NCBI GenBank assembly: GCA_025451675.1 | Contig: JANWJZ010000077.1 | Location: 62,001-126,000, forward strand | DNA: 64,000 nt | DNA from: Halanaerobiales bacterium | Lineage (GTDB): Bacteria; Bacillota; Halanaerobiia; Halanaerobiales; DTU029 | Reading direction: 5' to 3' | Shown here: piece after piece, positions 1 through 64,000 of the stretch | Layout: each line of letters begins with the position of its first letter | Position numbering within the stretch: position 1 is the first letter of the stretch | Translations under genes and position numbers: made by a program | The notes under the pieces: generated by a model | Seen by the model: only the letters and a program-made list of their open reading frames with translations | What the model was told of the DNA's origin: nothing | The model's database searches: none

Positions 1-17
1 TAAAAGAGGTGAGTTTA

Positions 18-734
18 ATGAAACAAAATAATGTTTTTCTATTTGTTTTTCTATTACTTTTAATCAGTTTAAATATTTTTGCTGATTCTCTGCTGGAACA
101 GGGAATAAAGGAATATAACCGAAATAATTATAATGCAGCCATTGATTATCTAACAGGGGTACTGGTGGCGGACGAGGATAATTTTTCCGCCCATTATTAT
201 CTTGGTTTATCCTATTTAAAGATTAATGAATATGAGCTGGCCAGGAATTCTTTAGAAATTGCCAGACAATTATCACCCGGCCACTACAAAGTATACCTTA
301 ATCTGGGCCGGGCTTATTATAATCTGAAGGAGTATCAGGAAGCCCTTGCTGTTTTACAGGAGGCTGAAATAATTGAGCCAAATGATGCCCAGATCTATAA
401 TGTTCAGGGTTTAGTATACATGGATTTAAAGGATTATGAAAAAGCTATTGAAAATTATAAAAGGGCTGCTGATTTAAATCCAGGAAATTATTATGTATTA
501 AATAATCTGGGTTACCTGTATATATTGAATAACCGATATGATGAAGCAAGGGATGTACTGGAAAAAGCAGTTAATTTAAATCCACCGGTGGCATATATAT
601 ATAATAATTTAGCTATAAGCTATGAGAACTTAAGAGAATATGAAAAGGCCAGACAGTATTATCAGAAAGCCCTGGAGGTAGATCCAGGCTATGAGAAAGC
701 AAGAATAAATCTGGAAAGAATAAAAGATTTATAA
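18..734 (+). CDS. TPR-repeat protein, probably exported
   Basis: ORF track 9..734; repeated TPR motifs (YNLGRAYYNLKEYQEALAVLQEAEIIEPND); hydrophobic N-terminus; ATG at 18 has SD AGAGGTG. Confidence 0.85.
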   Translation: MKQNNVFLFVFLLLLISLNIFADSLLEQGIKEYNRNNYNAAIDYLTGVLVADEDNFSAHYYLGLSYLKINEYELARNSLEIARQLSPGHYKVYLNLGRAYYNLKEYQEALAVLQEAEIIEPNDAQIYNVQGLVYMDLKDYEKAIENYKRAADLNPGNYYVLNNLGYLYILNNRYDEARDVLEKAVNLNPPVAYIYNNLAISYENLREYEKARQYYQKALEVDPGYEKARINLERIKDL

Positions 735-741
735 AAATAAA

Positions 742-762
742 GCTCCCGGCAAATCCGGGAGC
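742..762. terminator. Bidirectional hairpin terminator between convergent genes
   Basis: GCTCCCGG-caaat-CCGGGAGC with A-rich/T-rich flanks. Confidence 0.75.
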
Positions 763-763
763 C

Positions 764-1282
764 TTATTTATTTTTACTCCAGGGTAATAATTTATGTATC
801 AGGCCTGTATTTTTTTCTTTTTTTTCATTGAGCCGGTAGCGGATTTCTTTAATTAATTCCCTGTCACGCCGTTCCTGGGTTATGCTTAAGAGTTTTATAG
901 CCTGTAAATAGTCTTCTCTTAAATGTTTTTGTCCATTTTTTAGCTCTTCAATGCCATTTTCTATCTGATCAAATTTTTCCAGCAAAGCATGTAAAAAATC
1001 GGCCACATTTGGATCCGTATTGGCAATTAAGGTTGCGGCAATGTCCTGCTTGCTTTTTTCCAGGTTCAGTATTTCCCGGACCTGTTTTATGGAATATTTC
1101 TGTTCATAGAGGTATCTCTTTATTTCTTTTAAAAGGGCGATATCTTCTTTGCTGTATTGCCTGTAACCATTTTCATTTCTCTGTATATTAAGGATATTAC
1201 CGAATTCAGATTCCCAATATCTTAGAGTGGATGGTGCCACGTTTAGAATTTTTGCCGCCTCTGAAGTGGTGTATGTTTCCAT
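764..1282 (-). CDS. MerR-family transcriptional regulator
   Basis: N-terminal HTH YTTSEAAKILNVAPSTLRYWESEFG typical of MerR; C-terminal coiled coil. Confidence 0.85.
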   Translation of the reverse strand: METYTTSEAAKILNVAPSTLRYWESEFGNILNIQRNENGYRQYSKEDIALLKEIKRYLYEQKYSIKQVREILNLEKSKQDIAATLIANTDPNVADFLHALLEKFDQIENGIEELKNGQKHLREDYLQAIKLLSITQERRDRELIKEIRYRLNEKKEKNTGLIHKLLPWSKNK

Positions 1283-1462
1283 ATGATGTTTTCCCTCCTT
1301 CCACAGAGACTGAATTTATTTTCTATTTAATAATTCTATATTTAGTAAATAATTCCTGCTGGTAAGTTTAATTTAAAGAAGGATTTAGCTTGACTTTAAA
1401 GAATAATTATATCAGAAACAGAAATAAACAAAAAAATTATTTATTCTACAAAATAGGAGGAT

Positions 1463-3592
1463 ATGATGAAGAAAAAATTACTGTTTGTTTTTATAACCGG
1501 AGTTATGTTAGGTTTTTCTGCGGTGTTAGTAAATTATTTTGTTTTTACTCCTGCAATAAATTCCAGCCAGCAGGTAATACAGGTACTGGAAGAAATGTCT
1601 ACTGAGGAATGGAATGAATTGTTAGCAGAGGGAAAACAGGAATATTATAGAGGAAATCTGGATAGTGCAATCAATATATACGAAAGGCTGTTGAATACTA
1701 CATATGATAAAAAAGAACCACTGAAAAATCTATACTATATCAACAAGGAAATGGGAGATTATGGTAAATCCAATTATTATTTAAAATATTTGATCAAAGA
1801 AGAGAAAGATAATTATGAGTGGAAATATAAATATGGTGTAAATTTATACTTGATGGGCCAATGGAAAGAATCCAGAGAAATGCTGGAAAAAGTCTATCTT
1901 TATTACACGGAAAATGATATGACTGAGCTGGATGCAAAAGAACAATCGATACTGGCCTATTATCTTGGGCAGGTTTATTTTGCCAGTGGCGAACTTGAAA
2001 AGGCTGAGACATTTTTTAATCATGGTATTGAAATAATGCCTGCCCAGGTGCTTAATTATATAGGTTTAGCGGAATTATACAGGCATAAAGAAGAATATGA
2101 GAAAGCCATTGATTGCTATCTTTCAGCTATAAAAAGAGACAGCAGCCTGGCTAATTATTATCCGGAAATAGCCAGACTCTATGATAAAATAGGAAATGAA
2201 AGAGAGGCTTTAAATTACTGGAACCGTAGCATTTCGACCGGTCATAGTTCGGCATTGGCCAGAAAAAGGGTAGAGGAGATTACCAGGAAATATCCGGAAT
2301 TTGTCAAAGAAGAGAAAGAACTTAAGGATCTGGCCAGAGAGAAAATAAAATGGCTCAAGGTAAGTGATTATTCCATTCCGGAAGATACTGTACCGACAAT
2401 CAGGGTAGGTATTGTAGATAATGTAAATAAGCTTTCCTTTAAGGCCGGAAGCGATTTCCAAATACTTGATAAGAATAATAATATGCTATTGAAAGGAAGC
2501 AAAGACCTGGCCTATAGGATTGATTTTAATAATTCATATTTTAAAATTTATCAGGAAGATAAACTGATTAAAACTATCGGCAGCAGGGATCCTCTGAGGA
2601 TCAGGCTTACAGATAATAATTATCCCATACTCCTTTATGATATCTCCTATGGTGCGGGATACTTCTGGGCAGGAACGGAAGACCGGCAATATCGGGGAGT
2701 TATGGAACTTTATCCAGCAGGAAACAATGATTTCCATATTATCAATATCTTAAATATGGAGGAATATCTCTTTTCCGTGGTCCCCGCAGAGATGCCAGCC
2801 TGGTGGCCTGATGAGGCTATAAAAGCACAGGCCATAGCAGCCCGTAGTTATGCCATGAGTAATCTGGGCAGGCATAGGAACAAAGGATATGATCTCTGTG
2901 ATACTGTTCATTGTGCTGCCTATAATGGTGTGAAATCAGAGACAGAGAGGACCAATAAACTAATCCTGGAAACCCTGGGAGAGGTGGCAGTACATGATAT
3001 GAAGGTCATAAATACAGTTTTTAGCAGCAATAGCGGAGGTTTTTCAGAAAAGAGTCTGGAAATCTGGGGAAATGATTATCCTTATTTACAGGGAGCAAAT
3101 AATCTGCTGGATAGTTCATACCAGTTTCCCCTGGAGCCCTATGAACTGGAAAAGTGGTTAAGGACAGAACCTGAGTCTTTCTCCAGGACCAGCTTTGCAG
3201 GCAGTAATATCTATAGATGGATAAAGATCATAGACTCTGCTTACCTTGTTGAGAAATATAACCTGCAGGAGTTGATAGACATAAGACCGCATAAACGCAG
3301 TATAGGCGGTACTGTAGCAGAGGTAATAATTAAGGGTAAGGAGAGGGAACTGGTAATTAAGGGAGATAGTATCAGGAGTGCCCTGGGCGGGTTAAAGAGT
3401 AACAGGTTTGTTCTGGAGAAGGTTTATTCAGAGGAAGGAAAGCTGGACAAGATAATATTTTACGGCAGTGGATGGGGACATCATGTAGGAATGGACCAGA
3501 CTGCTGCTGCTGAGATGTCCCGGAGAGACTATGGTTATAAAGAGATAATAGAACATTTTTATCAGGGAAGTTCTATTGAAAAAGTTTATTAA
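1463..3592 (+). CDS. TPR-SpoIID/LytB domain protein
   Basis: N-terminal TM and TPRs; C-terminal SpoIID motifs (EEYLFSVVPAEMPAWWPDEAIKAQAIAARSYA, SSNSGGFSE, GWGHHVGMDQ). Confidence 0.85.
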   Translation: MMKKKLLFVFITGVMLGFSAVLVNYFVFTPAINSSQQVIQVLEEMSTEEWNELLAEGKQEYYRGNLDSAINIYERLLNTTYDKKEPLKNLYYINKEMGDYGKSNYYLKYLIKEEKDNYEWKYKYGVNLYLMGQWKESREMLEKVYLYYTENDMTELDAKEQSILAYYLGQVYFASGELEKAETFFNHGIEIMPAQVLNYIGLAELYRHKEEYEKAIDCYLSAIKRDSSLANYYPEIARLYDKIGNEREALNYWNRSISTGHSSALARKRVEEITRKYPEFVKEEKELKDLAREKIKWLKVSDYSIPEDTVPTIRVGIVDNVNKLSFKAGSDFQILDKNNNMLLKGSKDLAYRIDFNNSYFKIYQEDKLIKTIGSRDPLRIRLTDNNYPILLYDISYGAGYFWAGTEDRQYRGVMELYPAGNNDFHIINILNMEEYLFSVVPAEMPAWWPDEAIKAQAIAARSYAMSNLGRHRNKGYDLCDTVHCAAYNGVKSETERTNKLILETLGEVAVHDMKVINTVFSSNSGGFSEKSLEIWGNDYPYLQGANNLLDSSYQFPLEPYELEKWLRTEPESFSRTSFAGSNIYRWIKIIDSAYLVEKYNLQELIDIRPHKRSIGGTVAEVIIKGKERELVIKGDSIRSALGGLKSNRFVLEKVYSEEGKLDKIIFYGSGWGHHVGMDQTAAAEMSRRDYGYKEIIEHFYQGSSIEKVY

Positions 3593-3607
3593 ATATCTTA
3601 AAGAGAG

Positions 3608-3634
3608 AAAACCCCGACTGACGGGGTTTTTTGC
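3608..3634 (+). terminator. Rho-independent terminator
   Basis: AAAACCCCG-actga-CGGGGTTTTTTG downstream of the SpoIID ORF. Confidence 0.8.
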
Positions 3635-3721
3635 TTTTAAATAATGGGTAAAAATGTATATTAAAAGAAAATGTGGCAAAAATATATAACATAGTATAAG
3701 TTGAGGAATGGAGGTATTGGA

Positions 3722-4543
3722 ATGAGTTTAAAGAAAAAATTACTACTGGCTTTTTTCATAATAATTCTTCTATCGTCAATAATAAGTGCAGAAGGATTTA
3801 TAAGTTACCTTGTCAGAAAGGGAGATAATTTGTCAGCTATTGCCAGCAAATTTAATGTAAATTTACAGGAATTAATTGAAATTAATCAGATCCAGAATCC
3901 TGATTTAATTTATGTAAACCAGGAACTAAAGATACCTGTAAATGAACAAAAATATCGGGTGCGAAAAGGAGATTCCCTGTGGAAAATCGCGGAAAGGTTT
4001 GCTGTTAAAGTAAGCAGCTTGATTAAACTGAATAATATTACTACGCCTGATAAAATCTATGTTGGCCAGGAATTGTTAATCCCGGAGAAGGAGAGCAAAG
4101 AGCAATATCAGTTGGCTTCCAGGGGGCAAAGTATCAACTATATCTGGCCAGTAAAGGGAAAGATAAGTTCTTATTATGGTTGGCGGGAACATCCTGTCTA
4201 TAAAGAAAGGATATTCCACACTGGCATAGATATTGCTGTCCCCTATGGTACGCCAGTCTATGCAGCGGCAGCAGGGGTGATAGAATACAGCGGTTGGTCA
4301 GAGGGTTATGGTAACCTGGTAATTATAAGACACAGGGATAATAGCCAGACCTATTATGGCCATAATTTAAAATTGCTGGTTAAGGAGGGTGAGCAGGTAA
4401 AACAGGGGAAGGTAATAGCCTTCAGTGGTAATAGTGGTGTCTCTACAGGTCCCCATTTACATTTTGAAATAAGGATTGATAACAGGCATGTTGATCCCTT
4501 AAGATATCTTGACAGTAACTATCTGAGCAGGAATATAAGGTAG
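3722..4543 (+). CDS. LysM domain, M23 family metallopeptidase
   Basis: Two LysM repeats (YLVRKGDNLSAIASKF, YRVRKGDSLWKIAERF) and M23 motifs (HTGIDIAVPYGTPVYAAAAG, GPHLHFEIR); SD GGAGG before ATG 3722. Confidence 0.9.
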   Translation: MSLKKKLLLAFFIIILLSSIISAEGFISYLVRKGDNLSAIASKFNVNLQELIEINQIQNPDLIYVNQELKIPVNEQKYRVRKGDSLWKIAERFAVKVSSLIKLNNITTPDKIYVGQELLIPEKESKEQYQLASRGQSINYIWPVKGKISSYYGWREHPVYKERIFHTGIDIAVPYGTPVYAAAAGVIEYSGWSEGYGNLVIIRHRDNSQTYYGHNLKLLVKEGEQVKQGKVIAFSGNSGVSTGPHLHFEIRIDNRHVDPLRYLDSNYLSRNIR

Positions 4544-4558
4544 AGAAGGAGGAAAAGA

Positions 4559-4762
4559 TTGAGAAAAGAAGAGAAAATAGATGAAATAGTCCATTTCGTT
4601 ACCAGTAATCCAGACTCTACAGCCAGCAGGGCAATCCTGAGAAGATATTATTTAAACAATAATCTCTATGAGACCAGTAAAGAACTGGCTATCCATTTAA
4701 AGCAGGTTCTGGAAGAAAAGGAAGCAGATGAGATAGATTTTTGTTTTTATCTGGTAAAATAG
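4559..4762 (+). CDS. Small hypothetical protein
   Basis: 67-aa ORF with TTG start and strong SD (GAAGGAGGAAAAGATTG), directly after the M23 gene. Confidence 0.6.
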   Translation: MRKEEKIDEIVHFVTSNPDSTASRAILRRYYLNNNLYETSKELAIHLKQVLEEKEADEIDFCFYLVK

Positions 4763-4781
4763 GAGAGCTGCAGCTTTTTAT

Positions 4782-4810
4782 TTGACAAGGCCGGGAAACT
4801 AAAGTAAAAT
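4782..4810 (+). promoter_or_regulatory. Sigma-A type promoter for the MBL-fold gene
   Basis: TTGACA - 17 nt - TAAAAT. Confidence 0.6.
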
Positions 4811-4844
4811 TTATAATAAATATTAATATTTTTGCATAATAGGG

Positions 4845-5621
4845 ATGATGGCTTTGAAGATCAGATTTTTAGGAACAGGTACCTCTCATGGAGTTCCGCT
4901 CCTGGGTTGTCGATGTGAAACCTGCAGCTCAACAGACCAGAGAAACAAAAGGTATCGATCTGCTCTTTTTATTGAAAAGGATGGTAAATCTTTATTAATC
5001 GATACACCACAGGAATTGCGCTTACAGCTACTGGAAAATGAAATTACATGGGTAGATGCTGTTTTATACACCCATCCTCATGCGGATCATATTCTGGGTT
5101 TTGATGATCTCCGCTCCATCAATAGAATTACAGGGGAATGTGTGCAATGCTATGGTAATGAATTCACAATCAAAGAAATCCACCGGGTTTTTCAATATGT
5201 TTTTAATCCTGTTCAAATAGGCGGTGGTTTACCCCAGGTCTCCTTAAATATTATAAATGAACCTTTTAATATATCCGGCATAGATATTATTCCTTTACCT
5301 GTTAAGCACGGTAAACTGGATATATTGGGTTACCGGGTAGGTGATTTTGCCTATATAACTGATTGTAGTTATATACCGGCAGAGACCATGGAATTGCTTT
5401 CTGGAGTAAGATTTCTGGTGCTGGGAGCCCTGCGTTTCCGGAAACATACTACTCATATGACTATTGATGAAGCAATTTCTGTTATTAAAAAACTCAAACC
5501 TCTGAAGGCTTTTTTGACTCATCTCTCCCATGATGTAGAATATAATTCTACACAGGAGAATTTACCTGCCGGGATATATCTAGCCTATGATGGACTTGAA
5601 ATTGAATTAGAGGAGGAATGA
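4845..5621 (+). CDS. MBL-fold metallohydrolase (PhnP-like)
   Basis: LGTGTSHGVPLLGCRCETC and THPHADHILGFDDLR metal-binding motif. Confidence 0.85.
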   Translation: MMALKIRFLGTGTSHGVPLLGCRCETCSSTDQRNKRYRSALFIEKDGKSLLIDTPQELRLQLLENEITWVDAVLYTHPHADHILGFDDLRSINRITGECVQCYGNEFTIKEIHRVFQYVFNPVQIGGGLPQVSLNIINEPFNISGIDIIPLPVKHGKLDILGYRVGDFAYITDCSYIPAETMELLSGVRFLVLGALRFRKHTTHMTIDEAISVIKKLKPLKAFLTHLSHDVEYNSTQENLPAGIYLAYDGLEIELEEE

Positions 5622-6103
5622 GAATGAATATTGTCCTGGTTGAACCAGAAATACCGCAAAATACCGGTAATATTGCCCGGACCTGTGCCGTAACCAAAAG
5701 CAGGCTATTCCTTGTCGGGCCATTGGGCTTTTCCCTTGATGACAGATATTTAAAAAGGGCTGGCCTGGATTATTGGGATAAATTGGATATCCAATATTAT
5801 GATTCCCTTGCTGATATATTCAGGGATTATCCAGATAAGAATTTTTATTTTGCTACAACCAAGGCTGGAAAGTGCTATACAGAAGTTGCCTATCAGTATG
5901 ATGATTTTATAGTTTTCGGGAAAGAGACAGCCGGCCTACCTGAATCTTTACTGCAAAGTAATTTAGACAGGTGTATACGCATACCAATGGGTGAAGAGTT
6001 AAGATCTTTAAATTTATCTAATTCAGTAGCCATAATTTTATATGAAGCCCTCAGGCAAATGGATTTTCCCGGTCTTGAAAAACGGGGAAAATTTGTGTAT
6101 TGA
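5618..6103 (+). CDS. trmL: tRNA (cytidine(34)-2'-O)-methyltransferase
   Basis: SPOUT motifs: LVEPEIPQNTGNIARTCA, FGKETAGLPE, IRIPMGEELRSLNLSNSVAIILYEALRQ. Confidence 0.9.
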   Translation: MRMNIVLVEPEIPQNTGNIARTCAVTKSRLFLVGPLGFSLDDRYLKRAGLDYWDKLDIQYYDSLADIFRDYPDKNFYFATTKAGKCYTEVAYQYDDFIVFGKETAGLPESLLQSNLDRCIRIPMGEELRSLNLSNSVAIILYEALRQMDFPGLEKRGKFVY

Positions 6104-6212
6104 TAAAAAAATGCAGGATTTTTCATCATTGTTGTAGAATATTAGATATAGTTGTTATTTTCCCGGCTAATTATACGTACTTTTATAATTCTTTATACAG
6201 GGAGGATTTTTC

Positions 6213-7226
6213 ATGGGGAAAAAAGGACTTATACTTATTCTTATATTTTTTATAATTTTTAATGTACATACTCTGGCAGCGAAATATGAATTGGGAGACC
6301 AGGGAGAAGGGGTAAAACAAATACAGCAATATCTTTATGATATAGGATATGATGTAGATATTGATGGTATATACGGACATCGTACTGTAGAAATTGTTAA
6401 GAATTTTCAATACAATAATGGATTAAAGGTTGATGGGATAGTTGGCGAAGAGACCCTTGCAGTCCTGGAAGAGATGGTGAAAGATATTACCTATGTTGTC
6501 CAGCCCGGAGATACCCTTTCGGAAATTGCGGCAAAATATAATATAACAGTAAAAGCCCTTAAGGATTTTAATCGATTGAAAAATGATATGATCAGGATTG
6601 GCCAGGAACTGAAAATTCCCAGGACCGGTATAGGCGGAGGAGAGGATGGTAATGTCTATACCAATATTTTTCATGAAGTCCGGCCCGGTGATTCATTATA
6701 TTTACTGGCCCGTAAATATGGAGTTGAAATAGAGACGATTAAGCTGGCCAATAACCTGAGAACTGATATCATTTATGTTGGTCAAAATCTGGTCATACCC
6801 CATTTACAAAGGGATGTTAACCAACCTTTTGAATTAAAAAAGGGTGCTTTTATCTGGCCCGTATTGGGGAGAATTTCTTCAGGCTATGGCTATCGGATAC
6901 ACCCGATACGGGGAGAAAGACATTTTCATGGTGGTATAGATATAGCTGTTCCCCTTGGAACACCAATCAGGGCTGCAGCGGCCGGTACAGTAGTTCAAAG
7001 TGGATATATAAATGGTTTTGGCAAGACAATTGTTATTGATCACGGCAATGGAATCCAGACCTTATATGCCCATAATTCCAGATTGTTGGTCAGGGCAGGA
7101 GCCCAGGTAAACCTGGGTCAGGTGATAGCCCTGGCAGGAAGTACAGGAACCAGTACTGGCAGCCACCTGGATTTCCGTATCTATAAAGATAACAATACTG
7201 TAAATCCGTTGGATTACTTACCATAG
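6213..7226 (+). CDS. Peptidoglycan-binding / LysM / M23 family metallopeptidase
   Basis: PG_binding_1 (GVKQIQQYLYDIGYDVDIDGIYGHRT), two LysM repeats, M23 (HGGIDIAVPLGTPIRAAAAG, GSHLDFRIY). Confidence 0.9.
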   Translation: MGKKGLILILIFFIIFNVHTLAAKYELGDQGEGVKQIQQYLYDIGYDVDIDGIYGHRTVEIVKNFQYNNGLKVDGIVGEETLAVLEEMVKDITYVVQPGDTLSEIAAKYNITVKALKDFNRLKNDMIRIGQELKIPRTGIGGGEDGNVYTNIFHEVRPGDSLYLLARKYGVEIETIKLANNLRTDIIYVGQNLVIPHLQRDVNQPFELKKGAFIWPVLGRISSGYGYRIHPIRGERHFHGGIDIAVPLGTPIRAAAAGTVVQSGYINGFGKTIVIDHGNGIQTLYAHNSRLLVRAGAQVNLGQVIALAGSTGTSTGSHLDFRIYKDNNTVNPLDYLP

Positions 7227-7243
7227 ATTTTATAAAACATGTA

Positions 7244-7271
7244 AAAAAAACCCCATTAAGGGGTTTTTCTT
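7244..7271. terminator. Hairpin terminator, probably bidirectional
   Basis: AAAAAACCCC-attaa-GGGGTTTTTCTT between convergent units. Confidence 0.75.
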
Positions 7272-7273
7272 AT

Positions 7274-7429
7274 TTAGACAGCATAGTTTTCCTTGCTTTT
7301 TTCCATTGTTAATATTTTATCATAGGTTTTCCTGTCCTTAAATTCTTCTTTCTTGCCATGATTCCACTGAGATACCGGTGTTAAAAAACCAACTACTCTG
7401 GAATAAATCTCACATTTTTGTCTTTTCAT
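7274..7429 (-). CDS. Small protein resembling the C-terminal glycyl-radical segment of class III (anaerobic) RNR
   Basis: Manual translation of an ORF absent from the track: MKRQKCEIYSRVVGFLTPVSQWNHGKKEEFKDRKTYDKILTMEKSKENYAV*; SD GGGGAGGT upstream; RVxG(Y/F)L...WNxGKxEEFxxR resembles NrdD C-termini; follows nrdG. Confidence 0.8.
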   Translation of the reverse strand: MKRQKCEIYSRVVGFLTPVSQWNHGKKEEFKDRKTYDKILTMEKSKENYAV

Positions 7430-7445
7430 TTATTAAGACCTCCCC

Positions 7446-8141
7446 TTAATTTCTTATCCCTACTTTTTTTATATAGTTATTGGCTATATCTTTAAACTCC
7501 TCCAGTACAGCAGGAGGAAAGCCATTCAGTCCCATTAAATCAGGATTAAAAGTATTATTCGGCCTGAAATTTTGTATGAAATATTGTTTACTGCCTTTAA
7601 TTAAATGGACAATATCCAGCAAATCATTTTTGTTATGAATTCCAGGTACAAAAGTTGTGCGGAATTCATAATCTATCTCCGCTTCTTTAATTAGAGAGAT
7701 AGAGTGTAAGATATTGTCAGTGTTTACATTACTCCCGCTAATCTCTTCATATCTATCCAGTGGCCCTTTTATATCCATGGCAATATAATCTATAAGCCTG
7801 TCCTTAAACAATGTTTTAATTAATTCCGGGTTACTGCCATTTGTATCAAGTTTAATATCCAGGCCAATTTTTTTTATCTTTACTAAAAAATCATATAAGT
7901 CAGCCTGTAGAGTTGGTTCTCCGCCCGTGATACTTATACCATCAATTAAACCTTTTCTTTTCTTCAGAAAACCGAAGATATAGTCCTGGGGAAAATATTC
8001 CCTGTCACAGCTTTCCAGAGCAATCAGTTCTGAATTATGACAATAGGGGCACTTAAAATTACAACCCTGTGTGAAAAGAACAGAAACTATTTTCCCCGGA
8101 TATTCGATTAGACTGGTTTTCTGTAATCCAGTAATCTTCAT
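7446..8141 (-). CDS. nrdG: Anaerobic ribonucleoside-triphosphate reductase activating protein
   Basis: Radical SAM CNFKCPYCHN; SLIEYPGKIVSVLFTQGCNFKCPYCHN; adjacent to nrdD. Confidence 0.92.
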   Translation of the reverse strand: MKITGLQKTSLIEYPGKIVSVLFTQGCNFKCPYCHNSELIALESCDREYFPQDYIFGFLKKRKGLIDGISITGGEPTLQADLYDFLVKIKKIGLDIKLDTNGSNPELIKTLFKDRLIDYIAMDIKGPLDRYEEISGSNVNTDNILHSISLIKEAEIDYEFRTTFVPGIHNKNDLLDIVHLIKGSKQYFIQNFRPNNTFNPDLMGLNGFPPAVLEEFKDIANNYIKKVGIRN

Positions 8142-8160
8142 GGTAAAATCCTCACTATAT

Positions 8161-10185
8161 TTATGCTATATCTGGCTGATAACCCATTTCGGCATCACAT
8201 TTTGGACAATATTCGTGTTCTCCGGCCAGGTAGCCATGCACTGGACAGATACTAAATGTAGGTGTAATCGTGAAATAAGGCAGTTTGAAATTTTCAGCAA
8301 TCCTCTTGACCAGTAATTTGGTACTTTCTTTAGATGGCATTTTTTCCCCGATGAAGCCATGGAGTACTGTACCTCCGGTATATTTTGATTGTAATTCATC
8401 CTGTAATTCCAGTGCTGTAAATATATCATCAGTATAACCTACTGGAAGATGGGTAGAGTTAGTATAATATGGATGAGCACCCTCATACCTTACCCTTTCC
8501 TCATTGGCCACAATAATATCATTGAATTTTTCTTTATCCAGCCTGGCAAAACGATAGGAGGTACCTTCAGCAGGAGTAGCCTCCAGGTTATAAAGATTAT
8601 CTGTTTCCTCCTGGAACTCAATCATTTTATCTCTCATGAAATCTAGAACTTCCAGGGCAAAAGTTAAACCTTCATCGCTGCCAATATCCTTGCCCATGAA
8701 ATTTAATAAAGCTTCATTCATTCCATTGATACCGATTGTACTGAAGTGATTTTGCCAGTATCTGTTGAATCTCTTCTTAACATCCCTCAGATAGAATTTT
8801 GAATAGGGATAGAGTCCGTCTTCTGTAAAACGTTCCAGGACTTTACGTTTAATCTCCAGGCTGTTTTTGGCAGCTTCCATCAATCTTTCCAGGTTGCTGA
8901 AAAATTCTTTCTTTGTGCTGGATAGATAACCGATCCGAGGTAAATTTATTGTCACAACACCTATGCTTCCGGTCATTGGGTTGGCACCAAAAAGCCCGCC
9001 ACCGCGTTTCCTTAATTCCCGGTTATCCAGTCTAAGACGGCAACACATTGATCTGGCATCATCTGGATCCATATCAGAATTTATGAAATTGGAGAAATAG
9101 GGAATACCATATTTAGCGGTCATTTCCCAGATAGGATCATATAAGGGGTTATCCCAGTCAAAATCCTTTGTAATATTATAAGTAGGTATTGGGAAAGAGA
9201 AGACCCTGCCTTTAGCATCTCCTTCAAGCATCACTTCAGCAAAGGCCTTATTGATCATATCCATTTCCTTCTGGAATTCTCCAAAGGTTTTGTCCATTGC
9301 TTTACCACCGATAATTGCTGGTTGTTGGGCGATAGAAGGAGAAGGAACCAGGTCCATGGTAATATTTGTAAAGGGTGTCTGGAACCCAACCCGGGTAGGA
9401 ACATTCATGTTATAAATAAATTCCTGCATGGCCTGTTTTACTTCGTCGTAGGATAATTGATCGTAATATACAAATGGTGCCAGATAAGTATCAAAATTGG
9501 CAAAGGCCTGGGCGCCGGCTGCTTCGCCCTGTAGGGTATAAAAGAAATTGACTATCTGTCCAAGGGCTGTCCGGAAATGTTTAGGGGGTTTGCTCTCCAC
9601 TTTTGTGCTTACGCCACCAAAACCCGTAAGTAATAAATCATGCAGGTCCCAGCCACAGCAATATACTGATAAGGCGTTTAAATCATGGATATGTATATCA
9701 CCGGAAATATGAAGTTCTCTAATTTCGCGGGGATAAACCTCCTGTAACCAGTATTGACTGGTTATTTCAGAAGAAATATGATTATTTAGCCCCTGTAATG
9801 AAAAACTCATATTGCTATTTTCATTAACCTTCCAGTCACTACGGTCCAGGTATCTATCAATTATATTTAAAGCCTCGCTTAATACTTTTTTGGTATCCCT
9901 GAATTTAGCCCGTTGTTCTCGATAGAGGATATAGGCTTTGGCTATATCAGAATAACCTTTTTCGATTAATATCTTTTCTACCAGATCTTGTATTTGCTCA
10001 ACATGAGGAATACCACCATCTCTAAAAAAGATATTCAGATAGGATAAGACCGCCTTGGTTACATCTTCAGCAATATCTTCATCGGTAATATTTACTGCTT
10101 TGCTGGCTTTATAGACAGCATTTTTTATTTTTGTTTCATCAAAAGGCACCTTTCTCCCATCTCTCTTTTTGATGTACCGTATCAT
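8161..10185 (-). CDS. nrdD: Anaerobic (class III) ribonucleoside-triphosphate reductase, lacking the C-terminal glycyl-radical segment
   Basis: N-terminal ATP-cone (YIKKRDGRKVPFDETKIKNAV); NrdD core (SMCCRLRLDNRELRKRGGGLFGANPMTGSIGVVTINLPRIGYL); C-terminal zinc motif CPVHGYLAGEHEYCPKC, then stop. Confidence 0.95.
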   Translation of the reverse strand: MIRYIKKRDGRKVPFDETKIKNAVYKASKAVNITDEDIAEDVTKAVLSYLNIFFRDGGIPHVEQIQDLVEKILIEKGYSDIAKAYILYREQRAKFRDTKKVLSEALNIIDRYLDRSDWKVNENSNMSFSLQGLNNHISSEITSQYWLQEVYPREIRELHISGDIHIHDLNALSVYCCGWDLHDLLLTGFGGVSTKVESKPPKHFRTALGQIVNFFYTLQGEAAGAQAFANFDTYLAPFVYYDQLSYDEVKQAMQEFIYNMNVPTRVGFQTPFTNITMDLVPSPSIAQQPAIIGGKAMDKTFGEFQKEMDMINKAFAEVMLEGDAKGRVFSFPIPTYNITKDFDWDNPLYDPIWEMTAKYGIPYFSNFINSDMDPDDARSMCCRLRLDNRELRKRGGGLFGANPMTGSIGVVTINLPRIGYLSSTKKEFFSNLERLMEAAKNSLEIKRKVLERFTEDGLYPYSKFYLRDVKKRFNRYWQNHFSTIGINGMNEALLNFMGKDIGSDEGLTFALEVLDFMRDKMIEFQEETDNLYNLEATPAEGTSYRFARLDKEKFNDIIVANEERVRYEGAHPYYTNSTHLPVGYTDDIFTALELQDELQSKYTGGTVLHGFIGEKMPSKESTKLLVKRIAENFKLPYFTITPTFSICPVHGYLAGEHEYCPKCDAEMGYQPDIA

Positions 10186-10299
10186 AATAATCCCCCTTGA
10201 TTTTTTCTTTACAGGATAATATATTAAAATAGAATAAAATTATTGTCAACAAACCTGTTTCAGGAAAGCTTGACAAAAACAGACATAAAATTAGCGGAA

Positions 10300-10315
10300 C
10301 AACTATATATAGTAT
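10300..10315. promoter_or_regulatory. NrdR-like box 1
   Basis: CAACTATATATAGTAT; fits the NrdR consensus pattern C-W-A-N4-T-W-G core. Confidence 0.7.
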
Positions 10316-10332
10316 TATTCCGCTTATTCAAA

Positions 10333-10348
10333 ATACTAGATATAGTAT
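10333..10348. promoter_or_regulatory. NrdR-like box 2
   Basis: ATACTAGATATAGTAT; same core, 33 bp from box 1 (about three helical turns). Confidence 0.7.
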
Positions 10349-10416
10349 TATTCTTCATCATAATTAAAAGTCCTGCACGAAAATAAAATTTATTTAAATA
10401 TTAATTTTATCTGAGC

Positions 10417-10461
10417 AAAAAGAAAAGGAGGAAAAAAGAAGAAAAAAGAGGAAGAAAGAGG
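10417..10461. repeat. 45-nt uninterrupted homopurine tract containing an 18-nt mirror repeat
   Basis: No pyrimidine between 10417 and 10461; GAAAAAAGAAGAAAAAAG (10431..10448) is mirror-symmetric. Confidence 0.85.
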
Positions 10462-10499
10462 CAGGGGTAAAACTTCGACAAAAAAATGGCCTAATACCC

Positions 10500-10528
10500 T
10501 TGACAGGGAAAAATAAAAATGTTATTAT
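10500..10528 (+). promoter_or_regulatory. Promoter of the tRNA cluster
   Basis: TTGACA - 17 nt - TATTAT, just upstream of tRNA-Lys. Confidence 0.75.
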
Positions 10529-10548
10529 AAATATCGGCAAAGAGAGGA

Positions 10549-10624
10549 GAGCCATTAGCTCAGTCGGTAGAGCACCTGACTTTTAATCAGGGTGTCGGAG
10601 GTTCGATTCCTCCATGGCTCACCA
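10549..10624 (+). tRNA. tRNA-Lys (TTT)
   Basis: Cloverleaf: acceptor GAGCCAT/ATGGCTC, anticodon loop CTTTTAA, T-arm GGAGGTTCGATTCCTCC, encoded CCA. Confidence 0.97.
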
Positions 10625-10628
10625 ATAT

Positions 10629-10705
<77 letters not shown>

Positions 10706-10712
10706 ATTAAGT

Positions 10713-10788
10713 GGTGAGATAGCTCAGTTGGTAGAGCAGTGGACTGAAAATCCACGTGTCGACAGTTCGATTCTGTCTCTCACCACCA
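10713..10788 (+). tRNA. tRNA-Phe (GAA)
   Basis: Cloverleaf: acceptor GGTGAGA/TCTCACC, anticodon loop CTGAAAA, T-arm GACAGTTCGATTCTGTC, encoded CCA. Confidence 0.97.
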
Positions 10789-10823
10789 TTTTTTTTATAT
10801 ACATAAAAATATTTTTAAATAAT

Positions 10824-10849
10824 AAAAAAAGCCTCTGGAGGCTTTTTTG
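10824..10849. terminator. Hairpin terminator between tRNA cluster and convergent recombinase gene
   Basis: AAAAAAGCCTC-tg-GAGGCTTTTTT. Confidence 0.75.
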
Positions 10850-10850
10850 T

Positions 10851-11798
10851 TTATATATTTTCTTTTGGTAAATCGGGTGATAGATCAGGCAATTTATTTA
10901 TTGCCTGTATTTTTTCCTCTATATCTGTATGTGTATATATTTGTGTGGTAGCTATATTGCTGTGACCAAGTAAATCCTGCACTATTTTTAAATCTTTGGT
11001 CTGATAATATAATAATGAAGCAAAGGTATGTCTCAGTTTATGAGGAGTTATTTTGCTGGCATTTTTGATACCTGCTAATTTGGCATATTTTTTAACCATT
11101 AACTGTACTGTCCTGACATTTATTCTCCGGCCATGTCTGGAAATAAATAAGGCATTCTGGTCTTCCTTGTTTTTAATTTTGATACTTTGCCTTACCTGCA
11201 GGTAATTTTTTATTGCTTCTAAAATATCATCATGTAAAGGGATAGTCCTTTCTTTATTACCTTTACCAAAAAATTTAATAGATTTATTGACAAAATCGAT
11301 ATTCTCTAAATCGAGATTTACTAATTCAGAAACCCTCAGCCCGGTATATAAAAACAATTTAACGATAGCCAGGTTCCTGGTTTTATTGATATTATCGTCA
11401 TTTATTATTGCCTCTATATATCTGCGGGCTTCATTTAATTTCATATAGATGGGCTCAGAACGTATCTCGGTTTTACTGGCTTCTATTAGCAGGGCGGGAT
11501 TTTCCTTTATAATCTCGTTTTTCTGCAAATATTTAAAAAAAGAGCGGATAGAATATAATTTCCTGTTTCTCGTGACCGGGCTATTTTCCTCTACTAATAT
11601 AGAATCAGCCAGAAAATCGGTTATCTCATATCTGCTGATTTCCTTTACATCAAAGTCTTCTGGAAACCCGCAATTATCAATCAGATAACGTTGAAACAAT
11701 TGCAGATCAATGGTATATTCTTTTATGGTTAATGGAGAATAGCCTTTTTCTACTGCCAGGTATTTTTGAAAACTATTTACAGCTTTAGTATAGATCAT
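10851..11798 (-). CDS. Tyrosine recombinase, XerC/XerD-like
   Basis: Catalytic motifs LFLYTGLRVSELVNLDLENID, HKLRHTFASLLYY, LLGHSNIATTQIYTH; N-terminal SAM-like domain. Confidence 0.9.
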   Translation of the reverse strand: MIYTKAVNSFQKYLAVEKGYSPLTIKEYTIDLQLFQRYLIDNCGFPEDFDVKEISRYEITDFLADSILVEENSPVTRNRKLYSIRSFFKYLQKNEIIKENPALLIEASKTEIRSEPIYMKLNEARRYIEAIINDDNINKTRNLAIVKLFLYTGLRVSELVNLDLENIDFVNKSIKFFGKGNKERTIPLHDDILEAIKNYLQVRQSIKIKNKEDQNALFISRHGRRINVRTVQLMVKKYAKLAGIKNASKITPHKLRHTFASLLYYQTKDLKIVQDLLGHSNIATTQIYTHTDIEEKIQAINKLPDLSPDLPKENI

Positions 11799-11971
11799 AT
11801 CCTATAACCCTCCTGAAATGAAAGGATAATTAAATATAGGTGCTTATGTTAAAATTATAACATAGTCATAAAAAAAGTGCATAAGGAGTTTTACATTGAA
11901 ATAATTGCATTTTATAAGTTGTTTTAATATAATAGAGGTGAATAATTAATTTAAACAATGGGGGTTAAGAT

Positions 11972-12214
11972 ATGGATGAATTGATTCTTTATTATTTTCC
12001 ACAATGCCCATATTGCAGGAAAGTGTTAAATTTTATAGAAAAAAATAATCTTAATAATAGATTTATTCTTAAAAATATCAGGGAAGATTCTGCTGCCAGA
12101 GAAGAGTTGATAAAAGTAGGAGGTAAAGAGCAGGTCCCATGTTTGTTTATAAATGGATCACCACTTTATGAATCCGCTGATATAATACAATGGATTGAAG
12201 AAAAACTTTTATAG
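11972..12214 (+). CDS. Glutaredoxin-like protein
   Basis: FPQCPYCRKVLNF (CPYC motif), QVPCLFINGSPLYESADIIQWIEE. Confidence 0.85.
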   Translation: MDELILYYFPQCPYCRKVLNFIEKNNLNNRFILKNIREDSAAREELIKVGGKEQVPCLFINGSPLYESADIIQWIEEKLL

Positions 12215-12259
12215 TAAGAATGTAATAAAAAAAGAATATAAAAAGGAAGGAATTTATTT

Positions 12260-13042
12260 ATGGAAGAGCTAAATATCATCAGTTTTATACATAATAATGG
12301 TTTATTTTTTTCCCTTTATAATTATTTTATTTTATTTTTATTTATAATCACTTCGGCAATTCTTTTTTATCTAAATAATTATTTCTATAAAATGAACCGG
12401 AATATTGAAGAGGATATGGAGGATAATATTCCTTTTGCCAGGGACCTGATTGAAAGATATAAACTTTTATTGCAGAGACAACAGGATATAGTAGACACCG
12501 CTAGCTTTATCGATAATTATTATCTGGAAAAGAGGAAATTATTGCTTACTATTATTAATATCATAGAAAATAGTGATAAAATCTTTATATTACTGGGCTT
12601 TTTTGGCGGTTTTATCATAATCTTAAATGCATTAATTAATTTTAATTTTGAGCTGATTTCCAGTTTTCAGGAGCTTTATAATCAGTTTGGCAGTATACTA
12701 TACAATCTAAAACCGGCTTTATTTATCCTGCTTATCGGCATTATTTCTGCCATTTTTATTAAAATCATTCTAAAAAGCATCAATTTGAGAGATAGGTTTA
12801 ATACGATTAAAAAGAGATTAGAAAATCACCTGGAGAATAATATAAAATATAAATATAACCGGGAATTAAAAGAATTGGAATTATTGACAGAATTAATAAA
12901 GACAGTAGACAATGGCTTTATACGTCTGGAAAAGGCTATCTCAGAAATTGCTGAAATAAATGCTATAAAAATGCAGGCATATGAATATGCCCGCACACAG
13001 GATTATACTCAAGTGGCTGTAACAGAAGAAGAAGATTCTTAG
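12260..13042 (+). CDS. Integral membrane protein with MotA/TolQ/ExbB-like layout and C-terminal coiled coil
   Basis: Three predicted TM segments (one N-terminal; LLGFFGGFIIILNALI; ALFILLIGIISAIFIKII), then charged helical tail. Confidence 0.5.
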   Translation: MEELNIISFIHNNGLFFSLYNYFILFLFIITSAILFYLNNYFYKMNRNIEEDMEDNIPFARDLIERYKLLLQRQQDIVDTASFIDNYYLEKRKLLLTIINIIENSDKIFILLGFFGGFIIILNALINFNFELISSFQELYNQFGSILYNLKPALFILLIGIISAIFIKIILKSINLRDRFNTIKKRLENHLENNIKYKYNRELKELELLTELIKTVDNGFIRLEKAISEIAEINAIKMQAYEYARTQDYTQVAVTEEEDS

Positions 13043-13047
13043 GATAT

Positions 13048-14406
13048 TTACTTTATCAGGTGGGCTACAGTTTCCACATGCCTTGTATAAGGAAACATGT
13101 CCACACATTGTATATCAGTTATCCTGTAATTTGCTTCCTCAAGAATTTTTAAATCCCTTACCAGAGAGAGTGGGTTACAGGAAATATAAAGGATTTCGCC
13201 TGAACCCAATTCTATAATTTTTTCCAGTGCTTTAGGATGAATACCAGGTCTTGGTGGGTCAACAACTATCAGATCTGGTTTTTCTATTAGTTCATCGATT
13301 TTTTCCAATACATCACCGGCTATGAACTTACAATTAACAAGATTATTCAGTCTGGCATTTTCCCTGGCAATCACTACAGCTTCTTTGTTGATTTCAATAC
13401 CATATACTTCTTTAGCTTTCTTAGCCAGTATCTGGCTGATAGTGCCGGTACCACAATAGAGATCATAGATCGTTTTATCTTCAGGATTATCAATGAATTT
13501 TAATGCAGTTTGATAGAGTTTTTCAGCTCCATAAGTGTTCGGCTGGAAAAAAGAGAAAGGGGTGATCATAAAATTTAAACCAAGGATTTCCTCCATTATA
13601 TATTCACGGCCGTAATGAACTATCAATTTGTCACACTTTATTGTATCAGAATAGTCATCATTTATGGTCTGAAGAAAACTGACCAGATTACCTTCCAGAT
13701 GCAGCCCTTTTAATAATTCAGTGAGCTCTGTAAAATCATGTTCTTCCTGTGAGGTGGTTACTAAATTGACCATGATTTCTCCAGTTTTTAGTCCTTTACG
13801 GATGACCAGGTGCCGTAGGTAACCTTCCCGTTCAATTATATGATATCTTTTATAATCATGTCCTCTAAAATAATCTAATACAGTTCTAAGGATAATTCTA
13901 AAATCATTATCTACCAGTTGGCATTGGTTAACAGTAATTACATCAAAACGCCTATCTCTGGGATGCATGCCCAGCTGAAGGGTTCCGTCTTTTTCTAAAT
14001 CACCGAAACTGAATTCCATTTTATTTCTATATTCTTTGTTAAAAGGACTGGGAACAATTTCATAAAAATTATAACTTCCTGTTAAATTATTATTCATTAA
14101 TTCCCGGACCTGTTTTTCTTTAATTTCCAGTTGTTTCTCATATAGGATTCCCTGGTAACTGCAGCCGCCACATTCACCGGAATGGATACATACAGGTTGG
14201 TCTTCGAGTGGGGATTTTTCAAGTAATTCTAACAATCTACCTTCATAATACCCTTTTTTCTTTTTTATGATAATAGTCTGTACCTTTTGGCCAGGAATTG
14301 TATTCTTAACTCTGATTTCCTGATCATCAATTCTGGCTACACCAATATTGGGAAATAGAACTTTGTCAATTGTTATATCCAGCTTTGCACCTTTTTTGAT
14401 CTGCAT
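13048..14406 (-). CDS. rlmD: 23S rRNA (uracil-C5)-methyltransferase RlmD/RumA family
   Basis: TRAM domain; Cys cluster CIHSGECGGCSYQGI; YDLYCGTGTISQILA; VVDPPRPGIHPKAL; ISCNPLSLVRDL. Confidence 0.9.
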   Translation of the reverse strand: MQIKKGAKLDITIDKVLFPNIGVARIDDQEIRVKNTIPGQKVQTIIIKKKKGYYEGRLLELLEKSPLEDQPVCIHSGECGGCSYQGILYEKQLEIKEKQVRELMNNNLTGSYNFYEIVPSPFNKEYRNKMEFSFGDLEKDGTLQLGMHPRDRRFDVITVNQCQLVDNDFRIILRTVLDYFRGHDYKRYHIIEREGYLRHLVIRKGLKTGEIMVNLVTTSQEEHDFTELTELLKGLHLEGNLVSFLQTINDDYSDTIKCDKLIVHYGREYIMEEILGLNFMITPFSFFQPNTYGAEKLYQTALKFIDNPEDKTIYDLYCGTGTISQILAKKAKEVYGIEINKEAVVIARENARLNNLVNCKFIAGDVLEKIDELIEKPDLIVVDPPRPGIHPKALEKIIELGSGEILYISCNPLSLVRDLKILEEANYRITDIQCVDMFPYTRHVETVAHLIK

Positions 14407-14550
14407 TTCCTTTTCACATCGCTTTCTAAGAGTCTTTTTCTTATATTTTAAATATCACTAATAGTTTATGTCAAGTTTAATTAGAATTTTGTCCTCCCTG
14501 TAATTGAACTATTAATAAATATGTATTAAAATAAAATAGAGTATTGAAAA

Positions 14551-15447
14551 ATGGAAGATGGTGATGATATGCAGGATTATCTAATAAGGGTTCTAACAAC
14601 AAATAAAGAAATAAGGGCATTAGCAGTCCGGTCTACTGAATTGGTGGAAAAGGCAAGAAAAGCACATAATACTACACCTGTTGCAACAGCAGCATTAGGC
14701 CGCTTACTCAGCGCTGCTCTCCTTATGGGTTCGATGATTAAAGGAGGAGATGAAATAAAACTTATTGTTGAAGGTGACGGCCCTCTGGAAAGAGTAATTG
14801 CAGAGGCAAACCAGAGTGGTACAGTCAGGGGTTATGTAAGTAATCCCCAGGTTCCTTTACTATTAAAACATGAAGGGAAACTGGATGTGGCTGCTGCAAT
14901 AGGAAATGGGCAATTAAGGGTTGTTAAAACTAAATTATTAAAGAACTCCTATGAAAGTTCTGTGCCTTTAGTCAGTGGTGAGATTGCTGAAGATCTTACC
15001 TATTATTATGCCCAATCTGAGCAGACCCCTTCAGCAATAGGCCTGGGTGTTCTGGTAGATAAAGATCTCAGTGTGAAAGCGGCAGGTGGTTTTATAATTC
15101 AATTATTGCCAGGCGCAAAAGAAGAGACGATATGTACTCTGGAAGAAAATTTAAAAAAGATAAGTTCAGTAAGTAATTTAATAGAGGAAGGAAAAACCCC
15201 CGAAGAGATTCTGGAAATACTCCTGGCCGGTTTTGATTTCAGGATTATGGAGAGAAAAGAGGTGGAATATAAATGTAAATGCGACCGGGAGAGGATTGCG
15301 GTTTTATTATCAAGTTTTGATCAAAAAGAAATAGAAGAGATAATGGAGAAAGAGGGGAAAATAGAGGTCAGGTGTCATTTCTGCAACCAGATTTATGAGT
15401 TTACCCTTGATGATATCAAAAGCATGAATTTTGATGAAAGGGGATGA
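14551..15447 (+). CDS. hslO: Hsp33 redox-regulated chaperone (start may be 14569)
   Basis: C-terminal redox zinc motif CKCDRE...CHFCNQIYEF; typical Hsp33 N-terminal half. Confidence 0.93.
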   Translation: MEDGDDMQDYLIRVLTTNKEIRALAVRSTELVEKARKAHNTTPVATAALGRLLSAALLMGSMIKGGDEIKLIVEGDGPLERVIAEANQSGTVRGYVSNPQVPLLLKHEGKLDVAAAIGNGQLRVVKTKLLKNSYESSVPLVSGEIAEDLTYYYAQSEQTPSAIGLGVLVDKDLSVKAAGGFIIQLLPGAKEETICTLEENLKKISSVSNLIEEGKTPEEILEILLAGFDFRIMERKEVEYKCKCDRERIAVLLSSFDQKEIEEIMEKEGKIEVRCHFCNQIYEFTLDDIKSMNFDERG

Positions 15448-15453
15448 CAGGTC

Positions 15454-15747
15454 TTGGAGAGAACAAGGATCTATTTAACGGAAAGCCTTTCTGGTAAAGA
15501 AAGAAATAGATATAAACAAAAGAAAGAAGATTATAGTATCCTGGATACTGTAATTAAAGCCATTGGCTACCTCATTATTGTTACCGGCATTATCATTGGC
15601 GGATATATGTTATTTGCCTCAACTGGAGTCGACCTGTTCATGGTTTTTTTACTGATCTTAAGTACTACAGTCCTGGGTGTTTTGATTATTGGTTTTGCCA
15701 GAATTATTTACCTATTAACTGAAATAAATAATAAATTAAAAAGTTAA
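15454..15747 (+). CDS. Small membrane protein of unknown function
   Basis: 97 aa, two predicted TM segments; TTG start. Confidence 0.55.
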   Translation: MERTRIYLTESLSGKERNRYKQKKEDYSILDTVIKAIGYLIIVTGIIIGGYMLFASTGVDLFMVFLLILSTTVLGVLIIGFARIIYLLTEINNKLKS

Positions 15748-15850
15748 AACAAAATAAATTTGTAAAAAGATTGCGATTTTTGTTTGTTAAGATATAATAA
15801 TATATTACATAAAGAAATCATTACAGAATTATAAGACGAGGAGGAAGAAT

Positions 15851-17611
15851 GTGTATATATTAAAAAGAATCTGGGAATATACTCGTGAGTATAAGTGGTA
15901 TTTTTTTGTTGCACTTATTTTTTCTACATTGAATGTTATTATAGCCATGGTGCCGGGTAAACTTACCCAGGTACTCGTTGATGATGTGATCAGGGGAAGT
16001 AATCATACTTTGTTGCCGATGCTATTGTTGGGTTTTTTTCTTGCTGCAACATTCCGCTCTCTGTCCATAATGGCAGAACGGTATGCTATAGAATACTATT
16101 CACAGGGCGTTGTCAATGACTTAAAACAGTCACTATATGACCATTTACAGAGACAAACCTTTAATTTTTTTAATCAGAATAAGACCGGGGAATTAATGTC
16201 CAGGATGACAGGTGATATGGAGGCCATCCGTCAGTTAACCTGTGATGGCGTTTTAAATTTTTCTAAGATGTTTTTCTATCTGTTTTTTACCTTTATAGTA
16301 TTATCAAGGATCAGCCTTAAATTATATATTGTAACCATGCTCTCCAGTCCTTTTGTGGCCTTTTTTGCTCTGCGCTTTTCCAAAAAAATAAAGCCAGTGG
16401 CCAGGGAAGTAAGGGAACAATTTTCCCGCTTAAATAGTACTGTACAGGAGAATATAATAGGGGTACGGATAGTTAAATCATTTCATAGGGAAGAATTTGA
16501 GCTGGAAAAATTTAATAGAGAGAATGAAGAGTTTTTCAAAAGGAACTTTGCTGCAGCCAGTATTTGGTCAAAGTATTTTCCAATACTGGAATTTTTCAGT
16601 GGCCTATGTACATTTTTCCTCCTGCTTTTCGGTGGAAAGATGGTCATCAATGGAGAAATCCAGTTAGGGGAATGGATCCAGTTTAATAATTACTTATGGA
16701 TGTTATTAATGCCCATGTTTATGTTAGGTGGCATGGTAGACTTAATAAATAGAACCATTGTTTCCGGTGAAAGGATATTCAGTATTTTAGATCGGGAACC
16801 TGAAATTAAAAGCCCGGAAAATCCTGTTGTTTTAGAGGAGATTAGAGGGGAAGTAGAATTTCGAAATGTTTCTTTAAGGTTTGGCAGTGAGGTGGTATTG
16901 GAAAATATATCTTTACATGCTAAACCAGGTGATACAATAGCTATTATGGGGGCTACCGGTAGTGGGAAATCTTCCCTGATAAATTTGATTGCCCGTTACT
17001 ATGATCCTACTGAAGGACAGGTCCTGGTTGATAACATCGATGTAAGAGAACTGGAACTGAAATTTTTGAGGGAAAATGTTGCCCCGGTTATGCAGGATGT
17101 CTTTTTATTTTCAGAAACCATCAGGGAAAATATTGTCTACGGAGTAGATTATGCTTCCATGGAGGAAATTAGAGAGGCAGCAAGAATAGCTGGAGCAAAG
17201 GAATTTATAGAAAAAATGGAAGACGGCTATGAAACAGTCGTGGGAGAGATGGGTGTCGGCCTCTCTGGAGGGCAAAAACAGAGGGTTTCCATAGCCAGGG
17301 CTTTGATTAAAAAAGCGCCAATTTTAATATTGGATGATGCTACTTCAGCAGTCGATATGGAAACAGAGCAGATGATTCAGGACTCCCTGGAAAAGATACA
17401 GAAAAAATGTACTACCTTTATAATTGCACATCGTATTTCTTCTGTCAGAAATGCTGATGAAATAATTATCCTGAGAAATGGCAGGATTGTGGAGAGAGGA
17501 ACCCATGAAGAGCTTCTGGCCCAAAAGGGTGAATATTACGATATTTTCAAGGCACAATATAAAGATTTGCTGGATGATAATATTATGAATGAAAAGCAGG
17601 TGATGGCCTAA
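15851..17611 (+). CDS. ABC transporter, fused permease/ATPase (heterodimeric exporter subunit 1)
   Basis: GATGSGKSSL Walker A; LSGGQKQRVSIARALI; ILILDDATSAVD. Confidence 0.93.
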   Translation: MYILKRIWEYTREYKWYFFVALIFSTLNVIIAMVPGKLTQVLVDDVIRGSNHTLLPMLLLGFFLAATFRSLSIMAERYAIEYYSQGVVNDLKQSLYDHLQRQTFNFFNQNKTGELMSRMTGDMEAIRQLTCDGVLNFSKMFFYLFFTFIVLSRISLKLYIVTMLSSPFVAFFALRFSKKIKPVAREVREQFSRLNSTVQENIIGVRIVKSFHREEFELEKFNRENEEFFKRNFAAASIWSKYFPILEFFSGLCTFFLLLFGGKMVINGEIQLGEWIQFNNYLWMLLMPMFMLGGMVDLINRTIVSGERIFSILDREPEIKSPENPVVLEEIRGEVEFRNVSLRFGSEVVLENISLHAKPGDTIAIMGATGSGKSSLINLIARYYDPTEGQVLVDNIDVRELELKFLRENVAPVMQDVFLFSETIRENIVYGVDYASMEEIREAARIAGAKEFIEKMEDGYETVVGEMGVGLSGGQKQRVSIARALIKKAPILILDDATSAVDMETEQMIQDSLEKIQKKCTTFIIAHRISSVRNADEIIILRNGRIVERGTHEELLAQKGEYYDIFKAQYKDLLDDNIMNEKQVMA

Positions 17612-19389
17612 TGTCAGCAAGAAACAGGTATTTCGAAGATGAACATATTGATACTGTAGATCCAAGGACACTTAGACGCTTACTAGGGTATTTGAAACCA
17701 TATAAATTACAGGTCATCCTGGCTTTATTATTAATGGCAATAGCCAGACTGGCCGATCTTTGCAACCCTTTTCTGATCATGTTCGCTATAGATAATTATA
17801 TTACTAATGGAAATTTGACGGGGCTAATATATGTTGCAATAATATATTTGCTGCTGCTGGCTATAAGTAATACAGCAATTAAATTCAGAGTATTGGTCAC
17901 CAATAAAATCGGACATAACTTAATTAAAAATTTACGAAAAGAAGTCTTTAGCCATATACAAAAATTGTCTTTCAATTTTTTTGATTCCCTGCCTGCAGGT
18001 AAAATAATTACCAGGGTAATGAATAATGTCAATACATTACAGGATTTGCTGCAGAATGGGGTAATCAATGTCGTAATCGATATCCTGACACTCTTTATTA
18101 TATTGATAATAATGTTAAGGATAAATTTCCGCTTGACCCTGGTTGCCCTATCTGTATCGCCAATACTGATAACAGTGGTTTTCCTTTTAAAAAACAAAAT
18201 CAGGTTAGCCTGGCGGGAAGTGCAATGGAAGGGCTCCAATATGAATGCCTATATCCATGAGAGCATCACAGGGATGAAGGTAACCCAGGCTTTTGTTAGG
18301 GAAGAGAAGAATAGTGGAATATTCAGGGAATTGGTAGATATTTATAAGAAAACATGGATGAAGGCTGTTATGTTATCACATTCGGTTTTTCCTACTGTAC
18401 TTGTCGTTAACTCAATCAGCGGGATTCTTGTATATTATGTAGGATTGAGATATTTGGAAATAGGATTAGTAACTGTAGGTACCCTGATTGCCCTGGGTGA
18501 CTATGTCTGGCGTTTCTGGCAACCGATTCTTAATTTAAGTAACTTTTATAATCAGATAATGGTTGCCAATTCTGCCGCTGAAAGGGTTTTTCAGGTGCTG
18601 GATACAGAACCGGCTATAATTGATAAACCAGATGCCATTGAGTTGCCTGAAGTGAAGGGAAAGGTAGAGTTCAAAAATGTAAACTTCAGTTATGAAAAAG
18701 GGGTTCCAATCCTTAAAAACATGAGTTTTACCGTTGAACCGGGAGAGACTATTGCCCTTGTTGGAGCTACCGGTGCCGGTAAAAGCACAATTATAAATCT
18801 TTTGACCAGGTTTTATGATATAGACAGCGGCCAGATACTGATTGATGGTATAGATATCCGTGACGTTACTATAGAATCCTTAAGAAGACAGGTTGGCGTA
18901 ATGATGCAGGACACCTTTATATTTTCCGGTTCTGTGATGGAAAATATCCGTTATGGAAAACTGGATGCAACTGATGAAGAGGTAATCGAAGCAGCAAAAA
19001 CCATTCATGCTGATCCTTTCATTAGAGAGTTGGAAAATGGATATCAGACAGAACTAAATGAAGGCGGTTCACGATTATCGACAGGCCAGAGACAATTACT
19101 TTCTTTTGCAAGGATATTATTATATGATCCCAAAATATTGATTCTTGATGAGGCGACTTCCAGTATAGATACTCAGACAGAAATTTTAATTCAGAAAGCT
19201 ACAGATGTAGTACTTAAAGGAAGGACCTCATTTGTAATAGCCCACCGCCTTTCTACTATCAGAAATGCAGACAGGATTTTTGTAATTGATAATGGAGAGA
19301 TTATAGAAGCTGGAAATCACCAGGAATTGATCGATAAAAGAGGTGCCTATTATCAGCTCTATAAAGCCCAATATAGCAAAGTGGTATAA
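17611..19389 (+). CDS. ABC transporter, fused permease/ATPase (heterodimeric exporter subunit 2)
   Basis: GATGAGKSTI Walker A; LSTGQRQLLSFARIL; LILDEATSSID; start overlaps previous stop. Confidence 0.93.
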   Translation: MSARNRYFEDEHIDTVDPRTLRRLLGYLKPYKLQVILALLLMAIARLADLCNPFLIMFAIDNYITNGNLTGLIYVAIIYLLLLAISNTAIKFRVLVTNKIGHNLIKNLRKEVFSHIQKLSFNFFDSLPAGKIITRVMNNVNTLQDLLQNGVINVVIDILTLFIILIIMLRINFRLTLVALSVSPILITVVFLLKNKIRLAWREVQWKGSNMNAYIHESITGMKVTQAFVREEKNSGIFRELVDIYKKTWMKAVMLSHSVFPTVLVVNSISGILVYYVGLRYLEIGLVTVGTLIALGDYVWRFWQPILNLSNFYNQIMVANSAAERVFQVLDTEPAIIDKPDAIELPEVKGKVEFKNVNFSYEKGVPILKNMSFTVEPGETIALVGATGAGKSTIINLLTRFYDIDSGQILIDGIDIRDVTIESLRRQVGVMMQDTFIFSGSVMENIRYGKLDATDEEVIEAAKTIHADPFIRELENGYQTELNEGGSRLSTGQRQLLSFARILLYDPKILILDEATSSIDTQTEILIQKATDVVLKGRTSFVIAHRLSTIRNADRIFVIDNGEIIEAGNHQELIDKRGAYYQLYKAQYSKVV

Positions 19390-19408
19390 TGCAGAGGAGG
19401 ATTAAAAT

Positions 19409-20536
19409 ATGAAATATAGAAAATTTGGTGATACTGGTTTAAAGGTTTCTGTTCTAGGTTTTGGAGCTATGCGATTACCTACTATCAATGGCGATAGTGG
19501 AAATATTAATGAGGAAGAAGCTATTAAGATGATCCGTTTTGCTATTGATAGGGGTGTAAATTATATTGATACTGCCTGGCCCTATCATGATGGCAATAGT
19601 GAGATTCTGGTAGGTAAAGCATTAAAAGACGGTTATCGGGAAAAGGCCATGGTTGCGACAAAATTACCAGTCTGGTCTGTGGAAAAGATAGCAGATGCAG
19701 ATGAAATCCTTGATAAACAATTAGAAAAATTAGATCTAGATTATATTGACTTTTACTTATTGCATGCCTTAAATAAAAATAGCTGGGAGAAGATGAAAGA
19801 GCTGAATATTCTTCAGTGGCTGGAAAAGGCCCGTGATGATGGTAAAATAAAATATATTGGTTTTTCATTCCATGATGAATATACGGTCTTTAAGGAGATT
19901 GTTGATGCCTATAATTGGGACTTTTGTCAGATACAATATAATTATCTGGATACAGAATACCAGGCAGGAAGAAAAGGTTTGCAATATGCTCATGATAAGG
20001 GACTGGCCGTTGTAATTATGGAACCATTAAGGGGAGGTTTACTGGCCGGGGAAGCACCAGCCGAAGTAAAAAGGATACTCAAAGAGAATAATATCAATAA
20101 TAGCATGGCAGATCTGGCCTTACAATGGTTATGGAATCAAAAAGAAGTATCTGTTGTCCTGAGTGGTATGAGTACTATGGAACAGGTAAAGGAGAATATC
20201 CTGAGTGCGGCTTCTTCCGGTGTAAATAGTCTTTCTCCTGAAGAAATCGATGTAATAGAGGAAATTGCTGATAAAATGCGGGGACCTATCCGGTGTACCA
20301 GATGTGCCTATTGTATGCCCTGTCCCAATGGTGTTAATATTCCTGAAAACTTCTATCTATATAATAATGCTAAATTGTTTGATAGATTTGAGGAGAATCA
20401 GGAAAGATATCATAAAATGGAGGAGAGTAATAGGGCAGAAAACTGTATACAATGTGCCCAATGTGAAGAAGTCTGCCCACAGAATTTACCGATAATAAAA
20501 CTGCTGGAAGAAGTGGCGGCCTATTTTAATAGATAA
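19409..20536 (+). CDS. Aldo/keto reductase with C-terminal 4Fe-4S ferredoxin domain
   Basis: AKR fold (YIDTAWPYHDGNSE); CTRCAYCMPCPNGVNIP...CIQCAQCEEVCPQ. Confidence 0.92.
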   Translation: MKYRKFGDTGLKVSVLGFGAMRLPTINGDSGNINEEEAIKMIRFAIDRGVNYIDTAWPYHDGNSEILVGKALKDGYREKAMVATKLPVWSVEKIADADEILDKQLEKLDLDYIDFYLLHALNKNSWEKMKELNILQWLEKARDDGKIKYIGFSFHDEYTVFKEIVDAYNWDFCQIQYNYLDTEYQAGRKGLQYAHDKGLAVVIMEPLRGGLLAGEAPAEVKRILKENNINNSMADLALQWLWNQKEVSVVLSGMSTMEQVKENILSAASSGVNSLSPEEIDVIEEIADKMRGPIRCTRCAYCMPCPNGVNIPENFYLYNNAKLFDRFEENQERYHKMEESNRAENCIQCAQCEEVCPQNLPIIKLLEEVAAYFNR

Positions 20537-20586
20537 ACCATGCAGGAAATCATAAGTAGAGAGGAGAATAGAATAAAAGGGAAGAG

Positions 20587-21096
20587 GTGTCAAATGTGAA
20601 GAATAATTTTGAAGAATATTATGACCTGATGCTGAAGAATATCAGAAATGGAGCTTTTTTGACAGTTGCTGATGAAGAGAGGTTAAATACTATGACCATT
20701 GGCTGGGCCAGTATCGGCCATCTCTGGGGAAAACCTATATTTACGGTTATGGTAAGGAAATCCCGTTTTAGTTATCAGCTTATAGAAAGAAGTAATGAAT
20801 TTACAGTTAGTTTACCGGCAGAAGGCCAGTTAAAAAAAGAATTAATCTATTGTGGCCGTAATTCAGGCAGGGATGTAAATAAATTTGAAGAATGCGGTTT
20901 GACCCCTGTAGAAGGCCGGGTTATTAAGACACCGGTTATTGGGGAAGCAATGCTGCATTTTGAGTGTAGTGTTGTATATAAGCAGGAGATGGATAAAATC
21001 AATCTCGATCCGGTGTATAAGGATAGGTGGTATTCAGATGATGATTACCATACTATTTATTATGGTGAAATCTTAAGTGTCTATTTGAACAGGTAG
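20587..21096 (+). CDS. Flavin reductase-like (FMN-binding split barrel) protein
   Basis: TMTIGWASIGHLWGKPIFTVMVRKSRFSYQLIERSNEFTVSLP. Confidence 0.85.
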   Translation: MSNVKNNFEEYYDLMLKNIRNGAFLTVADEERLNTMTIGWASIGHLWGKPIFTVMVRKSRFSYQLIERSNEFTVSLPAEGQLKKELIYCGRNSGRDVNKFEECGLTPVEGRVIKTPVIGEAMLHFECSVVYKQEMDKINLDPVYKDRWYSDDDYHTIYYGEILSVYLNR

Positions 21097-21182
21097 GATA
21101 TATCTTTTAAAGAAGAGTTGAGTAAAGGCTGTGTAAAAGCCGAGGAAGGTAGAGTTGAGAGGAAAAATGCTTATAGTAGTTT

Positions 21183-21204
21183 ACCCTACTCTTCCGAGTA
21201 GGGT
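21183..21204 (+). promoter_or_regulatory. Leader hairpin upstream of trpB (possible attenuator)
   Basis: ACCCTACTC-ttcc-GAGTAGGGT; no strong U-run; preceded by GGAAGGTAGAG that could compete for pairing. Confidence 0.45.
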
Positions 21205-21254
21205 TTATTATAATTAAGAGGATTTATTAAAAAAGAGAAGGGAGAAGTGATATA

Positions 21255-22454
21255 ATGAAAGCAGAAATGAAAGCCGGTGAGGGGTTTTTTGGCGAGTTTG
21301 GAGGCAGATATGTTCCGGAAGAATTAAATGCTGTCCTGGCTGATCTTAGAAAGGCCTATGAAAAATATAAGCAAGATCCGGAATTTCAAGAAGAATTTGA
21401 GTATTACTTAAAGGAATATGTCGGCAGGCCGGTACCTTTATATTATGCGGAGAACTTGACTAAAGAACTTAATGGAGCAAAAATATATTTGAAGAGAGAG
21501 GATTTAAATCATACCGGTGCCCACAAAATAAATAACTGTATCGGACAGGCCCTGCTGGCAAAAAGGATGGGGAAGAAAAGGATTATTGCCGAAACAGGAG
21601 CTGGCCAGCATGGGGTAGCGACAGCTACTGCCTGTGCCCTACTGGATATGGAATGTATTATCTATATGGGTGAAGTAGATACCAGGAGGCAGTACCTGAA
21701 TGTATTCAGGATGGAGTTGTTGGGTGCAACGGTTAAAGCAGTAAGTACAGGCACAGCAACATTAAAGGATGCGGTTGACGAAGCATTAAAAGATCTGGTG
21801 GAAAACCGGGAAAATACCTTTTATATGTTAGGTTCAGCTGTCGGTCCAGATCCATACCCTTTAATGGTAAGGGATTTTCAGTCAGTGATCGGAAGGGAAG
21901 CGAGAGAACAGATACTGGAGAAGGAAGGCAGATTACCCGATTATCTGGTTGCCTGTGTGGGAGGAGGCAGTAATTCCATCGGTTTATTCCATCCTTTCCT
22001 GGAAGATGAGGGTGTTAATATAATTGGAGTAGAACCTGGGGGGAAGGGTGCCTCACCAGGGGAGAATGCAGCATCATTGACATATGGTGAACCGGGCATC
22101 ATCCATGGTTTTAAATGTTATATGCTTAAAGATGAAAAGGGAGAGGTTGCCCCAACCCATTCTATCGCTGCAGGGCTGGATTATCCCGGTGTTGGGCCGG
22201 AACACAGTTATTTAAAGGAAACAGGAAGAGCCCAATATGTGACAATAAATGATGAAGAAGCCCTGGAAGCCTTCCTGATGCTGTCCAAAATCGAAGGGAT
22301 TATACCGGCATTGGAAAGCGCCCATGCAGTAGCATATGCTATAAAGCTGGCACCACAGCTGGATAAAGATCAGATAATAATTGTAAATCTTTCCGGACGA
22401 GGAGATAAAGACGTAACCCAGGTTGCTGAGATAATGGGTAAAGGGAACTCATAA
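21255..22454 (+). CDS. trpB: Tryptophan synthase beta chain
   Basis: [24 protein letters not shown] (PLP Lys), [23 protein letters not shown]. Confidence 0.95.
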
Positions 22455-22508
22455 TATAAAAAGTTTAATGGTTTAAGTGCAGGTTAATTGTAAAACTTAG
22501 AGATGGGA

Positions 22509-22535
22509 AAAGAGCTGTTTTAAACAGCTCTTTTA
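22509..22535. terminator. Hairpin terminator
   Basis: AAAAGAGCTGTTT-TAAACAGCTCTTTTA between convergent trpB and degV-family gene. Confidence 0.75.
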
Positions 22536-22571
22536 ATAATCTTAAAATATTTTTTTGATTTTACTTATAAC

Positions 22572-23414
22572 TTAAAAACTGATCAATAAACCGCCCTTAT
22601 CTGCATAAGCAGCTATGGTGGGTCCCATTTCAGTTATTATAATATCCTTAAAGGGGAATAGTTGCCTGGCTTTTTCCTTTAGCTGCATTGCTTTATCCAG
22701 ACAATCATAATGAGCAATACCCAGGATTTTCTCCTCCAGTTTATTACCATGCATTTCGATGAGATTTAAAAGTTTATTCATGGAATTCTTTGCACCACGT
22801 ACCTTGTCAAAGAGTACAATCTCGCCCTGTTCAGATTTGCCCATAATCAGTTTAATATTGAGGGTAGAAACCAGCTTACCCATCAATTTGTTAATACGGC
22901 CGCTTTTGATCAGGTTGTCCATCCTGTCCAGGACGAAAAAGGTTTTTGTGTCTTTAATATAGGTTTCAAGTTGTTCTATTACCTGTTCCTGTGGTAGTTT
23001 CCTTTCGATTAATTCTTTTAATTTCATGATGATCAGGCCCTGGCCAATAGAGGCATTGAGGGAATCAAATACATGGATTACTTTATTGGCCTTTTCAGAA
23101 AACTGTTCAGCCAGCATGTTTTTTGCCATAAGGGCATTATTATAACTGCTGCTCAGGGCAGAAGAGATGGTAAAAACAAAAACATTATCACTGTCATTGA
23201 TATATTTTTTTAGGTATTCATAGGGAGAAGGGGCTGCTGTTCCGGTAAATTTCTTTGCTTTTTGTATTAATTCGTAAAATTTCCTTTTCGTTATATCTAC
23301 AGTATCTTTGTAGGTTTGACCATCTATCAACAAGGAAATTGGTATTACCTCAATATGTTTCAATAGATTCTGTGGCAAATCACAGGCACTATCGGTCAAA
23401 ATTTTAATTTTCAT
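22572..23414 (-). CDS. DegV family (fatty-acid-binding) protein
   Basis: MKIKILTDSACDLPQNLL, FTGTAAPSPYEY, FVFTISSALSSSYNNA; SD GGAGTG before ATG at 23414. Confidence 0.9.
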   Translation of the reverse strand: MKIKILTDSACDLPQNLLKHIEVIPISLLIDGQTYKDTVDITKRKFYELIQKAKKFTGTAAPSPYEYLKKYINDSDNVFVFTISSALSSSYNNALMAKNMLAEQFSEKANKVIHVFDSLNASIGQGLIIMKLKELIERKLPQEQVIEQLETYIKDTKTFFVLDRMDNLIKSGRINKLMGKLVSTLNIKLIMGKSEQGEIVLFDKVRGAKNSMNKLLNLIEMHGNKLEEKILGIAHYDCLDKAMQLKEKARQLFPFKDIIITEMGPTIAAYADKGGLLISF

Positions 23415-23443
23415 AGATTCACTCCTTTTAAAAATAAGCATCT

Positions 23444-23488
23444 GTATATTTACCTATATATTATTATATATAATTCAGGTAAATATAC
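23444..23488. promoter_or_regulatory. 12-bp perfect inverted repeat with 21-nt AT-rich spacer (putative operator)
   Basis: GTATATTTACCT - atatattattatatataattc - AGGTAAATATAC. Confidence 0.7.
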
Positions 23489-23606
23489 TCAATTTTAATA
23501 GATGTAAACTTATTATAACACAGATTAAACAAAAACAAAATAAAATATTTAAAATATTTACAGAGGAAAATGATTATAGAGCCGGTGCAAATGTACTTGC
23601 TTTACT

Positions 23607-23636
23607 TTGACACTAAGTGTTGGCCTCAGGTATAAT
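23607..23636 (+). promoter_or_regulatory. Promoter of nitroreductase gene with internal palindrome
   Basis: TTGACA - 18 nt - TATAAT; ACACTAAGTGT palindrome at 23610..23620. Confidence 0.65.
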
Positions 23637-23722
23637 TTTTATAAGAAAAGCTAAGTAGAATTGTATTGTAAAGAAGAAATATTAAAAATCTGAAAAAAAG
23701 ATCATTTTAAAAGAAGGAAGGG

Positions 23723-24316
23723 ATGAAATTGCCTTTAAGGGATTTATTTAAGGAAAACAGGAGTTACCGTAGGTTTTATGAGGATAAAAGCATAAAAACA
23801 GAGATTCTGGAAGAGATTGTAGATAATGCCCGTATTGCAAATTCGGCAGGTAATAAACAGCCCTTAAAGTACATAATCAGCAATAACAGGGAGACCAATG
23901 AAAAGATTTTTTTAACTTTATCCTGGGCTGCCTACTTGAAAGATTGGGAAGGCCCGGAGAGAGGCGAAAGGCCTTCAGCCTACATAGTTATGCTTGGTGA
24001 TAAGAAAATCTCCAGCAACTATCTGGCTGATCCCGGTATAGCCATGACCTATATATTATTAAGTGCTGTAGAAAAAGGCCTGGGAGGCTGTATAATTGCT
24101 ACGATAGATAGGAAGAAGCTTAGGGAAATCCTGAATATTGCTGAAGAATATGAAATACTTTATGTAATAGCCCTGGGAGAACCTAAAGAAACAATAGTAC
24201 TGGAAGACCTCAATGAAAATGGTGATATAAAATATTACCGTGATGATGAACAGATACACCACGTACCCAAAAGAAGTCTGCAGGAAATAATTGTAGGAAG
24301 ATATATCGCGGAATAA
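23723..24316 (+). CDS. Nitroreductase family protein
   Basis: NRSYRRFYEDKSIKTEILEEIVDNARIANSAGNKQPLKYIISNN; YILLSAVEKGLGGCII. Confidence 0.9.
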   Translation: MKLPLRDLFKENRSYRRFYEDKSIKTEILEEIVDNARIANSAGNKQPLKYIISNNRETNEKIFLTLSWAAYLKDWEGPERGERPSAYIVMLGDKKISSNYLADPGIAMTYILLSAVEKGLGGCIIATIDRKKLREILNIAEEYEILYVIALGEPKETIVLEDLNENGDIKYYRDDEQIHHVPKRSLQEIIVGRYIAE

Positions 24317-24403
24317 TCATTACAGAGAGAGGTAAAACAGTTTAAATTCCTGAAATTTTTTTAAGATTATATGCGGAATTAGACAAAATATAATATTAAA
24401 AAC

Positions 24404-24427
24404 TTCGCAAAATACTTATTTTGCGAA
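24404..24427. repeat. Perfect 10-bp stem inverted repeat
   Basis: TTCGCAAAAT-actt-ATTTTGCGAA. Confidence 0.7.
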
Positions 24428-24537
24428 AAAATAGCTTAAATACATTGTAAAATGGTATAACATGTCAATTAAATCCGGTGCATCTCAAAACTCAAGTTCA
24501 CTCAAGAAAATGAGACGAAAAAAATGAAATAATAAAA

Positions 24538-24567
24538 CTGGCGGCTTCTTTAAATGGCCGCCAGTTA
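24538..24567 (-). terminator. Terminator of the yneA/yneB-like operon
   Basis: ACTGGCGGC...GCCGCCAGT hairpin; T-rich on the minus strand. Confidence 0.7.
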
Positions 24568-24588
24568 CTTTTTCTGAATTTAATTTCC

Positions 24589-25260
<672 letters not shown>

Positions 25261-25310
25261 CTACCACCCTTTTATAAATTATTACTTTTTGAATTACTAG
25301 AATGGATTGT

Positions 25311-25607
25311 TTAGAATTCCGGTATTTTAATTGTTTGCCCTGGTTTCAAAACCACATCTTTTAAATTGTTTATCTTCTTTATTTCACTGATCATTTTTCT
25401 AGGGTCCATTTCTTTATCATTATATTCTTTGACAATTGACCATAGAGTATCTCCTTCTTTTATTGTTACACTTTTATAGATAATAGGTTTGCTGCCTTTT
25501 GTAGTAATAGTCAAAAAGATTAGAATAAAGGTAAGCAGGAATAATATCGAGATTATTCTAAAGCTGTTTTTTTCTTTACTGCTTTTTACAGATATATCCC
25601 TGTACAT
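25311..25607 (-). CDS. LysM-domain single-TM protein, YneA-like (SOS cell-division suppressor)
   Basis: N-terminal TM and LysM (VTIKEGDTLWSIVKEYND...VLKPGQTIKIP); divergent from lexA; SD before ATG 25607. Confidence 0.75.
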   Translation of the reverse strand: MYRDISVKSSKEKNSFRIISILFLLTFILIFLTITTKGSKPIIYKSVTIKEGDTLWSIVKEYNDKEMDPRKMISEIKKINNLKDVVLKPGQTIKIPEF

Positions 25608-25636
25608 TTCAATCCCCCCTGGCAAACTTTTGTTTA

Positions 25637-25650
25637 AAACAAATGTTCTC
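25637..25650. promoter_or_regulatory. LexA-like SOS box 1
   Basis: AAAACAAATGTTCT, downstream of the yneA-like -10. Confidence 0.7.
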
Positions 25651-25662
25651 CCCTTTGTTTAT

Positions 25663-25692
25663 ATTATAGCAGAACAAATGTTTTCCTGTCAA
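25663..25692 (-). promoter_or_regulatory. Promoter of yneA-like/yneB-like operon
   Basis: Minus strand TTGACA - 18 nt - TATAAT. Confidence 0.7.
25671..25684. promoter_or_regulatory. LexA-like SOS box 2
   Basis: AGAACAAATGTTTT, inside the spacer of the yneA-like promoter. Confidence 0.75.
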
Positions 25693-25712
25693 GAGGAATA
25701 ACTAAAAAAATT

Positions 25713-25724
25713 GAACGATTGTTT
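25713..25724. promoter_or_regulatory. LexA-like SOS box 3
   Basis: GAACGATTGTTT overlapping the lexA -35. Confidence 0.65.
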
Positions 25725-25751
25725 GCTATTTTTTCCCGGATATGTTATAAT
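25723..25751 (+). promoter_or_regulatory. lexA promoter
   Basis: TTGCTA - 17 nt - TATAAT. Confidence 0.7.
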
Positions 25752-25814
25752 ATAAGGGAATTATCATTTGTTAACCCGGTTTTTTTAATCTCATTGCATG
25801 GGAGGTAAATATAC

Positions 25815-26435
25815 GTGGAAGAGTTAACTGAAAGGCAGAAAGCTATTCTTTCTTTTATAAAAAAGGAGATTCAGGATAAGGGATATCCTCCATCGGTGAG
25901 GGAAATTGGAGAGGCAGTAGGATTAAAATCCCCGGCATCTGTACATAGTCATTTAAAGAGCCTGGAAAAATTGAATTATATCAGGCGTGACCCTTCTAAG
26001 CCAAGAGCTATTGAAGTTTTATATGATTCCCCTAATACAGATTCTCTGGAAAAGGAAATGATCCATATACCTATTGTTGGAAAGATAACTGCAGGACAAC
26101 CTATTTTCGCTGAGGAAAATATAGAAGATTATTTTCCTGTTCCAACTGACTTTCTGAGCAGTTCAGACAGAGATCTCTTTATCCTTGAAGTTAAAGGGGA
26201 AAGTATGATTGGGGCTGGAATTTTCGACGGCGATTATGTTATTGCCCAAAAACAAAATTATGCTAATAATAATGATATAGTAATTGCCTTAATCGATGAT
26301 GGTGCTACTGTAAAACGCTTTTTTAAGGAAAAAGACCATATCCGCTTACAGCCGGAAAATGCCTCCATGGAACCAATTATTGTTTCAGATGTATACATAT
26401 TGGGTAAAGTAATAGGCCTATATCGTAAATTTTAG
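25815..26435 (+). CDS. lexA: LexA SOS repressor
   Basis: [62 protein letters not shown]; Ser/Lys peptidase dyad. Confidence 0.97.
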
Positions 26436-26517
26436 TCAAGTAGTCTTCTTAGAAAGCTAAATTATGTTTAAGTTGTAAAACAGCTTATATAAACAAAATT
26501 TAATTTTATAAGGAAGT

Positions 26518-26546
26518 AAAAAGGCAGAATTGAGTTTCTGCCTTTA
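26518..26546. terminator. Bidirectional hairpin terminator
   Basis: AAAGGCAGAA-ttgagt-TTCTGCCTTTATTTT. Confidence 0.75.
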
Positions 26547-26553
26547 TTTTATA

Positions 26554-27318
26554 TTATAATTTTTTAAACTCCATCTTTCCTGCTGTAAAAGTAACCAGTT
26601 CCCTATAGCCAATATTTTTAACATAAGCAGCATAAAGAGCTATATTTTCCCCTACCCTCTCCGGGCTATGTGCATCTGAAGCAAAAGTTATTGGAATCTT
26701 TTGCTGGAAGGCTTCTTCCAGTATGAATTTGGCTGGATATATCTCCATGACAGGTTTATTTAAACCATTAGTATTTATTTCAAGGACCAGTTCAAATTTT
26801 TTCATTTCCTTTAAAATTGGTTTGATAATACTTACGAGATCAATCTTTACCGGGAGGTAATTAAAGATTTTTATAAGATCAAAATGGGCGATTATATTAA
26901 AAAGATTGCTCCTGATTGCCTCATTTAATAATTCATAATATCTCAGGTAAACCTGGTCAATATCCCTTTTCTCGTATTCTTCTTTATATGAGGGGTTATC
27001 AAATCCCCATCCATCTATAAAATGGACAGAGCCAATGGCATAATCTAACTTATAGCATTCTATTTTTCTTCTTATCTCCTCTTCCCTTCCCGGAATATAG
27101 TCAAATTCCAGTGCTTTTTTAACCGGTATTGAGCTGGAACTTATAATAGTATCCAGAAGTTCCCAGTCAATTTCTTCGCTGAATTGATCATGATCACTGA
27201 AGCCCAATTCCCTTATTCCATTTTTTACAGCAGTATCAATAAATTTTTGTAGGTGTTCTTTATTACATTTTGTTTCTCCATGGGAATAAGGGTGAGTGTG
27301 ATAATCTACCAGATACAT
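26554..27318 (-). CDS. PHP-domain phosphoesterase, HisK-type histidinol-phosphatase-like
   Basis: DYHTHPYSHGE; ELGFSDHDQF; ITFASDAHSPERVG. Confidence 0.85.
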   Translation of the reverse strand: MYLVDYHTHPYSHGETKCNKEHLQKFIDTAVKNGIRELGFSDHDQFSEEIDWELLDTIISSSSIPVKKALEFDYIPGREEEIRRKIECYKLDYAIGSVHFIDGWGFDNPSYKEEYEKRDIDQVYLRYYELLNEAIRSNLFNIIAHFDLIKIFNYLPVKIDLVSIIKPILKEMKKFELVLEINTNGLNKPVMEIYPAKFILEEAFQQKIPITFASDAHSPERVGENIALYAAYVKNIGYRELVTFTAGKMEFKKL

Positions 27319-27567
27319 AAATACCTCCTTTATATATATAACCTTTTATAAAATAAGAATATTCTTCTCATATCTTTCTGGATAGATTATTTTTTTCCTG
27401 CTTCTTCCCTCCTGGATTTTAATTTTTTTAACCAGCATAAGCATACTGGGACTTTTATCTTATTTTTAAGTATAAAAAATGCTGTTGCTTAAGTACTTGA
27501 ATTTTTTTGCAGCTTTTTATATAATTATTAAATAATACTCTAAAGTAGTTGAGAGGAGTTGAAGTAG

Positions 27568-29163
27568 ATGAGTAAAGTAAAGGTATTAGTAAGTGATTAC
27601 ATATCAGATGAAGGTATTAAAATATTGGAAAAGGAAGATTTTGAAGTAACTTATGATTACAAAATGAGTAGAGAGGAATTTCTCAACATCATTGGTGAAT
27701 ATGATGGTATCATTGTCAGAAGTTTTACCCAACTTGACAAAGAAGCCCTGGATAAAGCAGAGAAGTTAAAGGTAATCGGTAGAGCGGGTACAGGATTTGA
27801 CAATATTGACCTGGAAGAGGCCAGTAAAAAAGGTATAATTGTCTTTAATACGCCCAATGGTAATACCATCTCTGCTGCAGAGCATACAATGGCTTTATTA
27901 CTTTCCCTGTCCCGTAATGTACCACAGGCCAATAAGGCACTTTATAATGGAATCTGGGACCGGAAAAAGTATAACGGAGTTGAGTTAAAAGATAAGACCT
28001 TGGGTATCATTGGTTTAGGGAGAATTGGCAGCCGGGTTGCTAAATATGCCCAGGCCTTTGGCATGAATGTAATTGCCAATGACCCCTATATTCCTCTGTC
28101 CAAAGCAGAAAACTTAAATGTTAAACTGGTGGATTTTGATGAGTTATTGAGAGTCTCTGATTTTATAACCCTGCATACACCACTGACTGATGAAACTTAT
28201 CATATACTGGGAGAAGAAGAATTTAAGCGCATGAAAGATAATGTGCGGATTATCAATGTAGCCAGGGGTAAGAATATCGATACTATTGCTCTGGCGGAAG
28301 CTATCAAAGAGGGTAAAGTGGCCGGGGCTGCCCTTGATGTTTTTGAGGAAGAACCCCTGTCACCGGATCACCCAATCCTGAAATTTGAGGATAAAGTTAT
28401 CGTTACCTGCCATCTTGGTGGAACTACCACCGAAGCGATGGATAATGTATCAATTGATGCTGCTGAGCAGGTTGTGGCAGTACTGAAATATGGTAGACTA
28501 CCGGAATCACCTTTGAACGTCTATTCTATTGAACCACAGGTATTGAAAAAGGCTGAACCTTATCTACAATTAATCAGTAAATTAGGTAATTTCCTGGCCA
28601 GATGGAAGGGTAATGAAAGAATAAGCGCCATTGAGATTGAGTATGGTGGAGAGATGTTTAATTCTGGTCTCAAACCATTTACGGCAACTGCAATTAAAGA
28701 AATACTGGGTCCTGTTCTGGATCACCGTGTTAATCTGGTTAATGCTTATATAGTGGCCAGAGAGCGTGGAATAAGCATAAAGGAAAGCCTTGTTAAAAAA
28801 CCGGATACTTTAAGTAACCTGGTTAGAATTACAATAAAAACAAAAAAGGGAGAATATAGCCTGACCGGTACTACACTCCCCTTTGGTGATCGGCTCATTG
28901 AGATTAATGGTTATAGAATAGATCTCCATCTGGAAGGCAATTTCATTGTCGCTATTTATAAGGATCAACCTGGTGTTATAGGAAAGATTGGTACTATCCT
29001 GGGCAATAAGGGCATAAATATAGCCTACATGCAAGTAGGCCGGAATATCGATACAGGTGAAGCGATAAGCCTTATTCAGCCAGATACAATGCCTAGTGCA
29101 GAAATAATGGAAGAAATCAAAAAAGAAATGGATTTGCTGGATCTGGCCTATATCGAGATTTAA
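27568..29163 (+). CDS. serA: D-3-phosphoglycerate dehydrogenase
   Basis: GIIGLGRIGSRVAKYAQAFGM; INVARGKNIDTIAL; ASB and C-terminal ACT domains. Confidence 0.95.
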   Translation: MSKVKVLVSDYISDEGIKILEKEDFEVTYDYKMSREEFLNIIGEYDGIIVRSFTQLDKEALDKAEKLKVIGRAGTGFDNIDLEEASKKGIIVFNTPNGNTISAAEHTMALLLSLSRNVPQANKALYNGIWDRKKYNGVELKDKTLGIIGLGRIGSRVAKYAQAFGMNVIANDPYIPLSKAENLNVKLVDFDELLRVSDFITLHTPLTDETYHILGEEEFKRMKDNVRIINVARGKNIDTIALAEAIKEGKVAGAALDVFEEEPLSPDHPILKFEDKVIVTCHLGGTTTEAMDNVSIDAAEQVVAVLKYGRLPESPLNVYSIEPQVLKKAEPYLQLISKLGNFLARWKGNERISAIEIEYGGEMFNSGLKPFTATAIKEILGPVLDHRVNLVNAYIVARERGISIKESLVKKPDTLSNLVRITIKTKKGEYSLTGTTLPFGDRLIEINGYRIDLHLEGNFIVAIYKDQPGVIGKIGTILGNKGINIAYMQVGRNIDTGEAISLIQPDTMPSAEIMEEIKKEMDLLDLAYIEI

Positions 29164-29819
29164 AAATTAATTACCTTTCTGGCCAGATCACCGGCTGAAT
29201 GAAGTTCCAACAGGGAATTTATATAATTCCCTGTCCTATAATAGGCAATAGCCAGTATTAAATGAGAATATTTATTTTCCTTAATTTCCAGGGCTTTTCT
29301 TGCCTCTCTTTTGGAACTATTATAATCAGATAGTTCAAGATAGGCTGCAGCCAACAGGTTTCTTATCCAGATATTGGCTGGTTCTATCTCGATAATCTTT
29401 TGAAAATACTTAACCGAATTATTATAATTACCATTGATCACATAAGCAAAGGCAGCATAATTTAATAATATAACATCTTCACTTTTCTCATCTACCCCTT
29501 TTATATAAGGGTTGATGGTGGCATTGAATTCACTGAGACTTATAAATTCTTTAATGTAATCAAAGTTTTCAAAGGCCTCAAGGATCAGGCCTAGATTAGC
29601 AAGAGCGATACTATATCTAAAATTAGCCAGTATATCTCTTTCGTTCTTTTCCAGGATATACTGGCTTTCTTTTAGAATCTCGTCCCAGTTTATTTTACTA
29701 TACACAAAGTTTCCATAGACAGGATTCAATATTGCAGGTTGCAACAAAAAACCCAGTAGCAGGAAAAGGAGGATTAATATATTCAGTATTTTTCTGTTTG
29801 CGATATTAATATCTAGCAT
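29160..29819 (-). CDS. TPR-like repeat protein with N-terminal TM
   Basis: Repeat helices (YNNSVKYFQKIIEIEPANIWIRNLLAAAYLELSDYNSSKREARKAL). Confidence 0.7.
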   Translation of the reverse strand: MLDINIANRKILNILILLFLLLGFLLQPAILNPVYGNFVYSKINWDEILKESQYILEKNERDILANFRYSIALANLGLILEAFENFDYIKEFISLSEFNATINPYIKGVDEKSEDVILLNYAAFAYVINGNYNNSVKYFQKIIEIEPANIWIRNLLAAAYLELSDYNSSKREARKALEIKENKYSHLILAIAYYRTGNYINSLLELHSAGDLARKVINF

Positions 29820-29851
29820 TAAAACACCTGCTTCCTTTTCCTCGTACTATT

Positions 29852-30079
29852 TTACTCTTTGAATAGTTCCTTCAGGGGCTCCTCTGGAATAATGGTGGAA
29901 ATAGCATGCTTGTAGATCATCTGCTCTTTTCCGTCTACCTTCAGAATAACAATATAATTATCAAAACCTACTACTATACCTGTCAACTGAAATCCATTGA
30001 CCAGAAAAATGGTTGTCTTAATTTTTTTCTTCCTGACCTCATTTAACAGGGCATCCTGCAATTTTAATTGCTGTTTCAT
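29852..30079 (-). CDS. hfq: RNA chaperone Hfq
   Basis: [40 protein letters not shown]...YKHAISTI; strong SD before ATG 30079. Confidence 0.95.
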
Positions 30080-30151
30080 AATATCCCCCTCCTTATGGAT
30101 ATAATAAATAATTCTACAGTTGTAATAAAAATCCTGCAAATTATTAATATT

Positions 30152-30379
30152 TTAATTTCCTTCTTCATCTATTGTTTCCATATATTTCTCCCCGCAGGTT
30201 ACACAATATCCTTTTTTTAATGATAATTCCCTGTAATAAAGAGGAAGGGTATGTAATAAAAGCTTTTTGCCCCTCTCTTTTCCCAATCTATAGCCCAGGT
30301 TAAAGCTCAGGAAGATTATTGTTATCAGAAACAATATTATATTAATTAATTCACTTATCCATCCCATATATTTTTTCAC
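30152..30379 (-). CDS. Small single-TM protein with CxxC motif
   Basis: 75 aa; one TM; GYCVTCGEKY; overlaps upstream gene by 29 nt. Confidence 0.55.
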   Translation of the reverse strand: MKKYMGWISELINIILFLITIIFLSFNLGYRLGKERGKKLLLHTLPLYYRELSLKKGYCVTCGEKYMETIDEEGN

Positions 30380-30926
30380 CCAGAAATAGAAATAGATAGA
30401 GGATAAAGGAAGCAGAATAATAATAAAGGCACTTAACCGGGAAAAATCTTAATGCAAGCAAAAACAGGGCAATAGTAATAAAGAGAGAGTTAAATTTACC
30501 CAATCTATTAACCAGATTACTGCTGTCGATATAAATATCTTTTTTCAGATCCAGAAAATCATCTATAAACTGTATTGAACAGACTATCAATAAAGCAGCC
30601 AGGCATTCCTGTAATGAATTCATATAAGTAGTAAATAAAAGCAGCAAAACACCTTCCTGCCAACCCTTTAAACCACTAGGTAATCTTTCATTTAGTTCAT
30701 TACACATGCCCAGGAAATAGCTGGCAGCAAAGATCGAGACAGCTTCAGAAAAATTTAAATATAAGCTGATTATTACCAGGACCAGGGAATAGGGAAGTAT
30801 GGCCCTTTTAAATATTGAGGCTATGTTCCACTGCCCCTTGAGTTCATCTATATCCCTATCTATATAATCATCCATTATCTTTATAACAAGTCCCATGAGA
30901 AAAATACCCATAAATCTCCTAAACAT
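30351..30926 (-). CDS. Compact UbiA-like polytopic membrane protein
   Basis: Two Asp-rich motifs: MDDYIDRDIDE and FIDDFLDLKKD, spaced by TM segments. Confidence 0.5.
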   Translation of the reverse strand: MFRRFMGIFLMGLVIKIMDDYIDRDIDELKGQWNIASIFKRAILPYSLVLVIISLYLNFSEAVSIFAASYFLGMCNELNERLPSGLKGWQEGVLLLLFTTYMNSLQECLAALLIVCSIQFIDDFLDLKKDIYIDSSNLVNRLGKFNSLFITIALFLLALRFFPVKCLYYYSASFILYLFLFLGEKIYGMDK

Positions 30927-31530
30927 AGCTTAACACCATTTTTTTAACTTCTTTAAAGCCTTCTTTATATAGGGCAGAAATGGGTATTATTATAATATCT
31001 TTTATATTTTTTTTTAATATTTTTAAATTCATTTCCGCAAAAGACAGATCCATTTTGTTGGCCAGGATAGCATATTTCTTTTCCATACTGGCGTAGTCCA
31101 GTATAAGTCGGTCAACCGGAAGAAGGATATCCTTACCCTTTTTATCATTTTTAATATTTTTAATATCGATTATATGTAAAATAAATTCAGTATCTCTGAT
31201 AAGTCTAAGGGTCCTGGCCATAGCCAGCCTAACTTCTTCATCTGGATGAATGCCATCACTTAAACCACAACTATCGATAAGTTGAAGCTCTCTTATAGTT
31301 TTTCCCTTATTTATTTCCAATTTTATAAGCTGTATCTCTTTAGTTGTATTTTCCTTTACTGAAATCAATTTTTTCCTGGCTTCAGACAGGCTATAGCTGT
31401 TGATAGCGGTATAACCAGCACGCTGTCTGACATGAAACTTTAACTCTTTAACCCCCATATATTCGGCAAAATTAATCACAAAACAGGTTTTACCTACATT
31501 GGGCATCCCGGTTACAAGGCATTTCTTCAT
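30919..31530 (-). CDS. Small Era/TrmE-like GTPase
   Basis: G1 GMPNVGKT, G3 DSCGLSDG, G4 NKMD, G5 ISAL. Confidence 0.8.
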   Translation of the reverse strand: MKKCLVTGMPNVGKTCFVINFAEYMGVKELKFHVRQRAGYTAINSYSLSEARKKLISVKENTTKEIQLIKLEINKGKTIRELQLIDSCGLSDGIHPDEEVRLAMARTLRLIRDTEFILHIIDIKNIKNDKKGKDILLPVDRLILDYASMEKKYAILANKMDLSFAEMNLKILKKNIKDIIIIPISALYKEGFKEVKKMVLSYV

Positions 31531-32548
31531 CTGTGCCTTCCTCCCCGAGCAGGTCTTCTTTTTTTATGTATATCAAGTCTTTCCTGCTGATATTCTCCAT
31601 TTTTATGATTCTTCTGGCATGATACCTGATGGAGCGTTCCACCAGATTTCTTACTGTCCTGGCATTGCCATTAATAATTTCTTTATTTCTTATTTCACTC
31701 AATATCCTATATATATAATGTTTACTTTTGTCATCAAGGATATATTCCCGTTCTTTATACATTATTTCAGCAATCTGTACTAACTCATCCAGGGAGTAAT
31801 CAGGGAAATCAATTTGGATGGCAAAACGGGAAGCCAGCCCGGGATTAGTTTTTAAAAAATAATTCATTTCATCACGATAACCAGCAAGAATAATAATAAG
31901 CTTATCTTTATAATCCTCCATAGCCTTGACCAGGGTATCTATGCATTCCTTTCCGAAATCCTTCTCTCCTCCCCGGGCCAGGGAATAGGCTTCATCGATA
32001 AAGAGTACTCCACCCAAAGCCCTTTCCACTACTTTTCTGGTTTTCTGGGCAGTATGGCCGATATATTCCCCGACCAGATCAGCCCTCTCTACTTCTATCA
32101 ATTCACCACCTTTTAAATAACCAATCTCTTTAAATATTTTGCCGATAATCCTGGCCATTGTTGTCTTGCCTGTTCCGGGATTCCCTTTAAAGATCATATG
32201 CATTACGACAGGAGAGGTTTTCAATTTATAGCTCTCTCTTAATTTTTGCACCTTGATAAAGGCAATATAATCCTTTACAATCTTTTTTACTTCCTCAAGG
32301 CCAATAAGAGTATCCATTTCCTCCAATAATCTTTTCAACTTCTCTCCTTCTTCTATATTTTTATCTTTATTTTCAACAGGCTGCAGATTAAGCGTCCTTT
32401 CTTCTCTGTAAATTCTCCTCTCATAGCTATGATTTATATTGACTTCATTGAGATTAAATAATTTATTGAAGGCCTCTGCAATGGGAATTTCCCCCATTGT
32501 AAATTTTTCAATAATATAATCCTGGGTAAACCTTTCTTTAAAACTCAT
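31490..32548 (-). CDS. AAA+ ATPase, SpoVK/CbbX family
   Basis: GNPGTGKTTMARIIG; GGVLFIDEAYSLARGGEKDFGKECIDTLVKAMED; NPGLASRF. Confidence 0.88.
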   Translation of the reverse strand: MSFKERFTQDYIIEKFTMGEIPIAEAFNKLFNLNEVNINHSYERRIYREERTLNLQPVENKDKNIEEGEKLKRLLEEMDTLIGLEEVKKIVKDYIAFIKVQKLRESYKLKTSPVVMHMIFKGNPGTGKTTMARIIGKIFKEIGYLKGGELIEVERADLVGEYIGHTAQKTRKVVERALGGVLFIDEAYSLARGGEKDFGKECIDTLVKAMEDYKDKLIIILAGYRDEMNYFLKTNPGLASRFAIQIDFPDYSLDELVQIAEIMYKEREYILDDKSKHYIYRILSEIRNKEIINGNARTVRNLVERSIRYHARRIIKMENISRKDLIYIKKEDLLGEEGTDEEMPCNRDAQCR

Positions 32549-32642
32549 GTCAGCTCACCCTTTTTAAATAAGCTCAAAAATTAGTTAAAGCTTACAAGGG
32601 TATTATATGAGCTACGGCCTGTATATGTTACAGGAAAAAGAA

Positions 32643-32670
32643 AAAAGGCATTTTATTTAAAAATGCCTTT
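32643..32670 (-). terminator. Hairpin terminator downstream of miaA
   Basis: AAAGGCATTTT-attt-AAAAATGCCTTT. Confidence 0.65.
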
Positions 32671-32685
32671 CCATTTACTCTGGAT

Positions 32686-33636
32686 TTATAAATCCCTGTC
32701 CCATTTTGAAATTAAAGCCATTATTTCCTGGTATACCTTTATATCGCTTTTACCCGTCAGATTGAACCAGTGTAAATCCTTTTCTCTATTAAACCAGGTA
32801 ATCTGCTTCTTTGCATAATTTCTGGTGTTTTTTTTAAGGATTCTGATCGCCTCTTCCAGGGGATAATCTCCTTTCAAATAGCCTATTATTTCCTTATAAC
32901 CTAATCCCTGTAGGGCAGTAGCACTCATATTAAAGCCAGCTTTGATTATATTCTTTACCTCTTCCACTAAACCCTTTTTGATCATCAGATCTACCCTTTT
33001 ATTAATCCTGTCATAAAGCTCCTCCCGCTCCCTGATCAGGCCGATTTTCAGGGTATTGTAGCGGGGAGGAGTATATTTCTGTTTTTCAAGATAATAAGTC
33101 ATATTATGACCCGTTTCCTGGAAGATTTCTATCGCCCGGATAATCCTGCGCAAATCATTGGGATGAATTTTCCGGGCATGTTCAGGATCAATTTCGGCCA
33201 GTTTTTGGTGAAGGTATTCATTCCCGTATTTTCTGGCCATTTCCGTTAACTCTGCCCTCAGTTGATGGTTAGTCTCCATTTCGGGAAAAAGAAAACCCTG
33301 TATTACTGCCCTGATATATAATCCAGTACCACCTACCATTATTGGCAGGGAGCCTCTGGCACAGATTTCCCTGATCAGGCGGTCCGCTTCCTGCTGATAA
33401 TCCGCCACAGAATATGTTTCATCAGGATTAATGATATCAATCATATGGTGTCTTACCCTTTTTCTCTCTTCTGCTGAAGCCTTAGCAGTCCCTATATCCA
33501 TGTAGCGGTAGATCTGCATGGAATCAGCGGAAATAATTTCTCCCTGTAATTCCTCAGCTATCTTTAACGATAGTTCTGTCTTACCTACTGCAGTCGGTCC
33601 TGTTATTATCAGTAAGGGGTATTTTGCCATATTCAT
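32686..33636 (-). CDS. miaA: tRNA dimethylallyltransferase
   Basis: IITGPTAVGKTELSLKIA; ISADSMQIYRYMDIGTAK; VGGTGLYIRA. Confidence 0.96.
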   Translation of the reverse strand: MNMAKYPLLIITGPTAVGKTELSLKIAEELQGEIISADSMQIYRYMDIGTAKASAEERKRVRHHMIDIINPDETYSVADYQQEADRLIREICARGSLPIMVGGTGLYIRAVIQGFLFPEMETNHQLRAELTEMARKYGNEYLHQKLAEIDPEHARKIHPNDLRRIIRAIEIFQETGHNMTYYLEKQKYTPPRYNTLKIGLIREREELYDRINKRVDLMIKKGLVEEVKNIIKAGFNMSATALQGLGYKEIIGYLKGDYPLEEAIRILKKNTRNYAKKQITWFNREKDLHWFNLTGKSDIKVYQEIMALISKWDRDL

Positions 33637-33644
33637 CTCCTTCT

Positions 33645-35537
33645 CTATCTCCCCATGCTCCTGGCTATTTCTTCATTACTGATATGGACTATAATCGGCC
33701 GGCCATGGGGGCATCTTTCTGGATTTTTTGTTTTAAATAGTCCGGCAACTAACTCTTCCATCTCCCTCATATCCATATATTTACCTGCCTTAATGGCCGC
33801 CTTACAGGACATGAGGGCAATGAGATCATCTATAAGGTCAGCTGGTTGCATGATTCTATCATTTTCAAGGAGCCGGTCAATTATTTCTCTTACTATTAAC
33901 GGTCCAGGCAGATTCTTAAGGAGCAGGGGCAGCTCTGTTACTATATAACTGTTACTGCCAAAGGCTTCTATTTTAATTCCGAGCCTGTTTAAAAGTTCAT
34001 AGTGCTTTTCTATGATCTCTTTTTCTGCCAGTGTTACCTCAATATTTACCGGAACCAGCAGGGCCTGTGTTAAAATCTCCTGCTGCTTATATTCTGCATA
34101 TTTTTTTTCATATAATACCCGCTCATGGGCATTATGTTGATCTATAATATAAAGCCCATCTATTCCCTCGGCGAGAATATAAGTATTGAGGATCTGGCCG
34201 AAAATCCTCTTGATTCCCGGCAGAGCTGGTTTAGCCTCCTCTTGAGTTGTTTTAGCTAATTCATCAATATCATCTAAGTCCTCTATATCTTCCGGTACAT
34301 ATCTTAAATCAACAACCTGTTTCTCTTTATAATTACCATGGATTCCAGTAGTTTTTTCCTCTGCTATTTTTCCTGCAACATATTTTTTTTCAGGATATCT
34401 ATCATCTGCAAAATATTTATTATCTGCAGGCAAATCAGCCCTATCCTTCTGCTTATTAATGTCCAGGGAACTATAATTGTCAAAATCAAATCTGACTTCC
34501 TGAAACCTATCTTCTTTCTGTTTCCTTATCTTTAATTGGGGGGCTGTATTTATCTGGGAGAGGGTTTTCCGGATACCTTTTTCAATGATTTTCTCTATTA
34601 TTTCCTCTCTACTGAATTTTACTTCCCTTTTACTGGGATGGACATTAACATCAACCAGTACCTGGTTTAATTTAATATTTAAAAAGACGACAGGATATCT
34701 GGCAGGAGGAATAAGGCCCTGATATCCTTTCTCCACTCCCCTGCTCAGGGAACGGTTATAAACAGTCCTCTTGTTTACAAAAAAGATCTGATGGCTCCTG
34801 GAAGAACGGGTATAGCCGGGCCTGGCAATATACCCGTTTAACTTAACATAGCTCTCCTCATAGTCAAGTTCTATAAGATTTTTGACCAATTCTTCTCCAT
34901 AGATGGCATAGATGGTATCTAACAGATTTCCCGTACCGGGTGTTTTAAGGACCTCCCGTTTATTATGTATCAAAGTAAATTTAATCTCTGGATAGGCCAT
35001 GGACTCCCTGTTAACAATATTGCTGATATGGCCGAATTCTGTCTCAATGGTCTTTAAATATTTAAAACGGGCCGGTGTATTATAAAAGATATCCCGAACT
35101 GTAATATCAGTTCCGACAGGTATACCGGCAGGTACTTTTTTAATAATTTCTCCACCCTCCAGCAACATCCGGCAACCCTTTAATGAATCAATACTACGGG
35201 AATATATTTCTATTTTACTTACGGAAGCAATACTGGCCAGGGCTTCTCCCCTGAATCCCAGGGTCCGGATGGAATAAAGATCATTGACATTCTCAATTTT
35301 ACTGGTTGCATAACGGTCAAAGGCCAGTTCCAGATCATCCTCAGCAATTCCTTTGCCATTGTCCTTCACCCGGATACTATCCCTGCCTCCATTCTCAATT
35401 TCAATGGTAATCTCAGTACTCCCTGCATCTATGGAGTTTTCCACTAATTCCTTCACTATTGAGGCCGGCCTTTCTATAACCTCACCGGCGGAAATCTGAT
35501 TGGCAACAATCTCCGGTAATTTTTTAATTATTCCCAT
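33645..35537 (-). CDS. mutL: DNA mismatch repair protein MutL
   Basis: GHKL motifs: ELVENSIDAGSTEI, DNGKGI, TLGFRGEALASI; C-terminal endonuclease-type motif. Confidence 0.97.
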   Translation of the reverse strand: MGIIKKLPEIVANQISAGEVIERPASIVKELVENSIDAGSTEITIEIENGGRDSIRVKDNGKGIAEDDLELAFDRYATSKIENVNDLYSIRTLGFRGEALASIASVSKIEIYSRSIDSLKGCRMLLEGGEIIKKVPAGIPVGTDITVRDIFYNTPARFKYLKTIETEFGHISNIVNRESMAYPEIKFTLIHNKREVLKTPGTGNLLDTIYAIYGEELVKNLIELDYEESYVKLNGYIARPGYTRSSRSHQIFFVNKRTVYNRSLSRGVEKGYQGLIPPARYPVVFLNIKLNQVLVDVNVHPSKREVKFSREEIIEKIIEKGIRKTLSQINTAPQLKIRKQKEDRFQEVRFDFDNYSSLDINKQKDRADLPADNKYFADDRYPEKKYVAGKIAEEKTTGIHGNYKEKQVVDLRYVPEDIEDLDDIDELAKTTQEEAKPALPGIKRIFGQILNTYILAEGIDGLYIIDQHNAHERVLYEKKYAEYKQQEILTQALLVPVNIEVTLAEKEIIEKHYELLNRLGIKIEAFGSNSYIVTELPLLLKNLPGPLIVREIIDRLLENDRIMQPADLIDDLIALMSCKAAIKAGKYMDMREMEELVAGLFKTKNPERCPHGRPIIVHISNEEIARSMGR

Positions 35538-35544
35538 AAGCTAA

Positions 35545-38193
35545 TCACCAGTTCCCTTTCCGGGCTTCTTCCTGTAATTGGTATAGAAAATTCATCGCCT
35601 CCAGGGGCGTTATATTTAACAGGTTTTTATTTAACAATTTTTCTATGATTTTATCCTCTACTTTATTACTGTTTGCTTCAAATAAAGCTAATTGCCTGTT
35701 GGATTTTTCTTTTATTTCAATATCTTCTTGTCTATCTCTGGCCCTATCATTATATTCCTCTTGAATAATTTCCTTATTATTGTTCTCCAGTTCCTGTAAA
35801 ATATCATTTGCCTTTTCGATAATCTCAGCAGGCAATCCGGCCAATTTTGCCACTTCAATACCGTAACTTTCGCTGGCTTTACCGGGAACTATTTTATGGA
35901 GAAAATGAATCCCTTCCTCGTTTTCCTCCACAAGCACATTGTAGTTTTTGATACCCGGTTTATCTTCTTCCAGGCGGGTGAGTTCGTGATAATGAGTGGC
36001 AAATAAAGTACGGGCTCCTATTTTCGCGGGGTCACAGATATATTCACTGACCGCCCAGGCTATACTCAGTCCATCATAGGTACTGGTCCCCCGGCCCACC
36101 TCATCGAGGATGATCAGGCTTCTGGCACTGGCATTATTCAGGATATTGGCCACTTCATTCATCTCAACCATGAAAGTACTCTGGCCTGTGCTCAGGTTAT
36201 CACTGGCCCCAATCCGGGTGAAAATCCTATCCACCAGGCCTATCCTGGCACTACTGGCCGGGACAAAACTGCCAATCTGGGCCATCAATACGATTAAGGC
36301 CACCTGCCGCATATAGGTTGATTTACCGGACATATTGGGGCCGGTAATGATAAGGAAACGGTGGGAATCCTGATCAAGATAAGTATCATTGGGTACAAAT
36401 TTATCATTGACCATTTTTTCCACTACCGGGTGTCTGCCCTCTTTTATTTCAATCACCATATCTTCTGAAATAATAGGTTTCGTATAATTATTCTCCACAG
36501 CAACCAGGGTCAATGTGCTGATCACATCAATAAGGGCAACGATACTGGCTGCCTTTCTGACCCTTTCAATATTTATTTCGATAAACTCCCGGACCTCCAG
36601 AAAAAGTTCATACTCCAGGTCATTGATCCTTTCCTCAGCAGAAAGAATCCGGTTTTCCATCTCCTTTAAGGCAGGAGTTATATATCGCTCACTATTGGCC
36701 AGGGTCTGTTTTCTGGTATAATCCTCCGGCACCCTGTCCAGATTTGCCTTCGTAACCTCTATATAATAACCGAAAATCTTATTATAGCCTACCTTCAAGG
36801 AGCTGATTCCGGTCCTTTCCCGTTCACTGGCCTGTAAATTAGTTATCCACTGGCGGCCATTACGCATAATTTCTCTTAGCTCATCCAGTTCTGCATTATA
36901 GCCATCCCGGATAATACCACCCTCCCGGATAGAAAGGGGCGGTTCATCAACAATGGCTTTTTCCAGAAGGGCAGTAATATCTTCCAGTGTATCAAAGTCT
37001 TTATTTATTTTTGCAAAAAAATCAGTACTCAATAAAGAAAGATTCTTCCTTAAGGTAGGAAGTTTATCCAGAGAGTAGCTTAATGCAGTCAGGTCCCTGG
37101 CATTGGCACTGCCATAGGTGATTCTGGATAGGATCCGCTCCAGATCATATATACCATCAATATTACTCCGGATAGCCTGTAATAAAATAAAATTTTCCTT
37201 CAATTCCTCTATCGCATCAAGCCGTTCTTCAATCATTCTTTTGTTTATTAAGGGCTGATTAATCCATTTTTTAAGCAGGCGACCACCCATGGATGTCAGG
37301 GTTTTATCAAGAACCTGGAGCAGTGTTCCCTGTTTCTTGTTATCCCTTAAGCTGGTGGTCAATTCCAGGTTTCTCCTGGTGGCAGTATCCAGAATCATAA
37401 AATCACTTAAATTATAAAAGCTGAGCCTATCAATATGTTTCAGGGTTCTTTTCTGGGTTTCCTGAACAAAGTTCAGCACCTCTCCCGCGGCCAGTAATGC
37501 AGCACTGGAGTCTTCCAGGCCGTAAATAGAAAGGGAATTGACCTGAAAATGGGCCAGCAGTATTTCTTCCGCTCCATTTGCTTTAATACCCTTTAACTCA
37601 TTGACCAGTACTTTATTCCGTTCACAAAAAAGCTGAAAATCCTTTTTTTCCAGCAAAGAATCAGCACTGATAATTTCTCTGGGCTGGATTCTGTCCAGTT
37701 CATCCCACAGCTTGTCAATATTATCCAGAGAGATTTCTGTTACATAAAATTCCCCAGTGGATATATCTATATAGGAAAAACCCAGATTGTCATGGTATAT
37801 AACAATCGCTGCAAGATAATTATTATCTTTATCACTGAGGATATCGCTTTCTACAATGGTCCCCGGGGTAATTACCCTGACTACATCCCTTTCCACAAGG
37901 CCGTCTGCTTCCGCAGGGTCTTCCAATTGCTCACAGATAGCCACTTTATAGCCTTGGTCAATTAATCGGGCAATATAGCTATCGGCTGAGTGATAGGGGA
38001 CACCAGCCATGGGGGCCTTCTCTCCTCCCCCCTTATTACGGGCTGTCAGGGCTATATCCAGGACCCGGGCAGCTATTTGGGCATCCTCAAAGAACATTTC
38101 ATAGAAATCGCCCAGACGAAAAAAAAGAATGGCATCTCTATATTTTTCTTTGATCTTCAAATATTGCTCCATCATGGGGGTCAGTTGACTCAA
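35545..38193 (-). CDS. mutS: DNA mismatch repair protein MutS
   Basis: FFRLGDFYEMFFEDA; ITGPNMSGKSTYMRQ; ILDEVGRGTSTYDGLSIAWA. Confidence 0.97.
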   Translation of the reverse strand: MSQLTPMMEQYLKIKEKYRDAILFFRLGDFYEMFFEDAQIAARVLDIALTARNKGGGEKAPMAGVPYHSADSYIARLIDQGYKVAICEQLEDPAEADGLVERDVVRVITPGTIVESDILSDKDNNYLAAIVIYHDNLGFSYIDISTGEFYVTEISLDNIDKLWDELDRIQPREIISADSLLEKKDFQLFCERNKVLVNELKGIKANGAEEILLAHFQVNSLSIYGLEDSSAALLAAGEVLNFVQETQKRTLKHIDRLSFYNLSDFMILDTATRRNLELTTSLRDNKKQGTLLQVLDKTLTSMGGRLLKKWINQPLINKRMIEERLDAIEELKENFILLQAIRSNIDGIYDLERILSRITYGSANARDLTALSYSLDKLPTLRKNLSLLSTDFFAKINKDFDTLEDITALLEKAIVDEPPLSIREGGIIRDGYNAELDELREIMRNGRQWITNLQASERERTGISSLKVGYNKIFGYYIEVTKANLDRVPEDYTRKQTLANSERYITPALKEMENRILSAEERINDLEYELFLEVREFIEINIERVRKAASIVALIDVISTLTLVAVENNYTKPIISEDMVIEIKEGRHPVVEKMVNDKFVPNDTYLDQDSHRFLIITGPNMSGKSTYMRQVALIVLMAQIGSFVPASSARIGLVDRIFTRIGASDNLSTGQSTFMVEMNEVANILNNASARSLIILDEVGRGTSTYDGLSIAWAVSEYICDPAKIGARTLFATHYHELTRLEEDKPGIKNYNVLVEENEEGIHFLHKIVPGKASESYGIEVAKLAGLPAEIIEKANDILQELENNNKEIIQEEYNDRARDRQEDIEIKEKSNRQLALFEANSNKVEDKIIEKLLNKNLLNITPLEAMNFLYQLQEEARKGNW

Positions 38194-39522
38194 CTAAACC
38201 ACCTCTCCATAGAGTGTAAAACTCTGGACCCTGTTTATTTTTACATTTACTATTTCACCGATTACACCCTCTGTTTTGGGGATAATAACCAGCTTGTTTC
38301 TCCTGTCTCTTCCCATCAATGTTTCCGGGTTATTTTTACTCTCTCCTTCAATGAGAACTTCCACAATCTTACCCAGGTCTTCCTGGTTTTTTTCCAGGCT
38401 AATTTGATTCTGTAAGTCCATTAATCTATTCAGGCGGCCTTTTTTTATCTCTTCCGGGATCTGGTCGGCCATTTTGGCTGCAGGGGTTCCTGTCCGCGGT
38501 GAATAGATGAAAGTAAAGGCACTGTCAAAACGGACTTCTTTCACCAGTTCCATGGTCTCCTGGAATTCTTCTTCTGTCTCTCCGGGAAAGCCAACAATTA
38601 TATCGGTAGTAATAGATGCTTCCGGGATTGCCTGGCGGATTTTATTTACCAGTTCCATATATTTCTCTCTGCTATATCCCCTGTTCATTTTTTTCAATAT
38701 GCTATTGCTGCCTGACTGGATAGGGAGATGGAAATGTTCACAGACTGATCTGGAATCCCTTATAACTTCGATAAGTTTGGTGGTGAAATCCCTGGGATGT
38801 GAAGTCATATAGCGCAGCCTTTGCAAACCAGGTATTTTATCCAGCGCCTGCAGAAGATCAGCAAAATCCACCTCTTCTTCTAAATCTTTTCCGTAAGAAT
38901 TGACATTCTGGCCCAATAAGGTTATTTCCTTAACCCCGTCAGCCACCAATCTTTCCACTTCAGCAACAATATCATTTAGGGGACGGCTTCTTTCCCTTCC
39001 CCTCACATAGGGGACAATACAATAGGTGCAGAAATTATTACAACCCTGGATAATGGATACCCAGGCCTTAAATTCGCTTTCCCTGACAGAAGGCAGATCA
39101 GGAATCAGGCCTTCCTCTGCATCCCATACCTCTACAATCCTGCCTCTTTCCCTTTGAATCCTCTGGATTAAATCCGGCACATGATGGATATTGTGTGTCC
39201 CAAAGATCAAATCCACCTGAGGATGTTTTTCATATAGATCCTGTACTGCTTTTTCCGATTGCATCATACATCCGCCGACACCGATAATTAGATCCGGATT
39301 TTTTTCTTTCAGGCGTTTTAATTCGCCTACTTTGCCAAAGACCTTTAGATCAGCATTTTCCCTGATGGTGCAGGTATTGATCAGGATTATATCTGCCTCT
39401 TCAACAAAATCAGCCTTATGATAACCTATACTTTCCAGCATTCCGGCTAATTTTTCTGAATCATGTTCATTCATCTGGCATCCGTAGGTTATAATAAAGT
39501 ATTTTTTCAGATCATTCTTCAT
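38194..39522 (-). CDS. miaB: tRNA-2-methylthio-N6-dimethylallyladenosine synthase
   Basis: TYGCQMNEHDSEKLAG; IIQGCNNFCTYCIVPYVRGRERSR; TRAM domain. Confidence 0.96.
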   Translation of the reverse strand: MKNDLKKYFIITYGCQMNEHDSEKLAGMLESIGYHKADFVEEADIILINTCTIRENADLKVFGKVGELKRLKEKNPDLIIGVGGCMMQSEKAVQDLYEKHPQVDLIFGTHNIHHVPDLIQRIQRERGRIVEVWDAEEGLIPDLPSVRESEFKAWVSIIQGCNNFCTYCIVPYVRGRERSRPLNDIVAEVERLVADGVKEITLLGQNVNSYGKDLEEEVDFADLLQALDKIPGLQRLRYMTSHPRDFTTKLIEVIRDSRSVCEHFHLPIQSGSNSILKKMNRGYSREKYMELVNKIRQAIPEASITTDIIVGFPGETEEEFQETMELVKEVRFDSAFTFIYSPRTGTPAAKMADQIPEEIKKGRLNRLMDLQNQISLEKNQEDLGKIVEVLIEGESKNNPETLMGRDRRNKLVIIPKTEGVIGEIVNVKINRVQSFTLYGEVV

Positions 39523-39627
39523 TTATATTAATTCCTCCTGTATATTTCTTACTGTGTACTGTTACTAATATTCTACCATTAAAAATTTTATTATGCAAAA
39601 ATAATACTTTTCTATTATACAATCAAG

Positions 39628-39653
39628 AAAAGAGTCGATATTACGACTCTTTT
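39628..39653 (-). terminator. Hairpin terminator downstream of rubredoxin gene
   Basis: AAAAGAGTCG-atatta-CGACTCTTTT. Confidence 0.7.
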
Positions 39654-39665
39654 CCTGTGAAATTT

Positions 39666-39830
39666 TTATTCATCATATGGTTCAAACATATCTTTTCCTA
39701 CTCCACAATCTGGACAGACCCAATCATCGGGAAGGTTTTCAAAAGCTGTACCTGGTTCAATGCCATTATCAGGGTCTCCAACAGCCGGGTCGTAAACATA
39801 ATAGCATACGGTGCACTGGTATTTTTGCAA
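39666..39830 (-). CDS. Rubredoxin
   Basis: [50 protein letters not shown] start with SD AAAGGAGAG. Confidence 0.93.
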
Positions 39831-39952
39831 GAAAATCTCTCCTTTCAATTTTTTTAATATTTATGTAATAGTAATTCTTACTGATACAATATCATATTAA
39901 TCCAGGTTTTTCAATACTTTAATGATAGCTTATTTAATATTAAAAAGTTTTC

Positions 39953-40912
39953 TCAGAGATTATACTGTTCGATAAAGTTTAAAATATTCCATTCATATTC
40001 TTCGGGGTAGTCAAACAAGATTTCTGCATGTCTGCTATCATCAACAGTAAAAAGGTATTTTTTATTATGGGGAATTGAATTATAGATATCTTCACTCATA
40101 AAATGGGGTGTTAAGATATCAGCATAGCTATTTATAATCAATACAGGCACATTGGTCCGGACAGTATGACGACAGACATCAGTATCTTTATAGGAAAAAC
40201 CTAATTTTATTTTTGTTACTATACTTCCTGAAAGAAGCATATAATCTACGGGTATGCCGATCTCCATATTCTTTAATTCACTTTCCAACATATAAGTCAT
40301 ATTACTCAGCGGTGAATCCAGGACGGCAAAAGAGATATTCTCATTAGCAGTTTCCGTACCCAGAAATATTCCTACAGTGGCTGCACCGAAGGAAGTTCCC
40401 CATAAACCGATTTTAATATTTTCATTTAGGGATTTTAAATAGGCAACACAATCATTAAGGTCCCGGCTTTCCAGATAACCAAAGGTAGTATAGGGAGCTT
40501 TATTTTCTCCTGAACTCCGCTGGTCATAAGCCAGGACATTATAACCATTTTTAAGAAAAACAGCGGCTACTGGATAAACAGAAAGCCGGTTGCCGCCCAG
40601 TCCGTGAACCAATATTACAGTATCTTTATTCCTATTTCCATCATGGCATATATAATCAGCTGGAATTAGATGATTACCTGTAGAAGATTGAATATAGATG
40701 GCCTCGATATTGTAATTCGAAGTAAATTTCTTCAGATCAAAGCCCACTTCTTCCAGATAGGAATACATCTTCTCATTATTTGTACTTTCATTATCAACCA
40801 GTTGCATTGTATTGTTAAACATAGTGATACCCACCATCAAAGAGACTGCTGTTATTCCAATAATGAGAAGGCATCCCAGGGAGATAATAAAAATTTTTAT
40901 TATCTTTTTCAC
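39953..40912 (-). CDS. Alpha/beta hydrolase, membrane-anchored
   Basis: VILVHGLGGNRLSVYP; IGLWGTSFGAATVG; N-terminal TM. Confidence 0.85.
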   Translation of the reverse strand: MKKIIKIFIISLGCLLIIGITAVSLMVGITMFNNTMQLVDNESTNNEKMYSYLEEVGFDLKKFTSNYNIEAIYIQSSTGNHLIPADYICHDGNRNKDTVILVHGLGGNRLSVYPVAAVFLKNGYNVLAYDQRSSGENKAPYTTFGYLESRDLNDCVAYLKSLNENIKIGLWGTSFGAATVGIFLGTETANENISFAVLDSPLSNMTYMLESELKNMEIGIPVDYMLLSGSIVTKIKLGFSYKDTDVCRHTVRTNVPVLIINSYADILTPHFMSEDIYNSIPHNKKYLFTVDDSRHAEILFDYPEEYEWNILNFIEQYNL

Positions 40913-40925
40913 GGAAAGACCCCCT

Positions 40926-42854
<1,929 letters not shown>

Positions 42855-42858
42855 TCAT

Positions 42859-42887
42859 ATTATACCAGAAGAGAGTTTTCTTTGCCA
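42859..42887 (-). promoter_or_regulatory. gyrB promoter
   Basis: Minus strand TGGCAA - 17 nt - TATAAT. Confidence 0.55.
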
Positions 42888-42904
42888 GTATATCATAGTT
42901 TAGT

Positions 42905-42933
42905 TTGACGTAAAAGATAAGTTATGGAATAAT
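42905..42933 (+). promoter_or_regulatory. gyrA promoter
   Basis: TTGACG - 17 nt - AATAAT. Confidence 0.55.
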
Positions 42934-43030
42934 ATAAAAGAGAATAAAGTTAATTTTACATTACAATAAATATAGAAAAAAATCTCTTTTTCATAAGTTA
43001 ATTTTACCAGGAGAAAGGAGAAAAAACTAT

Positions 43031-45499
43031 ATGTCAGAAAAAATTATCCCTATAGCTATAGAGGATAAAATGCGGGAAGCATATCTGAATTATTCTCTTA
43101 GCGTAATTGCTTCCAGGGCCCTGCCAGATGTCAGGGATGGTTTAAAACCTGTTCACCGCCGTATCCTTTATGCAGCTATGGGCCTGGATCTGGTACATAA
43201 TAAACCTCATAAGAAATCAGCCCGTTTAGTTGGAGAAGTATTGGGAAAATACCATCCCCATGGGGATACTGCTGTTTATGATGCCATGGTAAGGATGGCC
43301 CAGGATTTTAACCAGAGATATCTTCTTATAGATGGCCATGGTAATTTTGGTTCCATTGATGGTGATAGTGCAGCAGCCATGCGTTATACAGAAGTGCGCC
43401 TTACTGAAATAGCAGAAAATTTGTTAGAAGAAATCAATCTGGAAACTGTTGATTTTAAGGATAATTTTGATGGTTCTTTAAAGGAACCGGAGGTTTTACC
43501 AGCACAGTTTCCCAATCTGCTGGTTAATGGTGCCAGCGGTATAGCTGTCGGTATGAGTACAGATATACCTCCCCACAATTTAGGTGAGATAATCGACGGT
43601 CTACTGCATCTTTTAAATAAACCTGAAGCCAGTATTGATACTCTAATGAAATACATACCTGGACCTGATTTTCCCACCGGAGCAATAATTGTCGGAGAAA
43701 GCGGAATCAGGGAAGCCTACCAGACCGGTCAGGGTAGAATTATTTTAAGGGGAAAAACCGCCATTGAAAAGAAAGGCCGTAAGGAGCAGATTGTGATTAC
43801 TGAGATACCATACCAGATTAGTAAAAGCAGGCTAATTGAAGAGATAGCCGATCTGGTCAATAAAGGAAAGTTAGAAAATATTGCGGATCTAAGGGACGAA
43901 TCAGACCAAGAGGGAATGCGGATTGTCATCGAGTTAAAAGCAAATACAGATAGTGAACTGGTCCTGAATAATCTCTTTAAGTTTACCTCTCTACAGACAA
44001 GCTACAGGATAAATATGCTGGCCCTGATAGGAAAAAAACCACAGGTCATGAACCTGAAAACCATATTACAGCATTTCCTTGATTTCCGCCGGGAAGTCGT
44101 AACCAGACGAACTCAGTACAGACTAAAGAAAGCCGAAAACCGTTATGAGATACTACAGGGTATTGCCAGGGCAGTTGATCAGATAGATCTGGTTATAAGT
44201 ATAATCAGAAATTCCCGATCTACCGGTGAGGCCAGGGAGAAATTAATGAAAGATTTAAATATAAGTGAAGAACAGGCCAGGGCAATTATGGAAATGCAAT
44301 TACAGAGATTAGTTGCCATGGAAACCGAAAAGATCTTTGCAGAGATTGAGGAATTAAAAGAAAAAATCAAGTACTACAGAAATATCCTCAGTGATGATAA
44401 AGAACTTGATAAAATCATAAAAGAAGAATTGCTGGCTGTAAAGAAAAAATTTAAGGATTCAAGGCGAACAGAGATTATTGCCGACGAAGAAGAAGCGGTT
44501 ATCAATCAGGAAGATCTCATCGAAGAAAAAGATGCTGTAATAACCCTCTCCTACCGCCAAATAATAAAAAGGTCCAGTAAGGAAGAACATATACGGCCAG
44601 GCAAAAATGATTATATCACTGATGTAACAAAAGGTAGTTCTCTGGACAACCTGCTATTTTTCACCAATACAGGAGAGGTCTATTCCCTGCCGGTACATAA
44701 AATACCTGAACATCATGGCCTTTCAACCGGTGACAATCTAAAACAGTACCTGAAGATACCCTTTAATGAAAAGATTATCAGGATGATCTGCCTCAGTGAG
44801 GATAATAAATCCAGGTATATATGTTTTGCAACTAAATATGGTATGGTTAAGAAGACCCTGGCCAGTGAATATTTAACAAATTATACTTCCATCAAGGCAA
44901 TTAATCTGAGAGAAGGGGATGAAGTAATCGCTGTCCACCTTACTGATAATGAACAGGAAATACTGCTAGCTACCAGAAATGGCCGGACTATCCGCTTTAA
45001 AGAAGATTCCTTCCTGCCCACTGGCAGAAATACAATAGGCAGTATCGGTATCAAACTGGATGAAGGTGACCAGGTGGTCAGCATGAGTCTCATCGGTGAC
45101 AATGATTATATTGTTACCATTTCTGAAAATGCTAAGGGTAAAAGAAGCCTTCTTGAGGAATATAAGATGCAGAACCGCGGGGGTAAAGGCATAAAAACCT
45201 GTGGTTCCAGTATTCATCAGATAGCCGCTGTAATTCCAGCCAGTCTCAATGATTATATCCTGCTGGTAACCAATAATGAAGGTCTCTATCCTGTTTCTAT
45301 AGCTGACTTCAATGAAACAGACAGAAGTGGAAACATGTACAGGTTACTGGAACTTGATAAGGATGAAAAAATAATAGGAGTATATGCTCTGCCGGATTAT
45401 TATAATGACGATGAAGTTGATGATGAAAATGATAATGGAAATGAAAGTGTAAATGTAAGTGTAAATTTCAATGAAGAAGATGATAACACCTATATGTAA
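43031..45499 (+). CDS. gyrA: DNA gyrase subunit A
   Basis: [46 protein letters not shown]; GyrA box QNRGGKG. Confidence 0.94.
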
Positions 45500-45514
45500 A
45501 AATAAGAGAAAAAT

Positions 45515-45538
45515 AAAAGGGAGCGTCTGCTCCCTTTT
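45515..45538. terminator. Bidirectional terminator
   Basis: AAAAGGGAGC-gtct-GCTCCCTTTT between convergent genes. Confidence 0.8.
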
Positions 45539-45544
45539 CTCGTT

Positions 45545-46129
45545 TTATTTAGCAAAAACGTGGTTTCCGATCACTACTGTAGTTTCCCGTGTAGATAACC
45601 AGTATAGGGTTTTGGCAGTTTTGGGGTTGTAGAAGAATAATGCGCCAAGGCTGGGATCTCTACCACTGAGAGCATCCCTTGCTGCCCGGTAGGCAGTTTC
45701 ATTTGGCTCCAGATAAAACTGCCCATCGGAAACTGCACTGAATTGATTTTTCTGAAAGATTACTTCCCTGATTGTATTTGGAAAACCCGGTGATTTAACC
45801 CTATTTAAGACTACTGCGCCTACCGCCACCTGCCCCTCATAGGGTTCTCCCCGTGCTTCACCATGAATTAATCTGGCCAGTAATTCCAGGTCCTCGCTGT
45901 TATAATCAAAATGACCATAATCTGGTTCAATTACAACCCTTTCACCACTATTTCCTATCCTGGAGAGTAAAATAAAGAGAAAGGCTAATAAAAAACCTTT
46001 ATAGACATCATTTTTATCCAGTTCACTGGCCCTTGCTATATAAATGCTGCCCAATGGAGGTAGGAATGCATAAAACATTAATATGAATATTGTTAGTATG
46101 CAGCTGTATTTTATAGTCTTTCTCTTCAT
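45545..46129 (-). CDS. Cell wall hydrolase, SleB/CwlJ-like
   Basis: LLARLIHGEARGEPYEGQVAVGAVVLNRVKSPGFPNTIREVIFQKNQFSAV. Confidence 0.9.
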   Translation of the reverse strand: MKRKTIKYSCILTIFILMFYAFLPPLGSIYIARASELDKNDVYKGFLLAFLFILLSRIGNSGERVVIEPDYGHFDYNSEDLELLARLIHGEARGEPYEGQVAVGAVVLNRVKSPGFPNTIREVIFQKNQFSAVSDGQFYLEPNETAYRAARDALSGRDPSLGALFFYNPKTAKTLYWLSTRETTVVIGNHVFAK

Positions 46130-46144
46130 TTCCTTACCCCATTT

Positions 46145-46948
46145 CTAATTGGATAATAAAAGTAGGATCAATGATACAGCACCTACGCCATAGAGGTAAC
46201 TTTTATAATTATTTTTTTCTATTTCCAGCCTCTCTATCTCTTTGTTTTTGGCTTCTAATTCAGCCTTAAGAGTGCTTATTTCATCCTGCAGGAGATTTAT
46301 TCGGGTAGCATTGATTGTAATCCTGTCACTGAGTCCCTGTACAGTATCATCAGTAATTTGAACATTTAAATCTTCCAGTTTTAACCGGGTTTCTTTATTT
46401 TGCTCCTCAATTTGCTGTAATCTTTCTTCCAGCATGCCGAGTTTTAAAATACTATCGATTAAATTACTTACATCACTTTCTGTATTACTGATTCTTTCGT
46501 TTAACACCCTGATTTCTTCTTTCAAGCCAGCTATATCACTGCCTTTAATTTCAGCAAGAAACTCATCCTGGATCAGGTTTTTCTCTTCAAGGGTTTTGAT
46601 CTGTTCAGTGAAAATTTCTCCCTGCAGGGCCAGGTCTACCAGTTCTTCCCTCAGTTCGACAGAAAGATCCCGGAGTAATTGCATATCCTGTTGTGAAAAA
46701 GAAATAGCACCTCTCTCAATTTCCTTTAATAATCTGGCGATAATGGCAGCCAGCTGATAGCGGGTAACCGTATCAGAACCCCTGAAGGTACCATCTTCAA
46801 ATAGTTCCAGCAAACCTTTATCTACACTTAATTTTACGTCCTCATAAGCCCAGTGATTAGTAGGAACATCATTAATAGTAGCTGCAGCAATGATAGAGCT
46901 TAAGCCCATTGTCAGGATTAAGACCAGGAAGATAAATTTGCTTTTCAT
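46145..46948 (-). CDS. SLH-domain coiled-coil protein with C-terminal TM
   Basis: Signal peptide; SLH DVPTNHWAYEDVKLSVDKGLLELFEDGTFRGSDTVTRYQLAAIIARLL; long coiled coil; YLYGVGAVSLILLLLSN. Confidence 0.82.
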   Translation of the reverse strand: MKSKFIFLVLILTMGLSSIIAAATINDVPTNHWAYEDVKLSVDKGLLELFEDGTFRGSDTVTRYQLAAIIARLLKEIERGAISFSQQDMQLLRDLSVELREELVDLALQGEIFTEQIKTLEEKNLIQDEFLAEIKGSDIAGLKEEIRVLNERISNTESDVSNLIDSILKLGMLEERLQQIEEQNKETRLKLEDLNVQITDDTVQGLSDRITINATRINLLQDEISTLKAELEAKNKEIERLEIEKNNYKSYLYGVGAVSLILLLLSN

Positions 46949-48948
46949 TTTAAACCTCCCCCTAAATTTAATTTCAGCTCATTTAAGATAACTTCTACTT
47001 CTCCCCTGTTAAATATGAAGTTTGTCTGCTGATCCCATTCTAACTCAATATTCTCTGGATCTATAACTTTAAAATGTATGGTGCCGATAGTACCACTTCT
47101 TGCTTCAAGGGGAACCAATTGATTTATCCTGATAATTCCTTCTTTGCTGAGATCTGGCCTGGTCCAGGGTAAATATTTACCGTCTTTCAGGAATATAGTT
47201 CCCCTTGAAACATGAATTGCTTCCAGAGCTTCCGGATTATATTTAATATAAAGATCAATTAAATCTATCTCATCCAGATTTTCGCCCCTGATATCAATTG
47301 TTATATAATCTCCGGCCATCAAGTCTCCTGCTTTTTGCAGTTCAAAATACAGGACAGGATTCAATTCAGGTAAAACAAGGTTTTCATATGTTTTAATATC
47401 CTGGAAACCATGTAGTGCTTCAATAAAAACTGCAACCGGCAACTGCCCCTCAATATTTAAGGCTTCAACCCTCCATCTTACAACTAACTCTTCCCCGGCC
47501 TGTATATCACCAGGATATTTGACTCCTTTTTCCATTGGAGCAGGTACCAGGCCGGGCGGCAGTAATAATTCAATGGCTGTATCGTACAAGGGAGAACCCC
47601 CTTTATTTATCAATATAGCTTCAATTGTAAAGGGATTGGGGCTCAAACGGCCATTTATGACGCTTATATCTTCTTTTACCTGCAAATATGCGCTCAAATC
47701 TGGTGGACCGATAAATTTAATTTCCCGGATAACCTGGTTAGAATCTGTATTTTCTGCTTCTACTTTTACAGTATAAGAAGTCCTGGCCGGTATATCGGTA
47801 CCCGACGGATATACATTCCATATTATCTGGGCTATTTCGCCAGATTCCAGGTCTCCCAGATTATGGGAGATTTTTTCAGTCTTTAAAGTAGCTGGTAAAT
47901 CAATACTGATCCGGACATCTTTAGCTGTAATTTCAGAGGTATTTTCTACATAGGCAATTACAGGTATACTCTTATCTGGACTATCCAGTATGACTTCCGC
48001 TGGTGAAGTAATACCCAATGAAAGCAGGCCAGGTACAATGGTGATGCCACCCAGGCCATAATTGGTAATATAGCTTCGGCTTTCACCAGGTTGCAGATAC
48101 TCCGGCACCCAGTACATGGCTATGGCACTATCTATTTCATATTCTCCCTTACGTAGGAATATTTCACCTGGATTAAAATCAAAATCCCAGACTCCATCTG
48201 CCATGCTGCCCCAGTCAGCCAGCTTGACCTGATCTGGAGGAGTAACCCCCGGACCGGTAAAGGTACCCTGGGAAGTTACTGATGGGTTACTTAAACTATC
48301 AAAGGCCTGCCAGAACTGAGGTAATTGTTTCTGGTAATAAATAGTATCTGTCGTAACGGCATCATTACCAATCCGGAATGGTGCCCCGTCATTTTCCCCC
48401 AACATTGTATCAAGAACAATACGCAAGCCTATTTTATGAGGCTTATTATCAATATTTTCGATCCGGTATTTAATCTGTACGGTATCATATAAACCAGTAG
48501 TTGAACTCTTAACAATCGTAAGGATTTGTTCAACAAGCAGGATATCCTTTATATTCGTTTTAGTTATGATACTGCCATTATCCACATGGGGCTCCTGAAC
48601 AACTTTCCCGTATTTGCCGGCAGCCCCTGCTCTCCTCCCTGTTTCACCGCCAAAGACGTAATAATCTCCATTTAACCAGATAGTCGTATAAGATGTCCAG
48701 GGTTTTGGCCGTCCATAGACAAGGGGTTTATTATCGTCACTATCCTGGAAAGGAGCTCCACCGGTAGTCTCGATGGCAAATCTCCCCTGTCCATTCTCAT
48801 CTTTATTGACAACGATAACTATATAATCATTACCCAGTCTGAGATTATTATTCTGATCTATTTCAGTGAAAAGGTCTGAACTCATTACCGGATAGCTCAT
48901 GACGAGGAAGACCAGTAAATATATGAATAAAAAAGCTCTCTTAAACAC
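46945..48948 (-). CDS. Exported protein with DUF11/CARDB-like repeats and cohesin-like C-terminal domain
   Basis: Signal peptide; Ig-like repeats (ITSPAEVILDSPDKSIPVIAYVENTSEITAKDVRISIDLP); YNPEALEAIHVSRGTIF. Confidence 0.6.
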   Translation of the reverse strand: MFKRAFLFIYLLVFLVMSYPVMSSDLFTEIDQNNNLRLGNDYIVIVVNKDENGQGRFAIETTGGAPFQDSDDNKPLVYGRPKPWTSYTTIWLNGDYYVFGGETGRRAGAAGKYGKVVQEPHVDNGSIITKTNIKDILLVEQILTIVKSSTTGLYDTVQIKYRIENIDNKPHKIGLRIVLDTMLGENDGAPFRIGNDAVTTDTIYYQKQLPQFWQAFDSLSNPSVTSQGTFTGPGVTPPDQVKLADWGSMADGVWDFDFNPGEIFLRKGEYEIDSAIAMYWVPEYLQPGESRSYITNYGLGGITIVPGLLSLGITSPAEVILDSPDKSIPVIAYVENTSEITAKDVRISIDLPATLKTEKISHNLGDLESGEIAQIIWNVYPSGTDIPARTSYTVKVEAENTDSNQVIREIKFIGPPDLSAYLQVKEDISVINGRLSPNPFTIEAILINKGGSPLYDTAIELLLPPGLVPAPMEKGVKYPGDIQAGEELVVRWRVEALNIEGQLPVAVFIEALHGFQDIKTYENLVLPELNPVLYFELQKAGDLMAGDYITIDIRGENLDEIDLIDLYIKYNPEALEAIHVSRGTIFLKDGKYLPWTRPDLSKEGIIRINQLVPLEARSGTIGTIHFKVIDPENIELEWDQQTNFIFNRGEVEVILNELKLNLGGGLK

Positions 48949-48958
48949 TATATCCCCC

Positions 48959-49834
48959 CTATCTGAACAACAGGTTTCCTTCTGTATATGTTACAAAGGG
49001 ATTGCCTGATTCATCTATCTGGAAATCTACTGTAATTGACATGGAATAGGGTTGTTGATATTTCTTGAACTGCCAGCCATGTTCAATGGTTAGTCTGGAT
49101 ACCCTGTCCATTTGTTCTACACCCGATGACTTAATGATCTCTATTCCTTCAATCAAGCCGCTGGAGGAAACATGAACCTGTATTTCCACTGTTCCTGTAA
49201 CAGCCTTACCTACCAGATCCTTGGGATAAGTAATAGGTACTGCGCCAAATATAAGTTCTCCTGCACTGGGTGGTGGAGGTGGCGGAGGTGGAGTTTCTAC
49301 TTTTTCCTCGACGACAGGTTTACTTTCCGCTATCTGCTGTTCAGGTTCTTCTTTTTTCTCTGCGTCAATTTCTATTTCAAAATCACTTTCTGCACTGGTC
49401 ATTATCTCAGTACCTTCAGTGATGGCAGCACCAGTCTCTGTTTGAGGTTCTTCTATTTTTTCTGCCGGTATTTCCTCAACTGGAGCAGGAGGGATTGTTT
49501 CCTTTACCACAGTGGTTTCAGGTGGAGGGCTTACCTTTTCTTCTTTTCTGACTGGTTCCTCTTTAATCTCTTTAATCTCAGGTTCTTGTTGTTTTTCTTC
49601 CACTACTGTCCTGGGGGTCGTACTCTCTCTGCTGGTTGTCTGATTTCTGCTGCTTATTACTTCCTCTCTGTATTCTACCAGTTGTACAAATCCATAGCCA
49701 TGTCCATAGCCATCAGATCGGCTTCCCATAACACTGAAACTTCCATAAGGGATTATTACGAAAACTAATATATGGATAAAGAGCGATAAGGCTATATAAA
49801 GATATAAACTGTTAGACTCATGTTTATAGCGCAT
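48959..49834 (-). CDS. tonB: TonB-family energy transducer
   Basis: N-terminal TM; Pro/Glu-rich linker; C-terminal TonB domain YPKDLVGKAVTGTVEIQVHVSSSGLIEGIEIIKSSG. Confidence 0.88.
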   Translation of the reverse strand: MRYKHESNSLYLYIALSLFIHILVFVIIPYGSFSVMGSRSDGYGHGYGFVQLVEYREEVISSRNQTTSRESTTPRTVVEEKQQEPEIKEIKEEPVRKEEKVSPPPETTVVKETIPPAPVEEIPAEKIEEPQTETGAAITEGTEIMTSAESDFEIEIDAEKKEEPEQQIAESKPVVEEKVETPPPPPPPPSAGELIFGAVPITYPKDLVGKAVTGTVEIQVHVSSSGLIEGIEIIKSSGVEQMDRVSRLTIEHGWQFKKYQQPYSMSITVDFQIDESGNPFVTYTEGNLLFR

Positions 49835-49840
49835 AGTTTA

Positions 49841-50251
49841 TTACTCCTTTTTGTCGGCTGCAAGAGCCATTTGATAGATACCTGCCTGTCGCAAACTATC
49901 CATAGCTGAGATAATGTATTCATATTTTACATTACGGTCAGCATTAATGATGGCAACAACTTGATTATTTTCAGCATAAATATCCTTTGCTATACTGGTA
50001 AGCCTATCATAACTTATCTGTTCACCTTTATAATATAAATTCCCATTATTATCTATATCAATGACAAAGTTTTCCCTTTTTTGCTCTGATACTGTAACAG
50101 CTCTGGGCAGTTGTAAATCGATTCCTGTTGGGGTTGTGCGAAAGGTTGTGAATAACATGAAAAAGATCAGAATGAAGAAGATAACATCAATCATGGGAAT
50201 AATATCAATGTTGCTTTTTTTTCTAATAGTAGGCTTGAACATCATCTTCAC
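49841..50251 (-). CDS. exbD: Biopolymer transport protein ExbD/TolR
   Basis: IDIIPMIDVIFFILIFFMLFTTF; TGIDLQLPRA. Confidence 0.92.
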   Translation of the reverse strand: MKMMFKPTIRKKSNIDIIPMIDVIFFILIFFMLFTTFRTTPTGIDLQLPRAVTVSEQKRENFVIDIDNNGNLYYKGEQISYDRLTSIAKDIYAENNQVVAIINADRNVKYEYIISAMDSLRQAGIYQMALAADKKE

Positions 50252-50876
50252 CCCGGACCGTAATTATATCCATAATATCTATCACACTTAGATTCATCTC
50301 ATGGGCTTTTGCAGAAACAAGATTTGTAAAATAGGAATAAAAGATAGCAGAGGGAATAGCGATAATCAGGCCAAAAGCTGTACTGATCAGGGCAGCTGCA
50401 ATACCGCCGCTAATCTGGTCTGTAGCGGCCATCCCTAATGTACCGGTCATAATATTAAAACTTGTAATAATTCCCAGAACTGTACCAAGTAAGCCCAATA
50501 ATGGGGCAATCATGGCTGCCAGGTCCAGGATAGGCAAATTTTTCTCCATTTTCCTGATCTCATCTTCACCAACAGCCTGCAATACTTCCCTGATACGTTC
50601 TGGATCTTGTTTATAATGGGATAAAGCAGCGGCCAGTAATTTAGCATTTGGTCCCCTCTCTCCTTTTAATTCATTTAAGGCAGCCAGGATATCATTCTGG
50701 GCGACCAGTAACTCAATTTTCTTTATTAAACGAAAGCTGTTGTCCCGGTATCGTAAGAAAAAGATTGCTCGTTCAATGATAACCGCCAGGCTAATAATCG
50801 AAACTATTGTCAAAGGTATAGCAGTAGGTCCACATAATACTAGAAAGTTCCATATTTTATCAAAAATCATTTGCAA
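50223..50876 (-). CDS. exbB: MotA/TolQ/ExbB proton channel family protein
   Basis: LPILDLAAMIAPLLGLLGTVLGIITSFNIM; ISGGIAAALISTAFGLIIAIPSAIFYSYF. Confidence 0.92.
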   Translation of the reverse strand: MQMIFDKIWNFLVLCGPTAIPLTIVSIISLAVIIERAIFFLRYRDNSFRLIKKIELLVAQNDILAALNELKGERGPNAKLLAAALSHYKQDPERIREVLQAVGEDEIRKMEKNLPILDLAAMIAPLLGLLGTVLGIITSFNIMTGTLGMAATDQISGGIAAALISTAFGLIIAIPSAIFYSYFTNLVSAKAHEMNLSVIDIMDIITVRGEDDVQAYY

Positions 50877-50959
50877 TCTCTCCTTTTAAGAATAATATAA
50901 CTAATAATAGTTTCGACGCAAAAGGCTTTATTCCTGCTAGGAAATATTTATTAAAAAAA

Positions 50960-50981
50960 GCCATGTATTAGAATACATGGC
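50960..50981 (-). terminator. Hairpin terminator
   Basis: GCCATGTATT-ag-AATACATGGC, followed by T-run on the minus strand. Confidence 0.65.
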
Positions 50982-50992
50982 GAAAAATCATA

Positions 50993-51148
50993 TTATTTTA
51001 CTGTTATATTTTTGGCATCAGCCAGTATTTCATTTAATTCTTCCCTCGTAATCTCTACTTCCCGTTCCTGCATCAGTAACCTGATATTTTCATCATACTT
51101 TTCCGTATAGCTATAGAATAATTCCTCCACTTTTTTCATCCAGTTCAT
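50993..51148 (-). CDS. Small hypothetical protein (51 aa)
   Basis: Manual translation, absent from the track: MNWMKKVEELFYSYTEKYDENIRLLMQEREVEITREELNEILADAKNITVK*; GAGGTGAATAT SD region and downstream terminator. Confidence 0.6.
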   Translation of the reverse strand: MNWMKKVEELFYSYTEKYDENIRLLMQEREVEITREELNEILADAKNITVK

Positions 51149-51226
51149 GCATATTCACCTCGGCGGTTTTTGTTATTATTTTTTTGATGTAAATTTATTT
51201 TTATTCCTGTTTTTATAGAAATATTT

Positions 51227-51760
51227 TTATAAAAATAATAATTTGCAAATAAAAATAGCGGCGAAAAAACCCGCAATATCAGACAGAAGTCCGACGAGCA
51301 GGGAATATCTATATTTTTTAATACCTACAGCGCCAAAATAAACAGCCAGGACATAAAAGGTTGTCTCAGTAGAACCCTGTATAGTTGAGGCCAGTTTACC
51401 TATAAAGGAATCTGGCCCATATTCATTTAAAAGATATGCGGTATAGGATAAAGAAGCACTGCCGGATAAGGGACGTAAAAAGAGCAAGGGTATAACATCT
51501 ACCGGGATGTTCAGGAATCCTATTAAAGGCCTTAGCCCCTTTACAATTATGTCCATTGCCCCGGAAGCCTGGATTATGTTTATGGCAATTAACATGGCTA
51601 AAATAAAGGGAAATATATTTAAGGTTGTCTTAATTCCCTCTCTGGCTCCCTCCGTAAATACCTCATAGATATTTACCTTTTTAAAAACACCATAAGAAAG
51701 GATAAAAAAAATGATTAATGGAATACTCCAGGAAGAAATAATAGAAATAAAAGCAGGCAA
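51227..51760 (-). CDS. spmB: Spore maturation protein B
   Basis: Nucleoside-recognition/gate domain, polytopic; IPVDVIPLLFLRPLSGSAS; STIQGSTETTFYVLAVYFG. Confidence 0.9.
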   Translation of the reverse strand: MPAFISIISSWSIPLIIFFILSYGVFKKVNIYEVFTEGAREGIKTTLNIFPFILAMLIAINIIQASGAMDIIVKGLRPLIGFLNIPVDVIPLLFLRPLSGSASLSYTAYLLNEYGPDSFIGKLASTIQGSTETTFYVLAVYFGAVGIKKYRYSLLVGLLSDIAGFFAAIFICKLLFL

Positions 51761-51772
51761 TTTACCACTCCT

Positions 51773-52360
51773 CTAAGATTTATTTTCCGATACTATCCTG
51801 AAAAATTTATCAAATAATAAAGCAGTTATAGTGGAAACAAGGGTGGCAAAGATAGTCGTTATGAGAATAATGGACGGTTCTTTTGAACCACTTGCTGCCC
51901 TCAGGCTAATGAGTGTTGACGGTATAAGGGTCAGGCCTGCTGTATTTATAGCCAATAAGGTGCACATGGCAAAACTGGCCCTGTTGGAGTAATTATTTAA
52001 TCTCTGTAATTCCTTCATTGCTTTAATACCCAATGGTGTCGCAGAATTCCCCAGTCCCAGTATATTGGCCGTCAGGTTCATTACAATTGCACCAGAAGCC
52101 GGGTCTTCAGTCGGTATATCGGGGAATATATATTTAAGAATCGGCCTGAGCAGTCTTCCAATCAACTCCGTTAATTTTGATTTTTCAGCAATACTCATAA
52201 TTCCCATCCAGAAGGCCATTGGCCCCAGAAGGGAAATGGATAAATTGACACTATCAGAGATTGCCTTAAAGATGGCCTGTGAGATTTGTTCCATACTCCC
52301 ATTGCCGGCAGCGATGATCAAACCAGAAATAATGAAAATAAACCATAAAATATTAATCAT
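51773..52360 (-). CDS. spmA: Spore maturation protein A
   Basis: NILGLGNSATPLGIKAMKELQ; SLLGPMAFWMGIMSIAEKS; ATG 52360 has SD GGGAGG. Confidence 0.9.
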   Translation of the reverse strand: MINILWFIFIISGLIIAAGNGSMEQISQAIFKAISDSVNLSISLLGPMAFWMGIMSIAEKSKLTELIGRLLRPILKYIFPDIPTEDPASGAIVMNLTANILGLGNSATPLGIKAMKELQRLNNYSNRASFAMCTLLAINTAGLTLIPSTLISLRAASGSKEPSIILITTIFATLVSTITALLFDKFFRIVSENKS

Positions 52361-52411
52361 CAATAGTTCCTCCCACAAATTCCCTCTACTTATATCTCTA
52401 CCCGGCCAGGT

Positions 52412-53350
52412 CTAAACCCATATTTTCTGAAAGAAATCTAACCAGTTTTTAAGTGATATTTTTTCTATCTCTTCCATACTGTAGCTTTTTTTCAATAATT
52501 CTTTTTTTAGATTATCCAGCTTACCCAGATCCTCCAGACCAATAGGGGTAGTTTCAATACCATCATAATCTGTACCCAGGACTACGCTTTCAATACCAAC
52601 CAATTTCCTAATATAATCTATATGCCTGATCACATCAGATATATCTGCTTTTTTATTATTTGCTAAAAATTCAGGCTCAAAATTAATGCCTATTAACCCA
52701 CCATTACGGGCAATGGCCTTAATCTGCTCATCGTCCAGATTTCGCCTATGGCTACAAATACTCATAACATTAGAATGGGAAGCCAGGAATGGTTTTCTGG
52801 CTATCTTTACTATATCCCAGAAACCGGCAGGTGCTATATGTGATACATCCAGGATTATACCTCTATCCTCCATTTCTCTGATGATTTTTTTCCCCTGAAG
52901 GGTCAGTCCTCCATTGGTCTCCAGTTCAGCTATACCGTCAGCAAATTGATTTCTCTGGTTCCAGGTCAAGGATATCATTCTGACTCCCAACCGGTAAAAT
53001 ATCCTCAAGGCACTTTCATCAAAGATTCCTTCCCCGCCTTCAAGGGCCAGCAATACACCAATTTTATTACTTTCCAAAATCCTCTCTATATCTTTCGGCC
53101 CTTCTACCAGTTCAAGCTCTTCACTGGACTCAATTAAATTATGGAATCGATCAATCAATTGGATAGTTCTCTGTAGGGCTAAAAAGGGTTTATACTTGCT
53201 TTCCACAAAAACTGCAAATACGGCCAGTTTAACATTGGCCTTTTTCATTTTTACTATATCAACATGAAAATCTTCATTACTAAAAAAATTATAATCTTTT
53301 TTACGGTCATAATTCATCAATGTATCTATATGACCAATAAAGGTCTTCAT
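52412..53350 (-). CDS. Membrane-type dipeptidase (peptidase M19)
   Basis: LALEGGEG; MISLTWNQRNQFADG; ILDVSHIAPAGFWDI; FLASHSNVMSICSHRRNLDDEQIKAIA. Confidence 0.92.
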   Translation of the reverse strand: MKTFIGHIDTLMNYDRKKDYNFFSNEDFHVDIVKMKKANVKLAVFAVFVESKYKPFLALQRTIQLIDRFHNLIESSEELELVEGPKDIERILESNKIGVLLALEGGEGIFDESALRIFYRLGVRMISLTWNQRNQFADGIAELETNGGLTLQGKKIIREMEDRGIILDVSHIAPAGFWDIVKIARKPFLASHSNVMSICSHRRNLDDEQIKAIARNGGLIGINFEPEFLANNKKADISDVIRHIDYIRKLVGIESVVLGTDYDGIETTPIGLEDLGKLDNLKKELLKKSYSMEEIEKISLKNWLDFFQKIWV

Positions 53351-53370
53351 ATTCTCACCCCCATAAAAAA

Positions 53371-53390
53371 ATAATGGCCTTGCGGCCATT
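53371..53390 (-). terminator. Hairpin terminator downstream of spoVS
   Basis: AATGGCC-ttgc-GGCCATT, T-run on the minus strand. Confidence 0.6.
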
Positions 53391-53452
53391 TTATAACTTT
53401 TATAATATTAAAAATATAAAGTTTTTATGAAAAGAAAGATAATTTGATAGGC

Positions 53453-53713
53453 TTAGCGAGGCTCAACAATTAATTTAATAGCTGTCCTTTCCTCGCCATC
53501 GATCTCGATGTCTGTAAAAGCCGGTATGCAGATTAAGTCAATTCCACTGGGTGCTACAAAACCTCTGGCTATTGCTACTGCTTTAATACCCTGGTTTAGT
53601 GCCCCAGCCCCAATAGCCTGTAATTCTGCACTTCCCCTTTCCCTTAATACCCCTGCTAATGCACCTGCTACTTTATTGGGACTTGATTTTGCTGATACTT
53701 TTAATACTTCCAT
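53453..53713 (-). CDS. spoVS: Stage V sporulation protein S
   Basis: MEVLKVSAKSSPNKVAGALAGVLRERGSAELQAIGAGALNQGIKAVAIARGFVAPSGIDL; SD AAGGAGG. Confidence 0.97.
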   Translation of the reverse strand: MEVLKVSAKSSPNKVAGALAGVLRERGSAELQAIGAGALNQGIKAVAIARGFVAPSGIDLICIPAFTDIEIDGEERTAIKLIVEPR

Positions 53714-53811
53714 GTTAGTCAAATACCTCCTTGTGTATAATAGATAAATTCTATTCTTATATATTATATTAGTCATGTGCAAAAAAATTCCTGCATATTT
53801 AGTAAAAAAAT

Positions 53812-54600
53812 TCAAAAATTATTTTTAAAAATTCTGATTCTATTAATGCTATTACTGCGTCCAGTTTTTTCGTTTATATCTATTATAGCACCTTCCAGCT
53901 TATATTTCCCATCTTTTTTTATCTTGTATCTCTCCGGTATTTGTGTTTTAAATCTGTATATAACACTTTCTACTTCCATTCCTAATATTGAATCACAGGC
54001 TCCACACATTCCCAGATCTGTTATATAGGCAGTGCCTTCAGGTAAAATCCTATCATCGGAGGTCTGAATATGGGTATGTGTCCCTACCAGAACAGCTACC
54101 TGGCCATCTACATAATGGGCAAAGGCCAGCTTTTCCGCTGTTGCCTCAGCATGAAAGTCTATAATGATTATATCGGATTTTTTCTTTATTTCTTCAATAT
54201 ATTGGTCAAAGATATCAAAGGGAGAATTATTACCATTCATAAAAACCTGCCCGATAAAATTTACTACAGCGATGTTATAGTCTTTCCATTTGATCACTGT
54301 CCAGCCTCTGCCTGGTGACTGCAAATTAAAATTCAGGGGCCTGATAATCCTCTCTTCTTTATCGATAATTTCCAGTATAGATCTATTATCCCAGGTATGA
54401 TTGCCCATAGTAAGGACTGCTATCCCATATGAAAACAATTCTTCTGCAACATCTTTAGTCAAGCCAAAACCTCCAGCAGCATTTTCACCATTCGCAAGAA
54501 CAAGATCAATTTTATTTTCAGCAATAATTTCCGGTAAAAGCTCGCCTATAACCTGGCGCCCCGGCCTCCCTACAATATCACCTAGAAAAAGGACTCTCAC
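53812..54600 (-). CDS. YmdB-type metallophosphoesterase
   Basis: FLGDIVGRPGRQVIGELLP; NGENAAGGFGLT; MGNHTWDN; IDFHAEATAEK; GTHTHIQTSD. Confidence 0.94.
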   Translation of the reverse strand: MRVLFLGDIVGRPGRQVIGELLPEIIAENKIDLVLANGENAAGGFGLTKDVAEELFSYGIAVLTMGNHTWDNRSILEIIDKEERIIRPLNFNLQSPGRGWTVIKWKDYNIAVVNFIGQVFMNGNNSPFDIFDQYIEEIKKKSDIIIIDFHAEATAEKLAFAHYVDGQVAVLVGTHTHIQTSDDRILPEGTAYITDLGMCGACDSILGMEVESVIYRFKTQIPERYKIKKDGKYKLEGAIIDINEKTGRSNSINRIRIFKNNF

Positions 54601-54633
54601 AAAAATCTTCCTTTCCAGTTATATATTCAAAAA

Positions 54634-54653
54634 AGGGCTCCTTAAAGGAGCCC
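54634..54653 (-). terminator. Terminator of rny
   Basis: GGGCTCC-ttaaa-GGAGCCC, T-run on the minus strand. Confidence 0.7.
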
Positions 54654-54665
54654 GGATATTCAAAT

Positions 54666-56210
54666 TTATTTTGCATATTCTACGGATCTGGTTTCTCTGA
54701 TGACTACTACCTTTATCTGGCCGGGATAATCAAGATTGTTTTCAATATCCCTGGATAGATCTCTGGCCATTTTACTGGCAGTAATATCATCAATCTGTTC
54801 AGATTCAACTATAACCCTTAATTCTCTACCAGCCTGGATTGCATAGGCGTTTTCAACGCCTTTATAGCTATTCGCTATTTTTTCTAATTCTTCCAGTCTT
54901 TTAATATAAGACTCCAGCGTTTCCCTTCTTGCTCCAGGTCTGGCAGCGGAAATTGCGTCAGCAGCAGAGACAAGTACTGCTTCGATCGAGTTAAATTCAA
55001 TATCACCATGATGAGCTTCAATACAATGAATTACCTTTTCAGATTCGCCATATTTACGGGCAAGATCAACACCGATTTTAATATGTGGTCCTTCCACTTC
55101 ATGATCCACTGCTTTTCCTATATCATGAAGTAAGCCACCCCGTTTCGCAAGGGTCACATCAGCTCCAAGCTCGGCAGCCATAATTCCTGCCAGATAGGAT
55201 ACTTCCAGTGAGTGTTGTAATACATTTTGCCCATAACTTGTTCTAAAATGAAGTCTGCCTAAGAGTTTTATCAACTCGGGATGTAATCCATGTACACCTG
55301 CATCGAATGTAGCCTGTTCACCAAGCTCTTTGATATGTGCTTCCAGCTCATTCCTTGCCTTTTCAACCATCTCTTCAATACGGGCCGGATGAATTCTTCC
55401 ATCAGCAATTAGTTTTTCCAGAGCAATTCTGGCCACTTCTCTTCTAATCGGGTCAAAACCAGAAATCACCACAGCCTCAGGTGTATCGTCGATAATCAGG
55501 TCTATACCGGTTAAATTCTCCAGTGTCCGGATAGTCCTTCCTTCCCGCCCAATGATTCTGCCTTTCATTTCGTCATTTGGCAGGCTTACTACAGAGATAG
55601 TTGTTTCAGCAACATGATCAGCAGCACATCTCTGGATTGCCAGCGAGATAATCTCCCGGGCTTTTTTCTCGGCCTCTTCTTTTAGCTTGAGTTCTTTCTC
55701 TTTAATCAATTTTGCAAATTCGTATTCCAGTTCCTCTTCAACTTTTTTGAAGAGAAACTCTTTTGCCTCATTTTCTGTAAATTTAGAAATCTGCTCTAAA
55801 GTTTGAATTTCCTTATCCTTTAAGGCAACTATTTCTTTTTCAAGGTTGTTTAAGTGATTTTCTTTATCCCTTATACTCTGTTCCTTTCTCTCAATAACCT
55901 CTGCCCTTTTATCCAGAGATTCTTCTTTGTGCATTAAACGGTTTTCCAGCCTCTGTAATTCACTGCGCCTTCTCTGATTTTCTCTGTCTGTTTCTTCCTT
56001 TATTCTATGAGCAGTTTCTTTTGCTTCAAGGATTATTTCCCTATGTTTTGATTCTGCCTCACGAGTGGCTTCTTCAAGAATTTTCTTTGCTTCTTCTTCT
56101 GCAGTCTGTATTTTAGCTTCAGCAATATATTTTCTAACAAGATAACCTATAAGGATACCTATAGGGATAGAGATCAAAACATATATTACACCTCCACTAA
56201 TCCTATTCAC
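54666..56210 (-). CDS. rny: Ribonuclease Y
   Basis: N-terminal TM and coiled coil; [36 protein letters not shown]. Confidence 0.97.
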
Positions 56211-56323
56211 CCCCTATCTTTAATTGTAAATATATATCGAACTTATCTTGAAATCGGGAAAACGCCTGATATTATTTTATATCTTTTCCTTACAACTGTC
56301 AAGAAAACAGCACTATATAAAGA

Positions 56324-56349
56324 AAAAGATGTGTCTTAACACATCTTTT
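56324..56349 (-). terminator. Terminator overlapping recX 3' end
   Basis: AAAAGATGTGT-ctta-ACACATCTTTTTCTC. Confidence 0.6.
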
Positions 56350-56803
56350 TCTCATGAAGGATAAGAATTATTTCTCCTATTATATCTGGGGAAAAACCCT
56401 TATTATAAAGATATCTTTTCAATTTATTTGTGTCTTTATCGCGGCTATTTAAATTTAACCATTTCCGGGCCAGAGAAAGCCCCATTTCCAGCTCTTTTTC
56501 CGGATCCAGTAAGTCTTTCAGGGTCCTTTCAATAATTTCCTCCCCTATCCCTTTAGCAGCAAGCTCCTTTATCAATAAATATCTACCCCTGGGCCGGTGT
56601 TTTAAACGGTATTTTATCCATTTACAGGCAAAATCCCTGTCATTCAAATATCCAGCATCCTGGAGATACTCAATGGCCTCATCTATTTTTTCTTCCCGAT
56701 AACCTTTTTGCAGGAGCCTTTCCTTCAGTTCATAAGAACTACGTTCCCGGTATGATAATAAATTGAAAATTTGATCTTTTATTTCCTGTAATTCTTTATC
56801 CAC
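56336..56803 (-). CDS. recX: Regulatory protein RecX
   Basis: LLSYRERSSYELKERLLQKGY; YLNDRDFACKWIKYRLKHRPRGRYLLIKELAAKGI; directly follows recA. Confidence 0.93.
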   Translation of the reverse strand: MDKELQEIKDQIFNLLSYRERSSYELKERLLQKGYREEKIDEAIEYLQDAGYLNDRDFACKWIKYRLKHRPRGRYLLIKELAAKGIGEEIIERTLKDLLDPEKELEMGLSLARKWLNLNSRDKDTNKLKRYLYNKGFSPDIIGEIILILHEKKMC

Positions 56804-57825
56804 TATTCTTCTTCACCAGCTGCAGTTTCTTCTTCGATTAGTCCCAGGCCTTCTCTGATCTTCCTGTCTATTTCCTCCATCAGGTCAGGATTATCTTCCA
56901 GGAATTTTTTAGCATTTTCCCTACCTTGTCCTAATCTTTCATCTCCATAGGAATACCAGGAGCCGGCTTTATCAATAATTCCCATTTCTACACCTATGTC
57001 CAGGATACAACCGGAAGTAGAAATACCTGTTCCATACATGATATCAAAGGTGGCCTGTTTGAAGGGCGGGGCAACTTTATTTTTTACAACCTTTACAACA
57101 GTCTGGGCCCCGATGGATTCATCACCATCTTTTATGGTCTGGGTACGCCTGATTTCCATTCTGACGGAAGCATAGAATTTTAACGCCCGGCCGCCAGGTG
57201 TAGTTTCAGGATTACCGAAGATAACACCAACTTTTTCCCTGATTTGATTGATAAATATACAGGTTGTCTTTGTTTTACTGATAGCACCGGACAATTTTCG
57301 CATAGCCTGGGACATTAAACGGGCCTGTAAACCCACATGGGTATCGCCCATCTCTCCATCTAACTCTGCTTTCGGTACCAGTGCTGCTACGGAGTCGATT
57401 ACTATGACATCGATGGCATTACTTCTAACAAGGGCCTCTGCTATTTCCAGCGCTTCTTCGCCATTATTGGGCTGTGAGATAAGCAGGCTATCAATATCTA
57501 CACCCAGGTTTTCAGCATAACGGGGATCAAGAGCATGCTCCGCATCAATAAAGGCAGCAATACCTCCCCTTTTTTGTGCCTCAGCGATTATATGTAAGGC
57601 CAGTGTTGTTTTACCTGAGGATTCTGGACCGTAGATCTCTATGATACGGCCCCGTGGTACTCCCCCTACCCCTAAAGCAACATCCAGCGTTAATGCACCT
57701 GTAGGAATAGTCTCAATGTTTAAAGCAGTAGCATCTCCCAATTTCATGATAGAGCCCTGCCCGAACTGTTTTTCAATCCTCTTTATAGCCATTTCCAGGG
57801 CCTGTTCTTTTTCGCTCTTAGACAA
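56803..57825 (-). CDS. recA: Recombinase A (TTG start)
   Basis: [50 protein letters not shown] preceded by SD GAGGTG. Confidence 0.98.
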
Positions 57826-57859
57826 TGAAATTCACCTCTTCCAATTTTTATCTAAACTA

Positions 57860-57888
57860 ATTATAGAACATTCGTTCACAAAAAGCAA
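57860..57888 (-). promoter_or_regulatory. recA promoter containing a LexA-like box
   Basis: Minus strand TTGCTT - 17 nt - TATAAT; box GAACGAATGTTC at 57866..57877. Confidence 0.8.
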
Positions 57889-57892
57889 GGGT

Positions 57893-58459
57893 TTAATCTC
57901 TGTTTTCCATTAAATTAATGCTATAGAGCTCTTTATATATAGGGCCCTCTCTCTTTAGAATGCTTAGCATCAGGCTGATTTTATCAATTTTCATTTCAAA
58001 AGCGGAGAAATCGAGCTGCCGGTATTCCTTTAATATAGTGGAAATCTTTCCTCTATCGGCTTTGTCCTTTACTCTTCCGATAGTAAGGTGAGCTGTGTAG
58101 GATGAAGAGGGATTACCGGAAAATTGTTCTTCCAGTTCCTTATATAGTTTCTGTAAAATATCATTTTTGTCATCGATACCCACATAAATAACTCTGGGTT
58201 TTTCTAAAGCAGGAAAAGCAGCAATCCGGGAAAATTTAATGGATTGCTGCCTGTTATTTGTCGCTACAGAGGAGATTATCTCTTTTATCTTACCAATCTC
58301 CTTCTCCTCTATTTCACCTAAAAATTTTAAAGTAATATGCCAGTTTTCCTTTCTTACCCATCTTATATCCCCGCGAATCTCTTCCTGTAGATCAGTGATT
58401 TTACTGTGGATTCCTTCCTTTATAAGGGCTGGTATGTTGACTGCTATAAATAGGCGCAA
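57893..58459 (-). CDS. thpR: RNA 2',3'-cyclic phosphodiesterase
   Basis: MRLFIAVNIPALIKEGI; two HxTL-type motifs, WHITLKFLGE and YTAHLTIGRVK. Confidence 0.92.
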   Translation of the reverse strand: MRLFIAVNIPALIKEGIHSKITDLQEEIRGDIRWVRKENWHITLKFLGEIEEKEIGKIKEIISSVATNNRQQSIKFSRIAAFPALEKPRVIYVGIDDKNDILQKLYKELEEQFSGNPSSSYTAHLTIGRVKDKADRGKISTILKEYRQLDFSAFEMKIDKISLMLSILKREGPIYKELYSINLMENRD

Positions 58460-58462
58460 GGC

Positions 58463-59617
58463 TTATTCCCCCTGTAGTCTGTTTAATAACAATCTTGCTT
58501 CATTATTACTACTGTCCAGGTGCAAGGTCTTACGCAACTCTTCGATGGCTGCTTCCTTCATGCCCATCTGAATATAGGCCAAGGCCAGGCGGAAATGAGC
58601 ATCAGGATATTCTGGATTATATTCCAGTGCCTTCAGATATTGGGCCATTGCTTTGTAGGTTTCTTCATTTTTCAGGTATAGGTCACCAAGGGACAAATAA
58701 GCCCGTACGTAACTTCTGTTATAGCTGATGGCCTGTTCATAATAATTTATGGCCAGCTCATAATTTTGTTCAACTCTGTTATATATTTCGCCCAGGTAAT
58801 AATAAGCCTGATAAATATTGGGATTTTCGTTTATTACCCGCCGGAATTCCTCTATAGCCTTTTGATAATCCCTGTTATGATAATAAGCCAGGGCCAGGTT
58901 TGTTCTAATAGCAACCATGGTGCTATCCAGATTCAGACCCCTGCTTAATACATCAATAGCTTTTGTATATTCCCCTTTTTCCAGATAGATGTCACCCAGA
59001 TTGATGTATATAGAGATATTATCTGGATTATTCTGCAGGGCTTTTGCATAAAGGTCCAGGGCAGCGTCCAGTTTGCCGGCCTCTTTATAAATAGTGGCCA
59101 GATTTATATAATCTGAAACAATATGGCCTTTTTTAATGGCAGTTTCATATTGCTCTGCTGCCAGTTCCAGGTTACCCAGCCCCTGGTAGGCCATGGCAAG
59201 ATCACTGTGTAATCGGGCTGATGAAATACCAAGGCTTTTAGCCTTTTCCAGTTCTTTTCTGGCTTCATTATAGAAGGGGCTATCATAGGTCTGATCTTTA
59301 TTCAGATATAGTTCACCCAGCTTCCAGTGAATCATGCCAAAACTATACCCTTTTTCCGCCAGTAAATTAATATTACCTTTAGCTTTAACTATGTCCTTCA
59401 GTTCCAGATAGGATAAAGTCTGATAGTATAATGCTTCTATATTATTTTCATCCTCTATTAAGACTTCCTGGAATTTTTCAACAGCCTCTCTGTACATCTT
59501 ATTGTAATAATCATTTATCCCCTGTAGAAACAAATTATCTTCTGCCCTTATCAGTAAAGAAGAAAAGGTAAAAAGGACAATTAAAACAATCAAAGTCTTA
59601 AAATATTTATTTCTCAC
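58463..59617 (-). CDS. TPR-repeat protein, exported
   Basis: Signal peptide and about nine TPRs. Confidence 0.88.
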   Translation of the reverse strand: MRNKYFKTLIVLIVLFTFSSLLIRAEDNLFLQGINDYYNKMYREAVEKFQEVLIEDENNIEALYYQTLSYLELKDIVKAKGNINLLAEKGYSFGMIHWKLGELYLNKDQTYDSPFYNEARKELEKAKSLGISSARLHSDLAMAYQGLGNLELAAEQYETAIKKGHIVSDYINLATIYKEAGKLDAALDLYAKALQNNPDNISIYINLGDIYLEKGEYTKAIDVLSRGLNLDSTMVAIRTNLALAYYHNRDYQKAIEEFRRVINENPNIYQAYYYLGEIYNRVEQNYELAINYYEQAISYNRSYVRAYLSLGDLYLKNEETYKAMAQYLKALEYNPEYPDAHFRLALAYIQMGMKEAAIEELRKTLHLDSSNNEARLLLNRLQGE

Positions 59618-59700
59618 CAGACTCTGCCTCCTTTTATTAATTTCTCTGTTTTCAATAGCCGGAAAGAAATTGTAAAGATAGTTATATTATTCTCTAATAT

Positions 59701-60204
59701 CTATGCAAAATCCTCTTTTCCGGAAATGTATTTATATGTAAAATATAAAGCATATTCTGTACTCTGCCATTTATTTTCTTCCCGGTCTCCTTTTAATTCC
59801 AACCTGTATACTTCCACATCCTCCTGAAAAGCAAGGCCAATATAGACAAGGCCGACCGGCTTCTCTTTACTGCCTCCGTCTGGTCCGGCAATCCCGGTTA
59901 TGGCTATACCCAGATCTGTATTCAGGAGCTTTTTGATATTGACAGCCATTTCCCTGGCTGTCTCTTCACTCACTGCACCATATTTAGCTAAAGTATCCCT
60001 TTCTACCTGTAATTGTTTTACCTTTACTTCATTACTATAGGCAATGATTCCGCCCATAAAATAGGCAGAACTGCCGGGTACATCAGTAATCCTGCTGCCC
60101 AGGAGCCCGCCGGTGCAGGACTCGGCCACCGCAATGGTTAAATTCCTCCTGGCCAGTTCTTCACCCAATATCAACTCTAAATTCTCTTTTAAAATCTCTC
60201 TCAT
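59701..60204 (-). CDS. CinA C-terminal family nicotinamide-nucleotide amidohydrolase
   Basis: VAESCTGGLLGSRITDVPGSSAYFMGGIIAYSNEVK; ITGIAGPDGGSKEKPVGLVYIGL. Confidence 0.93.
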   Translation of the reverse strand: MREILKENLELILGEELARRNLTIAVAESCTGGLLGSRITDVPGSSAYFMGGIIAYSNEVKVKQLQVERDTLAKYGAVSEETAREMAVNIKKLLNTDLGIAITGIAGPDGGSKEKPVGLVYIGLAFQEDVEVYRLELKGDREENKWQSTEYALYFTYKYISGKEDFA

Positions 60205-60287
60205 TTTCCCACTCTTTCCTCTTACTTTATATTAATCATATTATAACATATTTAAAAGATATTTTTAATTTTCATTCTACATAAAAA

Positions 60288-60313
60288 AAAGCCTGTTAAT
60301 TATCTAACAGGCT
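60288..60313 (-). terminator. Hairpin terminator
   Basis: AGCCTGTTA-attatc-TAACAGGCT, T-run on the minus strand. Confidence 0.6.
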
Positions 60314-60315
60314 AT

Positions 60316-61791
60316 TCAGGCCACTTTTTCTTCTGTTAATAGTTCCCTTAATTTATCACCGGAGAAACTTTCCTGGGCAAGCAGTTCCCCTGCTATCTTT
60401 TCTATCAATTCTTTATGCTTCTCAATAATTATCTTTACCTCTGCCTCTATACGCCTTAATATAATAGACATTTCCTCATATAGAACCTTCTCCGGAATGG
60501 TATCCTTATCTACAACTCCTAGTTCACTCATACCTGCTTCGATCATGATTTTAACCAGTCTGGTTGCCTGTTTAAAATCATTGCTTGCACCGGTACTTTT
60601 ACTTGCCAATAATACTTCTTCTGCTACAGAGCCGGCAATGGCAATACTGATCTGTTTTTCCAGATAATCCTTAGTGTGCAGATACAGATCATCAGCCGGA
60701 TTATGCCGTACATAGCCCAGTGCCCTACCCCGGGAACTGATACTTATAACAGAAACAGAACCGGGATTCATGATTTCGCCAAGCAAGGCATGCCCTGTTT
60801 CATGGATGGCCACCCTTTTTAGCTCTTCTTTATTCGGTTTCCTATCCAATTTTTCACCCATTATCACTTTATCAATGGCTTCTATAAAATGTTTCTGACA
60901 AATAAAGGGGCTCTTCTCCCTTAAAGCAAGTATTGCTGCCTCATTGGCCAGGTTTTCCAGATGGGCACCGGAAAAGCTAAAGGTCTCCCTGGCTATCTCT
61001 TCAAGGTCCACCTTCGGAGACAGGGGTTTATTTGCTGTATGAATCTTCAGGATGCTCAATCTCCCATCTTTATCGGGCAGGTCTACATTTACAATCCGGT
61101 CAAAACGGCCAGGTCTCAATAAAGCTGGATCCAGTACATCCATCCTGTTGGTGGCTGCCATTATCAGTATCTGCACATCATCATCGATAGATAAGCCATC
61201 CATTTCCACCAGCAATTGGTTTAAAGTCTGGTCATATTCCATATGGCTGCTTACCTGTCCCCTGGTACTGCCCAGGACATCTATTTCATCAATAAAAATA
61301 ATGGCACTATTTTTACCACTCTTTCTGGCACTATTGCGGGCATTTTTAAACAAATTCCTTATCCTCTTCGCCCCCAGGCCAGCGTACATCTCTATAAACT
61401 CACTGCCTGATGCAGAGATAAAAATAGAATCTGTATAATGAGCTGCTGCCTTCGCTAAAAGGGTTTTACCGGTACCGGGAGGCCCGTTCAATAAAATACC
61501 CTTTATCGCCCTGATCCCCATCTCTTTTATAGCCGGTAAGTCTTTTAAAAAATCAAGGGCTTCTAAAAGCTCTTTTTTGGCAGTCTCCTGGCCGCCTATT
61601 TCCTTAAAATCGATCAGGGGTATCTTTTTAGTATCAGTATTAGTATCCATTCTTTCTACTCCACCAGTACCCAGCTGCCAGACAAAATAGGCCAGAAAAC
61701 CAAGAAATAGAAATGGAAATATATTAAAACCCTGGATAATTAAAATAATAATTACCCCCAATAAAATCCCTAAAGCTAATTCTCCTAACAT
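60316..61791 (-). CDS. FtsH-like AAA+ zinc metalloprotease (divergent)
   Basis: Walker A GPPGTGKT; SRH RPGRFDR; HETGH zinc motif; GASNDFKQATRL. Confidence 0.88.
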   Translation of the reverse strand: MLGELALGILLGVIIILIIQGFNIFPFLFLGFLAYFVWQLGTGGVERMDTNTDTKKIPLIDFKEIGGQETAKKELLEALDFLKDLPAIKEMGIRAIKGILLNGPPGTGKTLLAKAAAHYTDSIFISASGSEFIEMYAGLGAKRIRNLFKNARNSARKSGKNSAIIFIDEIDVLGSTRGQVSSHMEYDQTLNQLLVEMDGLSIDDDVQILIMAATNRMDVLDPALLRPGRFDRIVNVDLPDKDGRLSILKIHTANKPLSPKVDLEEIARETFSFSGAHLENLANEAAILALREKSPFICQKHFIEAIDKVIMGEKLDRKPNKEELKRVAIHETGHALLGEIMNPGSVSVISISSRGRALGYVRHNPADDLYLHTKDYLEKQISIAIAGSVAEEVLLASKSTGASNDFKQATRLVKIMIEAGMSELGVVDKDTIPEKVLYEEMSIILRRIEAEVKIIIEKHKELIEKIAGELLAQESFSGDKLRELLTEEKVA

Positions 61792-61795
61792 TTAT

Positions 61796-62332
61796 TCACC
61801 CTCCTTCCTTTATTCCAATATCATTATAGGGAATCCTGTAATAAAATGAATGATTATCTTTATCTAATTGAAGATAAACAGCCTGCCTGTCAACCCGGAC
61901 CAAGTATCCATCCAGTTCCTCTCTTCTGAGGATATCATCAATATTCTTTTTCATCTCCAGAAACCTTCCGGTACTTATACCTTCATAAAGGGCAAAGTGC
62001 ACCTGATAATAGATCTCTCTCAGTTCATTATCACTGTCGTTAATAATTATAATATCAGTATTCTTTTCACCCTTTACATTCTCCATAATTCCCTCTATCT
62101 CTTGATAAAGTTCGTAAAAATCTATACCGGGCAAAAAGCTTACCTGCAGTTCAGTACCCTTTTTATTTTCTAAAATCTCTATCTCTTTAATTCCTTCCAG
62201 AGAAGCAAGTTCATTTCTCAAAGGTTTATCAATCCGATATATAGCCAGTAAATATCGGGCAGCAAAAAAGAGGCCCACTATAAGCAGGGTAACAATTATA
62301 ACAATATATAGTTTTATGCCTCTAAATTCCAT
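61796..62332 (-). CDS. Hypothetical single-TM protein
   Basis: 178 aa; N-terminal TM; no recognised motif; adjacent to the FtsH-like gene. Confidence 0.65.
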   Translation of the reverse strand: MEFRGIKLYIVIIVTLLIVGLFFAARYLLAIYRIDKPLRNELASLEGIKEIEILENKKGTELQVSFLPGIDFYELYQEIEGIMENVKGEKNTDIIIINDSDNELREIYYQVHFALYEGISTGRFLEMKKNIDDILRREELDGYLVRVDRQAVYLQLDKDNHSFYYRIPYNDIGIKEGG

Positions 62333-62419
62333 GTTCTACTCTCCTTTCTATAAGGCTTACCTGTTAATTATAACACCAGATACCGGCGTATAACAAATGT
62401 AATCTCTGGAAGAAAAAAA

Positions 62420-62443
62420 GAGGATAAAACTAATTATCCTCTG
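62420..62443 (-). terminator. Hairpin at pgsA 3' end
   Basis: AGAGGATAA-aactaa-TTATCCTCT. Confidence 0.5.
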
Positions 62444-62996
62444 CGAAAAAGTCCAATTCTGCTTTCTTAAAATAATCCACCCCCGAGATAATGGTAACCA
62501 CTACCGCAAGCCAGAGCATTATCTCTTTTAGATAAAGGGGTAATGAGATGATATCCGGATCCAGGATTACCGCGATTATGGCAAATATCTGCAGGTTTGT
62601 TTTCCATTTTCCCCACTTGCTGGCTGCAATTACCTTCCCTTCACTGGCAGCTACGACCCGTAAACCAGTTACAGCAAATTCCCTTCCAATTATTATTATG
62701 GCAATCCAGGGTGATATCTCTTCCATGGCCACAAGAGAAATAAGGGCAGAAGAAACCAGTAATTTATCAGCCAGCGGGTCAACTATCTTGCCAAACTTGG
62801 TTATCACCTTATTTTTCCTGGCGATATACCCATCCAGACAATCTGTAATTGCAGCTATAATAAATATAATTAAAGCGAAAACTTTATAAATTAAGTTATG
62901 ATTACTTCCTACCAGAAGGAAAAACATAAAAAGAGGTACAAGGATTACCCGAATCAAAGTAATTCTATTTGCCAGGTTTAACTTCAGTTTTTTCAT
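62430..62996 (-). CDS. pgsA: CDP-diacylglycerol-glycerol-3-phosphate 3-phosphatidyltransferase
   Basis: CDP-alcohol phosphotransferase motif DCLDGYIARKNKVITKFGKIVDPLADKLL. Confidence 0.95.
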   Translation of the reverse strand: MKKLKLNLANRITLIRVILVPLFMFFLLVGSNHNLIYKVFALIIFIIAAITDCLDGYIARKNKVITKFGKIVDPLADKLLVSSALISLVAMEEISPWIAIIIIGREFAVTGLRVVAASEGKVIAASKWGKWKTNLQIFAIIAVILDPDIISLPLYLKEIMLWLAVVVTIISGVDYFKKAELDFFAEDN

Positions 62997-64000
62997 TCAC
63001 TGTCTCTCCTATTAAATCATATTCAAAGGCTTCTGTAATCCTGCATGATACAATATCGCCTTTTTTAAGCTTCCCGTATTCAGGGATATAAACCATATTA
63101 TCAACCTCTGGAGCATCATATCTTGTGCGTCCAATGGCATATTCATCATTTAACTCATCAATCATAACTTCCAGGACTTTGCCTACATATTTCTGGTTAT
63201 TATTATAGGCTATCTCCTGCTGTATCTCCATCAGTCTATGAAATCTTTCCTCTTTAATTTCTTCTGGAACCTGTGGTTCTAATTTTGCCGCTGCTGTGCC
63301 TTCTTCCCTGGAATATTTAAAGACTCCCAGCCGGTCAAATCTAACTTCCTTTACAAAATCCAGCAGGTCTGCAAAATCTTCCTCTTCTTCACCGGGAAAA
63401 CCGACGATCAATGATGTCCTGAGGACTATATCAGGTATAATATCCCTTATTTTCTGGATTAATTCCAGTAACTCTTCCCTGCTGCCCCGCCGGTTCATCA
63501 GTTTTCTGATTTTATTTGATGAATGTTGTATTGGCAAATCTAGATAATGACAGATCCGGTCATCTTCATTCATCAAATCCAGCAATTCGAGGGGCAAGGT
63601 TTCAGGGTAACTATATAAAAGACGGAGCCACTGAAATTCCTTGTTTTTCAGTATCTCTTTTATTAATTCAGGCAAAACCCTTCTTCCATAGATATCTTCA
63701 CCATAACGGGTCAGGTCCTGGGCAATGAGGATAATCTCCTTTATCCCCTTTGTGGTTAAAAAGTCTATCTCTTTTTTGATATCTTCTATATTTCTGCTGT
63801 AAAAGGGGCCTCTTATTTTGGGAATAATGCAGTAACTGCAATGATTACTACATCCCTCGGCAATCTTCACATAGGCAAAATGAGAATCACTTATTATCCT
63901 GGGCTCATTTGCCCGGTATTTATAGGCTGGTTCACCAACACCATTGAATCTCTTTTTTGCCAGTACAGCATTTATGGCCTCATTGATATTCCCAAAGGTC
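62965..64000 (-). CDS. rimO: Ribosomal protein S12 methylthiotransferase, 5' part outside window
   Basis: AYVKIAEGCSNHCSYCIIPKIRG radical SAM motif; frame stays open through 64000 (TFGNINEAINAVLAKKRFNGVGEPAYKYRANEPRIISDSHFAYVKIAEGC), so the listed start at 63870 is internal. Confidence 0.94.
   Translation of the reverse strand, partial: TFGNINEAINAVLAKKRFNGVGEPAYKYRANEPRIISDSHFAYVKIAEGCSNHCSYCIIPKIRGPFYSRNIEDIKKEIDFLTTKGIKEIILIAQDLTRYGEDIYGRRVLPELIKEILKNKEFQWLRLLYSYPETLPLELLDLMNEDDRICHYLDLPIQHSSNKIRKLMNRRGSREELLELIQKIRDIIPDIVLRTSLIVGFPGEEEEDFADLLDFVKEVRFDRLGVFKYSREEGTAAAKLEPQVPEEIKEERFHRLMEIQQEIAYNNNQKYVGKVLEVMIDELNDEYAIGRTRYDAPEVDNMVYIPEYGKLKKGDIVSCRITEAFEYDLIGETVNEKTEVKPGK

Follow-up and report, generated by a model that had tools for sequence, protein, structure and literature searches.

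A predicted class III ribonucleotide reductase of three polypeptides in a Halanaerobiales bacterium, with the glycyl-radical segment on a separate 51-aa protein

Results

Organization of the locus

This study focused on a class III ribonucleotide reductase (RNR) locus within a window of 64,000 nucleotides, the whole stretch of DNA that was analysed, taken from a Halanaerobiales draft genome. The genes lie on the minus strand in the order nrdD, nrdG, a gap of 16 nt with the sequence GGGGAGG, a 51-aa ORF and a terminator-like hairpin (Table 1). A preliminary description of this DNA had reported a NrdD with an ATP-cone, a catalytic core and a zinc motif that stops before any RVxGY segment, followed 16 nt past nrdG by a small ORF with a strong Shine-Dalgarno sequence. 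The coordinates and translations of the former were confirmed, and the latter is present, its GGGGAGG being a consensus match only. The NrdD core ends 11 residues past the last cysteine of the zinc site with no RVxGY, and the break point falls between the zinc motif and the glycyl hairpin. The catalytic motifs of the core are intact, and an alignment of 30 relatives shows them to be invariant. The core retains NEN at residue 121, resembling the NxN flap, Cys176/177, and, in the finger-loop region, MCCR, a motif described for the RNRdb subclass NrdDh4 in PMC4493059, where a comparable zinc motif is also described for T. maritima NrdD.

Table 1. Features of the class III RNR locus, with positions in the window.
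Feature	Position	Strand	Basis or remark
NrdD core, 674 aa	8161..10185	-	ATP-cone, 10-stranded barrel and Zn motif; without glycyl-radical segment
ATP-cone, NrdD residues 4-93	9907..10176	-	PF03477, E 6e-24
Finger-loop MCCR motif, NrdD residues 380-383	9037..9048	-	Cys381/Cys382 invariant in 30 aligned relatives
Putative Zn-binding motif C647-x2-H-x9-C660-x2-C663	8197..8247	-	Sequence; compare T. maritima NrdD
nrdG, radical SAM activase, 231 aa	7446..8141	-	TIGR02495 NrdG2, 212 bits (cut-off 131)
Shine-Dalgarno-like GGGGAGG ahead of tail gene	7439..7445	-	Consensus match only
Tail gene for a lone glycyl-radical domain of 51 aa, proposed as third subunit	7274..7429	-	NRDD 530-562, E 6.5e-10
Gly14 codon, predicted glycyl-radical residue in RVVGFL	7388..7390	-	G14 invariant among aligned standalone tails
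Terminator-like hairpin and T-run 3' of tail gene, AACCCCTTAATGGGGTTTTTTTT	7243..7269	-	Sequence, predicted

Two pieces of one family model

In profile searches the core covers positions 1-529 of the 562 in Pfam NRDD (E 3.6e-192) and the 51-aa ORF, which the preliminary description had proposed to compare with NrdD C-termini, covers 530-562 (E 6.5e-10); with TIGR02487 the core covers 1-548 and the tail 549-580, again without overlap. Core and tail together tile one family model with neither overlap nor gap, which confirms the earlier claim of a class III RNR split so that the glycyl-radical segment is encoded by a separate gene. The core scores above the family cut-offs (in brackets) for PF13597 at 640 bits (26), TIGR02487 at 550 (326) and NF006126 at 1078 (548), the last being a PRK08270-type equivalog match. 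By profile and by sequence, the glycyl-radical motif is not at the C-terminus of the NrdD chain but on the separate ORF, and the small protein matched NrdD families only in the profile search, with no match to the PFL or GrcA families.

A fused NrdD elsewhere in the genome had been named beforehand as a finding that would undermine the split, and in the 90%-complete draft no NRDD sequence was found beyond the core and the 51-aa tail. The second NrdD-like match covers the ATP-cone stretch only, in an 806-aa frame that is probably a class II RNR. With such an enzyme possibly also present in the 90%-complete draft, the supply of dNTPs need not hinge on the class III enzyme.

Structure models

The AlphaFold2 model of the core alone (pLDDT 82.9) was closest to the NrdDs of known structure from P. 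copri, S. thermophilus, T. maritima and T4. Its zinc domain scored 63-66 by blocks, against 89-91 in a fused relative (L094), the two models being built from different alignments, and the glycyl hairpin of the fused relative scored about 89. The finger loop was weak in both. These models agree with a C-terminal domain of the core that would need the tail.

Conservation across the class

Within the class, both halves were found in 41 of 59 genomes, the core only in two, the tail only in two and neither in 14; the tail is a standalone ORF in 43. Core and tail co-occur (Fisher p 1e-9, a value that ignores shared ancestry). Of the exceptions, one core-only genome has its core cut by a contig end (G011) and the other has a fragmented core (G008), while one tail-only genome has its tail at a contig edge and is 76% complete (G031). 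In the other (G048) the core has been lost and a 24-residue remnant of the tail still carries the glycine; this remnant (L185:3657-3731) adjoins a serine-recombinase/TnpB-type element. The fused NrdDs seen in the class are only distant ones (about 30% identity, 708-710 aa) and occur in few genomes.

Between the window and genome G002 the tail differs at 13 of 99 bases, 11 of them at third positions (dN 0.013, dS 1.32), and it is under strong purifying selection with dN/dS near 0.01. As a separate observation, the NrdDs of many relatives (L025-L027, L030-L032, G056 and others) contain probable inteins, giving frames of 860-1556 aa, near residues 280, 365-382 and 603-610.

The split in other lineages and its origin

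Phyla other than that of the window were covered through named loci and plasmids, and among them the split is present in Pseudomonadota, Campylobacterota, CPR bacteria and archaea. A standalone tail adjoins the core in named genomes of Dojkabacteria, Thermoplasmatota, Micrarchaeota, Woesearchaeota, Diapherotrites, Altiarchaeota and Desulfuromonadales, and the split occurs also on plasmids of Paracoccus, Cupriavidus, Bradyrhizobium, Aquabacterium, Azospira, Cereibacter and Sulfuricurvum. In C. necator H16 the core is followed by a 66-aa tail, WP_011154154, annotated 'nrdD', and then nrdG. The accessible text of PMC2864759 gives the nrdDG genes of this strain as needed for anaerobic denitrifying growth and discusses the locus in both C. 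metallidurans and C. necator H16 as important for anaerobic denitrification; within that text there is no mention of the tail gene alongside nrdDG.

Fused NrdDs of the window's own phylum are ~66% identical to the core and have the same tail segment in place. In a sample of 300 genomes of this phylum, the full-length matches listed outside the class span the whole NRDD model in a single frame. A quick-method tree built from 103 cores (563 columns without the tail) requires at least seven changes between split and fused, and the branches that carry five of these are well supported; a single split that sits on a long or unsupported branch is not to be trusted. The split cores of the class form one clade (support 99), and the plasmid-borne cores of Pseudomonadota and Campylobacterota fall with those of split Diapherotrites and another archaeon in a second (support 100). 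With so many changes of state on the tree, the split is likely to have arisen several times. The order core, tail, nrdG is found in family f9, the sister to the rest of the class, as well as in most split lineages, and the order core, nrdG, tail in the window and in class members other than f9. This fits a stepwise path, from a fused core-tail followed by nrdG, through core, tail, nrdG, to core, nrdG, tail.

Standalone domains in prophages, viruses and other cells

Two genomes of the class (G004 and G024), both hosts with a split NrdD, carry a second tail in a prophage. In the first (L183:3805-3954) it is a lone glycyl-radical domain of 43-49 aa between tail-collar and holin/amidase genes, with no core nearby, and it differs from the host tail at 22 of 99 bases and three of 33 residues. 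In the second (L184:2624-3145) the domain is N-terminal in a protein of 173 aa that also has a SLOG (YspA-like) domain, and it lies behind a DnaB helicase gene. Scanning IMG/VR yielded 508 relatives; 80 were kept, ~75 of them standalone ORFs and five fused, and some of the contigs are near-copies. Conservation of the glycine in this set partly reflects how the set was chosen, because the scan pattern partly demands Gly. When larger virus records, mostly fragments, were searched whole, 36 of 37 had the tail without a core. The neighbours tested were phage genes, for terminase, portal, tail fibre, tail tube and endolysin. The remaining one of the 37, a 203-kb virus record (L188), has its own split class III RNR, consisting of a core with a probable intein and a separate 48-aa tail.

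The archaeal virus ANMV-1 (KP703175.1, L279:2686-3120) encodes a 144-aa standalone glycyl-radical domain, and an NrdD core is absent from its 38-kb record. PHROGs contained no family for the standalone domain and gave weak matches to full NrdD only. In a human-gut phage, the NrdD (L280:1009-3438) has a glutaredoxin-like domain fused after the glycyl-radical segment.

Several cellular genomes (G386, G387, G388 and G389-G392) have a NrdD whose two parts share a single frame, and carry in addition one to three standalone copies elsewhere. A spare domain is also found in a member of the Falkowbacteria (L087:4986-5129), inside what appears, with neighbours judged by eye, to be a mraZ-rsmH-ftsL-like cell-division cluster; the accompanying NrdD has core and tail together in one 785-aa frame. 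Longer standalone domains of 107-166 aa (L084, L093, L124, L148 and L260) have an extra cysteine-rich stretch (CHDCG...KCxxCF) ahead of the hairpin, which is probably a zinc ribbon of their own.

Discussion

In strict anaerobes, class III RNR supplies the precursors of DNA; by acting at the radical glycine, oxygen destroys the enzyme irreversibly. The genes described here very probably specify such an enzyme consisting of three chains: a NrdD that lacks its final ~35 residues, NrdG, and a detached glycyl-radical hairpin and C-terminal tail of 51 aa. The tail is most likely an obligate subunit that carries the glycyl radical in trans. The preliminary description had placed the radical on Gly14 of the small protein, and this is supported as the best reading by the complementarity of the two pieces, the fused orthologues at ~66% identity, the occurrence of the pair across the class, the co-occurrence of its members, purifying selection, and the lack of any other source of the glycine in the 90%-complete draft genome. 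The small protein would dock at the site where, in an ordinary NrdD, the C-terminal loop enters the barrel, so that Gly14 would lie beside the finger loop. NrdG would then abstract a hydrogen from Gly14, and the radical would pass to the active-site cysteine as in fused enzymes. Oxygen cuts glycyl-radical proteins at the glycine, and in this arrangement the loss would be limited to the 51-aa protein, which could be replaced alone after oxygen damage, a likely benefit of the split.

The earlier account had described the arrangement as loosely analogous to YfiD. The analogy proves closer than that, given standalone copies in phages and beside fused NrdDs, and yet the protein in the window is better called an obligate subunit than a spare part. 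It might be supposed that it is a repair part only, in the manner of YfiD, for a NrdD that normally uses another radical glycine; the standalone copies just mentioned would suit such a role, and YfiD itself provides a precedent (PMC8683613). However, the core has no glycyl-radical segment of any kind, no fused NrdD is found in the 90%-complete draft of the window's genome, and those of the class are distant and confined to few genomes. For this genome the repair role is largely refuted and is considered very unlikely. A NrdD that is decaying or repurposed, with the small ORF as a remnant and dNTPs coming from a class II RNR, appears very unlikely indeed: a probable class II enzyme does exist in the genome (the 806-aa frame with the ATP-cone match), and relative G048 has lost the core and kept a remnant, but against this stand the intact and invariant catalytic motifs, the dN/dS of the tail, and the retention of the pair across the class and in other phyla.

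The working enzyme could also be a single chain if the pieces were linked post-translationally, as a split intein would do, and apparent inteins do occur in the NrdDs of several relatives (frames of 860-1556 aa with broken matches). There is, however, no room for an intein half in a core that ends so soon after its zinc motif or in a tail of this length, and no further family was matched in either, and joining of this kind was rejected as exceedingly improbable. Detachment of a fused tail by a recent frameshift, or by a mistake in sequencing or assembly, is a general possibility, and a sequencing error had been raised at the outset as a potential refutation. This explanation was ruled out, its probability being practically negligible, since nrdG lies between the pieces and the same layout is conserved in dozens of independently sequenced genomes, in several within one contig.

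With slightly better than even confidence, it is proposed that class III RNR is a general system of exchangeable radical domains, in which the domain is an obligate trans subunit in some lineages, other lineages have a fused enzyme plus chromosomal spares, and the lone domain is widespread in phages and archaeal viruses of anaerobes, where it would keep or restore host RNR activity during infection. By analogy with YfiD, a spare-part role is probable for the domains that stand alone in phages or alongside a fused NrdD. The YfiD study (PMC8683613) includes a speculation by its authors that other glycyl radical enzymes, too, may have spare parts, and these domains are direct candidates for them.

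Class III NrdDs that have been described, such as those of E. coli, T4, T. maritima, P. copri and S. thermophilus, likewise have an ATP-cone, barrel, finger-loop cysteine, zinc motif and NrdG activase, but their radical glycine is on the same chain, whereas in the window a separate protein of 51 aa carries it. YfiD/GrcA and Y06I of T4 are, similarly, small separate glycyl-radical domains copied from the C-terminus of the target enzyme, with a phage example among them (PMC8683613), although YfiD belongs to PFL and repairs the oxygen-cut enzyme, while the domain in the window belongs to NrdD and is the sole source of the glycine there. In P. aeruginosa, NrdJa and NrdJb are also two genes working together, as given in PMC4520616 and PMC9669993, but they form a split class II RNR with another break point and no glycyl radical. 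Phage nrdD genes in pieces were reported by Dwivedi et al. 2013 (PMC3653736), where the breaks are mostly due to introns, inteins and homing endonucleases; here the unit is the glycyl-radical domain alone. The C. necator H16 locus has the same split, but with the tail between core and nrdG and in a distinct split clade of the tree. No earlier description of the split was found in the literature searched, which lay mostly outside subscription papers and RNRdb, where a prior mention is possible.

With the radical glycine on a small separate chain, the domain could be swapped, labelled or mutated separately. Annotation is also affected: tails of ~60 aa are often labelled 'nrdD' by the NCBI pipeline, a label that can now be corrected, and ANMV-1, for which the original paper infers an oxygen-sensitive (anaerobic) RNR encoded by the virus, has this domain only in its 38-kb record.
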